Below are positions 1 through 64,000 of a stretch of 64,000 nucleotides of DNA, in pieces; position 1 is the first letter of the stretch, and the number at the start of each line of letters is the position of its first letter. The notes under the pieces are model-generated. The model did no database searches, had not been told where the DNA came from, and saw nothing but the letters and a program-made list of their open reading frames with translations. Both the position numbers and the translations under genes were made by a program. This DNA comes from Acidovorax sp. GBBC 1281 (GTDB lineage: Bacteria > Pseudomonadota > Gammaproteobacteria > Burkholderiales > Burkholderiaceae_C): NCBI RefSeq assembly GCF_028473645.1, contig NZ_CP097269.1, positions 3,738,001 to 3,802,000 on the forward strand, in the 5' to 3' direction.

Positions 1-36
1 GATGCCGGCGTGCTTGATGATTGAACGACGATCCAT
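1..36 (-). CDS. N-terminus of a Tat-exported protein, possibly a TRAP transporter solute-binding subunit (partial)
   Basis: Only the first 12 codons are inside the window. They read M-D-R-R-S-I-I-K-H-A-G-I, which looks like the n-region of a twin-arginine signal peptide. A GGAG lies about 11 bases before the ATG. This start pattern is common in TRAP-type periplasmic binding proteins of Comamonadaceae, but the family cannot be proved from 12 residues. The 294 bases between it and dxs hold no convincing gene; a TACAAT-like -10 hexamer on the minus strand (125-130) could belong to its promoter. Confidence 0.45.
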   Translation of the reverse strand, partial: MDRRSIIKHAGI

Positions 37-330
37 GAGGATTGATCTCCGAGATATTGTTGGCAGAACCCGGCGCTGGTGGGCACCGTGCGCCCAGGGC
101 AAGAAACTGTGTGGGCCGAGGACGATTGTAGGAACATGCCCCCAGCGGGTTTTGCGGGTTTTCCCGTGAAAGAACCCACCCGTTTCGCCCATTCAGGGTT
201 CTGCAAGCATCGGGCGCGCGCCCTTCGTGGAGATCGACAGCGGGCGCCTCGGGGACCTATGCATCAGCGCCCGTGCCGCGTCTGCGAAGGCCCATCCACC
301 TCGGGCCGTCTCGGAATGGGTCCGGCGGTC

Positions 331-2220
331 TCAGGCCGCAGCGGACGGTGCCAGGAACCGCGCGCGCACGGCCTGCTCGATGCCTGCCGCATCCAGCCCC
401 TGCAGCGCCAGCAGCCTGGCGGGGTCGCCATGCTCGATGAACGCATCGGGCAAGCCCAGTTGCAGCACCGGCCGCACCACGCCCGCGGCGTTGAGGGCCT
501 CGCACACGGCGCTTCCCGCGCCGCCCAGCGTGGTGCCCTCCTCCAGCGTCACCAGGGCATCGTGGTTCGCGGCCACTTCCAGCAGCAGGGCCGTGTCGAT
601 GGGCTTGGCCCAGCGCATGTTGACCACCGTGGCATCCAGCGCCTCGCCCGCCTGCAGCGCGGGGTACAGCAGCGTGCCGAAGGCCAGGATGGCGATGCGT
701 TGGCCCTGCGGCGCGGCGCCCATGCGGCGCACCTCGCCCTTGCCGAACGGCAGCCCCTCCAGGCTGGCCAGGGGCACCACGCCCGCGCCGCTGCCGCGCG
801 GGTAGCGCACGGCCACGGGATGGTCCTGCTCGAAGGCGGTGGTCAGCAACTGGCGGCACTCGCGCTCGTCGGCGGGGCAGGCCATGCTCATGTTGGGAAT
901 GCAGCGCACGAACGGAATGTCGTAGGCGCCGGCATGCGTGGCGCCATCGGCGCCGACCAGGCCCGCGCGGTCGAGCGCGAACACCACGGGCAGGTTCTGC
1001 AGGGCCACGTCGTGGATCAACTGGTCGTAGGCGCGCTGCAGGAAGGTCGAGTAGATCGCCACCACCGGCTTGACGCCCTCGCAGGCCATGCCGGCGGCGA
1101 ACGTGACCGCGTGCTGCTCGGCAATGCCCACGTCGTAGTAGCGGCCGGGGAAGCGCTTTTCGAACTCCACGAGCCCCGAGCCCTCCCGCATGGCGGGCGT
1201 GATGCCCACCAGCCGTTCGTCCTTGGCCGCCATGTCGCACAGCCATTGGCCGAAGACCTGGGTAAAGGTCTGCTTCGGGGGCGTGGCGGGCTGCGTCAGG
1301 CCCACGCGGGGGTCGAACTTGCCGGGGCCGTGGTAGGCCACCGGATCGGCCTCGGCCAGCTTGTAGCCCTGGCCCTTCTTGGTAACGACGTGCAGGAACT
1401 GCGGGCCCTTCAGGCCCTTGATGTTTTCCAGCGTGGGAATGAGCGAGTCGAGGTCATGCCCGTCGATGGGGCCGATGTAGTTGAAGCCGAACTTTTCGAA
1501 CAGCGTGGCCGGCACCACCATGCCCTTGGCCTGCTGCTCCAGCCGCTTGGCGAACTCCAGCAGCGGCGGCACGGGCTTGAGCACGGTCTTGCCCACGTTC
1601 TTGGCGGCGGCGTAGAAATGGCCGCTCATGAGCTGCGCCAGATAGCGGTTCAGCGCACCCACGGGCGGGCTGATGCTCATGTCGTTGTCGTTGAGGATGA
1701 CCAGCAGGTTGGCATCGGCCACGCCGGCGTTGTTCAGCGCCTCGAAGGCCATGCCCGCCGTCATGGCGCCGTCGCCGATGATGGCCACGGCATGGCGGTT
1801 CTCGCCCCGCTGCTTGGCGGCCAGCGCCATGCCGAGCGCGGCCGAGATGCTGGTACTGGAGTGCGCCGTGCCGAAGGTGTCGTACTCGCTCTCGGCCCGC
1901 TGCGGAAAGCCCGACAGCCCGCCGAACTGGCGCAGCGTGCCCATGCGGTCGCGCCGGCCGGTCAGGATCTTGTGGGGGTAGGTCTGGTGGCCCACGTCCC
2001 ACACGAGGCGGTCGCGCGGGGTGTCGAACACGGTGTGCAGCGCCACGGTCAGCTCCACCGTGCCCAGGTTGGAACTCAGGTGTCCGCCGGTCTTGGAGAC
2101 GCTGTCGAGCACGAAGGCGCGCAGTTCGGTGGCCAGGTCCTTCAACTCGGCGCGCGACAGGCGGCGCAGGTCGGCCGGGTCGTTGATGGTCTGCAGCAGG
2201 GGAAAGGAATTCGTGGACAT
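331..2220 (-). CDS. dxs: 1-deoxy-D-xylulose-5-phosphate synthase
   Basis: This thiamine-diphosphate enzyme condenses pyruvate with glyceraldehyde 3-phosphate, the first step of the MEP route to isoprenoids, in the cytoplasm. The 629-residue product has the usual family length. The cofactor motif GDGAMTAG is near residue 152, [16 protein letters not shown] is in the N-terminal domain, and the transketolase-like pyrimidine domain carries [16 protein letters not shown]. It lies just after ispA and xseB on the same strand, so enzyme and prenyl synthase are probably co-transcribed. The start fits the conserved N-terminus ([12 protein letters not shown] follows at about residue 41). Nothing about it is unusual. 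Confidence 0.97.
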
Positions 2221-2354
2221 AGGCTATTTTTTGAGGAGCTGCTTGCGCCATGCAGGCAAGCGCTGCAGACCGTTCATTGTGCGGGCCGGTGCGCCGGGGC
2301 CACCGGGGAGGTCTGCGGGGATGGCGGCACAGGGCACGCAGCACGCCGCCATCA

Positions 2355-3320
2355 TCAGTGCGAGCGGTTCACCACCATGTCGGCCAGCGCCGCCAGCGCG
2401 CGCGTGTCGGGCAGGCCGCTCGCGGCCAGCGCGGCGTGCGCCTCGACCCGCAGCTCGCCGGCGTGCGCCTGGGCGCGTTTGAGCCCGAGCAGCGATACGT
2501 AGGTGGGCTTGTCGCTCGCGGCGTCCTTGCCGGCGGTCTTGCCCAGCGTGGCCGAATCGGCCGTCACGTCGAGGATGTCGTCCACCACCTGGAAGGCCAG
2601 CCCCAGCGCGGCGCCGTACTGCGACAGCGCGGCCAGGGCGGCCGGCGCGGCCTGCCCGCAGGCCGCACCCATCACCACGCTGCCCTGCAGCAGCGCGCCG
2701 GTCTTGAGCCGGTGCATCTGGCGCAGTTCGGCTTCGCTCAAAGCGCGGCCCACGCTGGCCAGGTCGATGGCCTGACCGCCGGCCATGCCGTCGGCACCGG
2801 CGGCCTGCGCCAGCATGCGGCACAGCGTGGCCTGCATCGCGGGCGGCACCTGCGGCCCCTCCGGCGTGAGCAGGCCGAAGGCCAGCGCCTGCAGCGCATC
2901 GCCGGCCAACAGCGCGCGGGCCTCGCCGAAGCGCACGTGCACCGTGGGCTTGCCGCGGCGCAGCACGTCGTTGTCCATGCAAGGCATGTCGTCGTGCACC
3001 AGGGAATAGGCGTGGATCAGCTCCACCGAGCAGGCCGCGCGCAGGGCCGCTTCGTCCAGGCCGCCGACGGCCTCCGAGGCGGCCAGCACCAGCAGGGGCC
3101 GCAGGCGCTTGCCGCCGTCGAGCACTGCGTAGCGCATGGCCTCGCCCAGGCCCGCGGGCGCATCGCTGCACACCCAGCGCGACAGGGCGTCCTCCACGCG
3201 CGCCAGTTGCGCGTGGCTCCATGCGCCGAGGTCGAACGGGGGATGAAGCGCGGTGGGCACGGTGGATGGGCCCAGAGGGGTGGGTACTACCGCCATGGTG
3301 GGGGTCACTCCTGCGTCCAT
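2355..3320 (-). CDS. ispA: Polyprenyl (farnesyl/geranyl) diphosphate synthase
   Basis: The protein should extend dimethylallyl diphosphate with isopentenyl diphosphate to make farnesyl diphosphate. Both aspartate-rich motifs are present: DDMPCMD in the first half and DDILD in the second, together with [10 protein letters not shown]. The length is about 321 residues. The ATG at 3320 follows AAGGAG by 10 bases and overlaps the end of xseB by 16 bases. An alternative ATG at 3296, 8 bases after the xseB stop, would give a product 8 residues shorter; the choice is not secure. Tight coupling of xseB, ispA and dxs is the usual proteobacterial arrangement. Confidence 0.93.
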
Positions 3321-3547
3321 GGTTGCAGCGCTCCTTCGTCCAATACCTTGATCTGGTCCTGCACCGCTTCCAGCCGGCCGCGGCAAAAGGCCAGCAGCTG
3401 CGCGCCGCGCTGGTAGCCCGCGAGCATCTGGTCCAGAGGCAACTGGCCCGACTCGATGCGCCCCACGAGTTGCTCCAGCTCTTCCAGCGCGGCTTCGTAG
3501 CTGGCGGGTTCGGGGAGTTTCGGGGGAACGGCGGAGGCCTTGGGCAT
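3305..3547 (-). CDS. xseB: Exodeoxyribonuclease VII small subunit
   Basis: This 80-residue protein is the small subunit of exonuclease VII, which degrades single-stranded DNA to oligonucleotides; several small subunits assemble on each XseA. The family signature [18 protein letters not shown] is at about residues 17-34, followed by [17 protein letters not shown]. It is the first gene of the leftward xseB-ispA-dxs group, and its stop lies inside the ispA start region, suggesting translational coupling. xseA is not in the window. Confidence 0.93.
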
Positions 3548-3743
3548 GGAACGGGGGCGGCGAACGCGCAGGTAAAACGGTCGATTTTAGGCGCACCCTC
3601 CTTCGGGCGGGCGGCGGCGGGTGGGCGGCACGTGGAAAATGGCTGGCACCTTGGCGACACCATCGGCGCGCAAGCCTTGCCCGGCGCGCTCAAGCATGTC
3701 CGGCCAATACACATACGGGGGGAGCGGAAATAACCCCACCGGC

Positions 3744-3787
3744 TACAATCCCATTCCCTTCGGGCCGGCTTGCATGCCGGTTTCTTT
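3744..3787 (+). promoter_or_regulatory. Putative promoter -10 and terminator-like hairpin in the leader of the Rieske gene
   Basis: TACAAT at 3744-3749 looks like a -10 hexamer; no good -35 is obvious. About 15 bases further, CCGGC (3765-3769) can pair with GCCGG (3776-3780) around a 6-base loop, followed by TTTCTTTTTTT. A short stem with a U-rich tail between a promoter and the start codon at 3845 could be an attenuator, or the terminator of an unseen upstream transcript. The remaining bases of 3548-3844 hold no gene that I can support. Confidence 0.4.
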
Positions 3788-3844
3788 TTTTCCGTGTGCA
3801 CTTCACGCACCCTCCCTGTGGGGAGTCTTTAGGTCAGGTCACCC

Positions 3845-4984
3845 ATGTCTGATTTAAGTCTTCAACTGCAGCAGGCCGCAAGCCAACTACCAGTTTCAAG
3901 CTACTTTGACGAAGCGCTGTTCCAGCGCGAGCTGGAGACCATCTTCCAGCGCGGGCCCCGCTATGTGGGGCACCAGCTTTCCGTGCCCGATGCGGGCGAC
4001 TACTACGCCCTGCCGCAGGAAGGCGAAGGCCGTGCGCTCGTGCGCAACGCGCAGGGCGGCGTCGAGCTGATCTCCAACGTGTGCCGCCACCGCCAGGCCG
4101 TGATGCTCAAGGGCCGCGGCACCCTGCAGGGCCACGGCAAGGGCCATGCGGGCGGCAACATCGTGTGCCCGCTGCACCGCTGGACGTATTCGCCCGGCGG
4201 CCAGCTGCTCGGCGCCCCGCACTTCGCGCAGGACCCCTGCCTGAACCTCAACAACTACGGCCTGCGCGAGTGGAACGGCCTCCTGTTCGAGGACAACGGC
4301 CGCGACATCGGCGCCGACCTGGCCGGCATGGGGCCGCGCGCCGAACTGAGCTTCGACGGCTTTTCGCTCGACCGCGTGGAAATGCACGAGTGCAACTACA
4401 ACTGGAAGACCTTCATCGAGGTCTACCTCGAGGACTACCACGTGGGGCCCTTCCACCCGGGCCTGGGCAACTTCGTGACCTGCGAGGATCTGAGCTGGGA
4501 GTTCCAGAAGCATTATTCGGTGCAGACGGTCGGCGTGGCCTCCACCTTCGGCAAGCCCGGCTCCGACGTCTACCGCCAATGGCACGACGTGCTGCTGCGG
4601 TACCGCGAAGGCAAGCTGCCCGAGCGCGGCGCGATCTGGCTCACCTACTACCCGCACATCATGGTGGAGTGGTATCCGCACGTGCTCACCGTCTCCACGC
4701 TGCATCCCGTCAGCCCGACGAAGACGATGAACATGGTGGAGTTCTACTACCCCGAGGAGATCACCGCCTTCGAGCGCGAGTTCGTCGAGGCCCAGCAGGC
4801 CGCCTACATGGAAACCTGCATCGAGGACGACGAGATCGGCGAGCGCATGGACGCCGGCCGCCGCGCCCTCTACGAGCGCGGCGACAACGAGGTCGGTCCC
4901 TACCAGAGCCCGATGGAAGACGGCATGCAGCACTTCCACGAGTGGTACCGCGCCGCCATGGGCGATGCGGCGCCCCAGCGCTGA
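3845..4984 (+). CDS. Rieske [2Fe-2S] aromatic ring-hydroxylating oxygenase, alpha-subunit type
   Basis: The 379-residue product has the layout of a Rieske non-haem iron oxygenase. The [2Fe-2S] ligands are CRH (in NVCRHRQAVM) and CPLH (in CPLHRWTYSPGG). In the catalytic domain, EDYHVGPFHPGL carries the two histidines expected to bind the mononuclear iron. Such enzymes hydroxylate or demethylate aromatic or quaternary ammonium compounds with electrons from a reductase. No reductase or ferredoxin gene is adjacent, so the substrate cannot be inferred. The gene is monocistronic: a leader of about 60 bases or more precedes it and a strong terminator follows at 5019-5051. Confidence 0.88.
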   Translation: MSDLSLQLQQAASQLPVSSYFDEALFQRELETIFQRGPRYVGHQLSVPDAGDYYALPQEGEGRALVRNAQGGVELISNVCRHRQAVMLKGRGTLQGHGKGHAGGNIVCPLHRWTYSPGGQLLGAPHFAQDPCLNLNNYGLREWNGLLFEDNGRDIGADLAGMGPRAELSFDGFSLDRVEMHECNYNWKTFIEVYLEDYHVGPFHPGLGNFVTCEDLSWEFQKHYSVQTVGVASTFGKPGSDVYRQWHDVLLRYREGKLPERGAIWLTYYPHIMVEWYPHVLTVSTLHPVSPTKTMNMVEFYYPEEITAFEREFVEAQQAAYMETCIEDDEIGERMDAGRRALYERGDNEVGPYQSPMEDGMQHFHEWYRAAMGDAAPQR

Positions 4985-4997
4985 CGCCGATCCGATT

Positions 4998-5052
4998 GCT
5001 ATAAAAATAATAGCTTCCGCCGCATGATCCACTAGGGCATGCGGCCTTTTTC
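4998..5052 (+). repeat. Dispersed Comamonadaceae-type palindromic repeat, copy 1, containing a terminator
   Basis: The element begins with GCTATAAAAATAATAGC, an imperfect palindrome, and continues to a second palindrome: GCCGCATG (5019-5026) pairs perfectly with CATGCGGC (5038-5045) around the 11-base loop ATCCACTAGGG, followed by five T at 5047-5051. This second part is a textbook Rho-independent terminator for the Rieske gene. Related copies are at 8224-8266, 19271-19315 and, degenerate, 31945-32000. Confidence 0.85.
5019..5051 (+). terminator. Rho-independent terminator after the Rieske oxygenase gene
   Basis: It has an 8-bp perfect GC-rich stem, an 11-base loop and a T5 tract, 34 bases after the stop codon. 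It is formed entirely by the dispersed repeat. Confidence 0.85.
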
Positions 5053-5072
5053 ACTCAAAACCCCTCATTCCC

Positions 5073-5984
5073 ATGCAAGCGCTCTGGATGGTGTTGGCCG
5101 CGTTCCTCTTCGCCAGCATGGGCGTGTGCGTCAAGGTCGCGTCGGCCTACTTCAACTCGGCCGAACTGGTGTGCTACCGCGGCATCATCGGCATGGCGAT
5201 CCTGTGGGCGCTGGCGTGCTCGCAACGGGTCAAGCTGGGCACGCATTACCCGGGCATGCACGCGTGGCGCAGCCTGGTGGGGGTGGTCTCGCTGGGCTCG
5301 TGGTTCTACGCCATCGCACACCTGCCGCTGGCCACCGCGATGACGCTCAACTACATGAGCAGCGTGTGGATCGCGGCGTTTCTGGTCGGTGGCGCGCTGC
5401 TGGCCTGGCGGCCCTCGAGCAGCAGCTCGCGCCCGCCGCTGCAGGGCACGCTGGTGTTCACCGTGATGGTGGGCTTCGCCGGCGTGGTGATGATGCTGCG
5501 TCCCAGCCTCGACCAGCACCAGATGTTCGCCGGCCTGATCGGGTTGCTGTCGGGCCTCACCGCCGCGTTCGCCTACATGCAGGTCATGGCGCTGTCGCGC
5601 CTGGGCGAGCCCGAGACGCGCACGGTGTTCTATTTCGCCGTGGGTTCGGCGGTGGCTGGCGGCGCGGGCCTGCTGCTCACGGGCATGTCCGACTGGCCGG
5701 GCTGGCCCAGCCTGTGGTTGCTGCCGATCGGCGTGCTGGCCGCCGGCGGCCAGCTGTGCCTGACGCGGGCCTATGCCAGCGCGCGCACCTCGCGCGGCAC
5801 GCTGGTGGTGGCCAACCTGCAGTATTCAGGCATTGTGTTCGCGGGGCTGTACAGCGTGCTGCTGTTCGGCGACGACATCCCCGCCATCGGCTGGGCCGGC
5901 ATGGCGCTCATCGTGGTGAGCGGCATCGTGGCCACCGTGCTGCGGGCGCGCGCGGCCCCCGGGGCGCCGGCCGAAGAGCACTGA
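5073..5984 (+). CDS. DMT-superfamily (EamA) inner-membrane transporter
   Basis: The 303-residue protein is almost wholly hydrophobic and has the two-repeat layout of EamA exporters, with about ten predicted membrane spans. The first repeat includes LAAFLFASMGVCVKVASAYF and the conserved region around SLVGVVSLGSWFYAIAHLP; the second ends with GWAGMALIVVSGIVATVL. The family exports metabolites, often amino acids or their derivatives; the substrate here is unknown. It starts 21 bases after the preceding terminator, so it should have its own promoter, or be reached by readthrough. Confidence 0.88.
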   Translation: MQALWMVLAAFLFASMGVCVKVASAYFNSAELVCYRGIIGMAILWALACSQRVKLGTHYPGMHAWRSLVGVVSLGSWFYAIAHLPLATAMTLNYMSSVWIAAFLVGGALLAWRPSSSSSRPPLQGTLVFTVMVGFAGVVMMLRPSLDQHQMFAGLIGLLSGLTAAFAYMQVMALSRLGEPETRTVFYFAVGSAVAGGAGLLLTGMSDWPGWPSLWLLPIGVLAAGGQLCLTRAYASARTSRGTLVVANLQYSGIVFAGLYSVLLFGDDIPAIGWAGMALIVVSGIVATVLRARAAPGAPAEEH

Positions 5985-6113
5985 GGCCACCGGCCCGGCG
6001 GTGCCGCAGCTGCGTGGCCCCAGGGCGCGCCCGCCCGTCAGGCCTGTCCGACGCACGGCCCCGCCGCACCGGACCACAATAAGGGCTTGTCCGCCACCGA
6101 TTGATTCAGTCCC

Positions 6114-7013
6114 ATGCCGTACACCACCCTGATCTCCGCCGCCGAACTGCAATCCCTCATCGCCAGCGGCGCGCCGCGGATGGTCTTCGACTGCACGTTC
6201 GACCTGACGCAGCCCTCGCTGGGCGAGCAGCAATACCGCGAATCGCACATTCCCGGCGCGCTCTACGCGCACCTGGACCGCGACCTGAGCGCCAAGCACG
6301 GCGCGCCCGGCGCGGGCGGCACCATCGTCGCCACCGAGGCGGACCAGTCCGCATCGGGCGGGCGCCACCCCCTGCCCAACCGCGACCGGCTCGAAGCCTG
6401 GCTCTCGCGCATCGGCTTCACCAACGGCATGCAGGCCGTGGTTTACGACCGCAACGGCGCCAACTACTGTGGCCGCCTGTGGTGGATGCTCAAGTGGGCC
6501 GGCCACGATGCGGTGGCGGTGCTGGACGGCGGCCTGCAGGCCTGGACCGCGGCGGGCGGGGACCTCGCCAGCGGCGACGAGCCGGCGCATTTCCAGTCCA
6601 ACTTCAAGCTGGGCGAGCCCCTGCGCCAGCTGGCCACCGCGGCGGACGTGCAGGCCGCCCTGGGGCAGGACCGCCAGACGGTGATCGACGCCCGCGCGCC
6701 CGCCCGCTACCGCGGCGAGGTCGAGCCGCTGGACCCCATGGCCGGGCACATTCCGGGCGCGCTGAACCGCCCTTTCAGCGAAAACCTCGGGCCGGATGGC
6801 CGCTTCAAGCCCGCCGCGCAACTGCGCGCCGAGTTCGAGGCCCTGCTCGGCGCCCGCGCGCCCGGCACGGTGGTGCACCAGTGCGGCAGCGGGGTGAGCG
6901 CCATTCCCAATGTCTTGGCCATGGAACTGGCCGGTTTCGGAAAAACCACGCTGTTTGCCGGCAGCTGGAGCGAATGGTGCAGCGTTCCTGACCGCCCCGT
7001 GGAGCGCGGCTGA
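6114..7013 (+). CDS. Two-domain sulfurtransferase (thiosulfate or 3-mercaptopyruvate type rhodanese)
   Basis: Two rhodanese domains fill the 299 residues. The N-terminal, inactive one starts at VFDCTFDLTQP and includes ESHIPGALY; the C-terminal one starts at VIDARAPARYRGEVEP. The catalytic cysteine is in HQCGSGVSAI. The CGSGV loop is closer to the mercaptopyruvate sulfurtransferase style (CGSGVTA) than to the classical thiosulfate loop CRKGVTA, so SseA-like activity is the better guess. It acts in the cytoplasm, moving sulfane sulfur to thiol acceptors or cyanide. It is monocistronic. Confidence 0.9.
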   Translation: MPYTTLISAAELQSLIASGAPRMVFDCTFDLTQPSLGEQQYRESHIPGALYAHLDRDLSAKHGAPGAGGTIVATEADQSASGGRHPLPNRDRLEAWLSRIGFTNGMQAVVYDRNGANYCGRLWWMLKWAGHDAVAVLDGGLQAWTAAGGDLASGDEPAHFQSNFKLGEPLRQLATAADVQAALGQDRQTVIDARAPARYRGEVEPLDPMAGHIPGALNRPFSENLGPDGRFKPAAQLRAEFEALLGARAPGTVVHQCGSGVSAIPNVLAMELAGFGKTTLFAGSWSEWCSVPDRPVERG

Positions 7014-7246
7014 CCCCTGTGGGAGGGCCGGCCGTGCAGCAGGCCTTCCCCTCTCCAGGGTCGGACACCCGCCGCGGATTTTGTAAGGCAAATTCCTACA
7101 CGCCGGGTGTGCCGACCAGACACGCTGCACATCCAAACCCCGACTTAATTTTTGATTGGGCTGAATTCACAATCCATTTCAACGGATCGCGAAACCATGC
7201 AAACCGCATGAACCCCGCCAGATCGGTTAAAGGAAAAGGATTCACC

Positions 7247-7576
7247 ATGACCTCCGAACAACTTCTCGCTGAAATCCGCGAAGCCAACCTCACCTACCTG
7301 ATGTTGGCACAGACCCTGATCCGCCAGGACAAGGCGGAAGCTGTTTTCCGTCTGGGCCTGAACGAAGACGCCGCCGACATCCTCGCCTCGCTGTCGGCCG
7401 CGCAGGTGCTCAAGCTGGCCTCCCGCAACACGCTGCTGTGCAGCTTCCGGGTGGACGACAACCTGGTGTGGAGCTTGCTCACCAACCACAACACCCCGAA
7501 GAAGGTCGGCAACGAAGCGACCAACACGCTGCACGCCAACATCCTGATGGCCAGCCGCGTGTCCGAAGTGCTCTGA
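7247..7576 (+). CDS. flhD: Flagellar transcriptional activator FlhD
   Basis: FlhD with FlhC forms the hetero-oligomer that activates class II flagellar genes. The 109-residue product carries the typical core LAEIREANLTYLMLAQTLI and LSAAQVLKLASRNTLLCSFR. The ATG at 7247 has AAGGA 6-7 bases upstream (AAAGGAAAAGGATTCACC). In-frame codons further upstream are not conserved in the family, so this start was chosen. The 233-base region before it (7014-7246) is locally AT-rich around 7146-7175, unlike its surroundings, as expected for a regulated promoter; no single -35/-10 pair stands out. Confidence 0.95.
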   Translation: MTSEQLLAEIREANLTYLMLAQTLIRQDKAEAVFRLGLNEDAADILASLSAAQVLKLASRNTLLCSFRVDDNLVWSLLTNHNTPKKVGNEATNTLHANILMASRVSEVL

Positions 7577-7643
7577 GCGCAGCGCCCGCCGCCCTCACCG
7601 CCTCGCCCACCTGCCGCCGCCCACCCTTCTTCGAAAGCCAGCC

Positions 7644-8186
7644 ATGTCCGCACCCGTCAAGAGCGTCCTCAACGAATCCAAGCAGATCGAACGCGCCGCC
7701 ATGCTGATCCAGATGGGTGCCCGCATGCAGGTGCTGGAGTCGGAAACCACGCTGTCCTACGAGCGCCTGATCCGGCTGTATAAGGAGATCGCCGGCAAGT
7801 CGCCGTCCAAGGGCCAGCTGCCCTTCTCGACCGACTGGTTCCTGACCTGGCAAGAGAACATCCACAGCTCGCTGTTCCTGAACATCTACGAATACCTGTC
7901 CAAGGGCGTGGACCTGGATTCGGTGGAACTGCTCACCAAGGCCTACCGCCTGTACAACGAGCAGGTCACCACCGCCGAGATCGAACCCCTGCTGTCCTTC
8001 ACCCGCGCCTGGCGACTGGTGAAGTTCGTGGACGCCGGCATGCTGACCCGCACCGCCTGCTCGCAGTGCAGCGGCCAGTTCGTCACCGAGCTGTACGAAA
8101 ACGCCCGCAACTACACCTGCGGCCTGTGCAACCCGCCCGCCCGTGCCGGCAAGAGCAAATCGGCCGGCGCGCTGATGCTGCATTGA
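7644..8186 (+). CDS. flhC: Flagellar transcriptional activator FlhC
   Basis: The 180-residue partner of FlhD starts 67 bases after the flhD stop. The N-terminal helix region KQIERAAMLIQMGARMQVLE and the middle LPFSTDWFLTWQENIHSSLF are typical. The four zinc-binding cysteines are CSQC and CGLC in the C-terminal third (TACSQCSGQF and YTCGLCNPP). The operon ends at a strong terminator at 8285-8306. Together with the FlgO-type gene next door this indicates a motile, flagellated organism. Confidence 0.96.
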   Translation: MSAPVKSVLNESKQIERAAMLIQMGARMQVLESETTLSYERLIRLYKEIAGKSPSKGQLPFSTDWFLTWQENIHSSLFLNIYEYLSKGVDLDSVELLTKAYRLYNEQVTTAEIEPLLSFTRAWRLVKFVDAGMLTRTACSQCSGQFVTELYENARNYTCGLCNPPARAGKSKSAGALMLH

Positions 8187-8200
8187 GCCCCTGCACCACC

Positions 8201-8266
8201 AGGCTTTGAGCCAAAAAGCCTTCCAGCGCATATTCCACTAGGGCATATCGCTACAAAATCAATAGC
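8201..8266 (+). repeat. Dispersed repeat, copy 2 (between flhC and its terminator)
   Basis: The core CAGCGCATATTCCACTAGGG (from 8224) is shared with copies 1 and 3; it is followed by CATATCGCT and the palindromic tail CGCTACAAAATCAATAGC (8249-8266). Just before it, AGGCTTT (8201-8207) can pair with AAAGCCT (8215-8221), a small extra hairpin. No coding function. Confidence 0.75.
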
Positions 8267-8284
8267 AAATCAAATATTCGAAAA

Positions 8285-8306
8285 CCCGGCGCTGGCCGGG
8301 TTTTTT
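8285..8306 (+). terminator. Rho-independent terminator of flhDC, probably bidirectional
   Basis: CCCGGC (8285-8290) pairs with GCCGGG (8295-8300) around GCTG, followed by T6 on the plus strand. Four A before the stem give a short U tract on the minus strand, so it may also stop the convergent lipoprotein transcript ending at 8375. Confidence 0.9.
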
Positions 8307-8374
8307 CATGGGCGCGCCGGGATGGTCGGGACGCCACCGCCCACAGCCCCAGCCCCCATCCGCCCACCGGCCCG

Positions 8375-8920
8375 TCAGCGCATCGCCAGCAGGATGCGGA
8401 TGTCCGAGTCCACCGGCAGCGCGTAGTCGTAGGCCGCCATGACCGCGTTGCCCTCGGGGCTCACCAGCTTGAGGCTCACGTACACCGTCTGCGGGGTGGC
8501 CGCGTACGTGCCCACCACCACCGCCTGCGCCGCCTGGGCGCGGCTCACCTCGCGCACTTCGCGCGAGAGCAGCAGTTCGCCGTCGCCGGGCCGCATGACC
8601 AGGTTCTCGCGCAGCTTCAGTTCGGTCACGCGCACGCCGCGCTGCACCAGCCGCCCGGCGATCTGTTCGGAGCACAGGCGGCCCAGCCGGGACGATTCGT
8701 TCAGCCGGTCCAGGTGCACCAGCGTGGAGACCAGCACCGGCTGGCGCGGATCGAGCGGCGCGCCCTGCAGCAGCATGTCCGCGGCCTTCTGGTTGAATTC
8801 GAGCAGGTCGGTCTGCACGCCGCCTGCGGCCGCGCTGCCGTAGTAGAAACGCGCGCAACCCGGCATGGCCACCACCGCGGCGCCCGCCAGCGCGCCGGCC
8901 AGCACGGTGCGGCGCCTCAT
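8375..8920 (-). CDS. FlgO-family outer-membrane lipoprotein
   Basis: The 181-residue product starts MRRRTVLAGALAGAAVVAMPGC, an export signal ending in a lipobox-like Cys. The rest resembles the FlgO domain: VSTLVHLDRLNESSRLGRL, then a segment with REVREVSRAQAAQAVVVG and YVSLKLVSPEGNAV. In Vibrio FlgO is an outer-membrane protein needed for flagellar stability. The start ATG overlaps the stop of the upstream lipoprotein gene by 4 bases (ATGA). Its position convergent with flhDC supports a motility role, though function is inferred from family resemblance. Confidence 0.8.
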   Translation of the reverse strand: MRRRTVLAGALAGAAVVAMPGCARFYYGSAAAGGVQTDLLEFNQKAADMLLQGAPLDPRQPVLVSTLVHLDRLNESSRLGRLCSEQIAGRLVQRGVRVTELKLRENLVMRPGDGELLLSREVREVSRAQAAQAVVVGTYAATPQTVYVSLKLVSPEGNAVMAAYDYALPVDSDIRILLAMR

Positions 8921-9633
8921 GGCACCACCCGCCACGTCTTGACCGGCGTGGCCGCCACCGCCGGCACGCGCGGCAGGTACAGCGCCACGTCGCCCTGGTC
9001 GATGGAATAGACGTCGCTGGTGCGCGCCAGCACGCGCTCGTCCGATTCGATGGACGTGGTCACCAAAATTTCGGTGCGCGCCGTGCCGCTGGCCAGCAGC
9101 ACGTCCGGCGCCGGCACGTAGGCGCCCGACGCATCGCGCACCACCGCCACGCCCTCGGACAGCCGCACCCGCGGCGGCGCGTACACACCGCCGCCCTGGT
9201 GCTGCACCACCTGCGTGGACACCGCCATGCGCACGCCCGTCGGCTGGGTCGAGACGGTGATGCCGCGGTCCACCAGGCGCGTCACCAGCAGCGAGCGAAA
9301 GCCCGCGTCGAAGCCGTCGCCCTGCGCGGGAAGCAGATAGATCGGGTACTCCCCCGGCGGCCAGTCGCGCAGCCGCACCGTCGTGCGCTCCGCCACGTCG
9401 CGGGCCAGCACGTCCCAGTGCTGCACGGCGCGCGCGGTTTTCTGCGCGGAGGGCGCGTGCAATTCGTCGCGCGGCAGATCGGGCGCCGCGCAGCCGGCCA
9501 GCAGCGCGGCAGCGGACAGCAGGCACCCGCCCGCCAGCCGGCGTGCAGGTGCCAGACGCTCCACGCCAGCGGATTCGCGGCCCTGCGCCGGGGCCCGGGC
9601 GGCCGGGCGTGCACGTTTTTCGAGAGATTCCAT
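8917..9633 (-). CDS. Putative lipoprotein, partner of the FlgO-type protein
   Basis: The 238-residue product has a signal peptide ending in the lipobox LLAGC at about residue 48; the n-region is long and arginine-rich, so a shorter in-frame start is possible. The mature part contains DWPPGEYPIYLLPAQGDGF and GVRLSEGV-like stretches that I cannot assign to a named family. Being first in a two-gene unit with 4-base overlap to the FlgO-type gene suggests a shared envelope or flagellar role, as FlgP-type lipoproteins have with FlgO, but that link is inference only. Confidence 0.72.
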   Translation of the reverse strand: MESLEKRARPAARAPAQGRESAGVERLAPARRLAGGCLLSAAALLAGCAAPDLPRDELHAPSAQKTARAVQHWDVLARDVAERTTVRLRDWPPGEYPIYLLPAQGDGFDAGFRSLLVTRLVDRGITVSTQPTGVRMAVSTQVVQHQGGGVYAPPRVRLSEGVAVVRDASGAYVPAPDVLLASGTARTEILVTTSIESDERVLARTSDVYSIDQGDVALYLPRVPAVAATPVKTWRVVP

Positions 9634-9806
9634 AACCGCAAATGCTAGCGGCCGCCCGGGCAAGGCATCGGCCGAACAGCGCGGCTTTTCCCCCGTTGCC
9701 AGGGGGCTTGGGGGCCTCTTCACCCGGGGTTTCCCGCACGCGCCGGCCCCGCTGCTGCGGTGCTCGCCTACGCGGCGTTCGAGCGGCGTTGCGACAAAAT
9801 CCGCGC

Positions 9807-11267
9807 ATGTCCCGCCCCGCCGCCCCCCTGCCCCCCACGCCGCCCCTGGCGCGCCAACTTCCACCCACCTCCGCGACGACAGGGCAGCTTCCGGCCGGCG
9901 ACCCGCCCGACCATTCCGACACCTCACCATCCAACCCCGCATCCGACCCCACCGCCGCGCCCGAGCCCGGCGACGACGTGCCGCTCGAACCCCTGGCCTC
10001 CGGGGCTGAGGAGGCATCGGCCACGTCGCCCGCCTCCACGGCCCCTTCCGCAACCGCCGCGCTGCCGGCCTCGCCCGCAGCACCGCACGCCGAACCGCAC
10101 CCATCACCATCCCCGGCACCCGCCATGCCCTCGGCGGCCGCTGCCGCCGCGGCCCTGCCCGGGGCGCCGGGCTTCATGCTGAACATGCCGATCGACGTGC
10201 GCAACATGTCGCTCGCCCTGCTGGCCCTGTTCGCCACCGTCGCGCTGCTGCACTGGGCCAGCGCCGTGTTCATTCCCCTCATGCTGAGCGTGCTGCTCAC
10301 CACCGCGCTGCATCCCGCGGTCACCGCCCTGCACCGCTGGCACATCCCGCGCTGGCTCGGGGCCGGCGTGCTGCTGATGGGCATCGTCGGCAACCTGGGC
10401 GGCGCGGCCTGGTCGCTCAGCGACGGCGCGGCCGAGCTGGTGGATTCGGTGCCCGTGGCCGCGCGCAAGGTGCGCGACGCCATGCGCCAGCGCGTGGGCG
10501 GGCCCAGCCCGCTGGACACCATGCAGAAGGCCGCCACGCAGATCGAGCAGGCCGCCACCGAGAGCATTCCGCCGCAGACGCGCCGCGGCGTGCAGCGCGT
10601 GGTGATCGAGCGCGCGCCCTTCAACATTCGCGACTACGTGTGGAGCGGCACCATGGGCCTGGCGTCTGCCGCCGGCCAGCTCACCGTGGTGATCTTCCTG
10701 ACCTTCTTCGCGCTCGCATCGGGCAACCTGTTCCGGCGCAAGCTCATGCGCATCGCCGGGCATAGCCTGGAGCGGCGCAAGGTGACCATGGCGGTGCTGG
10801 ACGACATCACCGGCCAGATCCAGCGCTACCTGCTGGTGCAACTGCTCACCAGCGTGCTGGTGGGCGTGGCCACCGGCGCGGTGTACGCCCTGCTCGGGCT
10901 GGAAAACCCCGCCGTCTGGGGCGTGGTGGCCGGGGTGCTCAACCTCGCGCCCTACATCGGCTCGGTGGTGGTGACGGGCGCCTCGGCGCTGGTCGCCTTC
11001 CTGCAGTTCGGCACCGTGGACATGGCGCTGGCCATCGGCGGCGCATCGCTCGTCATCCACACCCTGGTGGGCAATCTGCTCACCCCCTGGCTCACCAGCA
11101 AGACCAGCCGCATGAGCCCCGTGGCCGTGTTCGTCAGCGTGCTGGTGTGGGGCTGGCTGTGGGGGCTGTGGGGCCTGCTGCTGGGCATTCCGGTGATGAT
11201 GGCCGTGAAGGCGATCTGCGACCGGGTGGAGGATCTGCGGGCGGTGGGGGAACTGCTGGGGGATTGA
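9807..11267 (+). CDS. AI-2E family transporter with a long low-complexity N-terminus
   Basis: The last 360 or so residues form a typical AI-2E/PerM-type permease: early spans around LALLALFATVALLHWASAVF, then a soluble segment, then VVIFLTFFALASGN and the terminal spans GWLWGLWGLLLGIPVMMAVKA. Members export or take up diverse small molecules; the name comes from the autoinducer-2 exporter TqsA. The first 125 residues are almost only Pro, Ala, Ser and Thr and probably lie disordered in the cytoplasm. The ATG at 9807 is the first in frame after the divergent lipoprotein promoter; a start nearer the membrane domain is also possible. Confidence 0.85.
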   Translation: MSRPAAPLPPTPPLARQLPPTSATTGQLPAGDPPDHSDTSPSNPASDPTAAPEPGDDVPLEPLASGAEEASATSPASTAPSATAALPASPAAPHAEPHPSPSPAPAMPSAAAAAAALPGAPGFMLNMPIDVRNMSLALLALFATVALLHWASAVFIPLMLSVLLTTALHPAVTALHRWHIPRWLGAGVLLMGIVGNLGGAAWSLSDGAAELVDSVPVAARKVRDAMRQRVGGPSPLDTMQKAATQIEQAATESIPPQTRRGVQRVVIERAPFNIRDYVWSGTMGLASAAGQLTVVIFLTFFALASGNLFRRKLMRIAGHSLERRKVTMAVLDDITGQIQRYLLVQLLTSVLVGVATGAVYALLGLENPAVWGVVAGVLNLAPYIGSVVVTGASALVAFLQFGTVDMALAIGGASLVIHTLVGNLLTPWLTSKTSRMSPVAVFVSVLVWGWLWGLWGLLLGIPVMMAVKAICDRVEDLRAVGELLGD

Positions 11268-11500
11268 AGGGAAGGAAGGTCTGACGCGCCCGGCCAAGGC
11301 CAAGCACCGCAGCCGGGCCGGGCCCGTCTTCGATCAGGGCCATTCGCCTGTCGCCGGGGTTGCGTCCGCCCGCCTGAATCTCCATGATGGGGGCGCCGGT
11401 GTGCATGGCGCCATCGGCACATCCACGCATTGCTCGGACCCATCGATCGATGCCTTCCCCCGCAGGCGTGTCGCACACCAGCCCACAGGAGCAAAAAACC

Positions 11501-12127
11501 ATGCCCATCGAACTCTGGCTCGCCTTCGTCGCGGCCTCGGCCGTGATGCTGGTCATCCCCGGCCCGACCATCCTCACCGTGATCAGCTACTCGATGTCGC
11601 ACGGCCGCCGCGCGAACGTGCCGCTAGTGCTGGCCGTGGCGCTGGGCGATTCGACCGCGCTGTTGATGTCGCTGCTGGGCCTGGGCGCGCTGCTGGAAAC
11701 CTCCGCCTTCTGGTTCACCGCGGTGAAGTGGGTCGGCGGGCTGTACCTGCTGTATCTGAGCATCCGCCTGCTGCGTGCCGGAATCTCCGCCACCGAAATC
11801 GCCGCACCCGCCGCTCCGGCATCGCGCTGGCGCCTGTTCCTGAACACCTACCTGGTGACCGCGTTGAACCCGAAGGGCATCGTTTTCTTCGTGGCCTTCC
11901 TGCCCCAGTTCCTCAGCCCCGCCGCCAGCGCGACGCAGCAAATGGGAATACTGGGCGTCACCTTCGTGGTGCTGGCCGCCACCAATGCGACGCTGTATGC
12001 CGTGTTCGCTGGCAGCGCGCGCAAGCTGCTCGCATCGCCACGGGCACAGCGGCGCTTCCATGTCGCGGGCGGTTCGCTGCTGGCGGCTGCGGGGGTCTGG
12101 GCGTTGACGGCGCGCCGGCCTGGGTGA
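11501..12127 (+). CDS. LysE/RhtB-family amino-acid exporter
   Basis: The 208-residue membrane protein has the family hallmarks: VMLVIPGPTILTVISYSMSHG near the N-terminus, then WVGGLYLLYLSIRLLR, and NPKGIVFFVAFLPQFL in the middle. About six spans are expected. Family members export lysine, threonine, homoserine lactone or related compounds; the substrate here is unknown. AGGAG lies about 10 bases before the ATG at 11501, which is why that start was preferred over an in-frame extension. Confidence 0.9.
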   Translation: MPIELWLAFVAASAVMLVIPGPTILTVISYSMSHGRRANVPLVLAVALGDSTALLMSLLGLGALLETSAFWFTAVKWVGGLYLLYLSIRLLRAGISATEIAAPAAPASRWRLFLNTYLVTALNPKGIVFFVAFLPQFLSPAASATQQMGILGVTFVVLAATNATLYAVFAGSARKLLASPRAQRRFHVAGGSLLAAAGVWALTARRPG

Positions 12128-12164
12128 GGTAAGAGGCCATCCATCAGGGCGGGCAGAGCATTAA

Positions 12165-12563
12165 TCAATGCTTTGCGTCGCAGGCCGGAGGGGGCGATGG
12201 ATCGGAGCATTCTGGAGGAATGTTCTCGAAAGCCACGTCATTGCCGACCTGTACCGCATTGTTGGGCGGACTCAACCACCAATGGATTTCTCCATTCATC
12301 CAAAGATCGACGACCTGACTTTCACCCAGGAGGGTTCTGGAATTCACGCGGTACAAACGCACCACGTAGGGCATCTTGTAGTCGTGATGAATGATGCGCT
12401 GAACGAGAGACGCTTTGTGAAACTCAAGGCGATAGACGCGCTGAGGGCTGTTTTCACTGTCAAAAAAAGTGGGCGTCGCAGCGTACCAAGCCAGAAAAAC
12501 AAGTGCATTCAATGCCAAGCACCAGACGATGCATGGGACTTTCCTGAAATCATTCAGCTTCAT
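12165..12563 (-). CDS. Hypothetical single-pass membrane protein
   Basis: The 132-residue product has one membrane span at about residues 10-28 (VPCIVWCLALNALVFLAWYA) and a C-terminal domain of about 100 residues, rich in aromatic and charged residues, ending CSDPSPPPACDAKH. I do not recognise the family. The composition is less GC-rich than neighbouring genes, which hints at later acquisition. It sits alone between convergent lysE-type and co-oriented FUSC genes. The two cysteines of the tail could form a disulfide outside the membrane. Confidence 0.65.
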   Translation of the reverse strand: MKLNDFRKVPCIVWCLALNALVFLAWYAATPTFFDSENSPQRVYRLEFHKASLVQRIIHHDYKMPYVVRLYRVNSRTLLGESQVVDLWMNGEIHWWLSPPNNAVQVGNDVAFENIPPECSDPSPPPACDAKH

Positions 12564-12666
12564 TGCCAATCCAATTTGATGGGAAACAGAAGATGAACAC
12601 GGTGCACGGTGACCGGCTGCGAGCCCCATGGCGTAAGGGTCCACCAGCCGGGGCACCCCGCCCCCG

Positions 12667-14862
12667 CTATGCCTGCGCCACCGGCGCGCGCGCCGAGAGC
12701 TGCGTAGCCAGGGCCTGCAGCAACGCCAATTGCCGGCACACCAGGGCCAGTTGCGTCTGCACCAGCCGCAAGGTGTCCGGTGCGGCATCGGCGGCCTGTT
12801 CCAGCGCGGTGGCCAGCGTTTCGCCGTGGGCTGCGTCGCCCTCCAGGGCGTCGCGGGTGCGCAGGGCGCGGGCGACGGCTTCGAGGCGCTCGACGGCGTA
12901 GCGGGCGCCCTCCTGTACTAGTGGGTCGTCCACGCCTTCGGCGAGTTGGCCGCGGTGCGCGCCCAGCGCCGAGAGGTAGTTGAGCAGGGTGTGCGACAGC
13001 ACCAGCATGCGCATGCCGGCCTGCGAATGCGAGCGCACGTGGCGGGGCTCGCGCAGCATGTGCGACAGGGCGGTGGAGAAGGCGGCGTCGGCGTTGTGGG
13101 CGGTGCGGCGGGCCAGGCGGTAGTCGAGGTCGTCGTCCTTGCCGGTGGCGTACTGCGACATGATCTCGCGCAGGTACTGCCCGTTGGCCTGCAGGGCCTG
13201 CGCGGCCACGGCGGCCAGGCGCCGGCCCTGCCAGTCGGGCAGCACGACCATCATGGCGGCGGTGGCGATGGCGCTGCCGATCAGGGTGTCGAGCAGGCGC
13301 GGCAGGATCAGCGCGTGGGCTTCGCCGGTGGCCTGGTTGAAGCACATAAGCACCAGCAGCGTGATGGCGGCGGTGGCCGTGAGGTAGCGCGTGGTGCGGG
13401 TGACGAAGAACAGCACGCCCGCCGCCACTGCGAAGAGCGCCTGCAGCGGCGGGCTGGGAAAGAGCTTGAGCAGCGCCCAGCCGACCACCAGGCCGATGGC
13501 GGTGCCGGCGACGCGCTGCGACACGCGCGTGACGGTGGCGCCGTAGGTGGGTTGGCACACGAACAGCGTGGCCAGCGGAATCCAGTAGCCGTGCACGGGG
13601 TCGATGAGCTGCATGGCGATGCAGCCGGCCGCGAGCGCCAGCGACAGGCGCGTGGCATGGCGGAACAGCGGCGTGCCCGGGTGCAGCTGCGCGCGCACGC
13701 GGCCCCAGGCATCGGCCAGCGACCGGGGCGATCGGTCCAGCAGGCTGCTGTCGCCCAGGCGCTCGCCGCCATCGGGGTGGGTGGCGGCGTCGAGCTGGCC
13801 GGAGAGCGTGGCGAGGTTGCGGGCCAGCGCGCGCAGGCTGCGCAGGGGCCGCTGCCAGGCGCTCTGGCGCTGGCTTTCCAGGTGGGCGATGGAGTCGTGC
13901 AGGTCGGCCATGGCGCGCTCGCCGGCGGGGTCGCGCACGAAGGGCTCGTGCCTCTGCAGGGCCTCGGCCAGGCGGGTGCAGTCCACGCCCTGCAGTTGCA
14001 GCACGCGCTGGCAGCGGTAGAGCACGTCGCTGTGGAACAGCACGTCGGCCCAGTCGTTGTAGTGGTGGTGCGACGAACTGGCGCGCTCATGGATGTCCTG
14101 CGCGATGAAGTACAGGTTCAGGTGGCGCAGCAGCCGGCCGGTGGGGGGCGGCGCCTCGCGGCGCGCGCCCAGGCGGCTGAAGATGCTTTCCTTGGTGGTG
14201 TTGAGGGCGGACACCACGCGGCCGTTGGTCTGGGCGAGCGCCAGGCGCCGGCGCTCCACATCCACGCCGCGCACGGGCTCGAACAGGCTGGCCTTGAGCC
14301 GCAGGTAGGCGCCGAGCACGCCGTAGAGCTTGGCGAGGTTCTGGCGCACGGGCTGGTGCGGGAACAGCGCGCACCACAGCAGCGACAGCAGGCCGTACCA
14401 AGTGGCGCCGGCCAGCAGCCAGGTGGGCACGCTGAAGCCCAAGGCCGGGCCGCCCCCGCGCTGGGAGCCGGGCGCCACGCTGATGGCGGTGTAGAGCGCC
14501 AGGATGACGGTGGCCAGTGCAATGGCGCGGTAGCGCTCGCCCACGGCGCCGAGCATGGTGAAGCCGAAGGTGGACACGGCCATGCCCGCCACGAACCACA
14601 GGGGCCACGGCATCAGGGCCTCGACCGAGAACGCGGCGGTGGCGAAGCAGGCCAGCGTGACGAGCAGCGCCCTCAGCCGGCCGCGCCAGTTGTCGTCGGT
14701 CTCGGCGATGGCGCTGGCGATGATGCCCAGGAAGATCGGCGTGACCAGCGGCACGCGGTCCAGCCACCAGCACACGGCCATGGCGCCGCTCAGCGCGATG
14801 AACACGCGCACGCCGTACACCAGCGCATCCTGCGCCCACAGGCGCCTTGCCCACCCTGCCAT
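12667..14862 (-). CDS. FUSC/YccS-type inner-membrane protein
   Basis: The 731-residue protein has two blocks of membrane spans, roughly residues 15-165 and 385-520, each followed by a soluble region, as in YccS/YhfK and the FUSC (fusaric acid resistance-like) family. Recognisable pieces are VPLVTPIFLGIIASAIAETDDNW-like sequence near the N-terminus and GYWIPLATLFVCQPTYGAT in the second block. The latter is the conserved FUSC signature. The role is probably efflux or membrane homeostasis; the substrate is unknown. The ATG at 14862 begins MAGWARRLWAQDALVYG, matching the usual N-terminus better than the upstream extension. Confidence 0.85.
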   Translation of the reverse strand: MAGWARRLWAQDALVYGVRVFIALSGAMAVCWWLDRVPLVTPIFLGIIASAIAETDDNWRGRLRALLVTLACFATAAFSVEALMPWPLWFVAGMAVSTFGFTMLGAVGERYRAIALATVILALYTAISVAPGSQRGGGPALGFSVPTWLLAGATWYGLLSLLWCALFPHQPVRQNLAKLYGVLGAYLRLKASLFEPVRGVDVERRRLALAQTNGRVVSALNTTKESIFSRLGARREAPPPTGRLLRHLNLYFIAQDIHERASSSHHHYNDWADVLFHSDVLYRCQRVLQLQGVDCTRLAEALQRHEPFVRDPAGERAMADLHDSIAHLESQRQSAWQRPLRSLRALARNLATLSGQLDAATHPDGGERLGDSSLLDRSPRSLADAWGRVRAQLHPGTPLFRHATRLSLALAAGCIAMQLIDPVHGYWIPLATLFVCQPTYGATVTRVSQRVAGTAIGLVVGWALLKLFPSPPLQALFAVAAGVLFFVTRTTRYLTATAAITLLVLMCFNQATGEAHALILPRLLDTLIGSAIATAAMMVVLPDWQGRRLAAVAAQALQANGQYLREIMSQYATGKDDDLDYRLARRTAHNADAAFSTALSHMLREPRHVRSHSQAGMRMLVLSHTLLNYLSALGAHRGQLAEGVDDPLVQEGARYAVERLEAVARALRTRDALEGDAAHGETLATALEQAADAAPDTLRLVQTQLALVCRQLALLQALATQLSARAPVAQA

Positions 14863-15000
14863 TGCCGTTTTCAAGATCGCATCAACCCCGGAGAGAGAAA
14901 GAAAAAACCATGGCGCGGGCCCGCGCCGGATGGCGGGAACCCAAGCAGATTCCATACCACGGCACGCGGCCCCTCCCGTGCCGCGCCCAATCCCCCGCCG

Positions 15001-17868
15001 TCAGCCGGTGTTGCGCAGCCCCGCCGCGATGCCGTTGATCGAGATGTGGATGCCGGTCTGCACGCGCTCGTCGCCCTGCCCGCCGCGCCAGCGGCGCACC
15101 AGTTCGACCTGCAGGTGGTGCAGCGGGTCGATGTACGGAAAGCGGTGGCGGATCGACCGGGCCAGGGCAGTGTTGTGCGTCAGGCGGTGCTTGTCGCCGG
15201 TGATGCGGGTGAGCGCATCGGCGGTGCGCTGCCATTCCGCTTCGATGGCGCCGAAGACCCTCTTGCGCAGGCGCGTGTCGGCCACCAGTTCGCTGTAGCG
15301 CGAGGCCAGGGCCAGGTCGCTCTTGGCCAGCACCATGTCCATGTTGGACAGCAGCGTGCCGAAGAACGGCCACTGGCGGTACATCTTCTGCAGCAGGGCC
15401 ATCTGCGCCTTGGGGTCCTGGCCGGGCTGCTTGACGAAGGCTTCCACCGCGGCGCCGAAGCCGTACCAGCCCGGCAGCGTGAGCCGGCACTGGCCCCAGC
15501 TGAAGCCCCAGGGAATGGCGCGCAGGTCTTCGATGCGCTGGCTGGGCTTGCGCGAGGCCGGGCGCGAGCCGATGTTCAGCTCGGCGATCTCGCGGATGGG
15601 CGTGGAGTTGAAGAAGTAATCGGTGAAACCCGGGGTGTCGTACACCAGCGCGCGGTAGGCGCCCATGCTGGCCACCGACAGCTGCGCCGCCGCTTCCAGG
15701 AAGTCCTTGGTGGCGGGCTTGGTGGGCTGCAGCAGCGTGGCCTCCAGCGTGGCGGCGACCAGGGTCTCCAGGTTGCGCCGGCCGATCTCGGGGTTGGCGT
15801 ATTTGGAGGCGATGACCTCGCCCTGCTCGGTCAGGCGGATCTGCCCGCGCACGGTGCCGGGCGGCTGCGCCAGGATGGCCTGGTAGCTCGGCCCGCCCCC
15901 GCGGCCCACGGTGCCGCCGCGGCCATGGAACATGCGCAGCTGGATGCGGTGGCTGGCCGCCAGTTCGTCGAACAGCTCCACCAGCGCGATCTCGGCGCGG
16001 TACAGCTCCCAGCTGCTGGTGAAGATGCCGCCGTCCTTGTTGCTGTCGCTGTAGCCGAGCATGATGTCCTGCTCGGCGCCGCTGGCCCGCACCATCGCGG
16101 CGAAGCCGGGCACGGCGTACAGCTCGCGCATGATGGGCGCGGCGTTGCGCAGGTCTTCGATGGTCTCGAACAGCGGCACCACGATGAGGTCGGTGGTGGC
16201 GGCGCGGGCGCCGCTGCCCGGCACGGGCGGCACGGCATCGAGCGTGCCGTGCATCAGCCCCACTTCCTTTTGCAGCAGCAGCACTTCGAGCAGGTCGCTC
16301 ACGGTTTCGGTGTGGCTGATGATGTAGTGGCGGATGGCCTGCGGGCCGAAGCGCTCGCGCATCTGCCGCGCCGTCTCGAAGATGGCGATCTCGCCCGTGG
16401 TGTGCTCGGAATACGTGGCGCCCACCACGCGCAGCGGCCGGGCATCGGCCAGCAGGCGCAGCAGCAGCGCGCGGCGGTCGGCCTCGGGCAGGACCGCGTA
16501 ATCGGGCTCCACGCGCGCCGTGGCCAGCAGCTCGGCGATCACCTTCTCGTGCTGGTCGGAGCTTTGGCGCAGGTCCACGGTGGCCAGGTGAAAGCCGAAC
16601 ACCTCCACCGCGCGCACCAGCGGGTGCAGGCGCTCGGCGGCCAGCGCCGCGCCGCGGTGTGAGCGCAGCGAGGCCTCGATCACGCGCAGGTCGGCCAGGA
16701 AGGCCTCGGCATCGGGATAGGGGTTCTGCGGCGCGACCGCATGGCGCGCGGCCTCGCCGCCGGTCAGGTTGCGCAGTGTGGCGGCCAGCCGGGCGTAGAT
16801 GCCGGTGAGCGCGCGGCGGTACGGCTCGTCCTGGCGGTGCTCGCTGTGGTCGGGCGAGCGCTCGGCCAGGGCCTGCATGTCGGGCGAGACCTGCACCAGC
16901 CGGGCCGACAGCGACAGCTCGCCGCCCAGAAAGTGCACCTCGGTCAGGTAATGGCGCAGCGCCACCTCGGCCTGCCGGCCCAGCGCCAGCGACAGCGTGG
17001 CCGCGCTGACGTTGGGGTTGCCGTCGCGGTCGCCGCCGATCCACTGGCCCATGCGCAGGAAGCTCGCCACGGGCTGGTTGCCCAGTTCGCGCTCCAGATC
17101 GGCATAGATCTTGGGGATCTCGCGCAGAAAGGTCGATTCGTAGTACGACAGCGCGTTCTCGATCTCGTCGGCCACGGTGAGCTTGGTATAGCGCAGCAGG
17201 CGCGTCTGCCACAGCTGGGCCACGCGGGCGCGCAGCCGCGCCTCGTTGGCCGCCAGCTCGCGCGGGGTGAGCGCGTCCTTGGCACTGTTGTACAGCTGCG
17301 CGCGCACCTGGATGTCGCCGCGCTCGGCCAGCAACTGGGCGATGTCGCGCTCGGCATCCAGGATGCTCTTGCGCTGCACCTCGGTCGGGTGGGCGGTGAG
17401 CACCGGCGCCACGTAGCTCCTGGCCAGCGTCTGCGAGATGGTGCGCGGCGCGATGCCCGCCCAGCGCATGCGCGCCAGCGCCACCTCGATGCTGCCCTCC
17501 TGCGCGCTGCCCGCGCGCTCGTGCACGGTGCGGCGGCGGATGTGGTGGCGGTCCTCGGCCAGGTTGGCCAGGTGGCTGAAATAGGTGAAGGCGCGGATCA
17601 CGCTGACCGTCTGGTCGCCCGACAGGCCCTTGAGCAGCTTCTTGAGCGCCTTGTCGGCCTCCTGGTCGGCATCGCGGCGAAAGGCCACCGACAGCTTGCG
17701 CACCTGCTCCACGAGGTCGTAGGCGGCGACCCCTTCCTGCTCGCGGATCACGTCGCCCAGGATGCGGCCCAGCAGCCGGATGTCCTGAATCAGCGGCAGG
17801 TCCTTGTCGGTCCTGCGGGGGGCGGCCGGTGCGGGCGCGGCGTCGGTCTTGCGGGGGGTCGCGTTCAT
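15001..17868 (-). CDS. ppc: Phosphoenolpyruvate carboxylase
   Basis: The enzyme adds bicarbonate to phosphoenolpyruvate to give oxaloacetate, refilling the TCA cycle. The 955-residue product carries both classic signatures: [13 protein letters not shown] with the catalytic His, and [12 protein letters not shown]. The glycine-rich loop [19 protein letters not shown] is also present, and the C-terminus ends in the conserved RNTG. Start ATG 17868 ([12 protein letters not shown]) is preceded by GAGACC-type sequence and places the conserved [14 protein letters not shown] at residue 33. It is transcribed away from hemC; the 175-base shared region must carry both promoters. Confidence 0.97.
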
Positions 17869-17953
17869 GCGGAAAAGGTCTCCTGCGCGCTCGGGCGCAT
17901 CATGGACAGAGGGCGGCGGCTGCTGCGGGCCCATGCTAGCATCCCCGCTGCCC

Positions 17954-17995
17954 GCGCCGCCCGGCGCACCCGCCGCGCCGCCCGGCGCACCCGCC
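17954..17995. repeat. 21-bp tandem duplication in the ppc-hemC intergenic region
   Basis: GCGCCGCCCGGCGCACCCGCC occurs twice back to back (17954-17974 and 17975-17995), giving exact 21-bp periodicity in a very GC-rich stretch (unit shown here is 21 bases, written as two pieces: GCGCCGCCCGG and CGCACCCGCC). It is most simply a replication-slippage duplication and is not within a supported gene. Confidence 0.7.
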
Positions 17996-18043
17996 CCGCG
18001 CACCCCCTGCCTTCCTCCCGTGCCCGGCGGCCCTCCTACCGCG

Positions 18044-18982
18044 ATGAACCCCTTCGAAACCCCCACCCATTTCCCCTTCGTGATCGCCACCCGCGAAAGC
18101 CGCCTGGCCCTGTGGCAGGCCGAGCACGTGCGCGCCCTGCTGCAGGCACGCGGCCACACCGTGACGCTGCTCGGCATGACCACCAAGGGCGACCAGATCC
18201 TGGACCGCACGCTCAGCAAGGTGGGCGGCAAGGGCCTGTTCGTGAAGGAGCTGGAAGTGGCGCTGGAGGAAGGCCGCGCGCACATCGCCGTGCACTCGCT
18301 GAAAGACGTGCCGATGGAGCTGCCCGACGGCTTTCACCTGGCCGCCGTGATGGAGCGCGAGGACCCGCGCGATGCCTTCGTCTCGAACCGCTTCGCGCGC
18401 CTGGCCGACCTGCCCCAGGGCGCGGTGGTGGGCACCTCCAGCCTGCGCCGCCAGGTGCTGCTGCAGGCCCTGCGGCCCGACCTGAAGATCGAGCCGCTGC
18501 GCGGCAACCTCGACACCCGCCTGCGCAAGCTCGACGAAGGGCTGTACGACGCCATCGTGCTCGCCGCCGCGGGCCTGAAGCGCCTGGGCCTGGACGACCG
18601 CATCCGGGCCACGTTCGAGCCCGCCGAAATGCTGCCCGCCGCCGGCCAGGGCGCGCTGGGCCTGGAGGTGCGCAGCCACCGGCAGGACGTGATCGCCGCG
18701 CTGGCGCCCCTGGCCCACCTGCCCAGCTGGCTGGGCGTGACGGCCGAGCGCGCCGTGAGCCGCGCCATGGGCGGCAGCTGCTCCATGCCGCTGGCCGCGC
18801 ACTCGCACTGGCGGGCCGACGGCACGCTGCAGCTCGACGCCGCCTGGGGCGACCCGCACGGCGTGCTGCCGCTGGTGCGCGCCACCGTCTCCGGTGCGGT
18901 GCAGACGCTGGCGCAGGCCGACGCGCTGGGCAGCGACGCCGCGGCGCAACTGTGCGCGCAGGGCGCGCGGCCCGCGGGTTGA
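18044..18982 (+). CDS. hemC: Hydroxymethylbilane synthase (porphobilinogen deaminase)
   Basis: HemC joins four porphobilinogen units into hydroxymethylbilane on its own dipyrromethane cofactor. The 312-residue product shows [16 protein letters not shown] at the start, [40 protein letters not shown] and [11 protein letters not shown]. The cofactor-binding cysteine is residue 246, in GGSCSMPLA. The ATG at 18044 is the one that starts just before the conserved strand; codons further upstream encode low-complexity sequence. hemD follows after 22 bases. Confidence 0.96.
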
Positions 18983-19004
18983 GCCCCACGCCCGCCAGCC
19001 CCTG

Positions 19005-19859
19005 GTGCCGCCCTTGAGCCTCGCCGCCCGCACGCCCCCCACCCGCCGCGCCATCGTCACGCGGCCCGAGCGCGATGCCGCGCAATGGGTCGTGGCCCTG
19101 CACGCGCGCGGCATCGAGGCCACGGCCCTGCCCCTGATCGCCATCGCCGGCTGCAGCCACCCCGACGCGGTCGCCGCGCTGCGCCGGGCGCGCGAGGGCT
19201 TTGGCGACTACCGCGCGGTGATGTTCGTGAGCGCCAATGCCGTGCGCTATTTCTTCGAGTCCAATCGGCCTCCAGCGCATGATCCACTAGGGCATATCGC
19301 TATAAAAACAAGAGCATGGTCCCCAGGCCCCGGCACCGCCCAGGCGCTGCGGGACGGCGGCATGCCCGCCGCGCGGATCGACCAGCCCGCGGCCACGGCC
19401 GGGCAGTTCGACTCCGAATCGCTGTGGGAGCGGGTGCAGCCGCAGGTGCAGCCCGGCGACCGCATCCTGATCGTGCGCGGCGCGCAGGGCGAGGCCGACG
19501 GCCCGTCGGACGCCGCCCAGGGCGGCACCGGGCGCGAATGGCTGGCGCAGCAGATCGCCGCGGCCGGCGGGCAGGTGGAGTTCGTCGCCGCCTACGAGCG
19601 CGCCGCGCCGCAGCTCACGCCCGCGCAGCAGGCCCTGGCCACGCAGGCCGCCACGGACGGCTCGCTCTGGCTGTTCAGCAGCTCCGAAGCCATCGCCCAT
19701 CTCGCCGCCGCGCTGCCCGGCCAGGACTGGCGCGAGGCCCGCGCGCTGGTCACCCACCCCCGCATCGCGCAGGCCGCCGACGCCCTGGGCTTCGGGGCCG
19801 TGCGCCAGTGCCGGCCCGCCCTGGACGACGTGGTCGCCTCGATAGAATCGCACCCATGA
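19005..19859 (+). CDS. hemD: Uroporphyrinogen-III synthase carrying an inserted dispersed repeat
   Basis: HemD closes and flips ring D of hydroxymethylbilane to form uroporphyrinogen III. Recognisable parts are AIVTRPERDAAQWVVAL, the strand ending VMFVSANAVRYFF, WSPGPGTAQALRDGG, and the late SSEAIAHLAAALPG. There is no in-frame ATG near the expected start; GTG 19005 (or TTG 19014) begins 22 bases after hemC. Between VRYFFES and AWSPGPGT the frame runs through a copy of the dispersed repeat (19271-19315), adding about 15 foreign residues (RPPAHDPLGHIAIKTR) without breaking the frame. The stop overlaps the hemX start (ATGA). I expect it to be functional since it is essential. Confidence 0.9.
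   Translation: MPPLSLAARTPPTRRAIVTRPERDAAQWVVALHARGIEATALPLIAIAGCSHPDAVAALRRAREGFGDYRAVMFVSANAVRYFFESNRPPAHDPLGHIAIKTRAWSPGPGTAQALRDGGMPAARIDQPAATAGQFDSESLWERVQPQVQPGDRILIVRGAQGEADGPSDAAQGGTGREWLAQQIAAAGGQVEFVAAYERAAPQLTPAQQALATQAATDGSLWLFSSSEAIAHLAAALPGQDWREARALVTHPRIAQAADALGFGAVRQCRPALDDVVASIESHP
19271..19315 (+). repeat. Dispersed repeat, copy 3, inside the hemD coding sequence
   Basis: The sequence TCCAGCGCATGATCCACTAG, continuing GGGCATATCGCTATAAAAACAAGAGC, matches the core of copy 1 (CATGATCCACTAGGGCAT) and the CATATCGCTA end of copy 2. Its length keeps the hemD frame open. It is AT-rich compared with the flanking gene. Confidence 0.85.
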
Positions 19860-20962
19860 GTTTTGAGCCCGCTTCCGCCCCCGCCGCCCCACCGCTGGCC
19901 GCCCCGCCCTCCGGTGCGGCCGTGCCCGCAGCGCCCGCGAAAGGCGCCAGCGGCAACCGCTACGCGCTCTGGACCCTGGGGTTCGTGGCCGCGGCCGGCC
20001 TGCTGGGCAGCGTGCTGCTGTGGCAGCGCCTGAACACCATCCAGGAACAGCTGGCGCGGCAGACCGCCGACTCCGGCACCCAGGCCATCGAAGCCCGCAC
20101 CCTCGCCCACCAGGCACTGGACGTCTCTCGCGAAACCGCCGCGCGGCTCACCGTGAACGAAACCCGCGTGAGCGAAGTGGCCCTGCAGCGCGCCCAGCTC
20201 GAAGAATTGATGCAAAGCCTGTCGCGCTCGCGCGACGAGAACCTGGTGGTGGACATCGAATCCGGCATCCGCTTGGCCCAGCAGCAGGCCCAGTTGACCG
20301 GCAGCCTGGAGCCGCTGGTGGCCGCCCTCAAGAGCGCCAACCAGCGCATCGAACGCGCCGCCCAGCCCCGCCTGGCACCCCTGTCGCGCGCCATCGGTCG
20401 CGACCTGGAGCGCATCGGCGCCGCCCAGGTGACCGACACCGCCGGCCTGCTCGCGCGGCTCGACGATCTGGTGCGGCAGGTGGACGAGCTGCCCCTGCAG
20501 AACGCCGTCGCCCAGGCCGCGGCCACGCGCCGCATGAACGCCCAGGTGTCCGCGAGCGACGCCGCCGCGCCGGCTGCGGCCCCCAACCCCTGGTGGCAGT
20601 CCGCGCTGCAGCGCGCGTGGGAGGTCGTGCGCGACGAGGCCCGCGGCCTGCTGCGCGTGAGCCGCATCGATCGGCCCGAGGCCATTTTGGTGTCGCCCGA
20701 CCAGGCGTTCTTCCTGCGCGAGAACCTGAAGCTCAAGCTCATGAACGCCCGCCTGGGCGTGCTGGCCCGCCAGCTCGACTCGGCCCGCGCCGACCTGGCC
20801 GCCGCCAGCGCCGCGCTCAACCGCTACTTCGATCCCGCGTCGCGCCGCACGCAGATGGCCGCCACGGTGCTGCAGCAGGCCCAGTCGCACATCCGCACGG
20901 CCGAGTTGCCGCCGCTGGACGAAACCCTGTCCGCCCTGGCCACGGCCGCGGCGGGCCGCTGA
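19856..20962 (+). CDS. hemX: HemX-like membrane protein (uroporphyrinogen-III C-methyltransferase-like, non-catalytic)
   Basis: The 368-residue product has an Ala/Pro-rich N-terminus, one membrane span at about residues 41-60 (ALWTLGFVAAAGLLGSVLLW) and a long helical, coiled-coil-prone periplasmic domain (RLNTIQEQLARQ onward). This is the HemX layout; the family is found after hemD but lacks a methyltransferase fold, and its job is poorly known, probably organising haem-pathway enzymes. The ATG overlaps the hemD stop by 4 bases. hemY follows after 22 bases, so hemCDXY form one operon. Confidence 0.88.
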   Translation: MSFEPASAPAAPPLAAPPSGAAVPAAPAKGASGNRYALWTLGFVAAAGLLGSVLLWQRLNTIQEQLARQTADSGTQAIEARTLAHQALDVSRETAARLTVNETRVSEVALQRAQLEELMQSLSRSRDENLVVDIESGIRLAQQQAQLTGSLEPLVAALKSANQRIERAAQPRLAPLSRAIGRDLERIGAAQVTDTAGLLARLDDLVRQVDELPLQNAVAQAAATRRMNAQVSASDAAAPAAAPNPWWQSALQRAWEVVRDEARGLLRVSRIDRPEAILVSPDQAFFLRENLKLKLMNARLGVLARQLDSARADLAAASAALNRYFDPASRRTQMAATVLQQAQSHIRTAELPPLDETLSALATAAAGR

Positions 20963-20984
20963 GCCGCCGGAGGACCGCCCACCC

Positions 20985-22262
20985 ATGCGCGCCGCACTCT
21001 GGTTTCTGGCACTTTTTGGCGTGGCCGTCGCGGCCGCGCTGTTCGCGGGCAACAACCAGGGCACGGTGACCCTGTTCTGGCCGCCCTACCGCGTCGATCT
21101 CTCGCTCAACCTCGTCCTGCTGCTGCTGGTCGGTGGCTTCGCCACGCTGTATGCGGCGCTGCGTGCCCTGGCCGCGCTACTGGAGCTGCCTCGTCAGGCG
21201 CGGCGCTGGCGCGCCCAGCAAAAGGAGCGCTCCATGCACGCGGCGCTGCTCGATGCGCTGTCGCAGCTGCTGGCCGGGCGCTTCATCCGCTCGCGCAAGG
21301 CCGCCACCGCCGCCCTCGCGCAGGAGAGCGCGCTGGAGGCCTCGGGCGAGGCCGTGCCGCACGGTCGCCAATTGCGCACGCTGGCCCATCTGGTGGCCGC
21401 CGAAAGCTCGCACGCCCTGCAGGACCGCGCCACGCGCGAGGCGCATTTGCAGAACGCGCTCAACAACATTCCCGACCGCGCGCCGGTCACCGAGCTGGAG
21501 CTGCGCGAAGGCGCGCACCTGCGCGCGGCCCGCTGGTCGCTGGACGAGCGCGATGCCAACGCCGCGCTCGAACGCCTGGCCGCCCTGCCCCAAGGCGCGG
21601 CCCGGCGCACGCTGGCGCTGCGCGCGCGCCTGAAGGCCACGCGCCTGGCCCATCAAACGCAGGAAGCCCTGGAGACCGCGCGGCTGCTGGGCAAGCACCG
21701 GGCGTTTTCACCCGCCGCGGCGCAGAGCATCGTGCGCGGCCTGGCCATGGAGTTGCTGAACGGCGCGCACGACCCGGCCCAGCTGCAACAGGTCTGGATG
21801 TCGCTGGAGCCCGCCGAACGCGCCATGCCCGAGCTGGCCATCCACGCGGCGCAGCGCCTGAGCACCCTGGGCGGCGACGCCGGCCAGGTACGCCAGTGGC
21901 TGCTGCCCGTGTGGGAACGCATGGTGGAACTGCCGCACGCCATTCCCGACCACCAGGCGCTCAAGCTGGTGCGCGCCCTGGAAAACAACCTGGACGCGCT
22001 CGACGCCGCCTGGCTCGCCCGCATCGAATCGGCCCAGCAGGCCAACCCCCGCGATGCGCGCCTGCAGTACCTGGCCGCCATGGCCTGCCTGCGGCGCCAG
22101 CTGTGGGGCAAGGCGCAGCAACTGTTCACCCAGTCCACGGGGCAATTGGGCGATGCCAGCCTGCGCTGCAGCGCGTGGCGCCACCTGGCCGAACTGGCCG
22201 AGCAGCGCGGCGACGCCACGGCGGCGGCCGCGGCCTGGAAGAACGCGGTCCTGGCGTCCTGA
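20985..22262 (+). CDS. hemY: HemY-type inner-membrane TPR protein
   Basis: This is the proteobacterial HemY of the hemCDXY operon, not the protoporphyrinogen oxidase of the same name. Two membrane spans near the N-terminus (about 3-21 and 43-62) flank the conserved GNNQGTVTLFWPPYRVDLS. The remaining 350 residues form helical TPR-like repeats, such as DARLQYLAAMACLRRQLWGKA. The 425-residue length fits the family. The role in haem synthesis is inferred from the operon. It converges on the ABC-F gene with a 94-base gap. Confidence 0.9.
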   Translation: MRAALWFLALFGVAVAAALFAGNNQGTVTLFWPPYRVDLSLNLVLLLLVGGFATLYAALRALAALLELPRQARRWRAQQKERSMHAALLDALSQLLAGRFIRSRKAATAALAQESALEASGEAVPHGRQLRTLAHLVAAESSHALQDRATREAHLQNALNNIPDRAPVTELELREGAHLRAARWSLDERDANAALERLAALPQGAARRTLALRARLKATRLAHQTQEALETARLLGKHRAFSPAAAQSIVRGLAMELLNGAHDPAQLQQVWMSLEPAERAMPELAIHAAQRLSTLGGDAGQVRQWLLPVWERMVELPHAIPDHQALKLVRALENNLDALDAAWLARIESAQQANPRDARLQYLAAMACLRRQLWGKAQQLFTQSTGQLGDASLRCSAWRHLAELAEQRGDATAAAAAWKNAVLAS

Positions 22263-22356
22263 CACAAGCCGGGCCCAGGCGCCGTGCCGGGGCCTGCGCC
22301 CTCCGCCCCCTCTGCGGCCGCTCAAGGCCGCGCTCCGCTCTTGGCCGTGGGACGCG

Positions 22357-24111
22357 TTACGCCAGCGCGACTGACGGTGCCGCATCCAGATTCCAGCCGC
22401 CCTCCTCCCACGTCCACACCACCTGCGGCGCAATCGCCTGCAGAAAATGCCGGTCGTGCGACACCACCAGCAATGCGCCGGTGAACGACGCCAGCGCGGA
22501 CTGCAGCGCCGCCACGGCCCGCGCATCGAGGTGGTTCGTGGGCTCGTCCAGCAGCAGCACCTGCGCCGGATCGCCGCTCCACAACGCGCAGGCCAGCGCG
22601 GCCTTGATGCGCTCCCCGCCGCTCAAGGTGCCCGCCGGCCGCTGCACGCAGGCGGCGTCCAGCCCCAGCTGCGCCAGACGGGTGCGCAAGGCGGCGGGCG
22701 ACAGCGGCGAGCCGGTCTGCGCCAGCCGCTCCAGCACGCTCAGCCCCGGCGGCAGCAGCGCCGCGCTGTGCTGGTCGAGCCAGGCGGTGCGCACCATGCA
22801 CTGCACCCGGCCCGAGGCGGGCGCGAGATGCCCCGCCACCATGCGCAGCAGCGTGGTCTTGCCGCAGCCGTTCGGGCCGGTGATGGCGATGCGCACCGGC
22901 CCGCTCCACACCCCGTCGAGCGCCTGGGGCTGGCTACTGCGCCGTGGCGACCACGGCAGGGGCGGCACGGCGCGCTCCAGCCGCAGCACCGGCTTGGCCA
23001 GCGGGATGGCGCTGGCCGGCAGCGGCAGTGCCAGGGCCGCAGCGGGCGCCAACCGGCCGGCAGCCTCGCGCACGGCGGCATCCAGCCGCTCGCCCGACTC
23101 TTCGCGGCGCACATGCTCCCGCCCCGCGAAGGCCTCTGCACGGCTTTTTTGAAGGCCCAGCAGCAGCGGCGACTGGTTCGCGTCCTGCGCTGCCGCGCGG
23201 CCGCGGGCGGCCCGCCGCATCTGCGCGTCGTGCTGCCGCCGCAAATCGCGTTGTGCGGCATCGCGTTCGGCGCGCGCATGGTGCAGCGCGGCCTGGGCCG
23301 CCTGGGCCTCGGCATCGCGCTGCGCCGCATAGACATCCCACGCACCGCCGTAGTGGCGCAGGCCTTGCGGGGTGAGCTCGGCGATGCGGTCCACCGCCTC
23401 CAGCAGCGCGCGGTCGTGCGTGGCCACCAGCACCGCGCCCCGCCAGTCCGCCAGGGCCGACAGCAGCCAGCGCCGGGCGGGCGCATCGAGGTGGTTGGTG
23501 GGCTCGTCCAGCAGCAGCACGTCGGCACCCGAAAGAAAAGCGCCCGCCAGCGCTACGCGGGCCCGCTCGCCGCCGCTCAGGCAGGCCGCTTCGCGATCCG
23601 GGGACAGGTGGCCCAGCCCCACGCCGTCGAGCGCGCGCTGCCAGCGGGCCGCGCAGTCCCACTGCCCGTCCGCGAGCAGCAGGTCGGCTTCATCGCCCTG
23701 CCCGGCCTCCAGCCGGGCCAGCGCCCCCAGCACGGAGTCGATGCCCGCCAGCGCCGCCACGGTGCCACCCGGGCGGTGCTGGTCCACCGCGTGCAGGCGG
23801 CCCGGCCGCTCCACCGTGCCCGAAGCCGGCGCCAGCGTGCCGGCCGCCAGGGCGAGCAGCACGCTCTTGCCCACGCCGTTGTCGCCCACCAGGCCGGTGA
23901 TGCCGGGGGCGAGGTGGAGTGTGGGCGGCTCGGCCCAGAGCGCCTCGCCGTCGGGCCGCCGCCATTGCACCCGGGCCAGGCGCAGCAGCGCGCCCTCCCG
24001 CACCGGCGCGCAAGCCGCCAGGGGAGAAGACGTGGAAGAAGAGGAAAGGGAAACGGATGCGGTGCGCGCTGCACCGCGGTGCGGACGGGCGTCCGCGTTG
24101 AATGTCGCCAT
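22357..24111 (-). CDS. ABC-F family ATP-binding protein (two ABC domains)
   Basis: Two ATPase cassettes lie in tandem with no membrane span. The first has Walker A GDNGVGKS, signature LSGGERARVAL and Walker B LLLDEPTNHLD; the second has GPNGCGKTT, LSGGERIKAAL and LLLDEPTNHLD. The linker between them is rich in Ala, Arg and Gln and coiled-coil-like (HHARAERDAAQRDLRRQHD), as in ABC-F translation factors that act in the ribosomal E site. Family members range from translational throttles to antibiotic-resistance proteins; this one is undefined. ATG 24111 has GGAG 7 bases upstream and is preferred over ATG 24129. Confidence 0.9.
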   Translation of the reverse strand: MATFNADARPHRGAARTASVSLSSSSTSSPLAACAPVREGALLRLARVQWRRPDGEALWAEPPTLHLAPGITGLVGDNGVGKSVLLALAAGTLAPASGTVERPGRLHAVDQHRPGGTVAALAGIDSVLGALARLEAGQGDEADLLLADGQWDCAARWQRALDGVGLGHLSPDREAACLSGGERARVALAGAFLSGADVLLLDEPTNHLDAPARRWLLSALADWRGAVLVATHDRALLEAVDRIAELTPQGLRHYGGAWDVYAAQRDAEAQAAQAALHHARAERDAAQRDLRRQHDAQMRRAARGRAAAQDANQSPLLLGLQKSRAEAFAGREHVRREESGERLDAAVREAAGRLAPAAALALPLPASAIPLAKPVLRLERAVPPLPWSPRRSSQPQALDGVWSGPVRIAITGPNGCGKTTLLRMVAGHLAPASGRVQCMVRTAWLDQHSAALLPPGLSVLERLAQTGSPLSPAALRTRLAQLGLDAACVQRPAGTLSGGERIKAALACALWSGDPAQVLLLDEPTNHLDARAVAALQSALASFTGALLVVSHDRHFLQAIAPQVVWTWEEGGWNLDAAPSVALA

Positions 24112-24271
24112 GGTCGAGCTCCAAGCCATCGAATCGGCCGCCTCCCCGGATCGGAGGGGGAAAGCGGAACGGACGGAGGGGGCTTACAGGCGCATGGGTG
24201 AAGAACCTCGGTGGCGGCGATCGGAGCGATCGAAGGGCCGGACTATACGGCCGCAGGACCGGCAACGCAAA

Positions 24272-24306
24272 TTCACTTAGGTGAAATGCATTACGAATAG
24301 TACAAT
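24272..24306 (+). promoter_or_regulatory. Putative promoter with overlapping inverted-repeat operator for the VOC gene
   Basis: TTCAC-TTAG-GTGAA (24272-24285) is a perfect 5-bp-arm inverted repeat, in a short AT-rich island. TACAAT at 24301-24306 is a good -10 candidate, 28 bases before the ATG at 24334. The inverted repeat covers the expected -35 position, so a repressor bound there would block transcription. Confidence 0.5.
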
Positions 24307-24333
24307 TTTCAGATCCACCCGACGGAGACCGCC

Positions 24334-24960
24334 ATGAACGCCGTGCCAAGACCGAAACCCGACCTGTCCACCCTGCCCCCGCCCGCCGCCGTGCAGCAGC
24401 TGCACCACTACGCCTACAAGGCGCGCGACGCCGAGGAGACGCGGCAGTTCTACGAAGACATCCTGGGCCTGCCGCTCTACCACATCATCCAGAGCGACCA
24501 CGTGCCCAGCACGGGCGAGTACTGCCCCTACACGCACTTCTTCTTCCGGCTGAAGGACGGCTCGTTCATCGCCTTCTTCGACCTGGGCGACGACGTGAAG
24601 GCCGAGCCCTCGCCCAACACCCCACTGTGGGTCAACCACATCGCGTTCCGCGTGGACACGGTGCAGGAGCTGGAGAACACCAAGGCCCGCCTGGAGGCGC
24701 ATGGCGTCGAAGTGCTCGGCGTGACCGATCACCACATCTTCAAGAGCATCTACTTCTTCGATCCCAACGGCATTCGCCTGGAGCTGTCGGCGCAATTGGC
24801 CGATGCGCAGCAGATGGAAAAGGACAGCACGGTGGCCCACCAGCGCCTGAACGAGTGGACCGCGCGCAAGGAGCAGTGGCGCAAGGAGCGCGCCGAGGGC
24901 AAGAGCGCCGCGCCGCTCAAGCCCGCGCAGAACGACCGGCCGGAGTACGCCAAGGGTTGA
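24334..24960 (+). CDS. VOC-family (glyoxalase/dioxygenase fold) protein
   Basis: The 208-residue product has the vicinal-oxygen-chelate fold signatures: LHHYAYKARDAEETRQFYEDILGLPL in two parts, then NHIAFRVDTVQELENTKARL and SIYFFDPNGIRLEL. The metal-binding residues expected are the His of LHHYAY, the His of NHIAF and the Glu of IRLEL. Members are dioxygenases, glyoxalases or isomerases; substrate unknown. The C-terminal 35 residues are charged and helical (WTARKEQWRKERAEGK). It has its own promoter region with a palindrome, so it is probably induced by a ligand. It converges on the M48 gene. Confidence 0.88.
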   Translation: MNAVPRPKPDLSTLPPPAAVQQLHHYAYKARDAEETRQFYEDILGLPLYHIIQSDHVPSTGEYCPYTHFFFRLKDGSFIAFFDLGDDVKAEPSPNTPLWVNHIAFRVDTVQELENTKARLEAHGVEVLGVTDHHIFKSIYFFDPNGIRLELSAQLADAQQMEKDSTVAHQRLNEWTARKEQWRKERAEGKSAAPLKPAQNDRPEYAKG

Positions 24961-25011
24961 CCGGCCCGCGTCACGGCACCTCGGCCTGGGGCCGGGGCCG
25001 GGGCTGGCCGC

Positions 25012-26862
25012 TCAATCGTCCAGCGTTTCGCGCCCGCGCATGACCTGGTGGCGCTCCCAGTAGTGCTCCAGCGTCGCCTTGAAGCGCTGCTTGTCCTTCT
25101 TGAGGCCCGGCAGCTTGAGCTTCGTGCTCTTGGCGCGCAGCAGGCTTTTTTCCGGGTGCGTGATGGTGAGCGAATCGCCCAGGATGCTGTCCTTGAAGGC
25201 CATGGCCTTCACCGCGTCCCAGGGCACCGTGGTGCCATCGGCCGACGTGGCGATGCCTTCGTGGCTCACCTGCACCGTGTGGCCGCCTTTCAGCGCGAAC
25301 GACCGGGCCGGAAAGTACTTGAGCACCACCGCCAGTTCCTCGGCGGTGGCCGGCTCGTAGCGATAGGCCAGGCTGCGTTCATGGCCCTGCGCGAAGGCCT
25401 GCTCGTAGTCGCTCCACAGGCGCTGCTCGATGGCGTCTGCCGTGAGGATGTCCTGCGCCCAGGTGCGCTCGGGCGGCCGCACCACGATGGCGCCGTAGTC
25501 CGATTCGGGTAGCACCCAGCCCACGTTGCGGATGCGTTCGGGCATCAGCGGGTGGGTGTCGAACGGATGGGGCACGTTGGCCGTCTGCATCGCGGTGCGG
25601 AACTCCGCCGACTGCGCATAGGGCGGCAGCCCGCTCGAGATGAAGTGCGCGATGCCCAGATCGCCCGCCAGCTGCTCTTCCTTGTCGAACAGGTCGCTCT
25701 CGATCTTGTGGCGGTACTTGGCATAGGCCGCGATCTTGACCAGCGACTGCCCGATGGCCTGGGGCGACACCAGCTGCGCGGCGATGCGGTCGGCCTGGAA
25801 CTCGCGCGCCCTGCTGTCGCGGGCCAGCGCCCACTCGAAGATCAGGCGGTACAGGCCCAGCAGCGGGGACACCACCGCCGTCAGGCCGGAGGTGCGCATG
25901 GCATGGTGGTACTGGTCGTACTGCACTAGTTTCGGCCCCAGGCGCGCGCTGCTTTCGGTGTCGCCGCCGCCCAGGTGGGCCAGCTCGTGGGCGAACACCG
26001 CGTCGGCCTCGGATTGGTCGAGCAGGCGCAGCAGCGGAATGCTGACGAACAGCGTGCGCCCGGTGAGCGCCTGCCCCGCCACGTGGATGGGCGCTTCGGT
26101 CACGAAGAAATTGGCGTCGATGCCGGCCACGATGTGCTGCGGCGGCGCGGTCTGGAGCCGCGCGGCCATGTGGCGGATGCGCTGCCACAGCAGCGGCGCG
26201 TCGGCCTCCTGCACCAGCTCGCCCTCGACCTCGCTGTGGCGGTTCACCCGCTTGAAGATGCCCACCACCGCCAGCACCACGGCCACCGCCACGCCGATCG
26301 CCACCGCCATGATGAGCTTGGGCGAATAGCGGTGCCAGAAATACGCCGTCACCCAGAACGACAGCCAGGCCACCATCGCGCCCTGCACCACCACCTCCAG
26401 CGCGCTCGCGGCGGTCATCAGGCGCCAGCCGGCCACGAAGCTCGCATGCTGCAGCCGGCGGTTGACGAAGGCCAGCGCCCCGAGCGCCAGCGCGGCCACC
26501 AGCACCAGCGCGCCGGCCACCAACGTCCAAAGCGCCACGGTGCGCGCCACGAAGAACTGCCAATTGTTGGAGTACGGCGGGCACATGGCCTCGCGGTATT
26601 CCTGCGCATCGGGCGTGCGGTCGGTGCAGATCGTGGAGGGCGGATGGGCTCGGTAGTAGTCCTTCTGTTCCTGCCGGTTCGCCGGGGACAGGTCCGTGGC
26701 GGCGTCGATGCGCGATTCGATGGCGACCAGGAACCTGGCGTCCAGGTCGCGCTGCACATGGTTCGCGAAGAACAGGGTGACCAGCGGCACCGCGAACAGC
26801 GACAGCACCGACCAGAGAAAGGCTTTGCCGAGACCGGCGCGCAGCGAGGGATGAAGGGCCAT
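25012..26862 (-). CDS. Membrane-bound M48-family zinc metallopeptidase
   Basis: The peptidase motif is HELAH in VFAHELAHLGGGDTESSAR, with the downstream Glu-containing region REFQADRIAAQL supplying the third ligand. The N-terminal half has a span at about 15-33, a periplasmic loop with two cysteines (STICTDR and EAMCPPY), then three more spans. The 616-residue length is long for HtpX-like enzymes because of this loop and a C-terminal domain containing ALKGGHTVQVSHEGIATS. It probably degrades misfolded membrane or periplasmic proteins. ATG 26862 (MALHPSLRAGLGKAF) begins just ahead of the first span; in-frame sequence upstream is low-complexity. Confidence 0.88.
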   Translation of the reverse strand: MALHPSLRAGLGKAFLWSVLSLFAVPLVTLFFANHVQRDLDARFLVAIESRIDAATDLSPANRQEQKDYYRAHPPSTICTDRTPDAQEYREAMCPPYSNNWQFFVARTVALWTLVAGALVLVAALALGALAFVNRRLQHASFVAGWRLMTAASALEVVVQGAMVAWLSFWVTAYFWHRYSPKLIMAVAIGVAVAVVLAVVGIFKRVNRHSEVEGELVQEADAPLLWQRIRHMAARLQTAPPQHIVAGIDANFFVTEAPIHVAGQALTGRTLFVSIPLLRLLDQSEADAVFAHELAHLGGGDTESSARLGPKLVQYDQYHHAMRTSGLTAVVSPLLGLYRLIFEWALARDSRAREFQADRIAAQLVSPQAIGQSLVKIAAYAKYRHKIESDLFDKEEQLAGDLGIAHFISSGLPPYAQSAEFRTAMQTANVPHPFDTHPLMPERIRNVGWVLPESDYGAIVVRPPERTWAQDILTADAIEQRLWSDYEQAFAQGHERSLAYRYEPATAEELAVVLKYFPARSFALKGGHTVQVSHEGIATSADGTTVPWDAVKAMAFKDSILGDSLTITHPEKSLLRAKSTKLKLPGLKKDKQRFKATLEHYWERHQVMRGRETLDD

Positions 26863-27157
26863 GGGTGCGGATTTGTTGGAATGGGAATGGGACCTTGGCG
26901 GCACGGCACGGAGCCGGCCACCCCCTGGCGGGTGCGCCCGATGGCTCCGAGGCCGACGATTATCGGCAGCCATCTTGCTCACATCCCCTTGCAGCCTTCG
27001 GTAAAAGGTAACAAAGCGATAGCAGATCCGGCCCGCCCGCCGGGCCCAGCGCCCGCGGAGCGCTGGTGCCGCTGCCTTAAAATGCCCGGTCCCCTTCCTG
27101 ACCCGAAGCCCAGGCAGCCGCCTGCCCGTTGGCCTCTTCTTGCACCCACCAGACCCC

Positions 27158-30052
27158 ATGAGCTCGCCCCTGAACCAACCCGGCCTTGAAAGCCTGTCCA
27201 AATCCTTCGAGCCCGCTGCCATCGAGGCCCACTGGGGCCCCGAGTGGGAACGCCGGGGCTATGGCGATGCGGGCTACCGTGGCTCGCGCCAGGCCCAGGC
27301 GGGCGAGCCCGCCTTCTCCATCCAACTGCCACCGCCCAACGTGACGGGCACGCTGCACATGGGCCATGCGTTCAACCAGACCATCATGGACAGCCTCACG
27401 CGCTACCACCGCATGAAGGGCTTCAACACGGCGTGGATTCCGGGCACCGACCACGCGGGCATCGCCACGCAGATCGTGGTGGAGCGCCAGTTGCAGGAGC
27501 AGGGCATCAGCCGTCACGACATGGGCCCGACACCGCCCGAGGCGCGCAAGAACTTCGTCGCCAAGGTCTGGGAGTGGAAGGAACACAGCGGCAACACCAT
27601 CACCACGCAGATGCGCCGCATGGGCGACAGCGTGGACTGGAGCCGCGAATACTTCACCATGGACGACAAGCTCTCCAAGGTGGTCACCGACACCTTCGTG
27701 CGCCTGTACCAGCAGGGCCTGATCTACCGCGGCAAGCGCCTGGTGAACTGGGACCCGAAACTGCAGTCCGCCGTGTCCGACCTCGAAGTGGAAAACGAAG
27801 AGAAGGACGGCTCGCTCTGGCACATCGCCTACCCGCTGACCGACGGCAGCGGCAGCCTCACGGTGGCCACCACCCGCCCCGAGACCATGCTGGGCGACGT
27901 GGCGCTGATGGTGCACCCCGAGGACGAGCGCTACACCACGCTCATCGGCAAGACGGTGACGCTGCCGCTGGTGGGCCGCGAGATCCCCATCATTGCCGAT
28001 GCCTACGTGGACAAGGAATTCGGCACCGGCGTGGTCAAGGTCACGCCCGCGCACGACCCCAACGACTACCAGGTCGGCCAGCGCCACAACCTGCCGATGA
28101 TCATCGTGCTGACCCTGCAGGCCACCATCAACGAGAACGCGCCGGCCAAGTACCAGGGCCTGGACCGCTTCGTGGCCCGCAAGGCCATCGTGGCCGACCT
28201 GGAAACCGCGGGCGCCCTGGTCGAGACCAAGAAGCACAAGCTGATGGTGCCCATCTGCACCCGCACGGGCCAGGTGGTCGAACCCATGCTGACCGACCAG
28301 TGGTTCGTCGCGATGGGCAAAGTGAGCGAACAAGACCCGACCGGCAAGAGCATCGCGCAGAAAGCCATCGACGCCGTGGTCTCGGGCGAGGTGCAGTTCG
28401 TGCCCGAGAACTGGGTCAACACCTACAACCAGTGGATGAACAACATCCAGGACTGGTGCATCAGCCGCCAGCTGTGGTGGGGCCACCAGATCCCGGCGTG
28501 GTACGACGAAGCGGGCAACGTGTACGTGGCGCGCGACGAGGCCGAGGCGCAGGCTCAGGCCGGTGCAGGCGCCCGGCTCACGCGCGACGAGGACGTGCTG
28601 GACACGTGGTATTCCGCCGCGCTCGTGCCCTTTTCCTCGCTCGGCTGGCCCGAAGCGCTTGACGATCAAAACGCCACCAAGGACTACGACCTCTACCTGC
28701 CCTCCTCGGTGCTGGTGACGGGCTACGACATCATCTTCTTCTGGGTCGCCCGGATGATCATGATGACCACGCACTTCACCGGCCGCGTGCCGTTCAAGCA
28801 CGTGTACATCCACGGCCTGGTGCGCGATGCGCAGGGCAAGAAGATGAGCAAGTCCGAGGGCAACGTGCTCGACCCGGTGGACCTCATCGACGGCATCGCG
28901 CTCGACCCCCTGCTGGAAAAGCGCTCCACCGGCCTGCGCCGCCCAGAAACCGCGCCCCAGGTGCGCAAGAACACGCAAAAGGAGTTCCCCGAGGGCATTC
29001 CCGCCTACGGCGCCGATGCGCTGCGCTTCACCTTCGCGGCGCTGGCCAGCCTGGGCCGCAGCATCAACTTCGACAGCAAGCGCTGCGAGGGCTACCGCAA
29101 CTTCTGCAACAAGCTCTGGAACGCCAGCCGCTTCGTGCTGATGAACTGCGAAGGCCAGGACTGCGGCCTGCAGGAGCACACCCCGGCCGATTGCGAAGGC
29201 GGCGGCTATCTGGCCTTCAGCCAGCCCGACCGCTGGATCGTCTCGCTGCTGCAGCAGGTCGAGGCCGAAGTGGCCAAGGGCTTTGCCGAGTTCCGCCTGG
29301 ACAACGTGGCCAACACGATCTACGACTTCGTCTGGAACGAATTCTGCGACTGGTACCTGGAAATCGCCAAGGTGCAGATCCAGACCGGCACGCCGGCCGA
29401 GCAGCGCGCCACGCGCCGCACGCTCATCCGCACCCTGGAAACCATCCTGCGCCTGGCGCACCCGCTGATCCCGTTCATCACCGAAGCCCTGTGGCAGAAG
29501 GTCGCGCCCGTGGCCGGCCGTGCGGGCGAGTCGGTCAGCATCGCCACCTACCCGCAGGCGCAGCTGGAGAAGGTCGACGAAGCCGCCATCGCCCACGTGG
29601 CGCGCCTGAAGGCCTTCGTGGACGCCTGCCGCACGCTGCGCGGCGAGATGAACGTCTCGCCTGCCACGCGCCTGCCGCTCTATGCCGTGGGCGATGCGGC
29701 CTTCATGCGCTCGGCCGCGCCCGCGCTGCAGGCCCTGGCCAAGCTCAGCGAGGTGCAGGTGTTCGAGGACGATGCCGCCTGGGCCGCTGCCGCGCAGGCC
29801 GCGCCCGTGGCCGTGGTGGGCGACGTCCGCCTGTGCCTGCACATGGAGATCGACGTGGCGGCCGAAAAGGCCCGCCTGTCCAAGGAGATCGCCCGCATCG
29901 ACGGCGAGATCACCAAGGCGCAGGCCAAGCTGTCCAACGAGGCCTTCGTGGCCAAGGCACCGCCCGCCGTGATCGACCAGGAGAAAAAGCGCGTGGCCGA
30001 TTTCGGCGCCACGCTGGCCCGCCTGCGCGACCAGCTGGCCCGGCTGGCTTGA
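27158..30052 (+). CDS. valS: Valyl-tRNA synthetase
   Basis: ValRS charges tRNA-Val and edits mischarged threonine. The class I signatures are [12 protein letters not shown] (the HIGH motif, after PPPNVTGTL) and [18 protein letters not shown]. The editing domain holds [10 protein letters not shown], the anticodon domain [13 protein letters not shown], and the C-terminal coiled coil is the last 70 or so residues ([19 protein letters not shown]). The 964-residue length is normal. ATG 27158 was chosen over TTG 27140. A TAAAAT (27078-27083) could be the -10 of its promoter. galU follows after 68 bases. Confidence 0.97.
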
Positions 30053-30120
30053 TAGCGCGGGCTTCGCCCCCACGTTCACCCTTTACGACACCGACTGACC
30101 GACCCCAAGAAGGACCATCG

Positions 30121-31011
30121 ATGACCGACAACACTTCAGCGATCCGCAAAGCCGTGTTCCCCGTGGCAGGCCTGGGCACCCGCTTCCTGCCCGCCACCAA
30201 GGCATCCCCCAAGGAAATGCTCCCCGTGGTGGACAAGCCCCTGATCCAGTACGCGGTCGAGGAAGCCTATTCCGCCGGCATCCGCCACATGATCTTCGTG
30301 ACCGGCCGCAGCAAGCGCGCCATCGAAGACCATTACGACACCGCCTACGAGCTGGAAAACGAACTCGAAGCCGCCGGCAAGAACGACCTGCTGCAACTGG
30401 TGCGCTCGGTCGCCCCCAGCGACATGGACTGCGCCTTCGTGCGCCAGCCCCGCTCGCTGGGCCTGGGCCATGCCGTGCTGTGCGCCGAGCCGCTGGTCGG
30501 CCGCGAGCCCTTCGCCGTGCTGCTGGCCGATGACCTGATGGTCGGCCTGCCCGGCGGCCAGCCCGTGCTGGCGCAGATGGCCACCGCATTCCGCAAGCAG
30601 GGCCGCTCGCTGCTGGCCGTGCAGGAAGTGCCCGCCGACCAGGTGCGCCGCTACGGCATCGTGGCCGGCGAGCCCGCCGGCGGCCCGCTGATCCGCATCG
30701 ACCGCATCGTGGAAAAGCCCGCACCGGAAGACGCCCCCTCGCGCATGGGCGTGGCCGGCCGCTACATCCTCACGCCCGGCGTGTTCGACGAGATCCGCAA
30801 CCAGCCCCAGGGCGTGGGCGGCGAGATCCAGCTGACCGATGCCATCGCCCGCCTCATGGCGCGTGAGGCCGTGTACGCGTTCCGCTACGAAGGCAAGCGC
30901 TACGACTGCGGCAGCAAGGAAGGCTTTCTGGAGGCGACGGTGGAACTGGCGCTGCAGCACCCTCAGGTGGGTGCCGCCTTCCGCGAATACCTCAAGACCG
31001 TGGATATCTGA
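30121..31011 (+). CDS. galU: UTP-glucose-1-phosphate uridylyltransferase
   Basis: GalU makes UDP-glucose for exopolysaccharide, LPS core and osmoprotectant synthesis. The 296-residue product has the nucleotide-binding start [22 protein letters not shown], then [28 protein letters not shown] with the metal-binding aspartates, and the C-terminal [30 protein letters not shown] places a Shine-Dalgarno AAGGA about 6 bases before ATG 30121. It probably shares a transcript with valS or has its own promoter in the 68-base gap. Confidence 0.97.
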
Positions 31012-31063
31012 AACAGGCGCGGGGCCCGGTGCGGCCCAGCACTGAGGGCCCAGACGCAAATTG

Positions 31064-31097
31064 GCCCGGCCACCGCTGCGTCGGCGCGGTGCCGGGC
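31064..31097. terminator. Strong stem-loop between the convergent galU and TusA-like genes
   Basis: GCCCGGCCACCGC (31064-31076) pairs with GCGGTGCCGGGC (31086-31097) with one bulged C and a 9-base loop. There is no U tract, so it would be a factor-dependent terminator or a transcript-protecting hairpin. Confidence 0.4.
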
Positions 31098-31137
31098 CGG
31101 ATCAGCGGCTGAAACGGAAAGGCCGCCCTGCTGGCGC

Positions 31138-31365
31138 TCAGCGCCGGCGCAGCAGGTGGATGAATTCGTCGCCCACCGTCTGCTGCTCGACCAGCTCGTT
31201 ACCCGTCTGCTTGGCGAACGCCTGGAAGTCCCGCAGCGAGCCGTTGTCGGTGGAGACCACCTTGAGCAACTGGCCGCTCACCATGTCGGCCAGGGCCTTC
31301 TTGGCCTTGAGAATAGGCAGCGGGCAATTGAGACCGCGGGTGTCGATTTCCTTGTGGATGTCCAT
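31138..31365 (-). CDS. TusA/SirA-family sulfur carrier protein
   Basis: The 75-residue protein has the family motif NCPLPILKAKKAL, with the single persulfide-forming cysteine in CPxP. TusA-type proteins carry sulfane sulfur, for example toward tRNA 2-thiouridine or molybdenum cofactor. The start ATG 31365 has AGGAAG about 7 bases upstream; the codon before it is a GTG. The next gene on the strand is a Nudix hydrolase, but they are separated by 30 bases and no functional link is evident. Which TusA subgroup it belongs to cannot be told from sequence alone. Confidence 0.9.
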   Translation of the reverse strand: MDIHKEIDTRGLNCPLPILKAKKALADMVSGQLLKVVSTDNGSLRDFQAFAKQTGNELVEQQTVGDEFIHLLRRR

Positions 31366-31395
31366 CACATGCTTCCTGGGCGAATGAGCCCCATT

Positions 31396-31941
31396 CTAAG
31401 CAGCGGAAGGGGCTGCGCCGCTGCGGAACAGATCCACGAATTCGGGTTCGATGCCTTGGGTTCGCAGCCAGTCCGCCAGGGCGTAGCCGGTGCCGGCCGG
31501 CCAGCACTTCACAGCCTCGGGCGCCAGCAGGCGGTAGTCCACCAGTTCGGGCGACAGCCGCACCTCGCCGTGCGCCACCGCGTGGTAGGCGATGATGACC
31601 TGATTCATGCGCTGGAAGTCATACACGCCGATGAGCGCCAGCGCGCTCACGTCGAGGTTGGTCTCCTCCTTGATCTCGCGCGTGATGCCCTCCTGCGGCG
31701 TCTCACCCGCCTCCATGAAGCCCGTGATCAGCGCGTACTGCTTGCCCGCCCAGGCCGCATTGCGCGCCAGCAGCACCTGCCCGTCACGCACCACCACCGC
31801 CGCCAGCACAGGCGTGGGGTTGTTCCAGTGCGTCCAGCCGCAGGCCGGGCAGCGCAGGCGCTCCACATCGCCGCCATCCTCGGCCACCGTGATGCGCGCC
31901 AGGGGCGTGGCGCAGTGGGTGCAGAAACGGGTTTCGTACAT
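31396..31941 (-). CDS. Nudix hydrolase with N-terminal zinc ribbon (NudC-like)
   Basis: The 181-residue product begins with a zinc ribbon, CTHC and CPAC, at about residues 8-11 and 31-34. The Nudix box follows: GFMEAGETPQEGITREIKEE, matching G-x5-E-x7-R-E-U-x-E-E. NudC enzymes with such ribbons cleave NADH or remove NAD caps from RNA; this protein is shorter than classical NudC and the SQPWPFPxS motif is not visible, so the substrate is uncertain. It lies between the TusA-like gene and cysM on the same strand. Confidence 0.88.
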   Translation of the reverse strand: MYETRFCTHCATPLARITVAEDGGDVERLRCPACGWTHWNNPTPVLAAVVVRDGQVLLARNAAWAGKQYALITGFMEAGETPQEGITREIKEETNLDVSALALIGVYDFQRMNQVIIAYHAVAHGEVRLSPELVDYRLLAPEAVKCWPAGTGYALADWLRTQGIEPEFVDLFRSGAAPSAA

Positions 31942-31944
31942 AGG

Positions 31945-32000
31945 CGCTACATTTTCAATAGCAGATAAGGCAATGAATACCCCGGCATGCGGCCTTTTTC
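31945..32000. repeat. Degenerate copy of the dispersed repeat (copy 4)
   Basis: CGCTACATTTTCAATAGC (31945-31962) corresponds to CGCTACAAAATCAATAGC of copy 2, and GGCATGCGGCCTTTTTC (31984-32000) is identical to the end of copy 1. The middle part is different, so the family looks modular. It lies between cysM and the Nudix gene. Confidence 0.7.
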
Positions 32001-32049
32001 AGCCTGAACACCGGGGCGGCGTCCCATCCAGGGCATCCCAGCGGCCGGC

Positions 32050-32955
32050 TCACGCCGGGAACACACCCGTGGACAGGTAGCGGTCGCCCCGGTCGCAGAC
32101 CACGAAGACGATGGTCGCATTGGATTCGCGCCGCGCGATCTCCTGCGCGGCCCAGCAGGCGCCCGCCGCCGAGATGCCGGCAAAGATGCCCTCTTCCCGC
32201 GCCATGCGCCGGCACATGTCCTCGGCGTCGTCCTGGCCCACGTTGATCGTCTCGTTCACCGCGCTCGGGTCGTAGATCTTGGGCAGGTATTCCTGCGGCC
32301 ATTTGCGGATGCCGGGAATGCGCGAGCCCTCCTTGGGCTGCGCGCCGATGATCTGGATGGCGGGGTTCTTTTCCTTCAGGAAACGCGACACGCCCGTGAT
32401 GGTGCCCGTGGTGCCCATGGCGCTCACGAAGTGGGTGATGCGCCCTTCGGTCTGCTCCCACAGCTCGGGGCCCGTGGTCTCGTAATGGATGCGCGGGTTG
32501 TCGGGGTTGGCGAACTGGTCCAGCACCACGCCCTTGCCCTGCTTGACCATGGTCTCGGCCAGATCGCGGGCGTACTCCATGCCGCCGCTCTTGGGGGTGA
32601 GGATCAGCTCGGCGCCGAAGGCCTTCATGGTCTGCGCGCGCTCCACCGAAAGGTCTTCCGGCATCACCAGCACCATGCGGTAGCCTTTGATGGCCGCGGC
32701 CATGGCCAGCGCGATGCCGGTGTTGCCCGAGGTGGCCTCGATCAGCGTGTCGCCCGGCCGGATGTCTCCGCGCTCCTGCGCCCGGCGGATCATCGACAGC
32801 GCAGGCCGGTCCTTGACCGACCCGGCCGGATTGTTGCCCTCCAGCTTGCCCAGCACCACGGTGCCGCGCTCTGCGTTCTCTTGCGCGCCGATGCGCTGCA
32901 GCGCGACCAAGGGGGTGTGTCCAATCGCGTCTTCGATGGTGGGATAGGTCTTCAT
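32050..32955 (-). CDS. cysM: Cysteine synthase B
   Basis: This PLP enzyme makes cysteine from O-acetylserine (or O-phosphoserine) and sulfide or thiosulfate. The 301-residue product has EGNNPAGSVKDRPALSM with the Schiff-base lysine, the substrate loop EATSGNTGIALA, and the phosphate-cup glycines in VSAMGTTGTITGVSR. The NNPAGSVKDR variant and RKWPQEYLP are of CysM rather than CysK type. It is monocistronic, divergent from the tRNA-Leu with a 43-base gap; the CATAATTCG-like stretch there may serve as promoter for one of them. Confidence 0.95.
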   Translation of the reverse strand: MKTYPTIEDAIGHTPLVALQRIGAQENAERGTVVLGKLEGNNPAGSVKDRPALSMIRRAQERGDIRPGDTLIEATSGNTGIALAMAAAIKGYRMVLVMPEDLSVERAQTMKAFGAELILTPKSGGMEYARDLAETMVKQGKGVVLDQFANPDNPRIHYETTGPELWEQTEGRITHFVSAMGTTGTITGVSRFLKEKNPAIQIIGAQPKEGSRIPGIRKWPQEYLPKIYDPSAVNETINVGQDDAEDMCRRMAREEGIFAGISAAGACWAAQEIARRESNATIVFVVCDRGDRYLSTGVFPA

Positions 32956-32998
32956 AGCGCGCTACTGTGCCATAATTCGCGGCTTCGATCTTCGCGTC

Positions 32999-33083
32999 GC
33001 CCGGGTGGTGGAATTGGTAGACGCAGGGGACTCAAAATCCCCCGCCGCAAGGCGTGCCGGTTCGATTCCGGCCCCGGGCACCA
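32999..33083 (+). tRNA. tRNA-Leu (anticodon CAA)
   Basis: The 7-bp acceptor stem GCCCGGG (32999-33005) pairs with CCCGGGC (33073-33079), followed by discriminator A and an encoded CCA. The anticodon stem GGGGA/TCCCC encloses CTCAAAA, giving anticodon CAA (reads UUG). The long variable arm CGCCGCAAGGCG is typical of class II leucine tRNA, and GGTTCGATTCC is the T loop. It lies at the chromosome-prophage junction and is a likely integration target. Confidence 0.97.
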
Positions 33084-33352
33084 TGGCCGCATTGCTATGG
33101 TTTTAGGAATGCGTTCCGCATTTAGTTCCGCACGTGTTCCGCAAAGTGGAGACGGCTGGACGTTCCGCCTCCTACTCTTCGCTCGCTGCTGGCAGGCCTT
33201 CAGGCTAAAAGACAGCAGACTTTTTCGATCTGAATTCGAAGAACTCCACTCGTTGGGTGTGTCGCGAGCCACACTTTGCCAGTCGGCGCAGAAGGCAAAG
33301 CCCATCGGTGGACACCAGAAAGCACAAAGCCCGCCGAAGCAGGCCTCTCCGA

Positions 33353-33538
33353 TTAAAAGCGCTCCGACAGCCCAGCCTGTTTCATGATCGCATTGGCAGT
33401 GAAACGAGAAGCGCAGTTCGTTGAGACTGTCACCGCTATTGCCCCATTGGTCCAGGTCTGATGAGACCCCTTCTGTCTGGAAACAAAAAAGCCGTACTGT
33501 TTAAGTACGGCTGCGACTTGGTTGTAGTACCCGTTCAT
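33353..33538 (-). CDS. hicA: HicA-type mRNA interferase toxin
   Basis: The 61-residue product has the HicA double-stranded-RNA-binding fold signature: YNQVAAVLKQYGFFVSRQ then KGSHQTWTNG, where the His of GSH is the catalytic residue, and FTANAIMKQAGLSERF at the end. HicA cleaves mRNA when free of its antitoxin. It starts inside the stop of hicB (ATGA overlap), giving the order antitoxin then toxin. Start ATG 33538 is favoured by that overlap. Confidence 0.88.
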   Translation of the reverse strand: MNGYYNQVAAVLKQYGFFVSRQKGSHQTWTNGAIAVTVSTNCASRFTANAIMKQAGLSERF

Positions 33539-33804
33539 GCAGGTAGCACTGCCCCGTCCCAAGCTGCGACGGGACGCTTCTTCAATGGTTTCTGCAGAGT
33601 CTCCTCCAGGAGCATATCTGTGCATTCGTACAGGGATTTGAGCAATTCCCCAACAGATGGGGCCTCAACTACAAGGCCCTGTAAATCTGGGCTGGTCGCC
33701 ACGAATACACCTGCCTGACGATCCTCCACCACTTCCACCCTGACAAGCAATGGAATGCCCAAACGGGCAGCGACCTTCCACCCCGGAAAGCCAACTCGGT
33801 ACAT
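33535..33804 (-). CDS. hicB: HicB-type antitoxin
   Basis: The 89-residue protein has the partial RNase-H-like HicB fold: VRVEVVEDRQAGVFVATSPDLQGL in its strands and VGELLKSLYECTDMLLEETL in the helix. It would bind and neutralise HicA and repress the operon. AGGAG lies about 8 bases before ATG 33804. No clear C-terminal DNA-binding (ribbon-helix-helix or HTH) domain is visible, unlike many HicB, so autoregulation may need another factor or the HicA complex. Four tandem 10-bp repeats lie upstream. Confidence 0.85.
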   Translation of the reverse strand: MYRVGFPGWKVAARLGIPLLVRVEVVEDRQAGVFVATSPDLQGLVVEAPSVGELLKSLYECTDMLLEETLQKPLKKRPVAAWDGAVLPA

Positions 33805-33870
33805 AGTAATTTCTCCTGCTAAACCCTTGCGCCGAGAACGTCTCGACGAACCAAATGGTATCACTATGGT

Positions 33871-33910
33871 GGCATTAAGGGTCATTAAGGGGCCATAAGG
33901 GGCATTAGGG
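33871..33910 (-). promoter_or_regulatory. Four tandem 10-bp repeats upstream of hicBA
   Basis: The units GGCATTAAGG, GTCATTAAGG, GGCCATAAGG and GGCATTAGGG follow without spacers. Exactly one helical turn per unit puts all copies on the same face of DNA. They lie 67-106 bases before the hicB start codon, suitable for operator or activator sites. Confidence 0.65.
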
Positions 33911-34144
33911 GTAATCAACAAGTTCGGGTTTCGTTGCTTTCTTACGCTCCGACCACATTGGCAATGTTGTGCGCTGCCCCGTGAGCAGCTCTCTATCTCG
34001 GGTGCTCTCCAACAATCCTGCGCGCTTGATCTGGCGGCGTTTGCAACGTGCCGCTGAAGCCGGTGCGCGAAGGTGGCCGTCTTGCGACTTGGCCAAGGCA
34101 AATCCGACACGGCGCCGGTTTTAACCACTGCATAGGGCGATCAG

Positions 34145-34167
34145 GCGCGTCCGGATTTCGGACGCGC
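34145..34167 (-). terminator. Perfect 9-bp stem-loop after the last phage late gene
   Basis: GCGCGTCCG (34145-34153) pairs with CGGACGCGC (34159-34167) around GATTT, directly abutting the stop codon at 34168-34170 of the PLxRFG gene on the minus strand. No U tract follows, so it may be a factor-dependent terminator. Confidence 0.5.
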
Positions 34168-37100
34168 TCAGTCTGGCGCCGCAAACCGCCCGGCCTCCAG
34201 CGCGTCTCGCCGTTTGCTCGGCAGGTAGACCCCCTCCTCCGCTTCCCGGATTCGCTTCTGCCGCTGGTTCACGCTCTGGGCCAGCTGCATCGCCTGGATC
34301 CGGCGGTTGGGGTTCTTCTCGTTGAACCTGGCGATGTCCTCACGGGCAGCAGCCTTGCCCTCCTCATCTCCGGCCATGGCCGCCATGGCGAACTGCTCGA
34401 CCAAGGCGCTGCGCCGCGCCTGCAACGCCCGGTCGTGCTGCACGATGGCCGACTTGCCTTCGTATGCATTGCGCACGGAGGACGGCGAGAACCCGGCGGC
34501 TTGGCCCAGCAGCGCGGCGCTGCCCACCTCGTCCTGCACCACGATGCCCGACTTGTCGCGCACGCCCTCGGAGCCGTAGCGCAGCGACTTCAGCGGCCCG
34601 CGCAGTACGCTCGGTGCCATCGACTCCAGACCGCGCAGGTACTGGCCCTCGCCCATCAACTGCACGCCCTTCAGGGCGTTGATTCCGATGCCGGCAACCG
34701 GCCCCAGGGCGGCGGCCATGGCGGATTCGCCCAGGCGCTGCCCTTCAAGGCCCTCCTGCACGTCCGGGAAAATGAGCTTGTCCAAGCCCACCCGGCCCGA
34801 GACGTCCCACGGGGTCAGCCGAGACAGGCCGTGGGCCAGCACCTCGGCCGGCTTCTGCCCGAAGGTGTCAGCCAGCATGTTCTGCAGCGCCACCTGTGCA
34901 TCCCACGGTTCATCGTCGTCACCCCCCAGCATCGAGGCTGCGGCGAGTAGCGTCGTGACCATGGGCAGGCCCAGGGCCCCTGCGGCCAGGCCGTGCATGG
35001 TCAGCAGGCCGCCCAGCGCCTTGCGCGCCTGTGCGCGCGCCTCGGGCGTGGCGCCCTTCAACGACTGGTGGACATTGCGCGCCAGCGTGTAGACCATGTT
35101 CTGGCCGTACTGCTTGAACAGCAGCAGCACCCGCGCCACGTTGCCCTGCATGGCCCGGGGGCGGTTGTTGGAGCTGTAGTCGAAGTGGCCGTCGTAGGTG
35201 GCCTGCACAGCCTGCTCGTACGCTGCCTTCTCGCCCGCGCCGGCCTCGCGCGCCAGACGGTAGGCCGCCACAAACATCACCTGGCGATTGAACTTCTCGG
35301 CGTGGTGGAACAGAAAGCTCGCAGCGCGCATGACCGGCCGCAGCTTGTACGACACGTTCTGGTCCTCGCCCTGAGCGATACCGGCCAGGTCGTGGGCCAT
35401 GGTCACGTCGATCACCCCGGAGCGCACCGCCTCGTCGAAGGCGGCCTTTTCTTCCGCGCTCAGGCTGGCTGTGATGTCGTTCTTGCCGCGGGCGGCCTCG
35501 CCCGAGGCCTTGAGCAGCGCGGCGCTGGCCTTCTTGAAGCCCCACTTCGCCGCCATGACCGGGTAGGCCACCAGCGCAGTCTGGGTCAGGTTCACCATGG
35601 CCGACGCCGGCGACAGGCCCAGATGGAACATGAAGCCCAGGCTGGTGAGAGCAGTGGACACCGCGTTCGTCTTCGGGTTCATGGCGGCATCGTGGCGTTT
35701 GACCATCTCGTCCACCACCTGCTGTGCCTTCACCGAGTCGAAGCCGCTGTCGGTCGAGCCGGCATCCACGCGGCGCTGCATCTCGCCCAGCTCGTCCTGC
35801 AGGCGGTCACCGTACCGCAGCTTGGCCAAGTAGCTGGCGCCGTGAAACACGTTCTGAGCGAAGGCCCGGCGGGCGTCCTGGCTGAAACCGGGCGTGCCCT
35901 TGCGATGGATCCCGTGCTTGGCCCACGACAGGTCGGGCAGCGAGGACAGGTACAGCTGGCCCAGCGCATCCTCGAGCTCGGCGCGCTGCTTGCTGTCCAT
36001 GCCCTGCTTGTCCAGCACGCCGTAGAGCTGCTCCATGAAGCCGCGGCCCACGCTGTCACGCTCGGCCACGAAGTCCTTGGCCTTGAGCACCTTGCCCACC
36101 GTGTAACCCTTGCTGGTCGGGAACGCGCTTTGCAATTGTGCCTGCGCGGCATCCGCCTCGGCCATGGTTTCAGCCCGGCTCACGTTGGCCACCTTGCCCT
36201 CGGCGTCCTTGACCACCACCACGTACTGGCCGAAGCGGGCCAGCGGGAAATACACGCCCTTGATGTGGCCGAAGAACTCGTCGTCCATACGCTTGAGCAT
36301 GGCTGCCTTGCGCTCTGAGCTGAGCTCGGTGCGCTTGATGCGCTCCTTGATCGCGCCGCGCACGTCGCGCATGTGCTGGCGGTAGGTGTCCCGCGCACGG
36401 GCGTACACGTCCTTGGCGCCAGGCGTCAGGGCGTTGTAGCGCGCCTGCAGCCTGGTCCAGTCGATCTTGTTGTCGCCCTCCACGAAGTCACGCGACGGGT
36501 CGATCTGCGCCAGGGTGGAGTCGTGCATCAGCTCGGCCAGCGCGCGCTCGTCGGGCAGCTTGGCCCAGTCCTGCGCCAACTGGTCGGCGCCGGAGCCGGC
36601 CTCGTTCTTGTCGGCGTCCATACGCGCCATCAGGTCGCTGTACGTGCGCAGCTGGGGCAGCAGGCCGCCGTACACGTCGACCAGTTGCCGGCGGCCCAGC
36701 AGCTGCAGGCCCAGGCCACGGTAGTCGGCGGCCTTGTAGTCGGCCTGCTGCTTGAGGTTGGTCATGGTCACGGACTGGAGCGCTTTGCCCAACCGCTCGG
36801 CCGTCGGGTTCTCGTCGCGCGCGCGGTACCGGATGTCGGCGCTGTTCGGGTCGAAGGTGCCCCGGTTACCCGTAGCGGACTTGACCTGCCCGTGCTCGCG
36901 GATCATGTAGACCGTCTGGCTGCCACCATCACGCATGGCCACCTGAATGACGGCGCCGTCGTGGCGCTCCTGCAGGCCGGACTGCAGCATGCGATCAGCC
37001 TCCATCATGTTCTTGGCCTCCAGCCGCAGCGGGTTCTTCAGGGCTAAGTACACCGGCAGGATGTTCTGCGCTCCTCCCGCCATGCGCGCGTAGGTCCCGG

Positions 37101-37836
37101 CCACCTCCGGGCGGTCGGTGAAGAAGAACCCCATGCCGGCGTTGGCCGCCCCCGTCGTGGTGCCCGCCCGGGACTGGCTGAATTCGTTGAAGTCGCCGCC
37201 CGTGCCGTGGAACACGCGCAGCGGCTGGCCATTGCCGTCCACCACCTTGCTGTCGCCGAACCAGCGCTGAAACGCCAGGCTCTGGGTCTGGCCCACCGCA
37301 CGGAACCGCACGCCTGCGGGGCCGCCAGTGCCGCTACCGGCGTGCTCGATGGCACGCAGCACGAAGCGCTCGGCCTCGTTGTAGGTCATGCCTCGGATCC
37401 GCTTGGCCAAGGCATCCATCCCCATGCGCTCGGCGACGCCGGCCAGCCAGTTGGCCAAGGTGCGCACACGCAGACCCAGGCGGGTGCCGGCTTGCTTCTG
37501 GGCGCGCAGATCCTCAGCCACCACTGCCAGGCCTTCTTCGATGGCCAGGGCCTGGTACTGGGCCGTCAGTTCGCTGCCGGTGTGCCCCTGGTCGCGCAGG
37601 GCCTGCAGCTGCTGCTGCGCGTCCGGCGCCTCGCGCTTCCACCGGTCCGCGTACTCCTGCACGCGGCTGTCCCGCTTTGCCAAGTCCAGCATGGACTGCA
37701 CATAATCGGGTGCTGGCAACACATTGCGCACCCCCAGGTGAAACATCTCATGGAAAACCGTCTCAGCGATAGCGTCAGCACTCCCGTGAGCGGAGGCCAC
37801 GAGGACGATGCGGCCCTCGCCTGGTATCGCCGCCCC
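34168..37836 (-). pseudogene. PLxRFG-domain polyvalent phage protein, N-terminus removed by an IS5-family insertion
   Basis: 1222 codons remain before the IS boundary. In order: a zincin-like peptidase piece (AETVFHEMFHLG, an HExxH motif); a helical stretch; an ADP-ribosyltransferase-like domain (FGDSKVVDGNGQPLRVFHGT, then GFFFTDRPEVAGTYA); the family motif PLARFGQYVVVV; and a long helical C-terminal part with LGLSPASAMVNLTQTALVAYP, as in large polyvalent proteins of phages that are thought to be injected with the DNA. The start codon and an unknown N-terminal length are missing. The expected 5-prime part is not found on the far side of the IS, so sequence was deleted there. Probably not expressed as an intact protein. 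Confidence 0.82.
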
Positions 37837-38887
37837 GGCTTTGTTGCACAAATCGCGATGCTGATGCCCGTAGACTGACTGCGTGACAGAGACGAAGAAC
37901 AGGCAGCGGAGCAAGTACCGCACGACGAACTGGAAGGCGTACAACGCGGCGCTGAAAGCGCGAGGCTCGTTGACGATGTGGCTAGATGAGGGCATGCAGT
38001 GGTTTGGCACGCCGACCGGCAGGCGTGGACGCAGCCGAACCTTCTCGGACGCAGCAATCCAGTTCTGCCTGAGCATCAAGTGCCTGTTCGGCCAGCCCTT
38101 GCGACAGGCGCTGGGCATGGTGCAGAGCCTGCTGCGGCTGGCAAAGCTGGACTGGCCGGTACCTGACTTCAGCACTGTTTGCCGGCGCCAAAAGACCTTG
38201 CAGGTCGAACTGAGCTACCAGCGAACCAACTCGCCGCTGCAGTTGCTGGTGGACAGCACCGGCATCAAGTTCCTGGGCGAAGGAGAGTGAAAACGCAAGA
38301 AGCATGGTGCTGAATACCGGCGCGAATGGCGCAAGGTCCATCTGGGCATCGACGCGCAGACGCTGGAAATACGCGCCATCGAGGTGACCAGCAACGCCAT
38401 TGGGGATGCGCCGATGTTGCCCGGGTTGCTGGCTCAGATTCCCACTGACGAATCCATCGAAAGCGTCAGTGCCGATGGCGCCTACGACACGCGCGCCTGC
38501 CTGGACGCCATTGCCGAGCGGCACGCGATGGCGGTGATCCCGCCCCGCAAGAACGCCAGCCATTGGAAGAAGTCGAGTCCGGGCTCGGCGCATCGTAATG
38601 AGGCCATTCGGGCGTGCCAGCGCCTGGGTCGCGGCATTTGGAAGAAGTGGAGCGGCTACCACCGGCGCAGCCTTGTGGAGACGAAGATGCACTGCTTCAA
38701 GCGACTGGGCGAACGGGTGATCGCGCGCACGTTCGACCGCCAGGTTGTGGAGCTGCATGTCCGCGTGGCCTTGCTCAATCGGTTCAGTCAGATCGGCCGT
38801 CCTCACACCGTGTCGGTGACTGCTGTGGCATAGGTCCGTCTGGGGTTGGGGTCATGCCGTCTGCAATTCGATTTGTGCAACAGCGCC
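37837..38887 (+). mobile_element. IS5-family insertion sequence (about 1051 bp)
   Basis: The ends are inverted repeats: GGCTTTGTTGCACAAATCG at the left (from 37837) and, on the opposite strand, GGCGCTGTTGCACAAATCG at the right (to 38887); they differ at two positions. The single transposase gene inside runs rightward. I see no target duplication at the flanks (CCCC left, CTCT right), which fits deletion of adjacent DNA after insertion. Confidence 0.85.
37883..38833 (+). pseudogene. IS5-family transposase with a nonsense mutation
   Basis: The reading frame is continuous over 317 codons except for TGA at 38288-38290, where relatives have Trp (GEWK here reads GE-stop-K). One base change, TGG to TGA, explains it. 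DDE residues are Asp in LLVDSTGIKFLG (residue 124), Asp in SADGAYDTRA and Glu in YHRRSLVETKMHCFKRLGER. Because the second Asp and Glu lie after the stop, the shortened 135-residue product cannot be active. The element is immobile unless complemented or read through. Confidence 0.88.
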
Positions 38888-38922
38888 CTCTCTCACCCGC
38901 AATCTTCTTCTCACGAGGCCAC

Positions 38923-39327
38923 ATGGGAACATTCAGCCCGATCCACTGGATCATCGTCTTGGCCATGGCCACCCCTTTGCTGGCGCTGCTGGTGGTGCCC
39001 ACTTGGCGAATCCTGCAGCGCGCCGGGTTCAACGGTGCGTGGGCCCTGCTGATGCTGGTGCCCATCGTGGGCATCCTGGTCCTGTGGTTCGTGTCGTTCT
39101 TGAAGTGGCCCGCCGACCGCGAGGGGTCCACCCACACGTCGAAAGGCTGGCTGGTGCTGGGTGTGTTGCTGGTGCCGCTGGCGATCGTCGGGCCAGTATT
39201 GGTTGGCAAGCTGGCGGTGGAAGGCAAGGGCGGACGAGGTGCCGATTCCACAAGCGCCCGCCCCGCACCTCTCGCCAACCCTGCTTGTTCCGATATCGAC
39301 GCTTTCCTGGGCGGCTGCAAAAAGTGA
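38923..39327 (+). CDS. Small membrane protein of unknown function in the late region (opposite strand)
   Basis: The 134-residue product has three predicted spans, at about residues 8-26, 41-61 and 75-95 (FSPIHWIIVLAMATPLLALL, WALLMLVPIVGILVLWFV, GWLVLGVLLVPLAIVGPVLV), and a soluble tail ending CSDIDAFLGGCKK. GAGG precedes the ATG by about 5 bases. It runs against the phage late genes, and its stop codon abuts the stop of the convergent gene without a base between. Genes placed this way in prophages are often lysogenic-conversion cargo; I do not recognise the family. The IS5 end is 35 bases upstream, so its native promoter may be gone. Confidence 0.7.
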   Translation: MGTFSPIHWIIVLAMATPLLALLVVPTWRILQRAGFNGAWALLMLVPIVGILVLWFVSFLKWPADREGSTHTSKGWLVLGVLLVPLAIVGPVLVGKLAVEGKGGRGADSTSARPAPLANPACSDIDAFLGGCKK

Positions 39328-41232
39328 TCAGAAACCGAGCTGAGCAAGCGCGATTTTTTTCTGATCGTAGGTGAGCTTTGGGTTATCCCGAATCGCCAAT
39401 GCACGGGGGTCCTTACTGATGTCCATCCGCTGGCCACCGTCGACTTGCACCGTCTCGCCAGTCTGCTTGTTGTACCGCCACACGCTGCCCTGCGTAGAAC
39501 TGCCATCGGCATTCTTGGTGGCGGGTGTCACCTGAACGCCCCATTCATTCTGCGGGGCCTTCCCTGCAAGAGCCATGAGGCGCTCGCGCGCTGACCGCTG
39601 AGCCGCGGGGGTCTTGGCGGTCTCCAGCTCCACCTGCGCACGGTCGATGCGGTCTGCTGACCGGTTGGTGTAGCCCGCGGCGATCTGCTCGAGCGAGAGC
39701 CGGCCGCGCGCGATCTGGTTGGCATCGTTCACGCCCTGGGCACGGAGGCCTGCACGCTGGGTCTCCCCCGACTGTTGCAGGCCTTCGCGCGTCAGCGCGC
39801 CGGTTTGACGCAACGACTCGAGATCCTGCCCGGCCTGGTTCTGCCGGATGTTGCTGTCCTGCTGCAGCGCGGCCCGGTATTCCTGCATCGCGGCGCTGTT
39901 CTCCGCGCCCCGCCCGGCCCACCTCGACTGGTTGGTGATGCTGCTGGCGGCCACCCCTGCATCGCGCAGGCGCTGCCCGGGCGAGCGACCCAGCATGTTG
40001 CCGTAGGTGCTGCTCGATCCGATGCTGCCTGAGAAGCCGCCAGTGAGGCTGCCGGCCTCGACGGGGCCGGCGCCTGGCCCAGCAACCAACGCCATCAGCC
40101 GGCCACGTGCGCCCTGGTCCTGCCGAGCGACCAGATTGTCGGCGGCCGCCAGGTTCTGCTGGCTGATCTGCCCTCCCGGCGCCTGGCCAGTCGCAGTTGC
40201 CATCAGACGATCCCGTGCGCCCTGCCCTGTGATCCTCGTGTCATAGGCGGGGTTGTAGCCCACCGGCGTGGCGCTGGTGACCAGGCCGGCCTGTGCTGCA
40301 GCGTCGGGCGACATCCCGACTGGCGAGCGTGGTGCAGAGGTGTCGCCGGTGTTCATGAAGCCGCCGCCAGGGGCGCGGCCGTTGACCGTGATATCGCCGG
40401 CCACGTTGCTGCCCGAATAGGCGTTGCCCACTCGGGTGACATTGCCCGTGGTGCTGGGGCTGGAGCTACTCCCCGCGGTGGGGAATGAATCAGCCACGGG
40501 TGGCGGTGCCGCAGGGTCCACGAAGGCCGGGTTCACCACGCCGCGCCCGGCCCCTGCAGCCGATGCGGGCGCAGTCTGCGCGGCAACAGAGCTCGGCAAC
40601 GCACTGATCGCGGCGGCGCCGGCACCGGCGTTCAGCAGCCGACTCGCCGCGTTGATGCCGCCGCTGATCGCGCCGCCCGTCTTGGCCACTGCGGGAATAG
40701 AGCCCCCCAGGGAGCCGGGCAGTGCCGCGGCGATGTTCGACAGGTTGCGCCCGGTTTCAGTATTCGCCCAGCTGTCTTGCGAACCGTCCGCCGCCGGCGC
40801 CTTCATGCCACCCGTCGGGATGTCGGCCACCGAGGCCTGGCGTGGCGCGGCAGAGGGCGCTGGTGCTGGTGCGGCTGGTGCAGGAGCCGGAGGCACGGCG
40901 GCGCCCACCTGCGTCACCCCTGGGCTGGCTGCAGCAGCGGGCGCGTCTCCGAAGCTGTTCGGGCGCTTTGTCTCGTCCTCGACCAGGCCACCATCAGCAA
41001 ACTTCCCGCGTCGCGCAGCCTTGCCGCTCGGTTCGTGGGTCAGGTGCACCAGATCCTGCAGGCGGCGCACGCCGACCTTGCGCACCGTGTCGTTGGGAAG
41101 CACGAACTCGCCGTTGGAGAGTCTGGCCTTGATGGAATCGCTGGTGCCCGTGCCGGGCCCGCGGACATGGCCGCCGTCGCGGTAGTGCTGAGGGGCGGTT
41201 GCGGTGGCGATCTGGGCGAGTGTTCTGCGCAT
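39328..41232 (-). CDS. Phage virion-associated protein, Ala/Gly-rich (hypothetical)
   Basis: The 634-residue product has an N-terminal piece HYRDGGHVRGPGTGTSDSIKA followed by ARLSNGEFVLPNDTV, a motif I associate with phage structural proteins. A long Ala/Pro/Ser-rich middle follows, then repeats of RDRLMATATGQAPGG and RGRLMALVAG, and a helical C-terminus rich in Gln and Arg (QETYRAALQQ-type). It lies between the polyvalent protein and an adaptor gene, where podovirus-like phages encode internal or ejection proteins. ATG 41232 (MRRTLAQIATATAPQ) has AAAGG 8-9 bases upstream. Confidence 0.65.
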   Translation of the reverse strand: MRRTLAQIATATAPQHYRDGGHVRGPGTGTSDSIKARLSNGEFVLPNDTVRKVGVRRLQDLVHLTHEPSGKAARRGKFADGGLVEDETKRPNSFGDAPAAAASPGVTQVGAAVPPAPAPAAPAPAPSAAPRQASVADIPTGGMKAPAADGSQDSWANTETGRNLSNIAAALPGSLGGSIPAVAKTGGAISGGINAASRLLNAGAGAAAISALPSSVAAQTAPASAAGAGRGVVNPAFVDPAAPPPVADSFPTAGSSSSPSTTGNVTRVGNAYSGSNVAGDITVNGRAPGGGFMNTGDTSAPRSPVGMSPDAAAQAGLVTSATPVGYNPAYDTRITGQGARDRLMATATGQAPGGQISQQNLAAADNLVARQDQGARGRLMALVAGPGAGPVEAGSLTGGFSGSIGSSSTYGNMLGRSPGQRLRDAGVAASSITNQSRWAGRGAENSAAMQEYRAALQQDSNIRQNQAGQDLESLRQTGALTREGLQQSGETQRAGLRAQGVNDANQIARGRLSLEQIAAGYTNRSADRIDRAQVELETAKTPAAQRSARERLMALAGKAPQNEWGVQVTPATKNADGSSTQGSVWRYNKQTGETVQVDGGQRMDISKDPRALAIRDNPKLTYDQKKIALAQLGF

Positions 41233-41309
41233 GGTGGTGGCCTTTGGAAAATCTTGGGGAATTCTTCCGGACCAGGGCGGATGCGCCAACCCCTACCGGG
41301 GCGCGAGCC

Positions 41310-41981
41310 TCACCAGTTACTGCGCACGATGGGGGGCCTGCGGTCGCGCTGCTTGCGCTGCACGTTCGCGTCGGGTCGCTCGCCGAAGGCTTGGACGAAC
41401 AGGGCGAGGGACTCTGCGGCCTTCCCGGGATCGAATGTGTCGGCGTCCTGCTTGAGGTAGGCCCGGTGCAGCACCCAATCCATCAGCCGCTCGTGGAAGC
41501 GCTCTGGGATCTCGGGGCGGCCCTGGTCAAGGTCGGCACACAACGGCTTGAGGGCGCCGCGGTAGACCGTCAGGGCCAGCGTGTCGGCCTCAGTGGGCGT
41601 GCGCACCAGGCGCAAGCTGGCGGATCGCGTGCCACTGGCCTGCTCGAAGATATACCACCGGGGAAGACCCTTCATGCTCTCCCAGCCGCAGCAGTCCTCG
41701 TCCAGCGCCTCCACGCTCGTCTCGTCCAGCGGCTTGCCACGCAGCGTGATGCGCTTGATCTCGAAGACGCTCGGGTGGAGCTGATAGGTGGAAACGTTGG
41801 GCTCCAGGGTGATCGTGCTGACAGCGGGTGTCAGGCGGTCCTCGATGAGCTTGGCTCGCTCGCAGGCCTCCTGCACCGCCTCGTTCAGGTAGCGGACGAT
41901 CAACTCCGACGACCAGAGATACGGCAGCTCGACATCGTCGACTGTCGCTCGGAAATCGGAGATGAAGTCCTCTACCTTCAT
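41310..41981 (-). CDS. Phage head-tail adaptor-like protein
   Basis: The 223-residue product begins MKVEDFISDFRATVDDVELP followed by YLWSSELIVRYLNEAVQEAC, a helical start typical of phage connector or adaptor proteins of the DUF6682 kind. The middle is strand-rich (VSTYQLHPSVFEIKRITLRG). The end has FHERLMDWVLHRAYLKQDADT, also typical of this group. It comes after the head genes, which agrees with a neck or tail-tube adaptor role. Family assignment is from memory of similar proteins and is not certain. Confidence 0.68.
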   Translation of the reverse strand: MKVEDFISDFRATVDDVELPYLWSSELIVRYLNEAVQEACERAKLIEDRLTPAVSTITLEPNVSTYQLHPSVFEIKRITLRGKPLDETSVEALDEDCCGWESMKGLPRWYIFEQASGTRSASLRLVRTPTEADTLALTVYRGALKPLCADLDQGRPEIPERFHERLMDWVLHRAYLKQDADTFDPGKAAESLALFVQAFGERPDANVQRKQRDRRPPIVRSNW

Positions 41982-41984
41982 GGC

Positions 41985-42335
41985 TTACACCTTGTCCGTG
42001 AGCTCAGCGAAGATGGCGTCGGCCTCCTCGCGGGTGACGGCGAAGCCCGCACGCGACTTGAGCCGCATCAGGTTCGGCTTGCCATCAGCGGTGAAGTCTT
42101 CCTTGTCCTGGCCGGTGATCATGGCCTGCAGCGCCTCGGAGACTGCCATCTGGCGGGCCTGGATCTGCACGTTCACCGAGGACGTCTGGGTCTCGTCGGG
42201 CGCTACTGCGCCGCGTGCGAGCGCCTCGCGGATGAAGATCTTCGGAACGTCGGTGCCATCGGGCCCGATTACGCACATGTGGCCACTGGTCAGGGCGACG
42301 TGCAGCGGTTCAGAGGAGGGGGAGCAGAGTTTCAT
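41985..42335 (-). CDS. Phage hypothetical protein in the head-neck cluster
   Basis: The 116-residue protein has a strand-rich start (PLHVALTSGHMCVIGPDGTDVP) spread over residues 10-31 and a helical end with EEADAIFAELTDKV. The opening resembles short phage proteins that act on the capsid lattice or the neck, but I cannot name a family. The stop is 3 bases before the ATG of the adaptor gene, so translation is coupled. Confidence 0.6.
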   Translation of the reverse strand: MKLCSPSSEPLHVALTSGHMCVIGPDGTDVPKIFIREALARGAVAPDETQTSSVNVQIQARQMAVSEALQAMITGQDKEDFTADGKPNLMRLKSRAGFAVTREEADAIFAELTDKV

Positions 42336-42417
42336 GATGAATGTCCTTCAAAAAGACCCGGCGGGTATCAGCCGCCGGGTTCAAGGGCCGTCCAGGCCCA
42401 ACCACTGAGGAGAACGG

Positions 42418-42819
42418 TTACCCCTGCGTGAATGCCGAGCGGCCCTCAACGTAGTAGCTGATGGTGATGCGCGCCGCGCCTGCGGTGGCCCCGGCGCCGG
42501 TCTGCGCGATCGTTGCCTTGAGCGCTTCGGCGACCGTGTGCGTGTAGCCCGAAAGGGTCAGCGCGGTGCGGCCGGCGGTCTTGAGGTCGATGGGCGAGGC
42601 GGTGTAGCGGTCATCGTCGACGGCGTCGCCCAGCTTCAGCGTGGCGGTGGTGGCGCTGTTCCAGGGCGTCTTGACCACCACATCGCCACCGAGGACGATG
42701 GCGTTGCCCGGCAGGTCGAAGGCGTTCTCGGCGTTGCCGTAGGTGGTGGGATCGGCATAGCCGATGTTCAGATGCGCCACGATCAGCTCTTGGCGCGATG
42801 CGTTTTTCTTGATGGCCAC
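42418..42819 (-). CDS. Probable phage head decoration protein
   Basis: The 133-residue product starts at GTG 42819 with AAGGAG about 7 bases upstream. It is Ala/Thr-rich and strand-forming (NAIVLGGDVVVKTPWNSATTATLKLGD over residues 39-65). Lying immediately after the major capsid gene, it has the place and composition of a capsid decoration or fibre protein. This is a positional inference. Confidence 0.6.
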   Translation of the reverse strand: MAIKKNASRQELIVAHLNIGYADPTTYGNAENAFDLPGNAIVLGGDVVVKTPWNSATTATLKLGDAVDDDRYTASPIDLKTAGRTALTLSGYTHTVAEALKATIAQTGAGATAGAARITISYYVEGRSAFTQG

Positions 42820-42885
42820 GATGGGCTCCTTTCAACAACAAGGGGGGAAGACAGCGAGACCCATCGGCCCCGCCCGGGCAGCTGC

Positions 42886-43986
42886 TTATTGCAGGAAGTG
42901 GTCGATCGTGAGAACGCTGAAGTCCTCCTCCGACTTGTCGTAGATGCTGTAGAACTTGGGCTTCAGCAGGCCGTGCATCTTGTCCACGTTGATGCCGCAC
43001 ACGCTGTCGTACTGGAAAAGCTTTTCAGTCCAGGTCGGCAGGCTGATGTCGGCCATGCCGAGCGCCTGGGCGCCGCACAGCAGCGTGCGGGTGCCGTTGA
43101 CATTGCCGCCAGCACCCCACTTCGAGCCGTTGGGCGCACCCTTGTTGTTGAAGACCAGGTTGAATTCGTGGATCACAGCGCCATCCACCGTGACGGCGGC
43201 GCCCGTGAACCAGGGCGAGTCCATGCCGGACTTGGCCGCCACCTGCACCACAGCACGCTGGTAGTCGGGGTCCTTCTTCAACGCGGCGAGCGTGCCGGGC
43301 TGCACGAACATCACGTAGTAGGACTTGCCGTCCTTCTTCAGCGGCTTGATGCGGTGCGACTTCGCGTAGGCGATGGCGTCCACGATCATGGCGTACTTCG
43401 GCAGGTAGGCGTTCGTGATGCTCGCAGTGTTGGACACCTGCAGGCCCGTGCCATCCCACATCAGTGCACGCTTGCTCGTGGGTGCCGTCACATCGGCCGC
43501 GAACGACAGGCTGGGGAAAGGCGAGCCCACCCGCGCAGAACCGTCGTTGTTGAATGCGTAGCTGATGCCCGACATGGTCAGGAATGCCAGCTGATCCGTA
43601 CGATCGGCCAGCCAGTGAGCCAACTTGTCGCGGCCTTGCTCGCGGAAGTTGATCGTGGAGCTCTGATCGGCCAGCTTGCCCTTGTTGCGCACCGAGTGCG
43701 TCATCAGGTCGATGTTGAGGATCTGGGCGAAGTTCTGCATGGCCTCTTCGTTGCCCTCGCGCTCGTTGTCACCGATCTGGCCATCGCCCACCAGGTCGGC
43801 CACCAGCTGCATGATGACTTGATCGCCCTTCTCGGTTTGGGTGAGGCTCGTGATGCGCTGCACCACGTTGTTCTCGCCGGTGCCCATGAAGTTCTTGAGG
43901 AACATCGCGTCGCGCGCGGCGCTCCAGACTTCACGCTCCCAGGCGATCTTGTGCACAGGCAGCAGTGCTGCGAAATTGGTTTCCAT
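42886..43986 (-). CDS. Major capsid protein, N4-gp56/DUF4043 type
   Basis: The 366-residue protein matches the DUF4043 (N4 gp56-like) capsid group in its key blocks: WEREVWSAARDAMFLKNFMG, ENNVVQRITSLTQTEKGDQV, and the late VHEFNLVFNNKG-like strand, with HSVRNKGKLADQSSTINFRE in the early domain. ATG 43986 has GGAG 7 bases upstream and is chosen over an in-frame extension. Together with scaffold, portal and terminase genes upstream, it makes a complete head cassette. The 171-base gap before the scaffold gene holds no supported gene. Confidence 0.85.
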   Translation of the reverse strand: METNFAALLPVHKIAWEREVWSAARDAMFLKNFMGTGENNVVQRITSLTQTEKGDQVIMQLVADLVGDGQIGDNEREGNEEAMQNFAQILNIDLMTHSVRNKGKLADQSSTINFREQGRDKLAHWLADRTDQLAFLTMSGISYAFNNDGSARVGSPFPSLSFAADVTAPTSKRALMWDGTGLQVSNTASITNAYLPKYAMIVDAIAYAKSHRIKPLKKDGKSYYVMFVQPGTLAALKKDPDYQRAVVQVAAKSGMDSPWFTGAAVTVDGAVIHEFNLVFNNKGAPNGSKWGAGGNVNGTRTLLCGAQALGMADISLPTWTEKLFQYDSVCGINVDKMHGLLKPKFYSIYDKSEEDFSVLTIDHFLQ

Positions 43987-44157
43987 GACATGCTCCAAAA
44001 AGTTGAGGTACTTGTCGGGACATGTCGCCGCCCATCTGCGAGATACATGGCATCGGACGGCCAAGAGCGTCAGGCGGCGTTTATGTCGGCCCAGGACGGC
44101 AACCCGGAATGTCGCCAGCAGGTTGGGTGAATCCCTGCTGGCCAGGAGCCACGCGAC

Positions 44158-45084
44158 TCAGTCGCCGCGAAGCTTCTTGCGCTCGGCCAATGGCAGCGCC
44201 TGGTACTCCTCGTCGGTCAGTTGGCGCACGTCCAGCCTGCTCGACTCGGAGCGGTTGCCGATGCCTGCTTGAACCGACGGCGGTTGCAGCAGGGAATCCG
44301 CAGCATTGCGCTGTATCGCTCTCGCAGGGCGAGTATCGGTAGGGGCCGGGGCTGCAGGCAATCCCCTACTGGGGGTCCCGTCTGGCGCGAAACGCGGTGC
44401 GATGGTGGCGATGGCGTTGGCCAGGGCGACATGGTGAGGAACCCCGTCCGCCACCTTTGCCCGCACCGAAGCAGCAATGAGGTCCAGCGCTTCAGCGCCC
44501 TCTTCCTGATCCAGCCAGGGATAGGCCGCCATGGCGTTGGCCACCACCGCCTCGGATTTGGCCGTCACCTCGTTTTGGATCGAAGCCTGCTCGACCCGCT
44601 GCACGGCGGCGTTCTCGATGTGGCGGTTGATGGTTTTGCGGATCGCCGCCGCGCCCTTCGCGTCGCCATCCAGCAGCGCCTGGGCGTACTCGGTCTCGGC
44701 AGCGTCCACATCGAATTCGGGGGCCGGGGCAGCCGAGGGTGAAGGCGCAGGCACAGGCGCCGACGGTTGGCTGGCCTTCAAGGCTTGGACTTCCCGCTGG
44801 GTTGCCGCCAGTTGCTCCTCCAACAGCCGCCGGCTCTCATTCACTTCGCGGAAGCGCGCGTAGGGCACGTTCTGAGGACCACCCGCGCCCTCGCCTGGCT
44901 CTGCGGGCGCCGGAGTTGCAGGCGCTGCAACGGGTGCCGCCGCCGCTGGGCTGGCCGGTTTCCCGGTGTACGCCTCGGTCAACACATCGCCACGGTCTAC
45001 CGGCGCAGCGCGCTCCGCTTCGCCGGCGTCAGCGGTGATCTCCAACGCAGGGGTGCTGTCATCTGGATCGTTCGGGTTGGGCAT
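44158..45084 (-). CDS. Phage capsid scaffolding protein (putative)
   Basis: The 308-residue protein is acidic, Ala/Pro-rich and helical, with no membrane span. It has a coiled-coil segment around FREVNESRRLLEEQLAATQ and a charged C-terminus LPLAERKKLRGD, the usual look of a scaffold: a disordered core and a basic tail that binds capsid. It sits between portal and major capsid genes, where tailed phages put the scaffold. There is no recognisable protease motif. Confidence 0.72.
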   Translation of the reverse strand: MPNPNDPDDSTPALEITADAGEAERAAPVDRGDVLTEAYTGKPASPAAAAPVAAPATPAPAEPGEGAGGPQNVPYARFREVNESRRLLEEQLAATQREVQALKASQPSAPVPAPSPSAAPAPEFDVDAAETEYAQALLDGDAKGAAAIRKTINRHIENAAVQRVEQASIQNEVTAKSEAVVANAMAAYPWLDQEEGAEALDLIAASVRAKVADGVPHHVALANAIATIAPRFAPDGTPSRGLPAAPAPTDTRPARAIQRNAADSLLQPPSVQAGIGNRSESSRLDVRQLTDEEYQALPLAERKKLRGD

Positions 45085-45096
45085 GCTTTTTCTCCT

Positions 45097-47211
45097 TCAG
45101 GGTTGCAGGCCATCAGCGGCCAGGGTTTCAATGCCTTCGCTCGCGCCCGCAGCAGGGCTGGCCGGGTTCGCTGGGTTCAAGGGGTCTGTGTTCTGCGGCA
45201 GGTCCACCGTGGGCAGGCCACTCGGCGGCTGGGGCACGATGGGGCCCCTGTCGTGATCCACCGCGCCCGCCGACTTGAGCAAGCCGTCTGCCAGCGCAGC
45301 GGTGGCAGGCGTCTGAGCAATGACCTGCGCTGTCTGGATGGCGCTGAACTGGCTCTTGACCTGCGTATCGGTGGCCTGAACGTCCGCCTTTCGGGTCTGC
45401 GCATCGAGCAGGCGCACACGCGCCTCGACCGTAGGATCCGCGGGCGGCTGCTGGGCGCTCTGCATCGACTCCAGCAGCTCGTGCTTGTCCGACAGCGCCG
45501 AGTAGCGCACCACCGCCGTGTCAGGGATGCGCACGCCCTCGCGCCGCATCTCGATGGCCTGCTGGAACTGGCTGTTCTCGAAGGTCACCTGCATCGGCTG
45601 CTCGGTGATGACCACGTCGTAGGTGCCGATGGTCACGTCGTTGATGTAGCCACCAGTGGCCGGGTCGAACTTGTTGATCTCCAGGACCTCCTCCTTCGGC
45701 TTTCCCGTCAAGGGGTTGGTCTCGGTGATGCGGAAGACCCGGTAGCTGTCGTAGTAGCGCTGGATCAGCTTCAGGATTCGGTGGGCGAGCAGGTGCCGCG
45801 TGTACGCCAGGTTGTCCAGGGGCACAGCCAGCTGCTGCTGGCTCGCGAACTGCTTGGCCTGGATGGCGATCCCTGACGTCTCCGGGCCTTGGGTTCCGCG
45901 CATCGACTCCGGCACGGTCACGTCCTTCAACGCCTTGTCTGCCCGATCAATGAGGTGCGTGACACCCGTCGGGATCTGGTTCGGCTGGATCTTCTGGGGA
46001 GGCTTGGAGCCCTTCTTGTACTCGATCACCAAGCCCGTCTTGGCGCCGTTCTTGGAGAGGTCTTCGGTGGACATGTTGGTGAGCGAGTTTTCCTCCACCG
46101 TCCAGCCGCTGTTCGCGCTGGTGTTCACGATGTGCACCACCTGAGACACGGCCTTGTTGAGAACCTCCTGCGGCCCGATAGCATCGTCCACCATGCCGCC
46201 CGTGCGCCCGCGGCGGAAGTAGGCGAAGTAAGGGACGATGGTGAAGTGGTCGTAGGGGCTGTATGTGTTGTGCAGCGTGGCAGTGAACGTGCTCACAATC
46301 CACTTGACGCGGCGCCGCATCCGCCTGGCCCGCACGGCGCCTGTTGCCAGGGCGTCCGCCACAGAGTCCGCCGCCATGGTGGCCTCGACCTGCACATCGC
46401 CCGACTGCGGCCAGACCATGCAGGGCGTCATTTCGTAGACGAACTTCTGACGATCAATGACCCGATAGCGCTTGAGCCCATCCGCCTGGCGACCCAGGGC
46501 GTCATAGGTGGTGCCGGTGCGCCGGCTGGCGAACTTGGGCCGCTCCGCCTCTTCATCGGTGTCGCCGAAGTCAGGCCCCTCGTCACCCGATACTTCGGCC
46601 TTCTTGCGGGCGTCCTTTCCCCACAGTTGCTCGATCTCGTCCAGGGTGAGCCAGCGGGAGATCGTGACGTCTGCCCACTCATCCGGGTCGTAGGACTTCG
46701 AGTCAGGATCGGGGATGACGTCCCGGGGATCGCGCGTGCTGACAGCGATCTCGCCCTTGATGTTGGTGTCGAAGTCCATGCGCAGGTCGTAGTACCCGCG
46801 CTGCTCGATCAGGCCGTCGCCGTAGACCTGGGTCTCCTTCCAGTGGAGCGCGGCCTGGGCTGCCACCTGCATGGTCACCTTCGACAAGATCGTCGCGGTG
46901 TGGAGATCCGAGTCCCCGCCGCGCGGCTTGAACGCGATGTCCATCCGGTTGTGGATTTGGTGCCCGATGGCCGAATTGATGCTGGGCTTGATCTCGTTGA
47001 ACTCGTACAGCGGCCGACGCTCCAGCGCCATCTGGGCGCGCGTGGCGGCCAGCCACTGCTTTCCCTGGCCCATGTACATGTCCTCACAGCGAGCGGCGTG
47101 CTGGCTGTACTCCAGGTGGCCGCGGTCCTTGCCGTACTGGTAACGGTCCCAGTTCTCGCGCGCTGGGTCGTCTGCGAGCGTGGTCAGTGGGGAGATGGTG
47201 GTGCTGGTCAT
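45097..47211 (-). CDS. Phage portal protein (P22-type)
   Basis: The 704-residue product is of the long P22-like class. Recognisable parts are ENWDRYQYGKDRGHLEYSQ and ARCEDMYMGQGKQWLAATRA near the start, the block IKPSINSAIGHQIHNRMDIAFK, and the C-terminal Gln-rich helix region QAQVKSQFSAIQTAQV-like. A portal forms the 12-fold vertex for DNA entry and tail attachment. ATG 47211 was chosen because it is 2 bases after the terL stop and begins a likely N-terminus MTSTTISPLTTLADDP. The start is coupled to terL translation. Confidence 0.85.
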   Translation of the reverse strand: MTSTTISPLTTLADDPARENWDRYQYGKDRGHLEYSQHAARCEDMYMGQGKQWLAATRAQMALERRPLYEFNEIKPSINSAIGHQIHNRMDIAFKPRGGDSDLHTATILSKVTMQVAAQAALHWKETQVYGDGLIEQRGYYDLRMDFDTNIKGEIAVSTRDPRDVIPDPDSKSYDPDEWADVTISRWLTLDEIEQLWGKDARKKAEVSGDEGPDFGDTDEEAERPKFASRRTGTTYDALGRQADGLKRYRVIDRQKFVYEMTPCMVWPQSGDVQVEATMAADSVADALATGAVRARRMRRRVKWIVSTFTATLHNTYSPYDHFTIVPYFAYFRRGRTGGMVDDAIGPQEVLNKAVSQVVHIVNTSANSGWTVEENSLTNMSTEDLSKNGAKTGLVIEYKKGSKPPQKIQPNQIPTGVTHLIDRADKALKDVTVPESMRGTQGPETSGIAIQAKQFASQQQLAVPLDNLAYTRHLLAHRILKLIQRYYDSYRVFRITETNPLTGKPKEEVLEINKFDPATGGYINDVTIGTYDVVITEQPMQVTFENSQFQQAIEMRREGVRIPDTAVVRYSALSDKHELLESMQSAQQPPADPTVEARVRLLDAQTRKADVQATDTQVKSQFSAIQTAQVIAQTPATAALADGLLKSAGAVDHDRGPIVPQPPSGLPTVDLPQNTDPLNPANPASPAAGASEGIETLAADGLQP

Positions 47212-47213
47212 GA

Positions 47214-48788
47214 TCAGTAGGCCGACTGGTCGTCGGAGGAGAGAGATCGGTGCTGGGCCAGGCTGTCGCGCCAAGTCTTGGCTCTTGGCTTGGGGACTGG
47301 TTTCGGAATGTCGGCGGCGAACGTCATGGCGACCGCGTCGCCCTTATCTGGGCTGCGGCCTAGCACCAGGCGGATGTCGTCCTTGCTGCTGATCAGGATG
47401 GCCGCGCTGCGTCCCATGGTCACCACCTTGTATCGGGGGGCCGTCAGGTCGCCCGCCAGTTCCTGATCGGGCGGCAGCGCGATCGGATCAGGGTTCGTGG
47501 GGTCCAGCGCCTCCCGCAGCAGCCAGTACATCTCGGCCCGCTTGTTGCGGAAGTGCAGCTGGCCGGACTTGTCCATCAGGGTGCTGCCTTCGGAGCCCAC
47601 CACCGCGTGCACGTGCAGGCCCAGGCCCTTGATGAAGTCCAGAGCCGATGAACCGATGCCGATGGAGTCGATGCACACCACCGCGCCATCACGGATCAGC
47701 GGTGCGACGAACCCGGCCGCCGATGGGCCGTCCTTCGTGACCACACCAGGGGCCGAGACGATCTTGTCGAACCACTGGCCGTGCCGGCGGGCGGCAGACG
47801 ATTTGTCCTGGCCACCTCGCGACGGATCGAAGCCCATGGCGGTCATCAGGCCCTTGGCGTCTCGATCCCGCCACCTGGCCTGAGCCGCCTTCACCCAGTC
47901 GGTGGGGATCAGTTGCCAGACAGGGTCCACAGAGCCGGCGTTGAAGTCGCCGCGCAGCATCTGAGAGCGCAGCGGCTCGGGCAACGCCTGCAGGGTGGAC
48001 TTGTAGCCGGTGGTGGTCAGGAACAGGTTGTCGTCGACGCGCGAGGGGATGAACGTGCGGCTTTTGGGCTCCATGAGCTCGCCGCCCACCATGACCGGCG
48101 TAGCGTCTGGCACCTCCTGGTCGTCGCCGCGCTCATTGGTCACATACCAGCGCAACTCTCCCGGCTTGGCTGGGTTGGGGTGCTGCGGATCCAGCCATGC
48201 GGCCCAGTACCGTTTCACCCACTCGCCCTCGGCCGTGGTTGGCGGGTTCCCAGCGGCCACCACCCGCTGGCGCACATCCGGGTTGTCAGTCCGCATCCAG
48301 CCGATCAGCGTGCGGAACTGCATCTCCGTGAAGTGGGTGATCTCGTCGAAGCCTTTGAAGTCGTGCGGCCGGCCTTGGTACTTCATCCAGTCGTCAGGCT
48401 TCTGCACGCTGCCCAGCTCCAGCACCTTCTTGTCCGGCAGGCGCCAGAGGTGGTCTTGGCCGTTGTACCCGAGCCGCGACCCGAGGATGGCTGTCATGCG
48501 CTCTTCCAGGCCGATCAGTTGGACGGCCTCGCGGCGGAAGATGATGCTGTGCTCCTGCTCGGTCAGGCTCAGTCCCAGCAGCAGCTCCGACTTGCCCCCA
48601 CCCGCGCTGCCACCGTAGAAGACGATGTCGGCCTTCGAATGGTAGGCCGCCGACTGCGGGCCGGCCTGCGGCACCCAGATGGCCGGACTGGCCATCATCA
48701 GGAAGGAGTCCACCGCCGCACGCATCTCAGGCGTCATGCCCTTGAAGGTGGCCAGGATCTGCTCGGGCGTGGGGACGGCCAGCTTCAT
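47214..48788 (-). CDS. Terminase large subunit
   Basis: The 524-residue protein has Walker A GGSAGGGKSELL, Walker B FDEITHFTE, and an RNase-H-like nuclease domain with GFDPSRGG, DSIGIGSSALDF and a late acidic GDAVAM. It cuts the concatemer and drives DNA into the prohead by ATP hydrolysis. The start ATG overlaps the terS stop by 4 bases. The gene order terS-terL-portal-scaffold-capsid is standard for tailed phages. Confidence 0.92.
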   Translation of the reverse strand: MKLAVPTPEQILATFKGMTPEMRAAVDSFLMMASPAIWVPQAGPQSAAYHSKADIVFYGGSAGGGKSELLLGLSLTEQEHSIIFRREAVQLIGLEERMTAILGSRLGYNGQDHLWRLPDKKVLELGSVQKPDDWMKYQGRPHDFKGFDEITHFTEMQFRTLIGWMRTDNPDVRQRVVAAGNPPTTAEGEWVKRYWAAWLDPQHPNPAKPGELRWYVTNERGDDQEVPDATPVMVGGELMEPKSRTFIPSRVDDNLFLTTTGYKSTLQALPEPLRSQMLRGDFNAGSVDPVWQLIPTDWVKAAQARWRDRDAKGLMTAMGFDPSRGGQDKSSAARRHGQWFDKIVSAPGVVTKDGPSAAGFVAPLIRDGAVVCIDSIGIGSSALDFIKGLGLHVHAVVGSEGSTLMDKSGQLHFRNKRAEMYWLLREALDPTNPDPIALPPDQELAGDLTAPRYKVVTMGRSAAILISSKDDIRLVLGRSPDKGDAVAMTFAADIPKPVPKPRAKTWRDSLAQHRSLSSDDQSAY

Positions 48789-49834
48789 TGCTGTTCACCT
48801 CCGCCCGTCAGCTGCGCGAACATCGCCAGCAGCGCCGGGTTTCCCTGCAGGACGGCCGACATTCGCACCGCGCGCTCGGTGTCGGACATCGAGCGCAGAG
48901 CCAGCGGGTCGTTTCTCTGGCCGTTGTCCTTCTCGAACACGCCCAGGTGCCGGGCCAGGCGGTCCAGCGCCGCGCCCTTGTCCTGCGTGAGGACCTGAAA
49001 GCCCTCCTTCGTGCGGCGCACGCCGGCATAGAGAGCCGCGGCCGCTGGGCTCAGGTAGCGGGTGTCCTTGATCACGTCGCGCGACAGACCGTCCCCACAG
49101 CACTCAATGCATTCAGGGTTGGGCGGCAGGTGCGGGTTGAAACCGGTACCGCCCTCCTCGTCGAACACCTCGTCCGGCTTGGCCTTCTTGCGCCACAGCT
49201 CGAAGTCAGTGTCGCGTTGGACCTGGGTGCGCTGGCGCAGGAAGTTGGTGCCCCAGCAGTGCCGGCAGCAGCCGACTTTGGTCTCGACAAGCTCGCGGGG
49301 GTCGGCAAATGCGATCAGGGCGATCTCCTGGATCACGCGGGCTGCTGAGACCTGGGCGACCCCCTGCAGGTGCGTCTGGCCGGCCTTGATGGCTGCCTGC
49401 ACGTCCACTCTCGCCAACAGGCGGGAAGCCATGGTCCGCGCAGTCTTCTCAACCGTTCCGGGCACGGCGCGCATGTACGCCTGGCTCCCGTTCAGATCGA
49501 TCAGGAATTCGGAGACGAAGCGCTGCACCCGAGCGTCCAAGCCGACCGCCCCATTTTCGGGAGTAGGTGCGGAATTCCCCGCTTTCCGGGTATTTACCTT
49601 CGCCCGCTCGGCCTTTTCTTCCTTGGGGGGCCGCTCCCAGCCCTCGGCGGCGGCGCGCTTGGCCACCATGGTGTGGGAGACGCCGAACTGGCTGCCGATG
49701 GCGCGGGTGGACTGATGGCTACCGCAGTAGGCCTTCTTCACACCCGTCCAGTTGATGGGGGACGTGGGCGCGGCCTTGCTGCCTGCCTTGATGCTGGGTG
49801 CGGATTTGGGGGTCTTGCGGTTGCCAGTTGCCAT
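48785..49834 (-). CDS. Terminase small subunit
   Basis: The 349-residue protein combines a helix-turn-helix-like N-terminus (AIGSQFGVSHTMVAKRAAAEGW, residues ~45-66) with a conserved middle RVQRFVSEFLIDLNGSQAYM and a C-terminal segment bearing CCRHCWGTNF and CIECCGDGL, which could bind zinc. It recognises the packaging site and hands DNA to TerL. It is longer than typical small terminases because of the linker. A gap of 161 bases separates it from the previous gene; a cos or pac site could lie there. Confidence 0.85.
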   Translation of the reverse strand: MATGNRKTPKSAPSIKAGSKAAPTSPINWTGVKKAYCGSHQSTRAIGSQFGVSHTMVAKRAAAEGWERPPKEEKAERAKVNTRKAGNSAPTPENGAVGLDARVQRFVSEFLIDLNGSQAYMRAVPGTVEKTARTMASRLLARVDVQAAIKAGQTHLQGVAQVSAARVIQEIALIAFADPRELVETKVGCCRHCWGTNFLRQRTQVQRDTDFELWRKKAKPDEVFDEEGGTGFNPHLPPNPECIECCGDGLSRDVIKDTRYLSPAAAALYAGVRRTKEGFQVLTQDKGAALDRLARHLGVFEKDNGQRNDPLALRSMSDTERAVRMSAVLQGNPALLAMFAQLTGGGEQQ

Positions 49835-49995
49835 TTACACGCATGGTCTGGCACACCCGCGAAACTTGGAAACTCTAGCGGGGGGCGGCTGGCAAAATTG
49901 CAGCCGCGCAGCTCTGGAGCCGCATCATGGATCGGAAGTCACTTTTCCACGAACCAGGCTCGCTCAGCTTTCGCGGCTTGGTATCGGCCCGTAGA

Positions 49996-50490
49996 TCACT
50001 CCCCCAGATCCCTCTTCAGCTGCTTGAGTTCTCGGTGCAGCTCGTTCACCATGAGGTTGGTGTCGTGGCCCATCTGGATCGCCGCGAGTTGCATGAACTG
50101 GCCTGCCATCAGTGCCCCAGCCTGTCGCGCCTCCCGCGGCTGCATCACGACCTTCTGATCCCCCACCTCCAGGACGAAGAATCCATCGGTGGTCATCGAG
50201 CCGTAGACCGGCCGCGGTGGTGAATACCGGGGAACTGGAACGAACACCCCAGCACGCACTCGCCGCAGCTCACCGCTTTCGACCATCCGGCCGACGTGAT
50301 CGTCGATGATGGTCATCTTCAGGCCTGTGACTTCAACGAGGCACTCACGCGTTACGACCTGATCTGCGTGGAACATTTCCGTGATGGCTTCCCAGATCCG
50401 CTGGCGTGTAGCCTTTGTAGGCCCGGCTTTCTCTTTTCCGGCTGGCCGACCCAGCGCAGCGGGAATCTCCGCACTCTGTGTCTCGATCAT
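49996..50490 (-). CDS. Phage winged-helix DNA-binding protein (hypothetical)
   Basis: The 164-residue product has a Lys/Ala-rich start and a winged-helix-like segment, TRQRIWEAITEMFHADQVVT then VTGLKMTIIDDHVGRMVESGEL, followed by the wing RRVRAGVFVPVPRY. The last 60 residues are helical. It may be a late regulator acting between replication and packaging genes. ATG 50490 has GAGGAG 9 bases upstream. Family not recognised. Confidence 0.62.
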   Translation of the reverse strand: MIETQSAEIPAALGRPAGKEKAGPTKATRQRIWEAITEMFHADQVVTRECLVEVTGLKMTIIDDHVGRMVESGELRRVRAGVFVPVPRYSPPRPVYGSMTTDGFFVLEVGDQKVVMQPREARQAGALMAGQFMQLAAIQMGHDTNLMVNELHRELKQLKRDLGE

Positions 50491-50558
50491 GGGTAGGTCT
50501 CCTCGAAATGCTGAATCAGGTCGGACGTTGACTGGCATGAAATGGGTTGGCCGCGCGC

Positions 50559-50627
50559 TCAAAGCGCAGCCTTTCCGTCGGGCTGCGGGCTGGTCGGGTG
50601 GGTGAACTCAATACCGTGTGCCTTCAT
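50559..50627 (-). CDS. Very short ORF (22 codons) with a strong Shine-Dalgarno site
   Basis: ATG 50627 is preceded by GGAGGAATAACG, one of the best ribosome sites in the region, and starts 2 bases after the dnaC-like stop. It encodes MKAHGIEFTHPTSPQPDGKA plus AL. Its stop is 68 bases before the next gene. It is either a real micropeptide or a leader for the next gene; no function can be assigned. Confidence 0.35.
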   Translation of the reverse strand: MKAHGIEFTHPTSPQPDGKAAL

Positions 50628-50629
50628 CG

Positions 50630-51517
50630 TTATTCCTCCCCGGCCGGACAAGGAGCGCGGTTGACACCCCGCGCACTCGGCCAGTTGCAAGCCAGGACTT
50701 TTGCGCCCTCGCGCAAGCGGTCGTAGCTTCGGTCGCCCAGGACGGTTTTCAGTTCGGCTGGCGGCAGGTTGGAGATGACGACCGTGGGCCGGCAGTGCTG
50801 GTATCGCATGTCGATCACGTCGTAGAGCTGCACCTGCTCTGCGTTGCTTTGGAACCCGACGCCGACCTCGTCCAGCACCAGCAGCGGCAGCTCGGCCATG
50901 AAGTCCACCACCTCAGAGGTTGTGCGCAGATCCGCGAATGCGTCGTCCTCCGGCATGTCCCAGGGGTCTGAGGCCCTGTGCGTGCGGTGCCCACCCTTCA
51001 CGCCGCCCCAACTGGCGCGCTGCATGTTGATGATCTGGCGGGCGCTGAACAGTCCGGCCATCTCGTGCTTCGCGCGGATCACGTGCTGGACCATGGAGCT
51101 GCCCAAGTGGGTCTTGCCCGTGCCGGGCGCGCCGATAAGCCATAGGCCACCACCGCTGGCTTCGTCGAACGTTTCCGCGAAGTTCCGGCAGGCCGCCAGC
51201 ACTCTGCGCTGCTCGTCACTGTCGCACACGAAGTTTTCGAACGACGCAGCGAGCATCCGGGGCTGCAGGCCGCTCTTGGCAAGTCGTCGCGCCAGCCGGC
51301 CAGCTGCCATCGCTTCCTTCGCCTCGCGCTCCTCTGCGGCCTGTCTTTCCCTCTCGCAGGTTGGGCACCCGGCCAACTTGCGCGAGTTGGGAAAGAAGGG
51401 CTTGGCTTCATAGGGCCCATGCTTGTCGCATGTCGCCAGCGTGGCTACAGCGGGTTGCGCATCGGCCACGGCTCTGCTGGGGCCGCTCGGCCTGGGGTTA
51501 GGCTGGGAGGGTTCCAT
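50630..51517 (-). CDS. DnaC-like AAA+ helicase-loader protein
   Basis: The 295-residue ATPase has Walker A GAPGTGKTH at about residue 128, Walker B LLVLDEVGVG, and a sensor-like YQHCRPTVVISNLPP. The N-terminal part has C30, C51 and C54 that could make a zinc site. Loaders of this type recruit the host replicative helicase to the phage origin. Its start overlaps the DUF1376 gene by 20 bases. With that gene it forms the replication module. Confidence 0.88.
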   Translation of the reverse strand: MEPSQPNPRPSGPSRAVADAQPAVATLATCDKHGPYEAKPFFPNSRKLAGCPTCERERQAAEEREAKEAMAAGRLARRLAKSGLQPRMLAASFENFVCDSDEQRRVLAACRNFAETFDEASGGGLWLIGAPGTGKTHLGSSMVQHVIRAKHEMAGLFSARQIINMQRASWGGVKGGHRTHRASDPWDMPEDDAFADLRTTSEVVDFMAELPLLVLDEVGVGFQSNAEQVQLYDVIDMRYQHCRPTVVISNLPPAELKTVLGDRSYDRLREGAKVLACNWPSARGVNRAPCPAGEE

Positions 51518-52496
51518 CTTCGTTCAGTCCTGCTGAGTAGTCGACTTTGTCGAAATCGGTGTGGCGGAGCGGTGTTCGGTTGTTGACGCGCGTGCCTGGC
51601 TGAGCCCCGCGGTGTTGAACGCCGTGCCCTGCTGCGTTTGCGTACCAGGTCGCCTTGAAACCCGCCCATCCGTGTTCGCAGCACGCCCTCAGTGCATCGG
51701 CCACCGACAGGCCTGCGGCTTCGGCTTCCCGCTGGATGCCCTGCAGCGCGGTCTCGGTGAGTGGGCCAACCTTTTTGCTCTTGCGGATGATCAGGTAGTC
51801 GGCCATCAGCTTGTCGTCCACGCCGGGGATGGATGCGATGGAGGCAGATGTACTGCCGCGCCTGCGCGGTGTATCTCCTCTACTACTTGGTGAATGGTGA
51901 CTGGTGTCTGGGGATTGGTGTCTGGTGTTTGGTGTCTGGGTAGCCGTTGCAGGCGTCGCAGGTGCCGTTTCAGTTTCTGTCACCTGAAACGTTTCAGGTG
52001 TTGCAGGCGTTTCAGGTGCAACATCTCTCCCCTCGCAGTTGCTCCCACCTGAAACGCCAGCTGTAAGATCTGCAACGCGCACCCGCAACTCCTTGATCGG
52101 AATGTTCCATTCAGCGTGAAGGCCCGCGCTCGTGAGCTTCTCGAAGAGTTCTGCACGTTCCTGCCTGTGACGGTGGAGACGGTTCTCTTTGTTGGCCTTC
52201 TTCGCTTCCCGTTCGGGCTCACCGGCCATGTACCGTGCAATCTCGTCGTCACAGCGCGCTTGGTGCCATCCATCCTCTCGCAGGTCGAAAAACTCCTGCA
52301 GAACAACCTCGACGGCCGCCTTCTCTTCTTTGGAGCGAGCCACTACCAATCGCTGGACAGCGATCACATCAACGGGGAGAGGCTTTTCAGTCGCGTAGTA
52401 CTTGCGCAGCAGCCGGCTGTACACCCCGTCTTCCAGAATGCTCAGGTGCTGCGTCGCTTCGGCATAGTCGCCAATGTGGTGCTCGTAATAGTTCAC
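51498..52496 (-). CDS. DUF1376 (YdaU-type) phage replication protein
   Basis: The product (332 residues) starts at GTG 52496 with the DUF1376 signature VNYYEHHIGDYAEATQHLSI and DGVYSRLLRKYYATEKPLP. The family is found next to DnaC-like loaders in prophages and is thought to act at the replication origin. A Thr/Pro/Ser/Gln-rich linker (about residues 160-200) leads to a C-terminal helical domain (LSVADALRACCEHGWAGFKA). The GTG overlaps the stop of the upstream gene (GTGA). Confidence 0.82.
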   Translation of the reverse strand: MNYYEHHIGDYAEATQHLSILEDGVYSRLLRKYYATEKPLPVDVIAVQRLVVARSKEEKAAVEVVLQEFFDLREDGWHQARCDDEIARYMAGEPEREAKKANKENRLHRHRQERAELFEKLTSAGLHAEWNIPIKELRVRVADLTAGVSGGSNCEGRDVAPETPATPETFQVTETETAPATPATATQTPNTRHQSPDTSHHSPSSRGDTPRRRGSTSASIASIPGVDDKLMADYLIIRKSKKVGPLTETALQGIQREAEAAGLSVADALRACCEHGWAGFKATWYANAAGHGVQHRGAQPGTRVNNRTPLRHTDFDKVDYSAGLNEDGTLPA

Positions 52497-52825
52497 CGAT
52501 CGCCCTCCCAACGCGCGCCAGGAGACGCCACTGCGTGCTTAGAACCCAGCCCCCACTCTCTGAGAACACGAAAGCGTTCCCCGCCACCCAGGAATCCGAG
52601 TTCAGCGAGAGCTTGGACGAAAACGCCCTTCTCCCCGCTCCAGTCGACGGCGAGTTCAATGTCCTCATCGGTCATACCTGACAGATCACCATCGCTCCGA
52701 TGCGATGCCGCCCAGAGGAAGAGGCAGACCAGGCGCCACCCGGCATCGCCACCAAGCCGGCGCACCAGCTTTTTGGTTTTCGGGTGGCCTGGCAGGCCCG
52801 TGGAAATTCGTGCATCAGTGGCCAT
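52493..52825 (-). CDS. Phage replication-region protein (hypothetical)
   Basis: The 110-residue product begins MATDARISTGLPGHPKTKKL, then RRLGGDAGWRLVCLFLWAAS and DLSGMTDEDIELAVDWSGE, a pattern often seen in small proteins just upstream of DUF1376 in prophages. The role is unknown, presumably replication. The start codon overlaps the stop of the IS-interrupted gene by 11 bases, and the stop overlaps the DUF1376 start, so three genes are translationally linked. Confidence 0.65.
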   Translation of the reverse strand: MATDARISTGLPGHPKTKKLVRRLGGDAGWRLVCLFLWAASHRSDGDLSGMTDEDIELAVDWSGEKGVFVQALAELGFLGGGERFRVLREWGLGSKHAVASPGARWEGDR

Positions 52826-52903
52826 CGGCTGAGCCCCCTATATCAAGAGCCTTCGCCGCAGCGAGGTATTCGGCGTATCGCGGCGGCTTCTTGCCCAGTA
52901 GAG

Positions 52904-53998
52904 CTAGTGTCCTGTCCCGTTAATTCGCCCGCATAGTCTGGCGAGTTTTTCGAGGATGGAGTCTGCTGTAGCTGTCCAAGTAAACGGCTGGCAGGACTGG
53001 TTGTAATTCGCGATGAATGTGTCGATCTTGTTGATCAGATCCTTCACGCTGGTGAACGAGCCACGGCGGATTGCCCGCGTGGTGATGATCGAGAAGAAGC
53101 GCTCGACCTGATTGAGCCAGCTTGAATAGGTCGGAACGAAGTGCATGTGCCAGCGAGGCCGCTCGGCCAACCAAGCGCGCACCTTTGGATGCTTGTGGCT
53201 GGCGTAGTTATCAGCTATGCAGTGCACATCCAGTTCGTCGGGCACTGCCTTGTCGATGGCGCGCAGGAAGGCAAGGAACTCTTGATGACGATGCCGGGGC
53301 CGGCACTGCGCGATCACTTGGCCATTCATCACGTTCAGGGCCGCGAACAAGGTGGTGGTGCCGTGGCGCACGTAGTCGTGCGTGACACCTTCGACATAGC
53401 CAAACCCCATTGGCAGCATCGGCTGCGTACGCTCCAAAGCTTGGCATTGGCTCTTCTCGTCCACGCACAGCACCAGCGCGTTGTCAGGTGGGTTCAGGTA
53501 CAGCCCCACAACGTCGCGCAGCTTCTCGATGAACAGCGGATCGGTCGACAGCTTGAAGCTGTCGGCCCGGTGCGGCTTGAGGTTGAAGGTCTGCAGATAG
53601 CGCGCCACCGTGCTCTTGCTGATGCCCGTATCGGCGGCCAGCGTGCGGGTGCTCCAGTGGGTACCCCCATCAGCAGGCTTGGTGTGCAACGTCTTGGTAA
53701 TCAACTCAGCAACACGCTCGTCATCTACCGTGCGGGGGCGACCCGGGCGCAACTCGTCGTAAAGCCCTGCAATGCGATGGCGCGCATAGCGCCCGCGCCA
53801 CTTGGTGACAGTGCTACGACTGATCCCCAGAGCCTGCGCAACCGCGGTGCTGGCTTTATCTGTGCCTTCGCAAGTCAGCACGATGCGCGCCCTGAGCGAC
53901 AACGCCGCTGGCAGCGAACGTGATCGCGCCATGGACGTCAGTTCCGCGCGCTCCACTTCACTAAGCGCAATTTCTGTTCGGGTCGTTGCATTGGGCAT
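52904..53998 (-). CDS. IS630-family transposase (copy 1)
   Basis: The 364-residue DDE transposase starts MPNATTRTEIALSEVERAEL. An N-terminal helix-turn-helix region (STAVAQALGISRSTVTKWRG) is followed by a second one (STRTLAADTGISKSTVARYLQ). Catalytic residues are D180 in CVDEKSQ, D263 in IADNYASHKHP and E299 in SSWLNQVERFF. The final codon is completed only by the target: TA plus the neighbouring G makes the TAG stop at 52904-52906. It appears intact and identical in protein to copy 2. Confidence 0.95.
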   Translation of the reverse strand: MPNATTRTEIALSEVERAELTSMARSRSLPAALSLRARIVLTCEGTDKASTAVAQALGISRSTVTKWRGRYARHRIAGLYDELRPGRPRTVDDERVAELITKTLHTKPADGGTHWSTRTLAADTGISKSTVARYLQTFNLKPHRADSFKLSTDPLFIEKLRDVVGLYLNPPDNALVLCVDEKSQCQALERTQPMLPMGFGYVEGVTHDYVRHGTTTLFAALNVMNGQVIAQCRPRHRHQEFLAFLRAIDKAVPDELDVHCIADNYASHKHPKVRAWLAERPRWHMHFVPTYSSWLNQVERFFSIITTRAIRRGSFTSVKDLINKIDTFIANYNQSCQPFTWTATADSILEKLARLCGRINGTGH

Positions 53999-54065
53999 GG
54001 CGGCACCTCAAGGATGGCCCGAAACCATGCAGCTATCGTGCCTGCGAATTAACGGGACAGGACAC
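52907..54065 (-). mobile_element. IS630-family element, copy 1 (1159 bp)
   Basis: Terminal inverted repeats of 22 bp are perfect: GTGTCCTGTCCCGTTAATTC continuing GC at each end. The element is flanked by the TA target duplication at 52905-52906 and 54066-54067. It carries one transposase gene on the minus strand. Copy 2 at 57281-58439 is the same length in the opposite orientation. Confidence 0.95.
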
Positions 54066-54499
54066 TAGCTCGTCGGCGATGCGCAGGCGCTCCCGGATTG
54101 CCGTGCGACGCTTACTCTCGAGGTCCTGCAGGTGGTTCCGGCCCTCCGCTTGCGCCATCACAAGGGTGATTCGCCCGATGGGACGCTCCCCTGCAAGTTG
54201 CTTGGAGTGTGCGTAGATGGTGGAGCCCAAGCCGCCAATCTGGCTTTGCAAGGACTGAATGTGCAGCTCTTCGGGAGTCATGGGGCGCCAGGACGATCTC
54301 CAGCGCGCCTCCTCCTCTTTTTTCATCTCCACATCTTCGAGATGGACTCTCAGTTGTGCCAGTTCGGGGAAGCTCTTAACGCCGTCTCCACCTAGCCAGG
54401 ACCACAGGTAAACCACTTGACCATCCGCCGGATCTGTCCTGAACACCTCGGCGTTGCATGCTGCGGCGCGCCGCCTGATGCTCACCCATGCGGCGCCGC

Positions 54500-54889
54500 T
54501 CATACCACGGCCCTCATGCTGACTCGGCCCGCAGCGCGCTCCATCCGCTCCGCAAGCTTGGCTTGCACGTTCACTGATTCGATGAACGCGCGCTGCAGTT
54601 CGGCCATCTCATCCTTGGGTTCGATCGGCTGCGCGGGTGCACAGCTCAATTCGCTCAGCATGAAATCAATGCCTGCCATGCAACCCTTGTCGCGCGCCAA
54701 GCGCAACAGCATCAACAGATGCTCGGGCGACAGACGCTCAGGCTTGTCCTCGTTCAAGCAGGCCAGTAGATGACGCTGGGCAGCGTCCACCGCCTTCTCA
54801 GGCCACAGCTTGTGCCCAACAACCTTGCTGCCGCCAGCGACTTTCACACACTCTATGAGCGCCTGATTGAAGCTCTCGTACTCACCCAT
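54500..54889 (-). CDS. Phage CII-family regulatory protein
   Basis: The 129-residue product contains ECVKVAGGSKVVGHKLWPEK and LSPEHLLMLLRLARDKGC, matching the phage regulatory CII family (P2/186-like), which sets the lysogeny decision. A C-terminal helix with EIDEMAELQRAFIES-type sequence follows. GGAG lies 6 bases before ATG 54889. It begins a leftward operon with the replication genes, downstream of Cro, though separated from it by 800 bases that carry two plus-strand genes. Confidence 0.78.
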   Translation of the reverse strand: MGEYESFNQALIECVKVAGGSKVVGHKLWPEKAVDAAQRHLLACLNEDKPERLSPEHLLMLLRLARDKGCMAGIDFMLSELSCAPAQPIEPKDEMAELQRAFIESVNVQAKLAERMERAAGRVSMRAVV

Positions 54890-54922
54890 GATCTGCTCCA
54901 GAAAATGCACCGTTCGCGGTCC

Positions 54923-54939
54923 TTCCCAAAAGTTGGGAA
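54923..54939. promoter_or_regulatory. 17-bp palindromic site between cII and the opposing gene
   Basis: TTCCCAA-AAG-TTGGGAA has perfect 7-bp arms. It lies 34 bases upstream of the cII start and 37 bases upstream of the ATG of the plus-strand gene at 54976, so one bound dimer could control both. It does not resemble the TTAGCC operators of the repressor. Confidence 0.6.
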
Positions 54940-54975
54940 CGCCGAGGAATGACATCAAAGAGGCGAAAAAAAACA

Positions 54976-55236
54976 ATGCGGGTCATGACCACACCACGCC
55001 ATTCCGACTTCGCCGCGGCACCCAGCGCCCGGCTTTTCCACACCAGCACCCGCACCCAGATGTCCACCAACATCGACCCAACCACGGGCCTGCGTACACG
55101 GCTGCTCGCCACATCCAGCATTGAGATGGCTTGGCAAAGCGGTGAGCTGTTACTGCGGGGCCGGGTGACGCGGACCAAGCTGGTTGACAGGGGCGATATG
55201 AGGCCCATGCCGCGCTGGCGGCGGGGGGAGCAGTGA
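54976..55236 (+). CDS. Small basic protein of unknown function, antisense in the early region
   Basis: The 86-residue product begins MRVMTTPRHSDFAAAPSARL and ends with a basic tail (RPMPRWRRGEQ). Third codon positions are mostly G or C, as in real genes here. In-frame starts at 54949 and 54985 are alternatives. It is Ser/Thr/Arg-rich with no recognised domain. It runs opposite to cro and cII within the early region, followed by a second small plus-strand gene, so the pair may be accessory cargo. Evidence is modest. Confidence 0.45.
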   Translation: MRVMTTPRHSDFAAAPSARLFHTSTRTQMSTNIDPTTGLRTRLLATSSIEMAWQSGELLLRGRVTRTKLVDRGDMRPMPRWRRGEQ

Positions 55237-55247
55237 TGGGTATGGGT

Positions 55248-55308
55248 GCCCGCCCTCTTCCGCTCTACGATGGTGTTTCTCAGGCAACCATCACGAAAGA
55301 GAGCGGGC
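55248..55308 (+). promoter_or_regulatory. Long imperfect hairpin in the leader of the next gene
   Basis: Bases 55248-55260 (GCCCGCCCTCTTC) pair with 55296-55308 (GAAAGAGAGCGGG-type arm, one mismatch), and inside it GATGGT (55269-55274) pairs with ACCATC (55287-55292). The 3-prime arm ends 3 bases before ATG 55312 and covers the purine-rich GAAAGAGAGCGG that would serve as ribosome site, so folding could limit translation. Confidence 0.5.
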
Positions 55309-55311
55309 GAA

Positions 55312-55578
55312 ATGACCCAAGACGAAGAGATCCTGAACCTGAAAGCGGACTTGGCAGGCGCACAGGTGGCCCTTGGCACGGCGATACGGGCGCTCATCAA
55401 GACTCACCCCCATCCAGACGCGTTACTCGCCGCAATTCACCGCGAGTACCAGGAGACGCTGGTGCTTTTGACCAACGGGCCAATGCCAGACCGGGCTCTG
55501 GAAGCGTTCCATGTGAGCTGGGAGTTGGTCGGCCCGGAAGACCCAGATGCGCAGCCATACGGCCCACCGCCCGGCTGA
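55312..55578 (+). CDS. Small phage protein of unknown function, antisense in the early region
   Basis: The 88-residue product starts MTQDEEILNLKADLAGAQVA, a coiled-coil-like helix, and continues IRALIKTHPHPDALLAAIHR; the end is Pro-rich. Codon use is of real-gene type. ATG 55312 sits directly after the hairpin. It points toward the cro stop (convergent, 119 bases apart). I do not recognise the family. Small helical proteins in this place sometimes modulate the repressor or the host; that is speculation. Confidence 0.6.
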   Translation: MTQDEEILNLKADLAGAQVALGTAIRALIKTHPHPDALLAAIHREYQETLVLLTNGPMPDRALEAFHVSWELVGPEDPDAQPYGPPPG

Positions 55579-55697
55579 TCGGGCGGAGCCGAACAGGGTC
55601 TGTGGGTGCTGCAGCGCCCCCGGCGGCGGGCGGGCGGGATAGCTTCGGCAGTGCCATTTCAGGCTCTGGCTCGCTTGGGCGCGAAGGGGGCAATTGG

Positions 55698-55928
55698 TCA
55701 GGCATGGGCGACGTCCTGAACCGCGGGAGCCTCTGCTTTGGAGGTCGCAGCATTGATGTCGATGTCCACAAGGAGATCCGGTCGCGCAAGCTCCAAGAAC
55801 ATCATTCGCGGCCGTGGAATGCCACTTTTCTTCCACTTCGTCACGCTTGGCACCGCAATGCCGAACAGGCGCGCAGCGGCGGAGGAACCGCCGAGCGCTC
55901 GAATGATTTGGGTAGCTTGAGCATTCAT
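55698..55928 (-). CDS. Cro-like phage repressor
   Basis: The 76-residue protein has a helix-turn-helix at about residues 16-35 (SSAAARLFGIAVPSVTKWKK) and the typical Cro spacing QIIRALGG before it and GIPRPRMMFLELARPDLL after it. It is divergent from the S24 repressor with three operators in the gap, so the two should compete as in lambda. A promoter on the minus strand can be drawn as TTGATT (-35), 17 bases, TGTTAT (-10), with the second operator between the hexamers. Confidence 0.85.
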   Translation of the reverse strand: MNAQATQIIRALGGSSAAARLFGIAVPSVTKWKKSGIPRPRMMFLELARPDLLVDIDINAATSKAEAPAVQDVAHA

Positions 55929-55940
55929 AAGGCGTTCATC

Positions 55941-56002
55941 TTAGCCTGGGCTAAAATAACACACAAGCCCAGGCTAATAATCAACTTGTTAGGCTAGGCT
56001 AA
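55941..56002. promoter_or_regulatory. Three operators between cro and the repressor gene (OR-like)
   Basis: Site 1 is TTAGCCTGGGCTAA (55941-55954), a perfect palindrome; site 2 is CAAGCCCAGGCTAA (55964-55977); site 3 is TTAGGCTAGGCTAA (55989-56002), overlapping the first base of the repressor ATG. Spacing between centres is about 23-25 bases, about two helical turns. Confidence 0.85.
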
Positions 56003-56754
56003 TGACTACGTTGCAAAGCAGATTGGCTGAGATGTTTCCGGACCCGAAGCCACGCGGCCTGCAAGCCCAGATTCAGCGGCTATGCGGCGTGTCTGCCGCG
56101 AGCGTGTCGAACTGGTTCAGCAATCCGGAGAAGGTGACCACAATCAGCCGTGAGAACGCGGAGAAGCTGGTTGCTGAATTTCGGCTGTCCGTGTCTCCTG
56201 CGTGGCTCGCGGAGGGAAAGCTGCCGAAAACATCAGCCGATGGCCCGTCACCTCCGCTCGCTCCAGCTCCGCACGAGGCGCCAAGCGACGAACTGGGTGA
56301 GCCTACAGACCTCGTCATCACCGAATACGCTACGGGTTGCGGCATGGGCACTCGGGGTCAACTGCTTCTGGAAGAGCAGCCAGGCATCATCAAGAGCTGG
56401 CGCGTGACGCAAGAATGGCTGCGGTTGAACGTGCCCAACCACTCAGGCTTGCGAAACCTCTGCATCGTGACAGGGTTCGGGCCGTCAATGCGGCCGATGT
56501 TCAACCCAGGCGATCCGCTGCTGGTGGACACCGGGGTTCGGGTGGTCAACCATGAGGGCGTCTACTTTTTCCGGGTTGGCGATGAAGGCTTCATCAAAAT
56601 GATCCAGCGAGTGCCCGAGTTCGATGGGCCCGGGTTCTGCCTGCGGATCATCTCCAAGAACCCCGACTACCCGCCCTACGACATTTCGCCGAAGAACCAG
56701 CACTTCGAAGTGCTGGGGAAGGTATTAACGGTGTGGCGCAGCGAGCAATATTGA
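56002..56754 (+). CDS. S24-peptidase (LexA/CI-like) phage repressor
   Basis: The 250-residue protein has an N-terminal DNA-binding domain (RLCGVSAASVSNWFSNPEK as helix-turn-helix, residues ~26-44), a Pro/Ala-rich linker, and the self-cleaving domain. The Ser/Lys dyad is S162 in FGPSMRPMFNPGD and K199 in GFIKMIQR. The probable cleavage bond is Cys113-Gly114 (ATGCGMG), like the Cys-Gly of P22 C2 repressor. It would keep the prophage silent until RecA-assisted cleavage after DNA damage. The gene appears intact. Two further operators follow it. Confidence 0.9.
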   Translation: MTTLQSRLAEMFPDPKPRGLQAQIQRLCGVSAASVSNWFSNPEKVTTISRENAEKLVAEFRLSVSPAWLAEGKLPKTSADGPSPPLAPAPHEAPSDELGEPTDLVITEYATGCGMGTRGQLLLEEQPGIIKSWRVTQEWLRLNVPNHSGLRNLCIVTGFGPSMRPMFNPGDPLLVDTGVRVVNHEGVYFFRVGDEGFIKMIQRVPEFDGPGFCLRIISKNPDYPPYDISPKNQHFEVLGKVLTVWRSEQY

Positions 56755-56785
56755 TACACAGGGGACAACACATCGAACAGAAAAT

Positions 56786-56823
56786 TTAGCCTAGGCTATT
56801 TACTTTTTATTAGCCCAGGCTAA
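56786..56823. promoter_or_regulatory. Two operators beyond the repressor gene (OL-like)
   Basis: TTAGCCTAGGCTAT (56786-56799) and TTAGCCCAGGCTAA (56810-56823) repeat the same half-site TTAGCC as the three sites upstream of the repressor. They bracket an AT-rich stretch TTTACTTTTTATT, where a rightward promoter for the gene at 56870 would lie. Confidence 0.85.
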
Positions 56824-56869
56824 ACTAGCTCCATCGCGCCGCATCCCGTGGCGCTCAAATGGAGCGAAG

Positions 56870-57271
56870 ATGGACGCAATCGAACTTGACGCCCTCCTGC
56901 TGGCGTCGCCGGCGGATCACCAGCGCCGCAGCGCGTTGGCTCGTCGCGCAGCGGCTGACGGCCGCTGGCCCGCCGCGGCGTGCGGCCTGCGTCATGCCTC
57001 TGCCATGGCCCGTGAGTGGGCTGACAAGGCAATAAAGCTGGCCGACCGGTGTGATGCAGAGGCCGAGAGTGGCCGCATCGCCTCAACCGTGGCTCCAACG
57101 CTGGTCGAAATCGCCGAGCCCGGCACGTTGCTGGAGCAGGCTGGACCGGTGACGATCGAAGCGCTCGAGGCTGGCCTGCTGGCCCTGGCCCACCACCTGG
57201 GCCGAGAGCATGCCGTGCACACGCGGCGCGCCATGGCCAATGTGCAGCGTTCGCACGCGGCCGGGGTGTGA
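56870..57271 (+). CDS. First gene of the rightward early operon, unknown function
   Basis: The 133-residue product is Ala-rich and helical (MDAIELDALLLASPADHQRR, then ALEAGLLALAHHLGREHAVH) with no recognised domain. It starts 47 bases after the last operator and is thus placed like the first gene of a lambda PL operon. The stop is followed after 2 bases by the ATG of the next gene, now separated from it by the IS630 element. Confidence 0.65.
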   Translation: MDAIELDALLLASPADHQRRSALARRAAADGRWPAAACGLRHASAMAREWADKAIKLADRCDAEAESGRIASTVAPTLVEIAEPGTLLEQAGPVTIEALEAGLLALAHHLGREHAVHTRRAMANVQRSHAAGV

Positions 57272-57280
57272 CCATGCCTA

Positions 57281-58439
57281 GTGTCCTGTCCCGTTAATTC
57301 GCAGGCACGATAGCTGCATGGTTTCGGGCCATCCTTGAGGTGCCGCCATGCCCAATGCAACGACCCGAACAGAAATTGCGCTTAGTGAAGTGGAGCGCGC
57401 GGAACTGACGTCCATGGCGCGATCACGTTCGCTGCCAGCGGCGTTGTCGCTCAGGGCGCGCATCGTGCTGACTTGCGAAGGCACAGATAAAGCCAGCACC
57501 GCGGTTGCGCAGGCTCTGGGGATCAGTCGTAGCACTGTCACCAAGTGGCGCGGGCGCTATGCGCGCCATCGCATTGCAGGGCTTTACGACGAGTTGCGCC
57601 CGGGTCGCCCCCGCACGGTAGATGACGAGCGTGTTGCTGAGTTGATTACCAAGACGTTGCACACCAAGCCTGCTGATGGGGGTACCCACTGGAGCACCCG
57701 CACGCTGGCCGCCGATACGGGCATCAGCAAGAGCACGGTGGCGCGCTATCTGCAGACCTTCAACCTCAAGCCGCACCGGGCCGACAGCTTCAAGCTGTCG
57801 ACCGATCCGCTGTTCATCGAGAAGCTGCGCGACGTTGTGGGGCTGTACCTGAACCCACCTGACAACGCGCTGGTGCTGTGCGTGGACGAGAAGAGCCAAT
57901 GCCAAGCTTTGGAGCGTACGCAGCCGATGCTGCCAATGGGGTTTGGCTATGTCGAAGGTGTCACGCACGACTACGTGCGCCACGGCACCACCACCTTGTT
58001 CGCGGCCCTGAACGTGATGAATGGCCAAGTGATCGCGCAGTGCCGGCCCCGGCATCGTCATCAAGAGTTCCTTGCCTTCCTGCGCGCCATCGACAAGGCA
58101 GTGCCCGACGAACTGGATGTGCACTGCATAGCTGATAACTACGCCAGCCACAAGCATCCAAAGGTGCGCGCTTGGTTGGCCGAGCGGCCTCGCTGGCACA
58201 TGCACTTCGTTCCGACCTATTCAAGCTGGCTCAATCAGGTCGAGCGCTTCTTCTCGATCATCACCACGCGGGCAATCCGCCGTGGCTCGTTCACCAGCGT
58301 GAAGGATCTGATCAACAAGATCGACACATTCATCGCGAATTACAACCAGTCCTGCCAGCCGTTTACTTGGACAGCTACAGCAGACTCCATCCTCGAAAAA
58401 CTCGCCAGACTATGCGGGCGAATTAACGGGACAGGACAC
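57281..58439 (+). mobile_element. IS630-family element, copy 2 (1159 bp)
   Basis: Same length and the same perfect 22-bp ends as copy 1, flanked by TA at 57279-57280 and 58440-58441, and in the opposite orientation. All stretches of the two copies that I compared by eye are identical, so they are recent. Confidence 0.95.
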
Positions 58440-58442
58440 TAG
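57348..58442 (+). CDS. IS630-family transposase (copy 2)
   Basis: The 364-residue product is identical in sequence to copy 1, with D180, D263 and E299 in place. Its TAG stop is again made from the duplicated TA plus the next host base. Transcription runs rightward toward the operon genes, so it could supply promoter activity to them. Confidence 0.95.
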   Translation: MPNATTRTEIALSEVERAELTSMARSRSLPAALSLRARIVLTCEGTDKASTAVAQALGISRSTVTKWRGRYARHRIAGLYDELRPGRPRTVDDERVAELITKTLHTKPADGGTHWSTRTLAADTGISKSTVARYLQTFNLKPHRADSFKLSTDPLFIEKLRDVVGLYLNPPDNALVLCVDEKSQCQALERTQPMLPMGFGYVEGVTHDYVRHGTTTLFAALNVMNGQVIAQCRPRHRHQEFLAFLRAIDKAVPDELDVHCIADNYASHKHPKVRAWLAERPRWHMHFVPTYSSWLNQVERFFSIITTRAIRRGSFTSVKDLINKIDTFIANYNQSCQPFTWTATADSILEKLARLCGRINGTGH

Positions 58443-58739
58443 CACCCACCGCACACCACTCCTCATGGACGCGGCCGCTGGCGAATTCGCGTTCAACAAC
58501 GCTCAGTGGCACGCTCAGCAGTCGCGCTATTGGCGCCGCATGAAGATCGCGAAAGACGCAGCAGTTGCGCCAGGCCGCTGTGAGCACCACGCCCGCCGCC
58601 ACGAGCGTCGCGTCATCGAGATCGCGCAGCAGTGCGAGGCTGCACTGGTCAGCCGTGCGCGAGACGCTGGAGTCTACGGATTCAAAACTGAAGGCGTGCG
58701 CAAACTGGTCAGCCATGCGCGCGACGCTGGAGCTACAGC

Positions 58740-58952
58740 ATGAGCAGCGCACTACCAGCACCGGAACCAACCGCTGAGCACGATCTGTGGGAAGACGTCG
58801 ATTTTTCGACCATCCCCCTGCCCACCGCGCTCCGCATTCAGCGAGCCATGATGGCCGACAGCGTCGCTGCCGCAGAGGCCAACCTGCAGATGCTGCAGGC
58901 GGCGGCGAGGCTGTTCGACCTGCGCTTCGGCTTCAATGGAAAGGCCGTTTGA
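58740..58952 (+). CDS. Small phage protein, unknown function
   Basis: The 70-residue product starts MSSALPAPEPTAEHDLWEDV and has one amphipathic helix, MADSVAAAEANLQMLQAAARL. The ATG overlaps the previous stop (ATGA) and its own stop overlaps the next start (TGATG). No domain recognised; translational coupling suggests a fixed ratio with the neighbours. Confidence 0.65.
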   Translation: MSSALPAPEPTAEHDLWEDVDFSTIPLPTALRIQRAMMADSVAAAEANLQMLQAAARLFDLRFGFNGKAV

Positions 58953-59260
58953 TGTCGCTCGCACAGCTTCCCCTACTTTCCGGCAGGTGCTTCCGAGCGG
59001 CAATGGAAATGGCAGTCGAGATGCCGCGTGAGGACATTGAGCGCGATCCGATGATCCTGGCCTTGATGCTTTCCAACACCGTGGACACCCTGGAAGGCCT
59101 CACTGCGGAGAAGGCCGACTTCTTTCTCCGTGTACTGGCGTGCCTGATCGTCGACTGGTCCGAGCGACTGGAAGGCAGCGGCGCCGAGACCCTTCGCATC
59201 CTGCTCTCTGCTCAGGATGCCGAGCAGCTCGTGGCCCGCGTGAAAGCGAGGCGTCCATGA
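58952..59260 (+). CDS. Small phage protein, unknown function
   Basis: The 102-residue product starts MSLAQLPLLSGRCFRAAMEM and is acidic and helical, with EDIERDPMILALMLSNTVDT and EKADFFLRVLACLIVDWSER. It might be a soluble helical bundle. Start and stop both overlap neighbours by a few bases. No family recognised. Confidence 0.65.
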   Translation: MSLAQLPLLSGRCFRAAMEMAVEMPREDIERDPMILALMLSNTVDTLEGLTAEKADFFLRVLACLIVDWSERLEGSGAETLRILLSAQDAEQLVARVKARRP

Positions 59261-59394
59261 ACGGCTTCCGCCTATACCAGTTGTACCGCCGCGCTGGCAA
59301 CGGCCCACGGAACTCCCTGCGCATGGCCGTCGGCCTGCTGTGGCGCATCTTCAATGCCCCACCCGCCTTTTCGCACCGCCACGCGCGGCCGTAA
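59257..59394 (+). CDS. 45-residue phage protein, unknown
   Basis: The gene starts in an ATGA overlap with the previous stop. The short basic product, MNGFRLYQLYRRAGNGPRNS then LRMAVGLLWRIFNAPPAF, has an amphipathic hydrophobic helix at residues 22-35 that could sit on a membrane. It may also just be a spacer ORF; the overlap argues for translation. Confidence 0.5.
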   Translation: MNGFRLYQLYRRAGNGPRNSLRMAVGLLWRIFNAPPAFSHRHARP

Positions 59395-59423
59395 CCCTTC
59401 CCAAACCATTCAAGGGATCATCC

Positions 59424-59678
59424 ATGCCCACCTCCGACGAACTCACCCAGCGTGCCATCAAGCTCTACACCGGCAAACTCGGCGCTCAGCAGCCAGCTGC
59501 TGACCTGAGCGGCCCAGCCACGGCCGGCGGCCTCGACTACATCGTGCTTCGAAACCTGGGCGGCGTGCTCGCGGCCTACCGCGTGCTGCCCGTCAGCCGC
59601 GCGCTGAAGCGCTTGAAGCGCTGGCCTGCGACGCTGGACGATCAGCCGAACATTCAGGGCACAGGAGCGCAGGCATGA
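59424..59678 (+). CDS. 84-residue phage protein, unknown
   Basis: The product starts MPTSDELTQRAIKLYTGKLG and contains LDYIVLRNLGGVLAAYRVLP and RALKRLKRWPATLDD, a small alpha/beta fold. The start has AAGGGATCATCC, a fair ribosome site. The stop overlaps the next ATG by 4 bases. No family recognised. Confidence 0.62.
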   Translation: MPTSDELTQRAIKLYTGKLGAQQPAADLSGPATAGGLDYIVLRNLGGVLAAYRVLPVSRALKRLKRWPATLDDQPNIQGTGAQA

Positions 59679-60490
59679 CGGCCGAGACGACCAGCCGCGA
59701 CAACGCTGCGTTGCGCGCGCTGTTCTCGCTGCCTCCCATCCAGCCCAGCACGAGTACCGCGCTGACGGTGCCCGAAGCACCAGCGCCGCTGGTGGTCACC
59801 GGCGATCGCGAACTCGACGCTGTGCTTTGGCTGCGCGACTGCATCACGACCGCGCACCCGGTGTTGATCGAGAAGGCTCTGGAAACGTTCAAGAAGGTCA
59901 AGACGCCGGCGGATGAATTGGAGAAGCGCTACACAGCCTACCTCGCCAGACTTTCAGGCAACAACTTCGGCGCCGTGCTCAAGGCCTTTGGCTTTGCCGA
60001 TCTCGAGAGCCTGGCCAAGAGTTCGGTAGAGAAGTCGGCACAGCAGCACGACGCAGTTGCCCGTTTCGGGAGCATCGAGAACCTGTTGAAAGACATCCCC
60101 GCCGAGACTCGTTGCAAGGCGGCGCTCCGCGGCTTGAAGCGCGTCAAACGGTCCGACTGGCCGTTTCCGGAATACGACGCCGCCCAGGCCGACTCACGAT
60201 TCGAGCAGAGCCCTGATCTTGCCGTGCATACGCTGGCTGACTGCATCTTCGCGCGGTCGTTCGGCAATACCTTGTACTGGTTGCGTCATGCGTGCTCCGA
60301 CAACGCAGGAGACCACTGGGATCAGTTCCAGGAACACCAGGACTACTGCTTCCGCTCCATGGCGCGCATCCCCCCTAACTCGAAGGCGGAAGCCCTTGCG
60401 GTTCTGGATTACCTCGATGCCGAGGAGGCACACGACCACACCGAATCGCCAGCGATCCTGCGCAACCTGGTCGCCGGAGGGTGGAAGTAA
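59675..60490 (+). CDS. 271-residue phage protein, unknown
   Basis: The start overlaps the previous stop (ATGA). The protein has a variable Pro/Thr-rich start and a mostly helical body: WLRDCITTAHPVLIEKALET, KRYTAYLARLSGNNFGAVLK, FGNTLYWLRHACSDNAGDHW and the end LDYLDAEEAHDHTESPAILR. No known catalytic motif is apparent. It is the largest gene of this part of the operon and may be the main effector. Confidence 0.65.
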   Translation: MTAETTSRDNAALRALFSLPPIQPSTSTALTVPEAPAPLVVTGDRELDAVLWLRDCITTAHPVLIEKALETFKKVKTPADELEKRYTAYLARLSGNNFGAVLKAFGFADLESLAKSSVEKSAQQHDAVARFGSIENLLKDIPAETRCKAALRGLKRVKRSDWPFPEYDAAQADSRFEQSPDLAVHTLADCIFARSFGNTLYWLRHACSDNAGDHWDQFQEHQDYCFRSMARIPPNSKAEALAVLDYLDAEEAHDHTESPAILRNLVAGGWK

Positions 60491-60492
60491 TT

Positions 60493-60615
60493 ATGGGCAT
60501 GGTGATTTCCCCCATCCCTTGCAGAAAGCGCCCCTTCCTGGGAGAGCTTCGCGAGCACTACGAAAGTTTCGTAGTGGTCCAAAACCTCCACCGCAGCGGT
60601 TTTGGATCATTCTAA
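60493..60615 (+). CDS. 40-residue ORF after the large operon gene
   Basis: ATG 60493 follows the previous stop by 2 bases; GGAGGGTGGAAG lies upstream. The product is MGMVISPIPCRKRPFLGELR then EHYESFVVVQNLHRSGFGSF. The close spacing favours translation, but the codon pattern is not decisive. Confidence 0.35.
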   Translation: MGMVISPIPCRKRPFLGELREHYESFVVVQNLHRSGFGSF

Positions 60616-60662
60616 GCGGACGTATCGCATACGGCTGGTCAGTTCGTCCGAAATCCGGCCGA

Positions 60663-60687
60663 AGGGGTCAGGTCCGATCTGACCCCT
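60663..60687. repeat. Palindromic REP-like element
   Basis: AGGGGTCAG (60663-60671) and CTGACCCCT (60679-60687) form a perfect 9-bp stem around GTCCGAT. The motif GGGGTCAG-N-CTGACCCC recurs in many proteobacterial genomes, sometimes next to REP-associated transposases; it has no U tract, so I do not call it a terminator, though it lies between convergent genes. Confidence 0.6.
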
Positions 60688-60708
60688 GAACCGGGTGAGC
60701 AGGCCAAA

Positions 60709-61356
60709 TCAGGGCTTGGGCTTGCGAGCATTGGTACTCCGCTGCGGACCGTATTGTCTCGGCTGCGGAGTGGCGGGATCACCCTCTCCCAGAAGGCCGA
60801 AGCGTTCCTCCCTTGCGTCCATAAGCCGGCCGATATTGCCCACGATGATGACCTTTTTCATGGGTGCGTCGAGATCTGCAGAAGGCGCGCTGTCGTCAAG
60901 GTCTTCAAGATGGCTGGCGAAGTTCCGCAGAAGCTCGACTTTGCCCGCATCGGATCCGTCGATGATTTTCAACAAGGAATGGACAGCTCCACGCTGGTCT
61001 CGTTCGGACAGCCACTCGGCGGTGGATTTGGCGAGTCGCCGGTCCTCTTCATCGCGCTCGGATTCGACAGGTATTCGGCTGAGCGTCGACAGCAGGATTG
61101 TGGCCAGCAGGGTTCGAACATCGTCAGACATCTCAGCCACAGCTCTGAATTGCTTGGCCAGCGCCCGCTGAGCATCTGCCTCCGCCTCAAGAGCGATAAG
61201 CCGCCCCTCATCTACGGCGACCTTTTCAAATGTCTGTTGAAGCCTGGCCGCGATCTCAGAGTTCATGCTGCGCCCGCCAGCCTGCGCAGATGCTTCAATG
61301 CGAGCTTTCAGCGCTTCAGGAAGGCGGATCTTCATTTGGGGATCTTCGCGGCTCAT
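60709..61356 (-). CDS. Arc-family ribbon-helix-helix regulator with a long C-terminal extension
   Basis: The 215-residue product begins MSREDPQMKIRLPEALKARI, then EASAQAGGRSMNSEIAARLQ, the ribbon-helix-helix fold of Arc/Mnt repressors (residues ~5-45). A long helical extension follows, with LEAEADAQRALAKQFRAVAE and a poorly ordered basic tail. It is transcribed away from a second Arc-type gene; three copies of one palindrome lie between. In P22 such proteins control the ant gene of the immI region, so a secondary immunity switch is possible. Confidence 0.82.
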   Translation of the reverse strand: MSREDPQMKIRLPEALKARIEASAQAGGRSMNSEIAARLQQTFEKVAVDEGRLIALEAEADAQRALAKQFRAVAEMSDDVRTLLATILLSTLSRIPVESERDEEDRRLAKSTAEWLSERDQRGAVHSLLKIIDGSDAGKVELLRNFASHLEDLDDSAPSADLDAPMKKVIIVGNIGRLMDAREERFGLLGEGDPATPQPRQYGPQRSTNARKPKP

Positions 61357-61369
61357 GGATCGAATGATA

Positions 61370-61463
61370 GACCACGGTGGTTCAAAACCCCCACAACTTC
61401 ATCAACCTATTGCAGCGTGGATCACGGTGGTTTACGATGCAACCAATGGACCACGGTGGTTCA
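61370..61463. promoter_or_regulatory. Three palindromic sites between the divergent Arc-type genes
   Basis: GACCACGGTGGTTCA (61370-61384), GATCACGGTGGTTTA (61420-61434) and GACCACGGTGGTTCA (61449-61463) are direct repeats whose core ACCAC-G-GTGGT is a palindrome. The first lies 14 bases from the leftward ATG, the third 13 bases from the rightward GTG. Probably the operators of one or both Arc-type proteins. Confidence 0.8.
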
Positions 61464-61475
61464 GAAAGGCGCCAA

Positions 61476-61655
61476 GTGAGCGACACCAAAACTGAAGCCT
61501 GCCAATTCAAGGTACGGCTGCAGCAGCCTTTGAAAGAGTGGCTGCAAAAGCAGGCCAACGCAGCGAAGAGAAGCCTGACGGCAGAGATCGAATTGCGGCT
61601 GGAAGAAAGCCGTGCTCGCCAGCAAGCATTAGCTGAGGTCAATCGCCCACAGTAG
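61476..61655 (+). CDS. Small Arc-family ribbon-helix-helix regulator
   Basis: The 59-residue product starts at GTG 61476 with AAAGG 8 bases upstream. It reads VSDTKTEACQFKVRLQQPLK then EWLQKQANAAKRSLTAEIEL, which is almost the whole of the ribbon-helix-helix fold, like Arc or Mnt. It is separate from the longer Arc-type gene on the other strand and should bind the same repeats. A hairpin (61670-61703) and a 278-codon unknown gene follow. Confidence 0.8.
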   Translation: MSDTKTEACQFKVRLQQPLKEWLQKQANAAKRSLTAEIELRLEESRARQQALAEVNRPQ

Positions 61656-61669
61656 CTCCACAAACGGCG

Positions 61670-61703
61670 AAGCCCAAGAGCGCTCTCACCTGCTCTCGGG
61701 CTT
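61670..61703 (+). terminator. Stem-loop after the small Arc-type gene
   Basis: AAGCCCAAGAGC (61670-61681) pairs with GCTCTCGGGCTT (61692-61703), 11 of 12 positions matched, with a 10-base loop. There is no long T run after it, so termination, if any, is weak. Confidence 0.45.
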
Positions 61704-61734
61704 CTAGATCCAGAACCCTTGCAAGGAACGAATC

Positions 61735-62571
61735 ATGACCGCGATTATCGCGCGCCCGTCTGTGGGCGCAACCCGAGCCACATCGGCGGCACGGACATAT
61801 GGAAAAAAGACTGCTCCTGCCGCCGCGCCGGCAGCGGTCCAATCCAAAGATCTCTCCGACTGGAGGGACCTGATCCGCCACGAGCTTGATCAAGCCTACG
61901 AACTTCTCGCAACCGCATTGCATGCCACCGATGGACCACCGCCTTCCGGTTTACCGTCTGAGCTTTCCTCGCAGGCAGAGGTTGCAATTCGCGACATGCT
62001 GGTGGCGGAGGACACCGCCGCACCGTGGGAAGACGACATCACTGCGATCGCCGCATTAGATTGGCCTTGCTTCAGTATGCAAGCGGCAGCCATTCTGCAG
62101 CAGCAGGCCACCGGCGCATGCACTGTGGCGAAGGCGTACTCGGTCGTCAGCAATCGGTTGATAGCCGTCTGCGCTGCGCTGGAGCTCACCCACGACTTGG
62201 CCGCCATGGCTGCGCGGCTGCAGGAGGTCGTGCCCATGCCAATCCGCACAAATCCCCATCAGCCCGTCCGGGTCGGTCACGACTACGAGGACAACTTAGC
62301 TGAAGCCACCGGAGCAGTCGCAGTGATCGGGCGCAACATGCCCGGCTACGTGCTTTTCGAAAGCAAAGCATGCCTGATCAAATTCGTGGAAAAGAGCGCT
62401 TCGCAGGCCGCCTGCCTCAACCTCATGCTCGCCTACTTGGTCAACAAGATTGGTACGAACGATGGGCCAGACGGCGATTTCGTCGCTGACTTTGCAGACT
62501 TCGTGAGCGATCAAGTGTATGAACACCAGCAGGCCGTCGGCGCGCTGCTCAAAGCTGGAAGTGCAGCATGA
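61735..62571 (+). CDS. 278-residue phage protein, unknown
   Basis: The product starts MTAIIARPSVGATRATSAAR and is helical, with LSDWRDLIRHELDQAYELLA, a stretch IRDMLVAEDTAAPWEDDITA and an end VEKSASQAACLNLMLAYLVN. No catalytic or nucleic-acid motif is visible. AAGGAACGAATC provides a ribosome site. The stop overlaps the next start by 4 bases (ATGA). Size and position suggest a structural or signalling role in the operon; this is not testable here. Confidence 0.62.
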   Translation: MTAIIARPSVGATRATSAARTYGKKTAPAAAPAAVQSKDLSDWRDLIRHELDQAYELLATALHATDGPPPSGLPSELSSQAEVAIRDMLVAEDTAAPWEDDITAIAALDWPCFSMQAAAILQQQATGACTVAKAYSVVSNRLIAVCAALELTHDLAAMAARLQEVVPMPIRTNPHQPVRVGHDYEDNLAEATGAVAVIGRNMPGYVLFESKACLIKFVEKSASQAACLNLMLAYLVNKIGTNDGPDGDFVADFADFVSDQVYEHQQAVGALLKAGSAA

Positions 62572-63245
62572 ACGCCGTCACTACCCCCACAAACGCACAG
62601 CAATCGAAAGCCCGGGCATCAGAAAAAACGGCGAATAAAGCGGCAGCCGCGGAGCACCTGAAGACCGAGCACTGCATTGAGGTGCTACGGATCGCGCTTG
62701 GGCAGGCGGCCGAGACGGAGGAAACTGCCTCTTGGACGGGTGAAAGCGACCGGTTGCTGCGCGTGGCGCACGAGTTGGCGGGTCGAATGATCGGACCCGC
62801 AGCCGGCTTGTGGTCGGATGGAACGATCGCCAACAGTGCGCACACCATTGCGGCATTGATCAAAGCCGCATTGCAGGTGCCAGGCGATACACCCTCGGAG
62901 GAACGTCGCGGATTGATTGAGCAAGCTCGCGTACAACTCGTGGCCTTGACCAACGACCCAACCGTGCTCAATGGCTGGGAGACCTACCCGCAGTCCAAAG
63001 GGCCGGCGTGGCAAACCAATCAGCACACCCGGGTGCTGGGAGTCGTGGCTGTGCAGGCCGACACCCTGAGCAGTTTCCTCGTCGCAGCGCGGATGCGTGC
63101 CGAGGGTGCCGGTAACCTCCAGGCGGTCGGGGATTTGCTGATGGCTCAGCTCGTTGCCGAGTTCATCGGGTCAATTGCTGATGAAGCATGTGGCTCTGTC
63201 TACTGCGGCGGCCCGATCGCGTGGGCTGGAGGAGAAAGCGCATGA
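62568..63245 (+). CDS. 225-residue phage protein, unknown
   Basis: The product starts MNAVTTPTNAQQSKARASEK, a Lys/Ala-rich tail, and goes on with TEHCIEVLRIALGQAAETEE and AAGLWSDGTIANSAHTIAAL. The last part has GSIADEACGSVYCGGPIAWA. Mostly helical; no family recognised. ATGA overlaps on both sides couple it to its neighbours. Confidence 0.62.
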   Translation: MNAVTTPTNAQQSKARASEKTANKAAAAEHLKTEHCIEVLRIALGQAAETEETASWTGESDRLLRVAHELAGRMIGPAAGLWSDGTIANSAHTIAALIKAALQVPGDTPSEERRGLIEQARVQLVALTNDPTVLNGWETYPQSKGPAWQTNQHTRVLGVVAVQADTLSSFLVAARMRAEGAGNLQAVGDLLMAQLVAEFIGSIADEACGSVYCGGPIAWAGGESA

Positions 63246-63673
63246 CAGACCAGCCTTCAAAACCGGGCAGCATGGTCGCGCGCCCCTCAGATGGTCCGGT
63301 TGCGGCAGCGGCCGCATCCATCTGCGCCATACCGCACGGCCAGCCTCACATCGATGCCGCGGCATGGTACGACCAACACGCCGAACTGGCCCACCGCCTG
63401 CTGCACCTAGCCGTTCGGGCAGCCACTCTGCCGCCGGGCGCAGAGGACAGAGAGGTTAACGAGGCCCTGGCAGCATTGCTGTTGCATGCTCGCGAGATCG
63501 TGGGGTACGAGCTGCCCACGCTGCTGGCCAAGGACGGCACTCACACTATTCCCTTCGAGCGATTCGCCACCGCCCGGGCCAAGGTCTCCGCGCTCCTTCT
63601 CGAGTTGGTCCGCACGCGGGCAGAACTGGCCGCGCTGCAGAGCGAAACGAAAGGCCCTGACCATGCTGGATGA
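63242..63673 (+). CDS. 143-residue phage protein, paralogue of the following gene
   Basis: The product starts MTDQPSKPGSMVARPSDGPV. Its body, WYDQHAELAHRLLHLAVRAA, then ALAALLLHAREIVGYELPTL and IPFERFATARAKVSALLLEL, aligns with the next gene product (WLSEHEWLVHELLHETRKLA, ALQALLAHARNV, IPYALYAASRAEVPALRRAA). It starts in an ATGA overlap and its stop is 11 bases inside the next gene. Function unknown. Confidence 0.65.
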   Translation: MTDQPSKPGSMVARPSDGPVAAAAASICAIPHGQPHIDAAAWYDQHAELAHRLLHLAVRAATLPPGAEDREVNEALAALLLHAREIVGYELPTLLAKDGTHTIPFERFATARAKVSALLLELVRTRAELAALQSETKGPDHAG

Positions 63674-64000
63674 CGATGACAAAGCCGAGTGGCTCTCCGA
63701 GCACGAGTGGCTTGTGCACGAGTTGCTGCACGAAACGCGAAAGCTGGCGCGGTGTCTGGGCAAGGTAGACGGAGCAACCCAGCGAGGCTACGACATGGCA
63801 TTGCAGGCGCTGCTCGCCCACGCCCGGAATGTGGATCCCCGCCATCTGGTGGTGGCCGGCCGCGGCGGCGTGGGCAGCATCCCGTACGCTTTGTACGCTG
63901 CTTCCCGCGCCGAGGTGCCCGCGCTACGGCGGGCGGCGCAGGAGGAGCAGGCCAACACCACGAAGCTCACACGCGACGACACGAAGGCGCTCTGGCACGC
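63663..64000 (+). CDS. Phage protein cut by the window edge, paralogue of the previous gene (partial)
   Basis: 112 complete codons are visible, from MLDDDDKAEWLSEHEWLVHE to the window end; the frame is open at position 64000. The first 80 residues align with the preceding product (shared W-x2-xH-x3-H-x-LLH, ALxALLxHAR, IP-x6-A-xRAxV-xAL). Function unknown. Confidence 0.6.
   Translation, partial: MLDDDDKAEWLSEHEWLVHELLHETRKLARCLGKVDGATQRGYDMALQALLAHARNVDPRHLVVAGRGGVGSIPYALYAASRAEVPALRRAAQEEQANTTKLTRDDTKALWH

Follow-up and report, generated by a model that had tools for sequence, protein, structure and literature searches.

Two separate IS630-family insertions very probably account for the bracketed immunity region of a predicted lambda-like prophage in Acidovorax sp. 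GBBC 1281

Introduction

Insertion sequences of the IS630 family (IS630/Tc1/mariner), such as IS630 of Shigella sonnei and ISY100, combine a DDE_3 transposase carrying helix-turn-helix domains with inverted ends and a CTAG target in which the TA is duplicated. Going by its title, a 1991 report by Tenzen and Ohtsubo is said to concern the preference of IS630 for the TA in CTAG as well as an IS630-associated composite transposon. For ISY100, TA duplication has been documented (PMC2170065).

Lambda-like immunity regions are built around divergent cro-like and CI genes with operator-like sites on both sides of CI. Downstream of cro they carry a cII-like gene and genes for replication. Decaying (grounded) prophages, the subject of a review (PMC6379469), are riddled with insertion elements in their early and auxiliary genes. 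On IS630 in Acidovorax, or on IS-flanked or inverted immunity regions, we found nothing on point in the literature covered, which mostly excluded subscription journals.

Here, we analyzed a 64,000-nt stretch of DNA from Acidovorax sp. GBBC 1281 (the window, with positions counted from its first base) in which the immunity region of a predicted prophage lies between two inverted IS630-family copies. These elements have all of the family traits named above and differ from the family in nothing essential, the comparison being made through transposase profiles, inverted ends, and target site. The immunity region has the gene arrangement described for lambda-like phages, but with three plus two TTAGCC-NN-GGCTAA sites, an additional small gene behind the second of these sets, and two IS copies in the early operons. 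Insertion elements occur in early and auxiliary genes as in grounded prophages, except that here two of them happen to bracket the immunity region. The original prediction, made from the letters of the window, had read the bracket as a regulatory switch that recombination would flip or, alternatively, as a portable immunity cassette.

Results

Compared base by base, the left copy and the reverse complement of the right copy show no mismatch in 1159 positions, which bears out the predicted pair of equally long, inverted, and identical elements with 22-bp ends; the first 22 bases are common to both ends of each copy. The identity extends slightly beyond the elements (52903-54068 and 57278-58443) because both are inserted in CTAG. 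Their transposase genes point outward, on the minus strand in the left copy and the plus strand in the right, and the product scores 262.4 bits against NCBIfam transpos_IS630 (cut-off 100) and 71.3 bits against Pfam DDE_3 (cut-off 28.6), with its best named relatives, from Variovorax sp. OK212, being 85% identical. Transposase type, inverted ends, and insertion at TA with duplication of TA are all those of the IS630 family.

Table 1. Features of the bracketed immunity region and its surroundings
Feature	Position in window	Strand	Remark
Leftward-operon replication genes: DnaC-like loader, DUF1376/primosomal, replication-initiation N-terminal part	50630..52825	-	predicted from profile matches
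Split phage gene, last part, outside left IS	52818..52906	-	last ~30 residues of 5/5 homologues
Outer target half of left copy, CTA then IS	52903..52906		with 54066-54068 = CTAG, TA duplicated
Left-copy transposase	52904-53998	-	stop codon supplied by flank
Left IS630-family copy, 1159 bp	52907..54065	-	identical to right copy
Split phage gene, first part, truncated by left IS	54069..54503	-	residues 1 to 146-148 of 5/5 homologues
cII-like gene	54500..54931	-	Pfam Phage_CP76 E 2.8e-4, below cut-off; phrog_24214 2.4e-19
cro-like gene	55698..55928	-	Pfam P22_Cro E 7.1e-6, below cut-off; phrog_409, phrog_8008
Three operator-like palindromes, 55941, 55964, 55989	55941..56002		between cro and CI
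CI-type repressor, Peptidase_S24 domain	56002..56754	+	Pfam Peptidase_S24; phrog_4 transcriptional repressor
Two operator-like palindromes, 56786, 56810	56786..56823		between CI and 133-aa gene
First rightward-operon gene, 133 aa, intact	56870..57271	+	no assigned function; homologues in L057, L121
Right IS630-family copy, 1159 bp	57281..58439	+	0/1159 mismatches to left copy
Right-copy transposase	57348-58442	+	stop codon supplied by flank
Outer target half of right copy, TAG	58440..58443		flank sequence
Next rightward-operon genes, outside right IS	58465..58952	+	reading frames; 58740-58952 homologue in L057

Between the two copies lie, in order, a truncated gene, the cII-like gene, a stretch without recognized genes, the cro-like gene, CI, and the 133-aa gene (Table 1). 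Further left follow genes for the terminase small subunit, the portal, and the major head protein, and to the right of the bracket the rightward operon continues, mostly with genes without known function; its predicted gene content makes the prophage lambda-like. The assignment of CI, predicted from its Peptidase_S24 domain (50.5 bits, cut-off 23.3), is firm. The names cII and cro are suggested tentatively by gene position together with Pfam matches below cut-off (21.2 bits against 26 for the cII-like and 26.1 against 30.2 for the cro-like protein); phrog_24214, matched by the former, is a family of unknown function, while the families matched by the latter are annotated as transcriptional regulator (phrog_409) and DNA binding (phrog_8008). 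The gene list first drawn up for the segment thus held broadly, with less assurance for these two names; it had overlooked the truncation of the gene at 54069-54503 by the left copy and the position of both sets of operator-like sites inside the bracket. No recombinase family was recognized in a scan of predicted genes of the segment that covered part of its short reading frames.

The operator-like sites follow the palindrome TTAGCC-NN-GGCTAA with at most two mismatches. This pattern matches six times in the window, five of the matches being the sites of the immunity region, against an average of 0.022 and a maximum of one in 500 shuffles of the stretch, a control that is flattering since the pattern was derived from the five sites themselves. 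An independent check is offered by L135, a viral contig whose cro-like protein is 70% identical: between cro and CI it carries three sites spaced as here, by 23 and 25 bases, and another two follow downstream of CI. Other related loci hold only scattered matches, such as three in L125 with two mismatches each. Divergent CI and cro-like genes with predicted operators on both sides of CI correspond to a lambda-like region. No sigma-70-like promoter was found at the operator-like sites, the single match in the region lying elsewhere (1.9 expected), and terminator-like sites numbered two in the region against 4.7 expected, with none inside the IS copies.

The orientation of the segment can be read from the gene that the left copy splits. 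In all five of its homologues (173-177 aa), residues 1 to 146-148 match directly inside the left IS, and the last ~30 residues (from 144-148) match directly outside it, at 52907-52818, with 70-93% identity in this outer part. Since both halves adjoin the left IS in every case, the segment still has its original neighbor at the inner left end and is therefore not inverted; inversion would have brought different DNA to this position. Judged by these homologues, the left junction is original and the segment lies in its ancestral orientation. An inversion already present in this assembly was rejected on the split gene and on the gene order of relatives, and no flipped form was found in the one genome of the species or in the relatives compared.

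A related prophage of the same genus (L057, in genome G012) is collinear with this one and has the same strands on both sides of the bracketed region, with the transposase absent. Its order is A-gene, DnaC, replication gene, cII-like gene, 133-aa gene, and outer rightward genes; for the cro-like protein, CI, and the split gene it has no detectable homologue, and these were placed by position alone. Homologues of the 133-aa gene stand in the same place in L057 (53.6% identical) and in L121 (60.8%), followed in L057 by the homologue of 58740-58952, and the outer rightward genes come after the 133-aa gene in L057 and, with weaker support, in L121. L120 has the same match pattern as L057, and the two look like the same phage and do not count as independent. 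The gene at 58465-58743 has three homologues, which were used for kinship only. Among 19 related loci, many of them short, the transposase is absent from all, and the cII-like gene and the replication-side gene are both present in eight, in each of which they lie on the same strand as here. No relative with a letter-for-letter empty right site was found, and for the right junction the evidence is gene order. Because the inner genes are collinear with the outer genes in an IS-free relative, the segment was not introduced by the IS pair.

The segment between the copies occurs once in the genome. Among 199 genomes searched, this one included, 21 gave a match, the longest one outside this genome covering 494 bases of the cII region with 83% identity, and the rest were short or partial; neither 50,697 phage records nor 72,556 plasmid records gave any. 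In viral contigs, the patterns of both inner junctions had no match. The search for CI relatives gave three in viral contigs and 104 pattern stretches in genome contigs, none of the latter being confirmed as a relative.

The 20-base IS end is found 51 times forward and 52 times in reverse in the genome, which amounts to ~51 complete copies plus a single unpaired end near 2568633. We read 50 of these ~51 copies (contig 2 does not hold the remaining one), split 24 to 26 between the strands; all 50 are identical over 1159 bases and flanked by CTA and TAG, and all 40 scored full-length matches of the IS are 100% identical. The exact identity of the bracketing pair carries no special meaning, because it is common to all 50 copies, and a special gene conversion of the pair was rejected on the same count. 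So many identical copies would imply recent transposition activity.

Five neighboring pairs among the 50 copies are spaced as closely as this pair or closer, with one tandem array accounting for two of the five. Three of the five are inverted, the two besides this one being 3917516/3919414 and 4501487/4503863. Random placement of 50 copies gives a mean of 1.86 close pairs, 0.93 of them inverted, with a probability of 0.61 for at least one inverted close pair, 0.065 for at least three, and 0.032 for at least five close pairs of any kind. Clustering of the IS over the whole genome is mild, and the bracketing of the immunity region is not clearly more than chance.

The target of the element is CTAG, of which the TA is duplicated. 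One such CTAG belongs to an element of the IS5 family (NCBIfam transpos_IS5_2, 347.4 bits, cut-off 140) that is itself repeated in this genome; it is empty in 30 copies and occupied by the IS630-family element in 19, in one orientation in 16 and in the other in three, which shows that insertion at CTAG is precise. Mismatched flanks were seen at four of the 50 IS630-family copies (94621, 1956557, 3129715, and 4501487), where carrier sequence borders just one end of the IS, or the same side of the carrier borders both ends. Recombination between IS copies is the likely cause, although deletions or truncated carriers could also have produced them; from these four copies, recombination at IS copies probably happens in this lineage.

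Discussion

We consider it very probable that two separate chance insertions of an IS630-family element into a lambda-like prophage left the bracket as a by-product; in short, these are ordinary IS insertions in a prophage, with no evidence of a switch or a cassette. The element would recently have multiplied to ~51 identical copies in this genome, and this genome-wide burst would explain both the identity of the pair and the bracketing. Two independent cut-and-paste insertions at CTAG sites of the prophage would then have broken the gene between cII and the replication genes on the left and entered the gap after the first rightward gene, between two genes, on the right. Both sites are in early operons that would be kept silent in the lysogen, so the insertions would cost the host little and may be neutral, while adding to prophage decay and reducing lytic function. 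An IS5-family copy at 37834-38890 seems to have cut short another gene of this prophage, the DarB-like one, and the prophage is therefore probably decaying. What speaks against chance insertion is the mild clustering of IS copies, with more close pairs than the random mean.

An alternative is that the 3.2-kb segment is turned round by host recombination acting on the inverted copies, so that the early operons following the cro side and the CI-downstream side are swapped; the operator-like sets would travel with the segment, giving repression in both states and a different induced programme. The geometry that the original prediction relied on is present, with perfect 1.16-kb inverted repeats around the regulatory segment and the cro-like gene, CI, and all five operator-like sites inside, and we infer that recombination between the copies would swap which early operon each operator-like set faces. 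As an existing state, however, the flip finds no footing, because the left junction is original in five of five comparisons and relatives have the same gene order, strands, and orientation. The four copies elsewhere with non-matching flanks look as recombination would leave them, but could also stem from the other causes named above; the 22-bp ends and the identity are those of every copy read, and the scanned genes of the segment include no recognized site-specific recombinase. On this evidence such a switch is very unlikely. Flipping by homologous recombination as such is possible, but any inverted IS pair in this genome would share that property, and we saw no sign of it at this locus. It is very unlikely that the pair forms an acquired, reversible immunity inverter, with the IS copies as recombination arms and both orientations repressed in the lysogen; if it did, induction would start a different early programme in each orientation, the replication genes following the CI-downstream promoter side in one and the cro side in the other.

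That the repressor region travels as a whole between the outermost IS ends, as a composite transposon and portable immunity cassette, is extremely improbable. Two identical IS630-family copies do flank the segment, and an IS630-associated composite transposon has reportedly been described, going by the title of Tenzen and Ohtsubo 1991. Against this, the segment was found neither at a second place with the outer ends nor as foreign to its surroundings: it is single-copy, without a full-length match in the relatives searched or any match in phages and plasmids, its inner junction patterns are missing from the viral contigs, and inner and outer genes are collinear in a relative without the IS. 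We rejected the composite transposon on copy number and on these searches. An assembly artefact, in which one copy was misplaced owing to the ~51 identical repeats of 1159 bp, is highly unlikely, since at the left junction the IS stands between the two halves of a single gene and the operon order is kept on the right side, neither of which a misjoin would give; the chromosome was moreover assembled as one contig of 5695567 bases.

With two chance insertions as the preferred reading, the locus illustrates that a burst of IS copies leaves brackets that catch the eye yet are accidental, and with ~50 identical copies in a genome, inverted pairs around interesting loci are to be expected. One identical CTAG target, empty in 30 of its copies and filled in 19, makes a clean natural set of insertion sites for studying the target choice of IS630. 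Were the segment found to flip in culture, it would offer an uncomplicated example of a phage switch rewired by two IS copies.

Distribution and use of the CTAG target

CTAG, the target of the 1159-bp IS630-family element, is rare in the window, with 21 occurrences against 62 expected from the counts of CTA, TAG and TA. Four of the 21 lie at the edges of IS630 copies, and four lie within the prophage immunity segment bracketed by the two inverted copies. Two of the five operator-like palindromes of this region also carry a central CTAG (55989–56002 and 56786–56799), so that the IS630 element could, in principle, insert into an operator-like site.

The stop codon of the IS630 transposase lies outside the 1159-bp element, at 52904–52906 for the left copy and 58440–58442 for the right copy. 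This TAG is composed of the duplicated TA and the G of the CTAG target, and the flank supplying it was present in all 50 IS630 copies read.

IS5-family elements as carriers of the target

The DarB-like antirestriction gene appears to be truncated, as its reading frame matches only the final part of its profile. The IS5-family element located there contains an empty CTAG target at 37982.

IS5-family element and associated reading frame in the window
Feature	Coordinates	Remark
IS5-family element	37834–38890	At start of DarB-like reading frame
DarB-like antirestriction reading frame	34168–38175	

Elsewhere on the chromosome (contig G000:C1), three IS630 copies in one orientation, separated by two spacers of exactly 755 bp each, form a tandem array (locus L152, G000:C1:1953643–1960629). 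Across this contig, one CTAG of the IS5-family carrier was empty in 30 copies and filled by the IS630 element, in both orientations, in 19, which points either to a hot target or to co-amplification of a nested IS630-in-IS5 pair.
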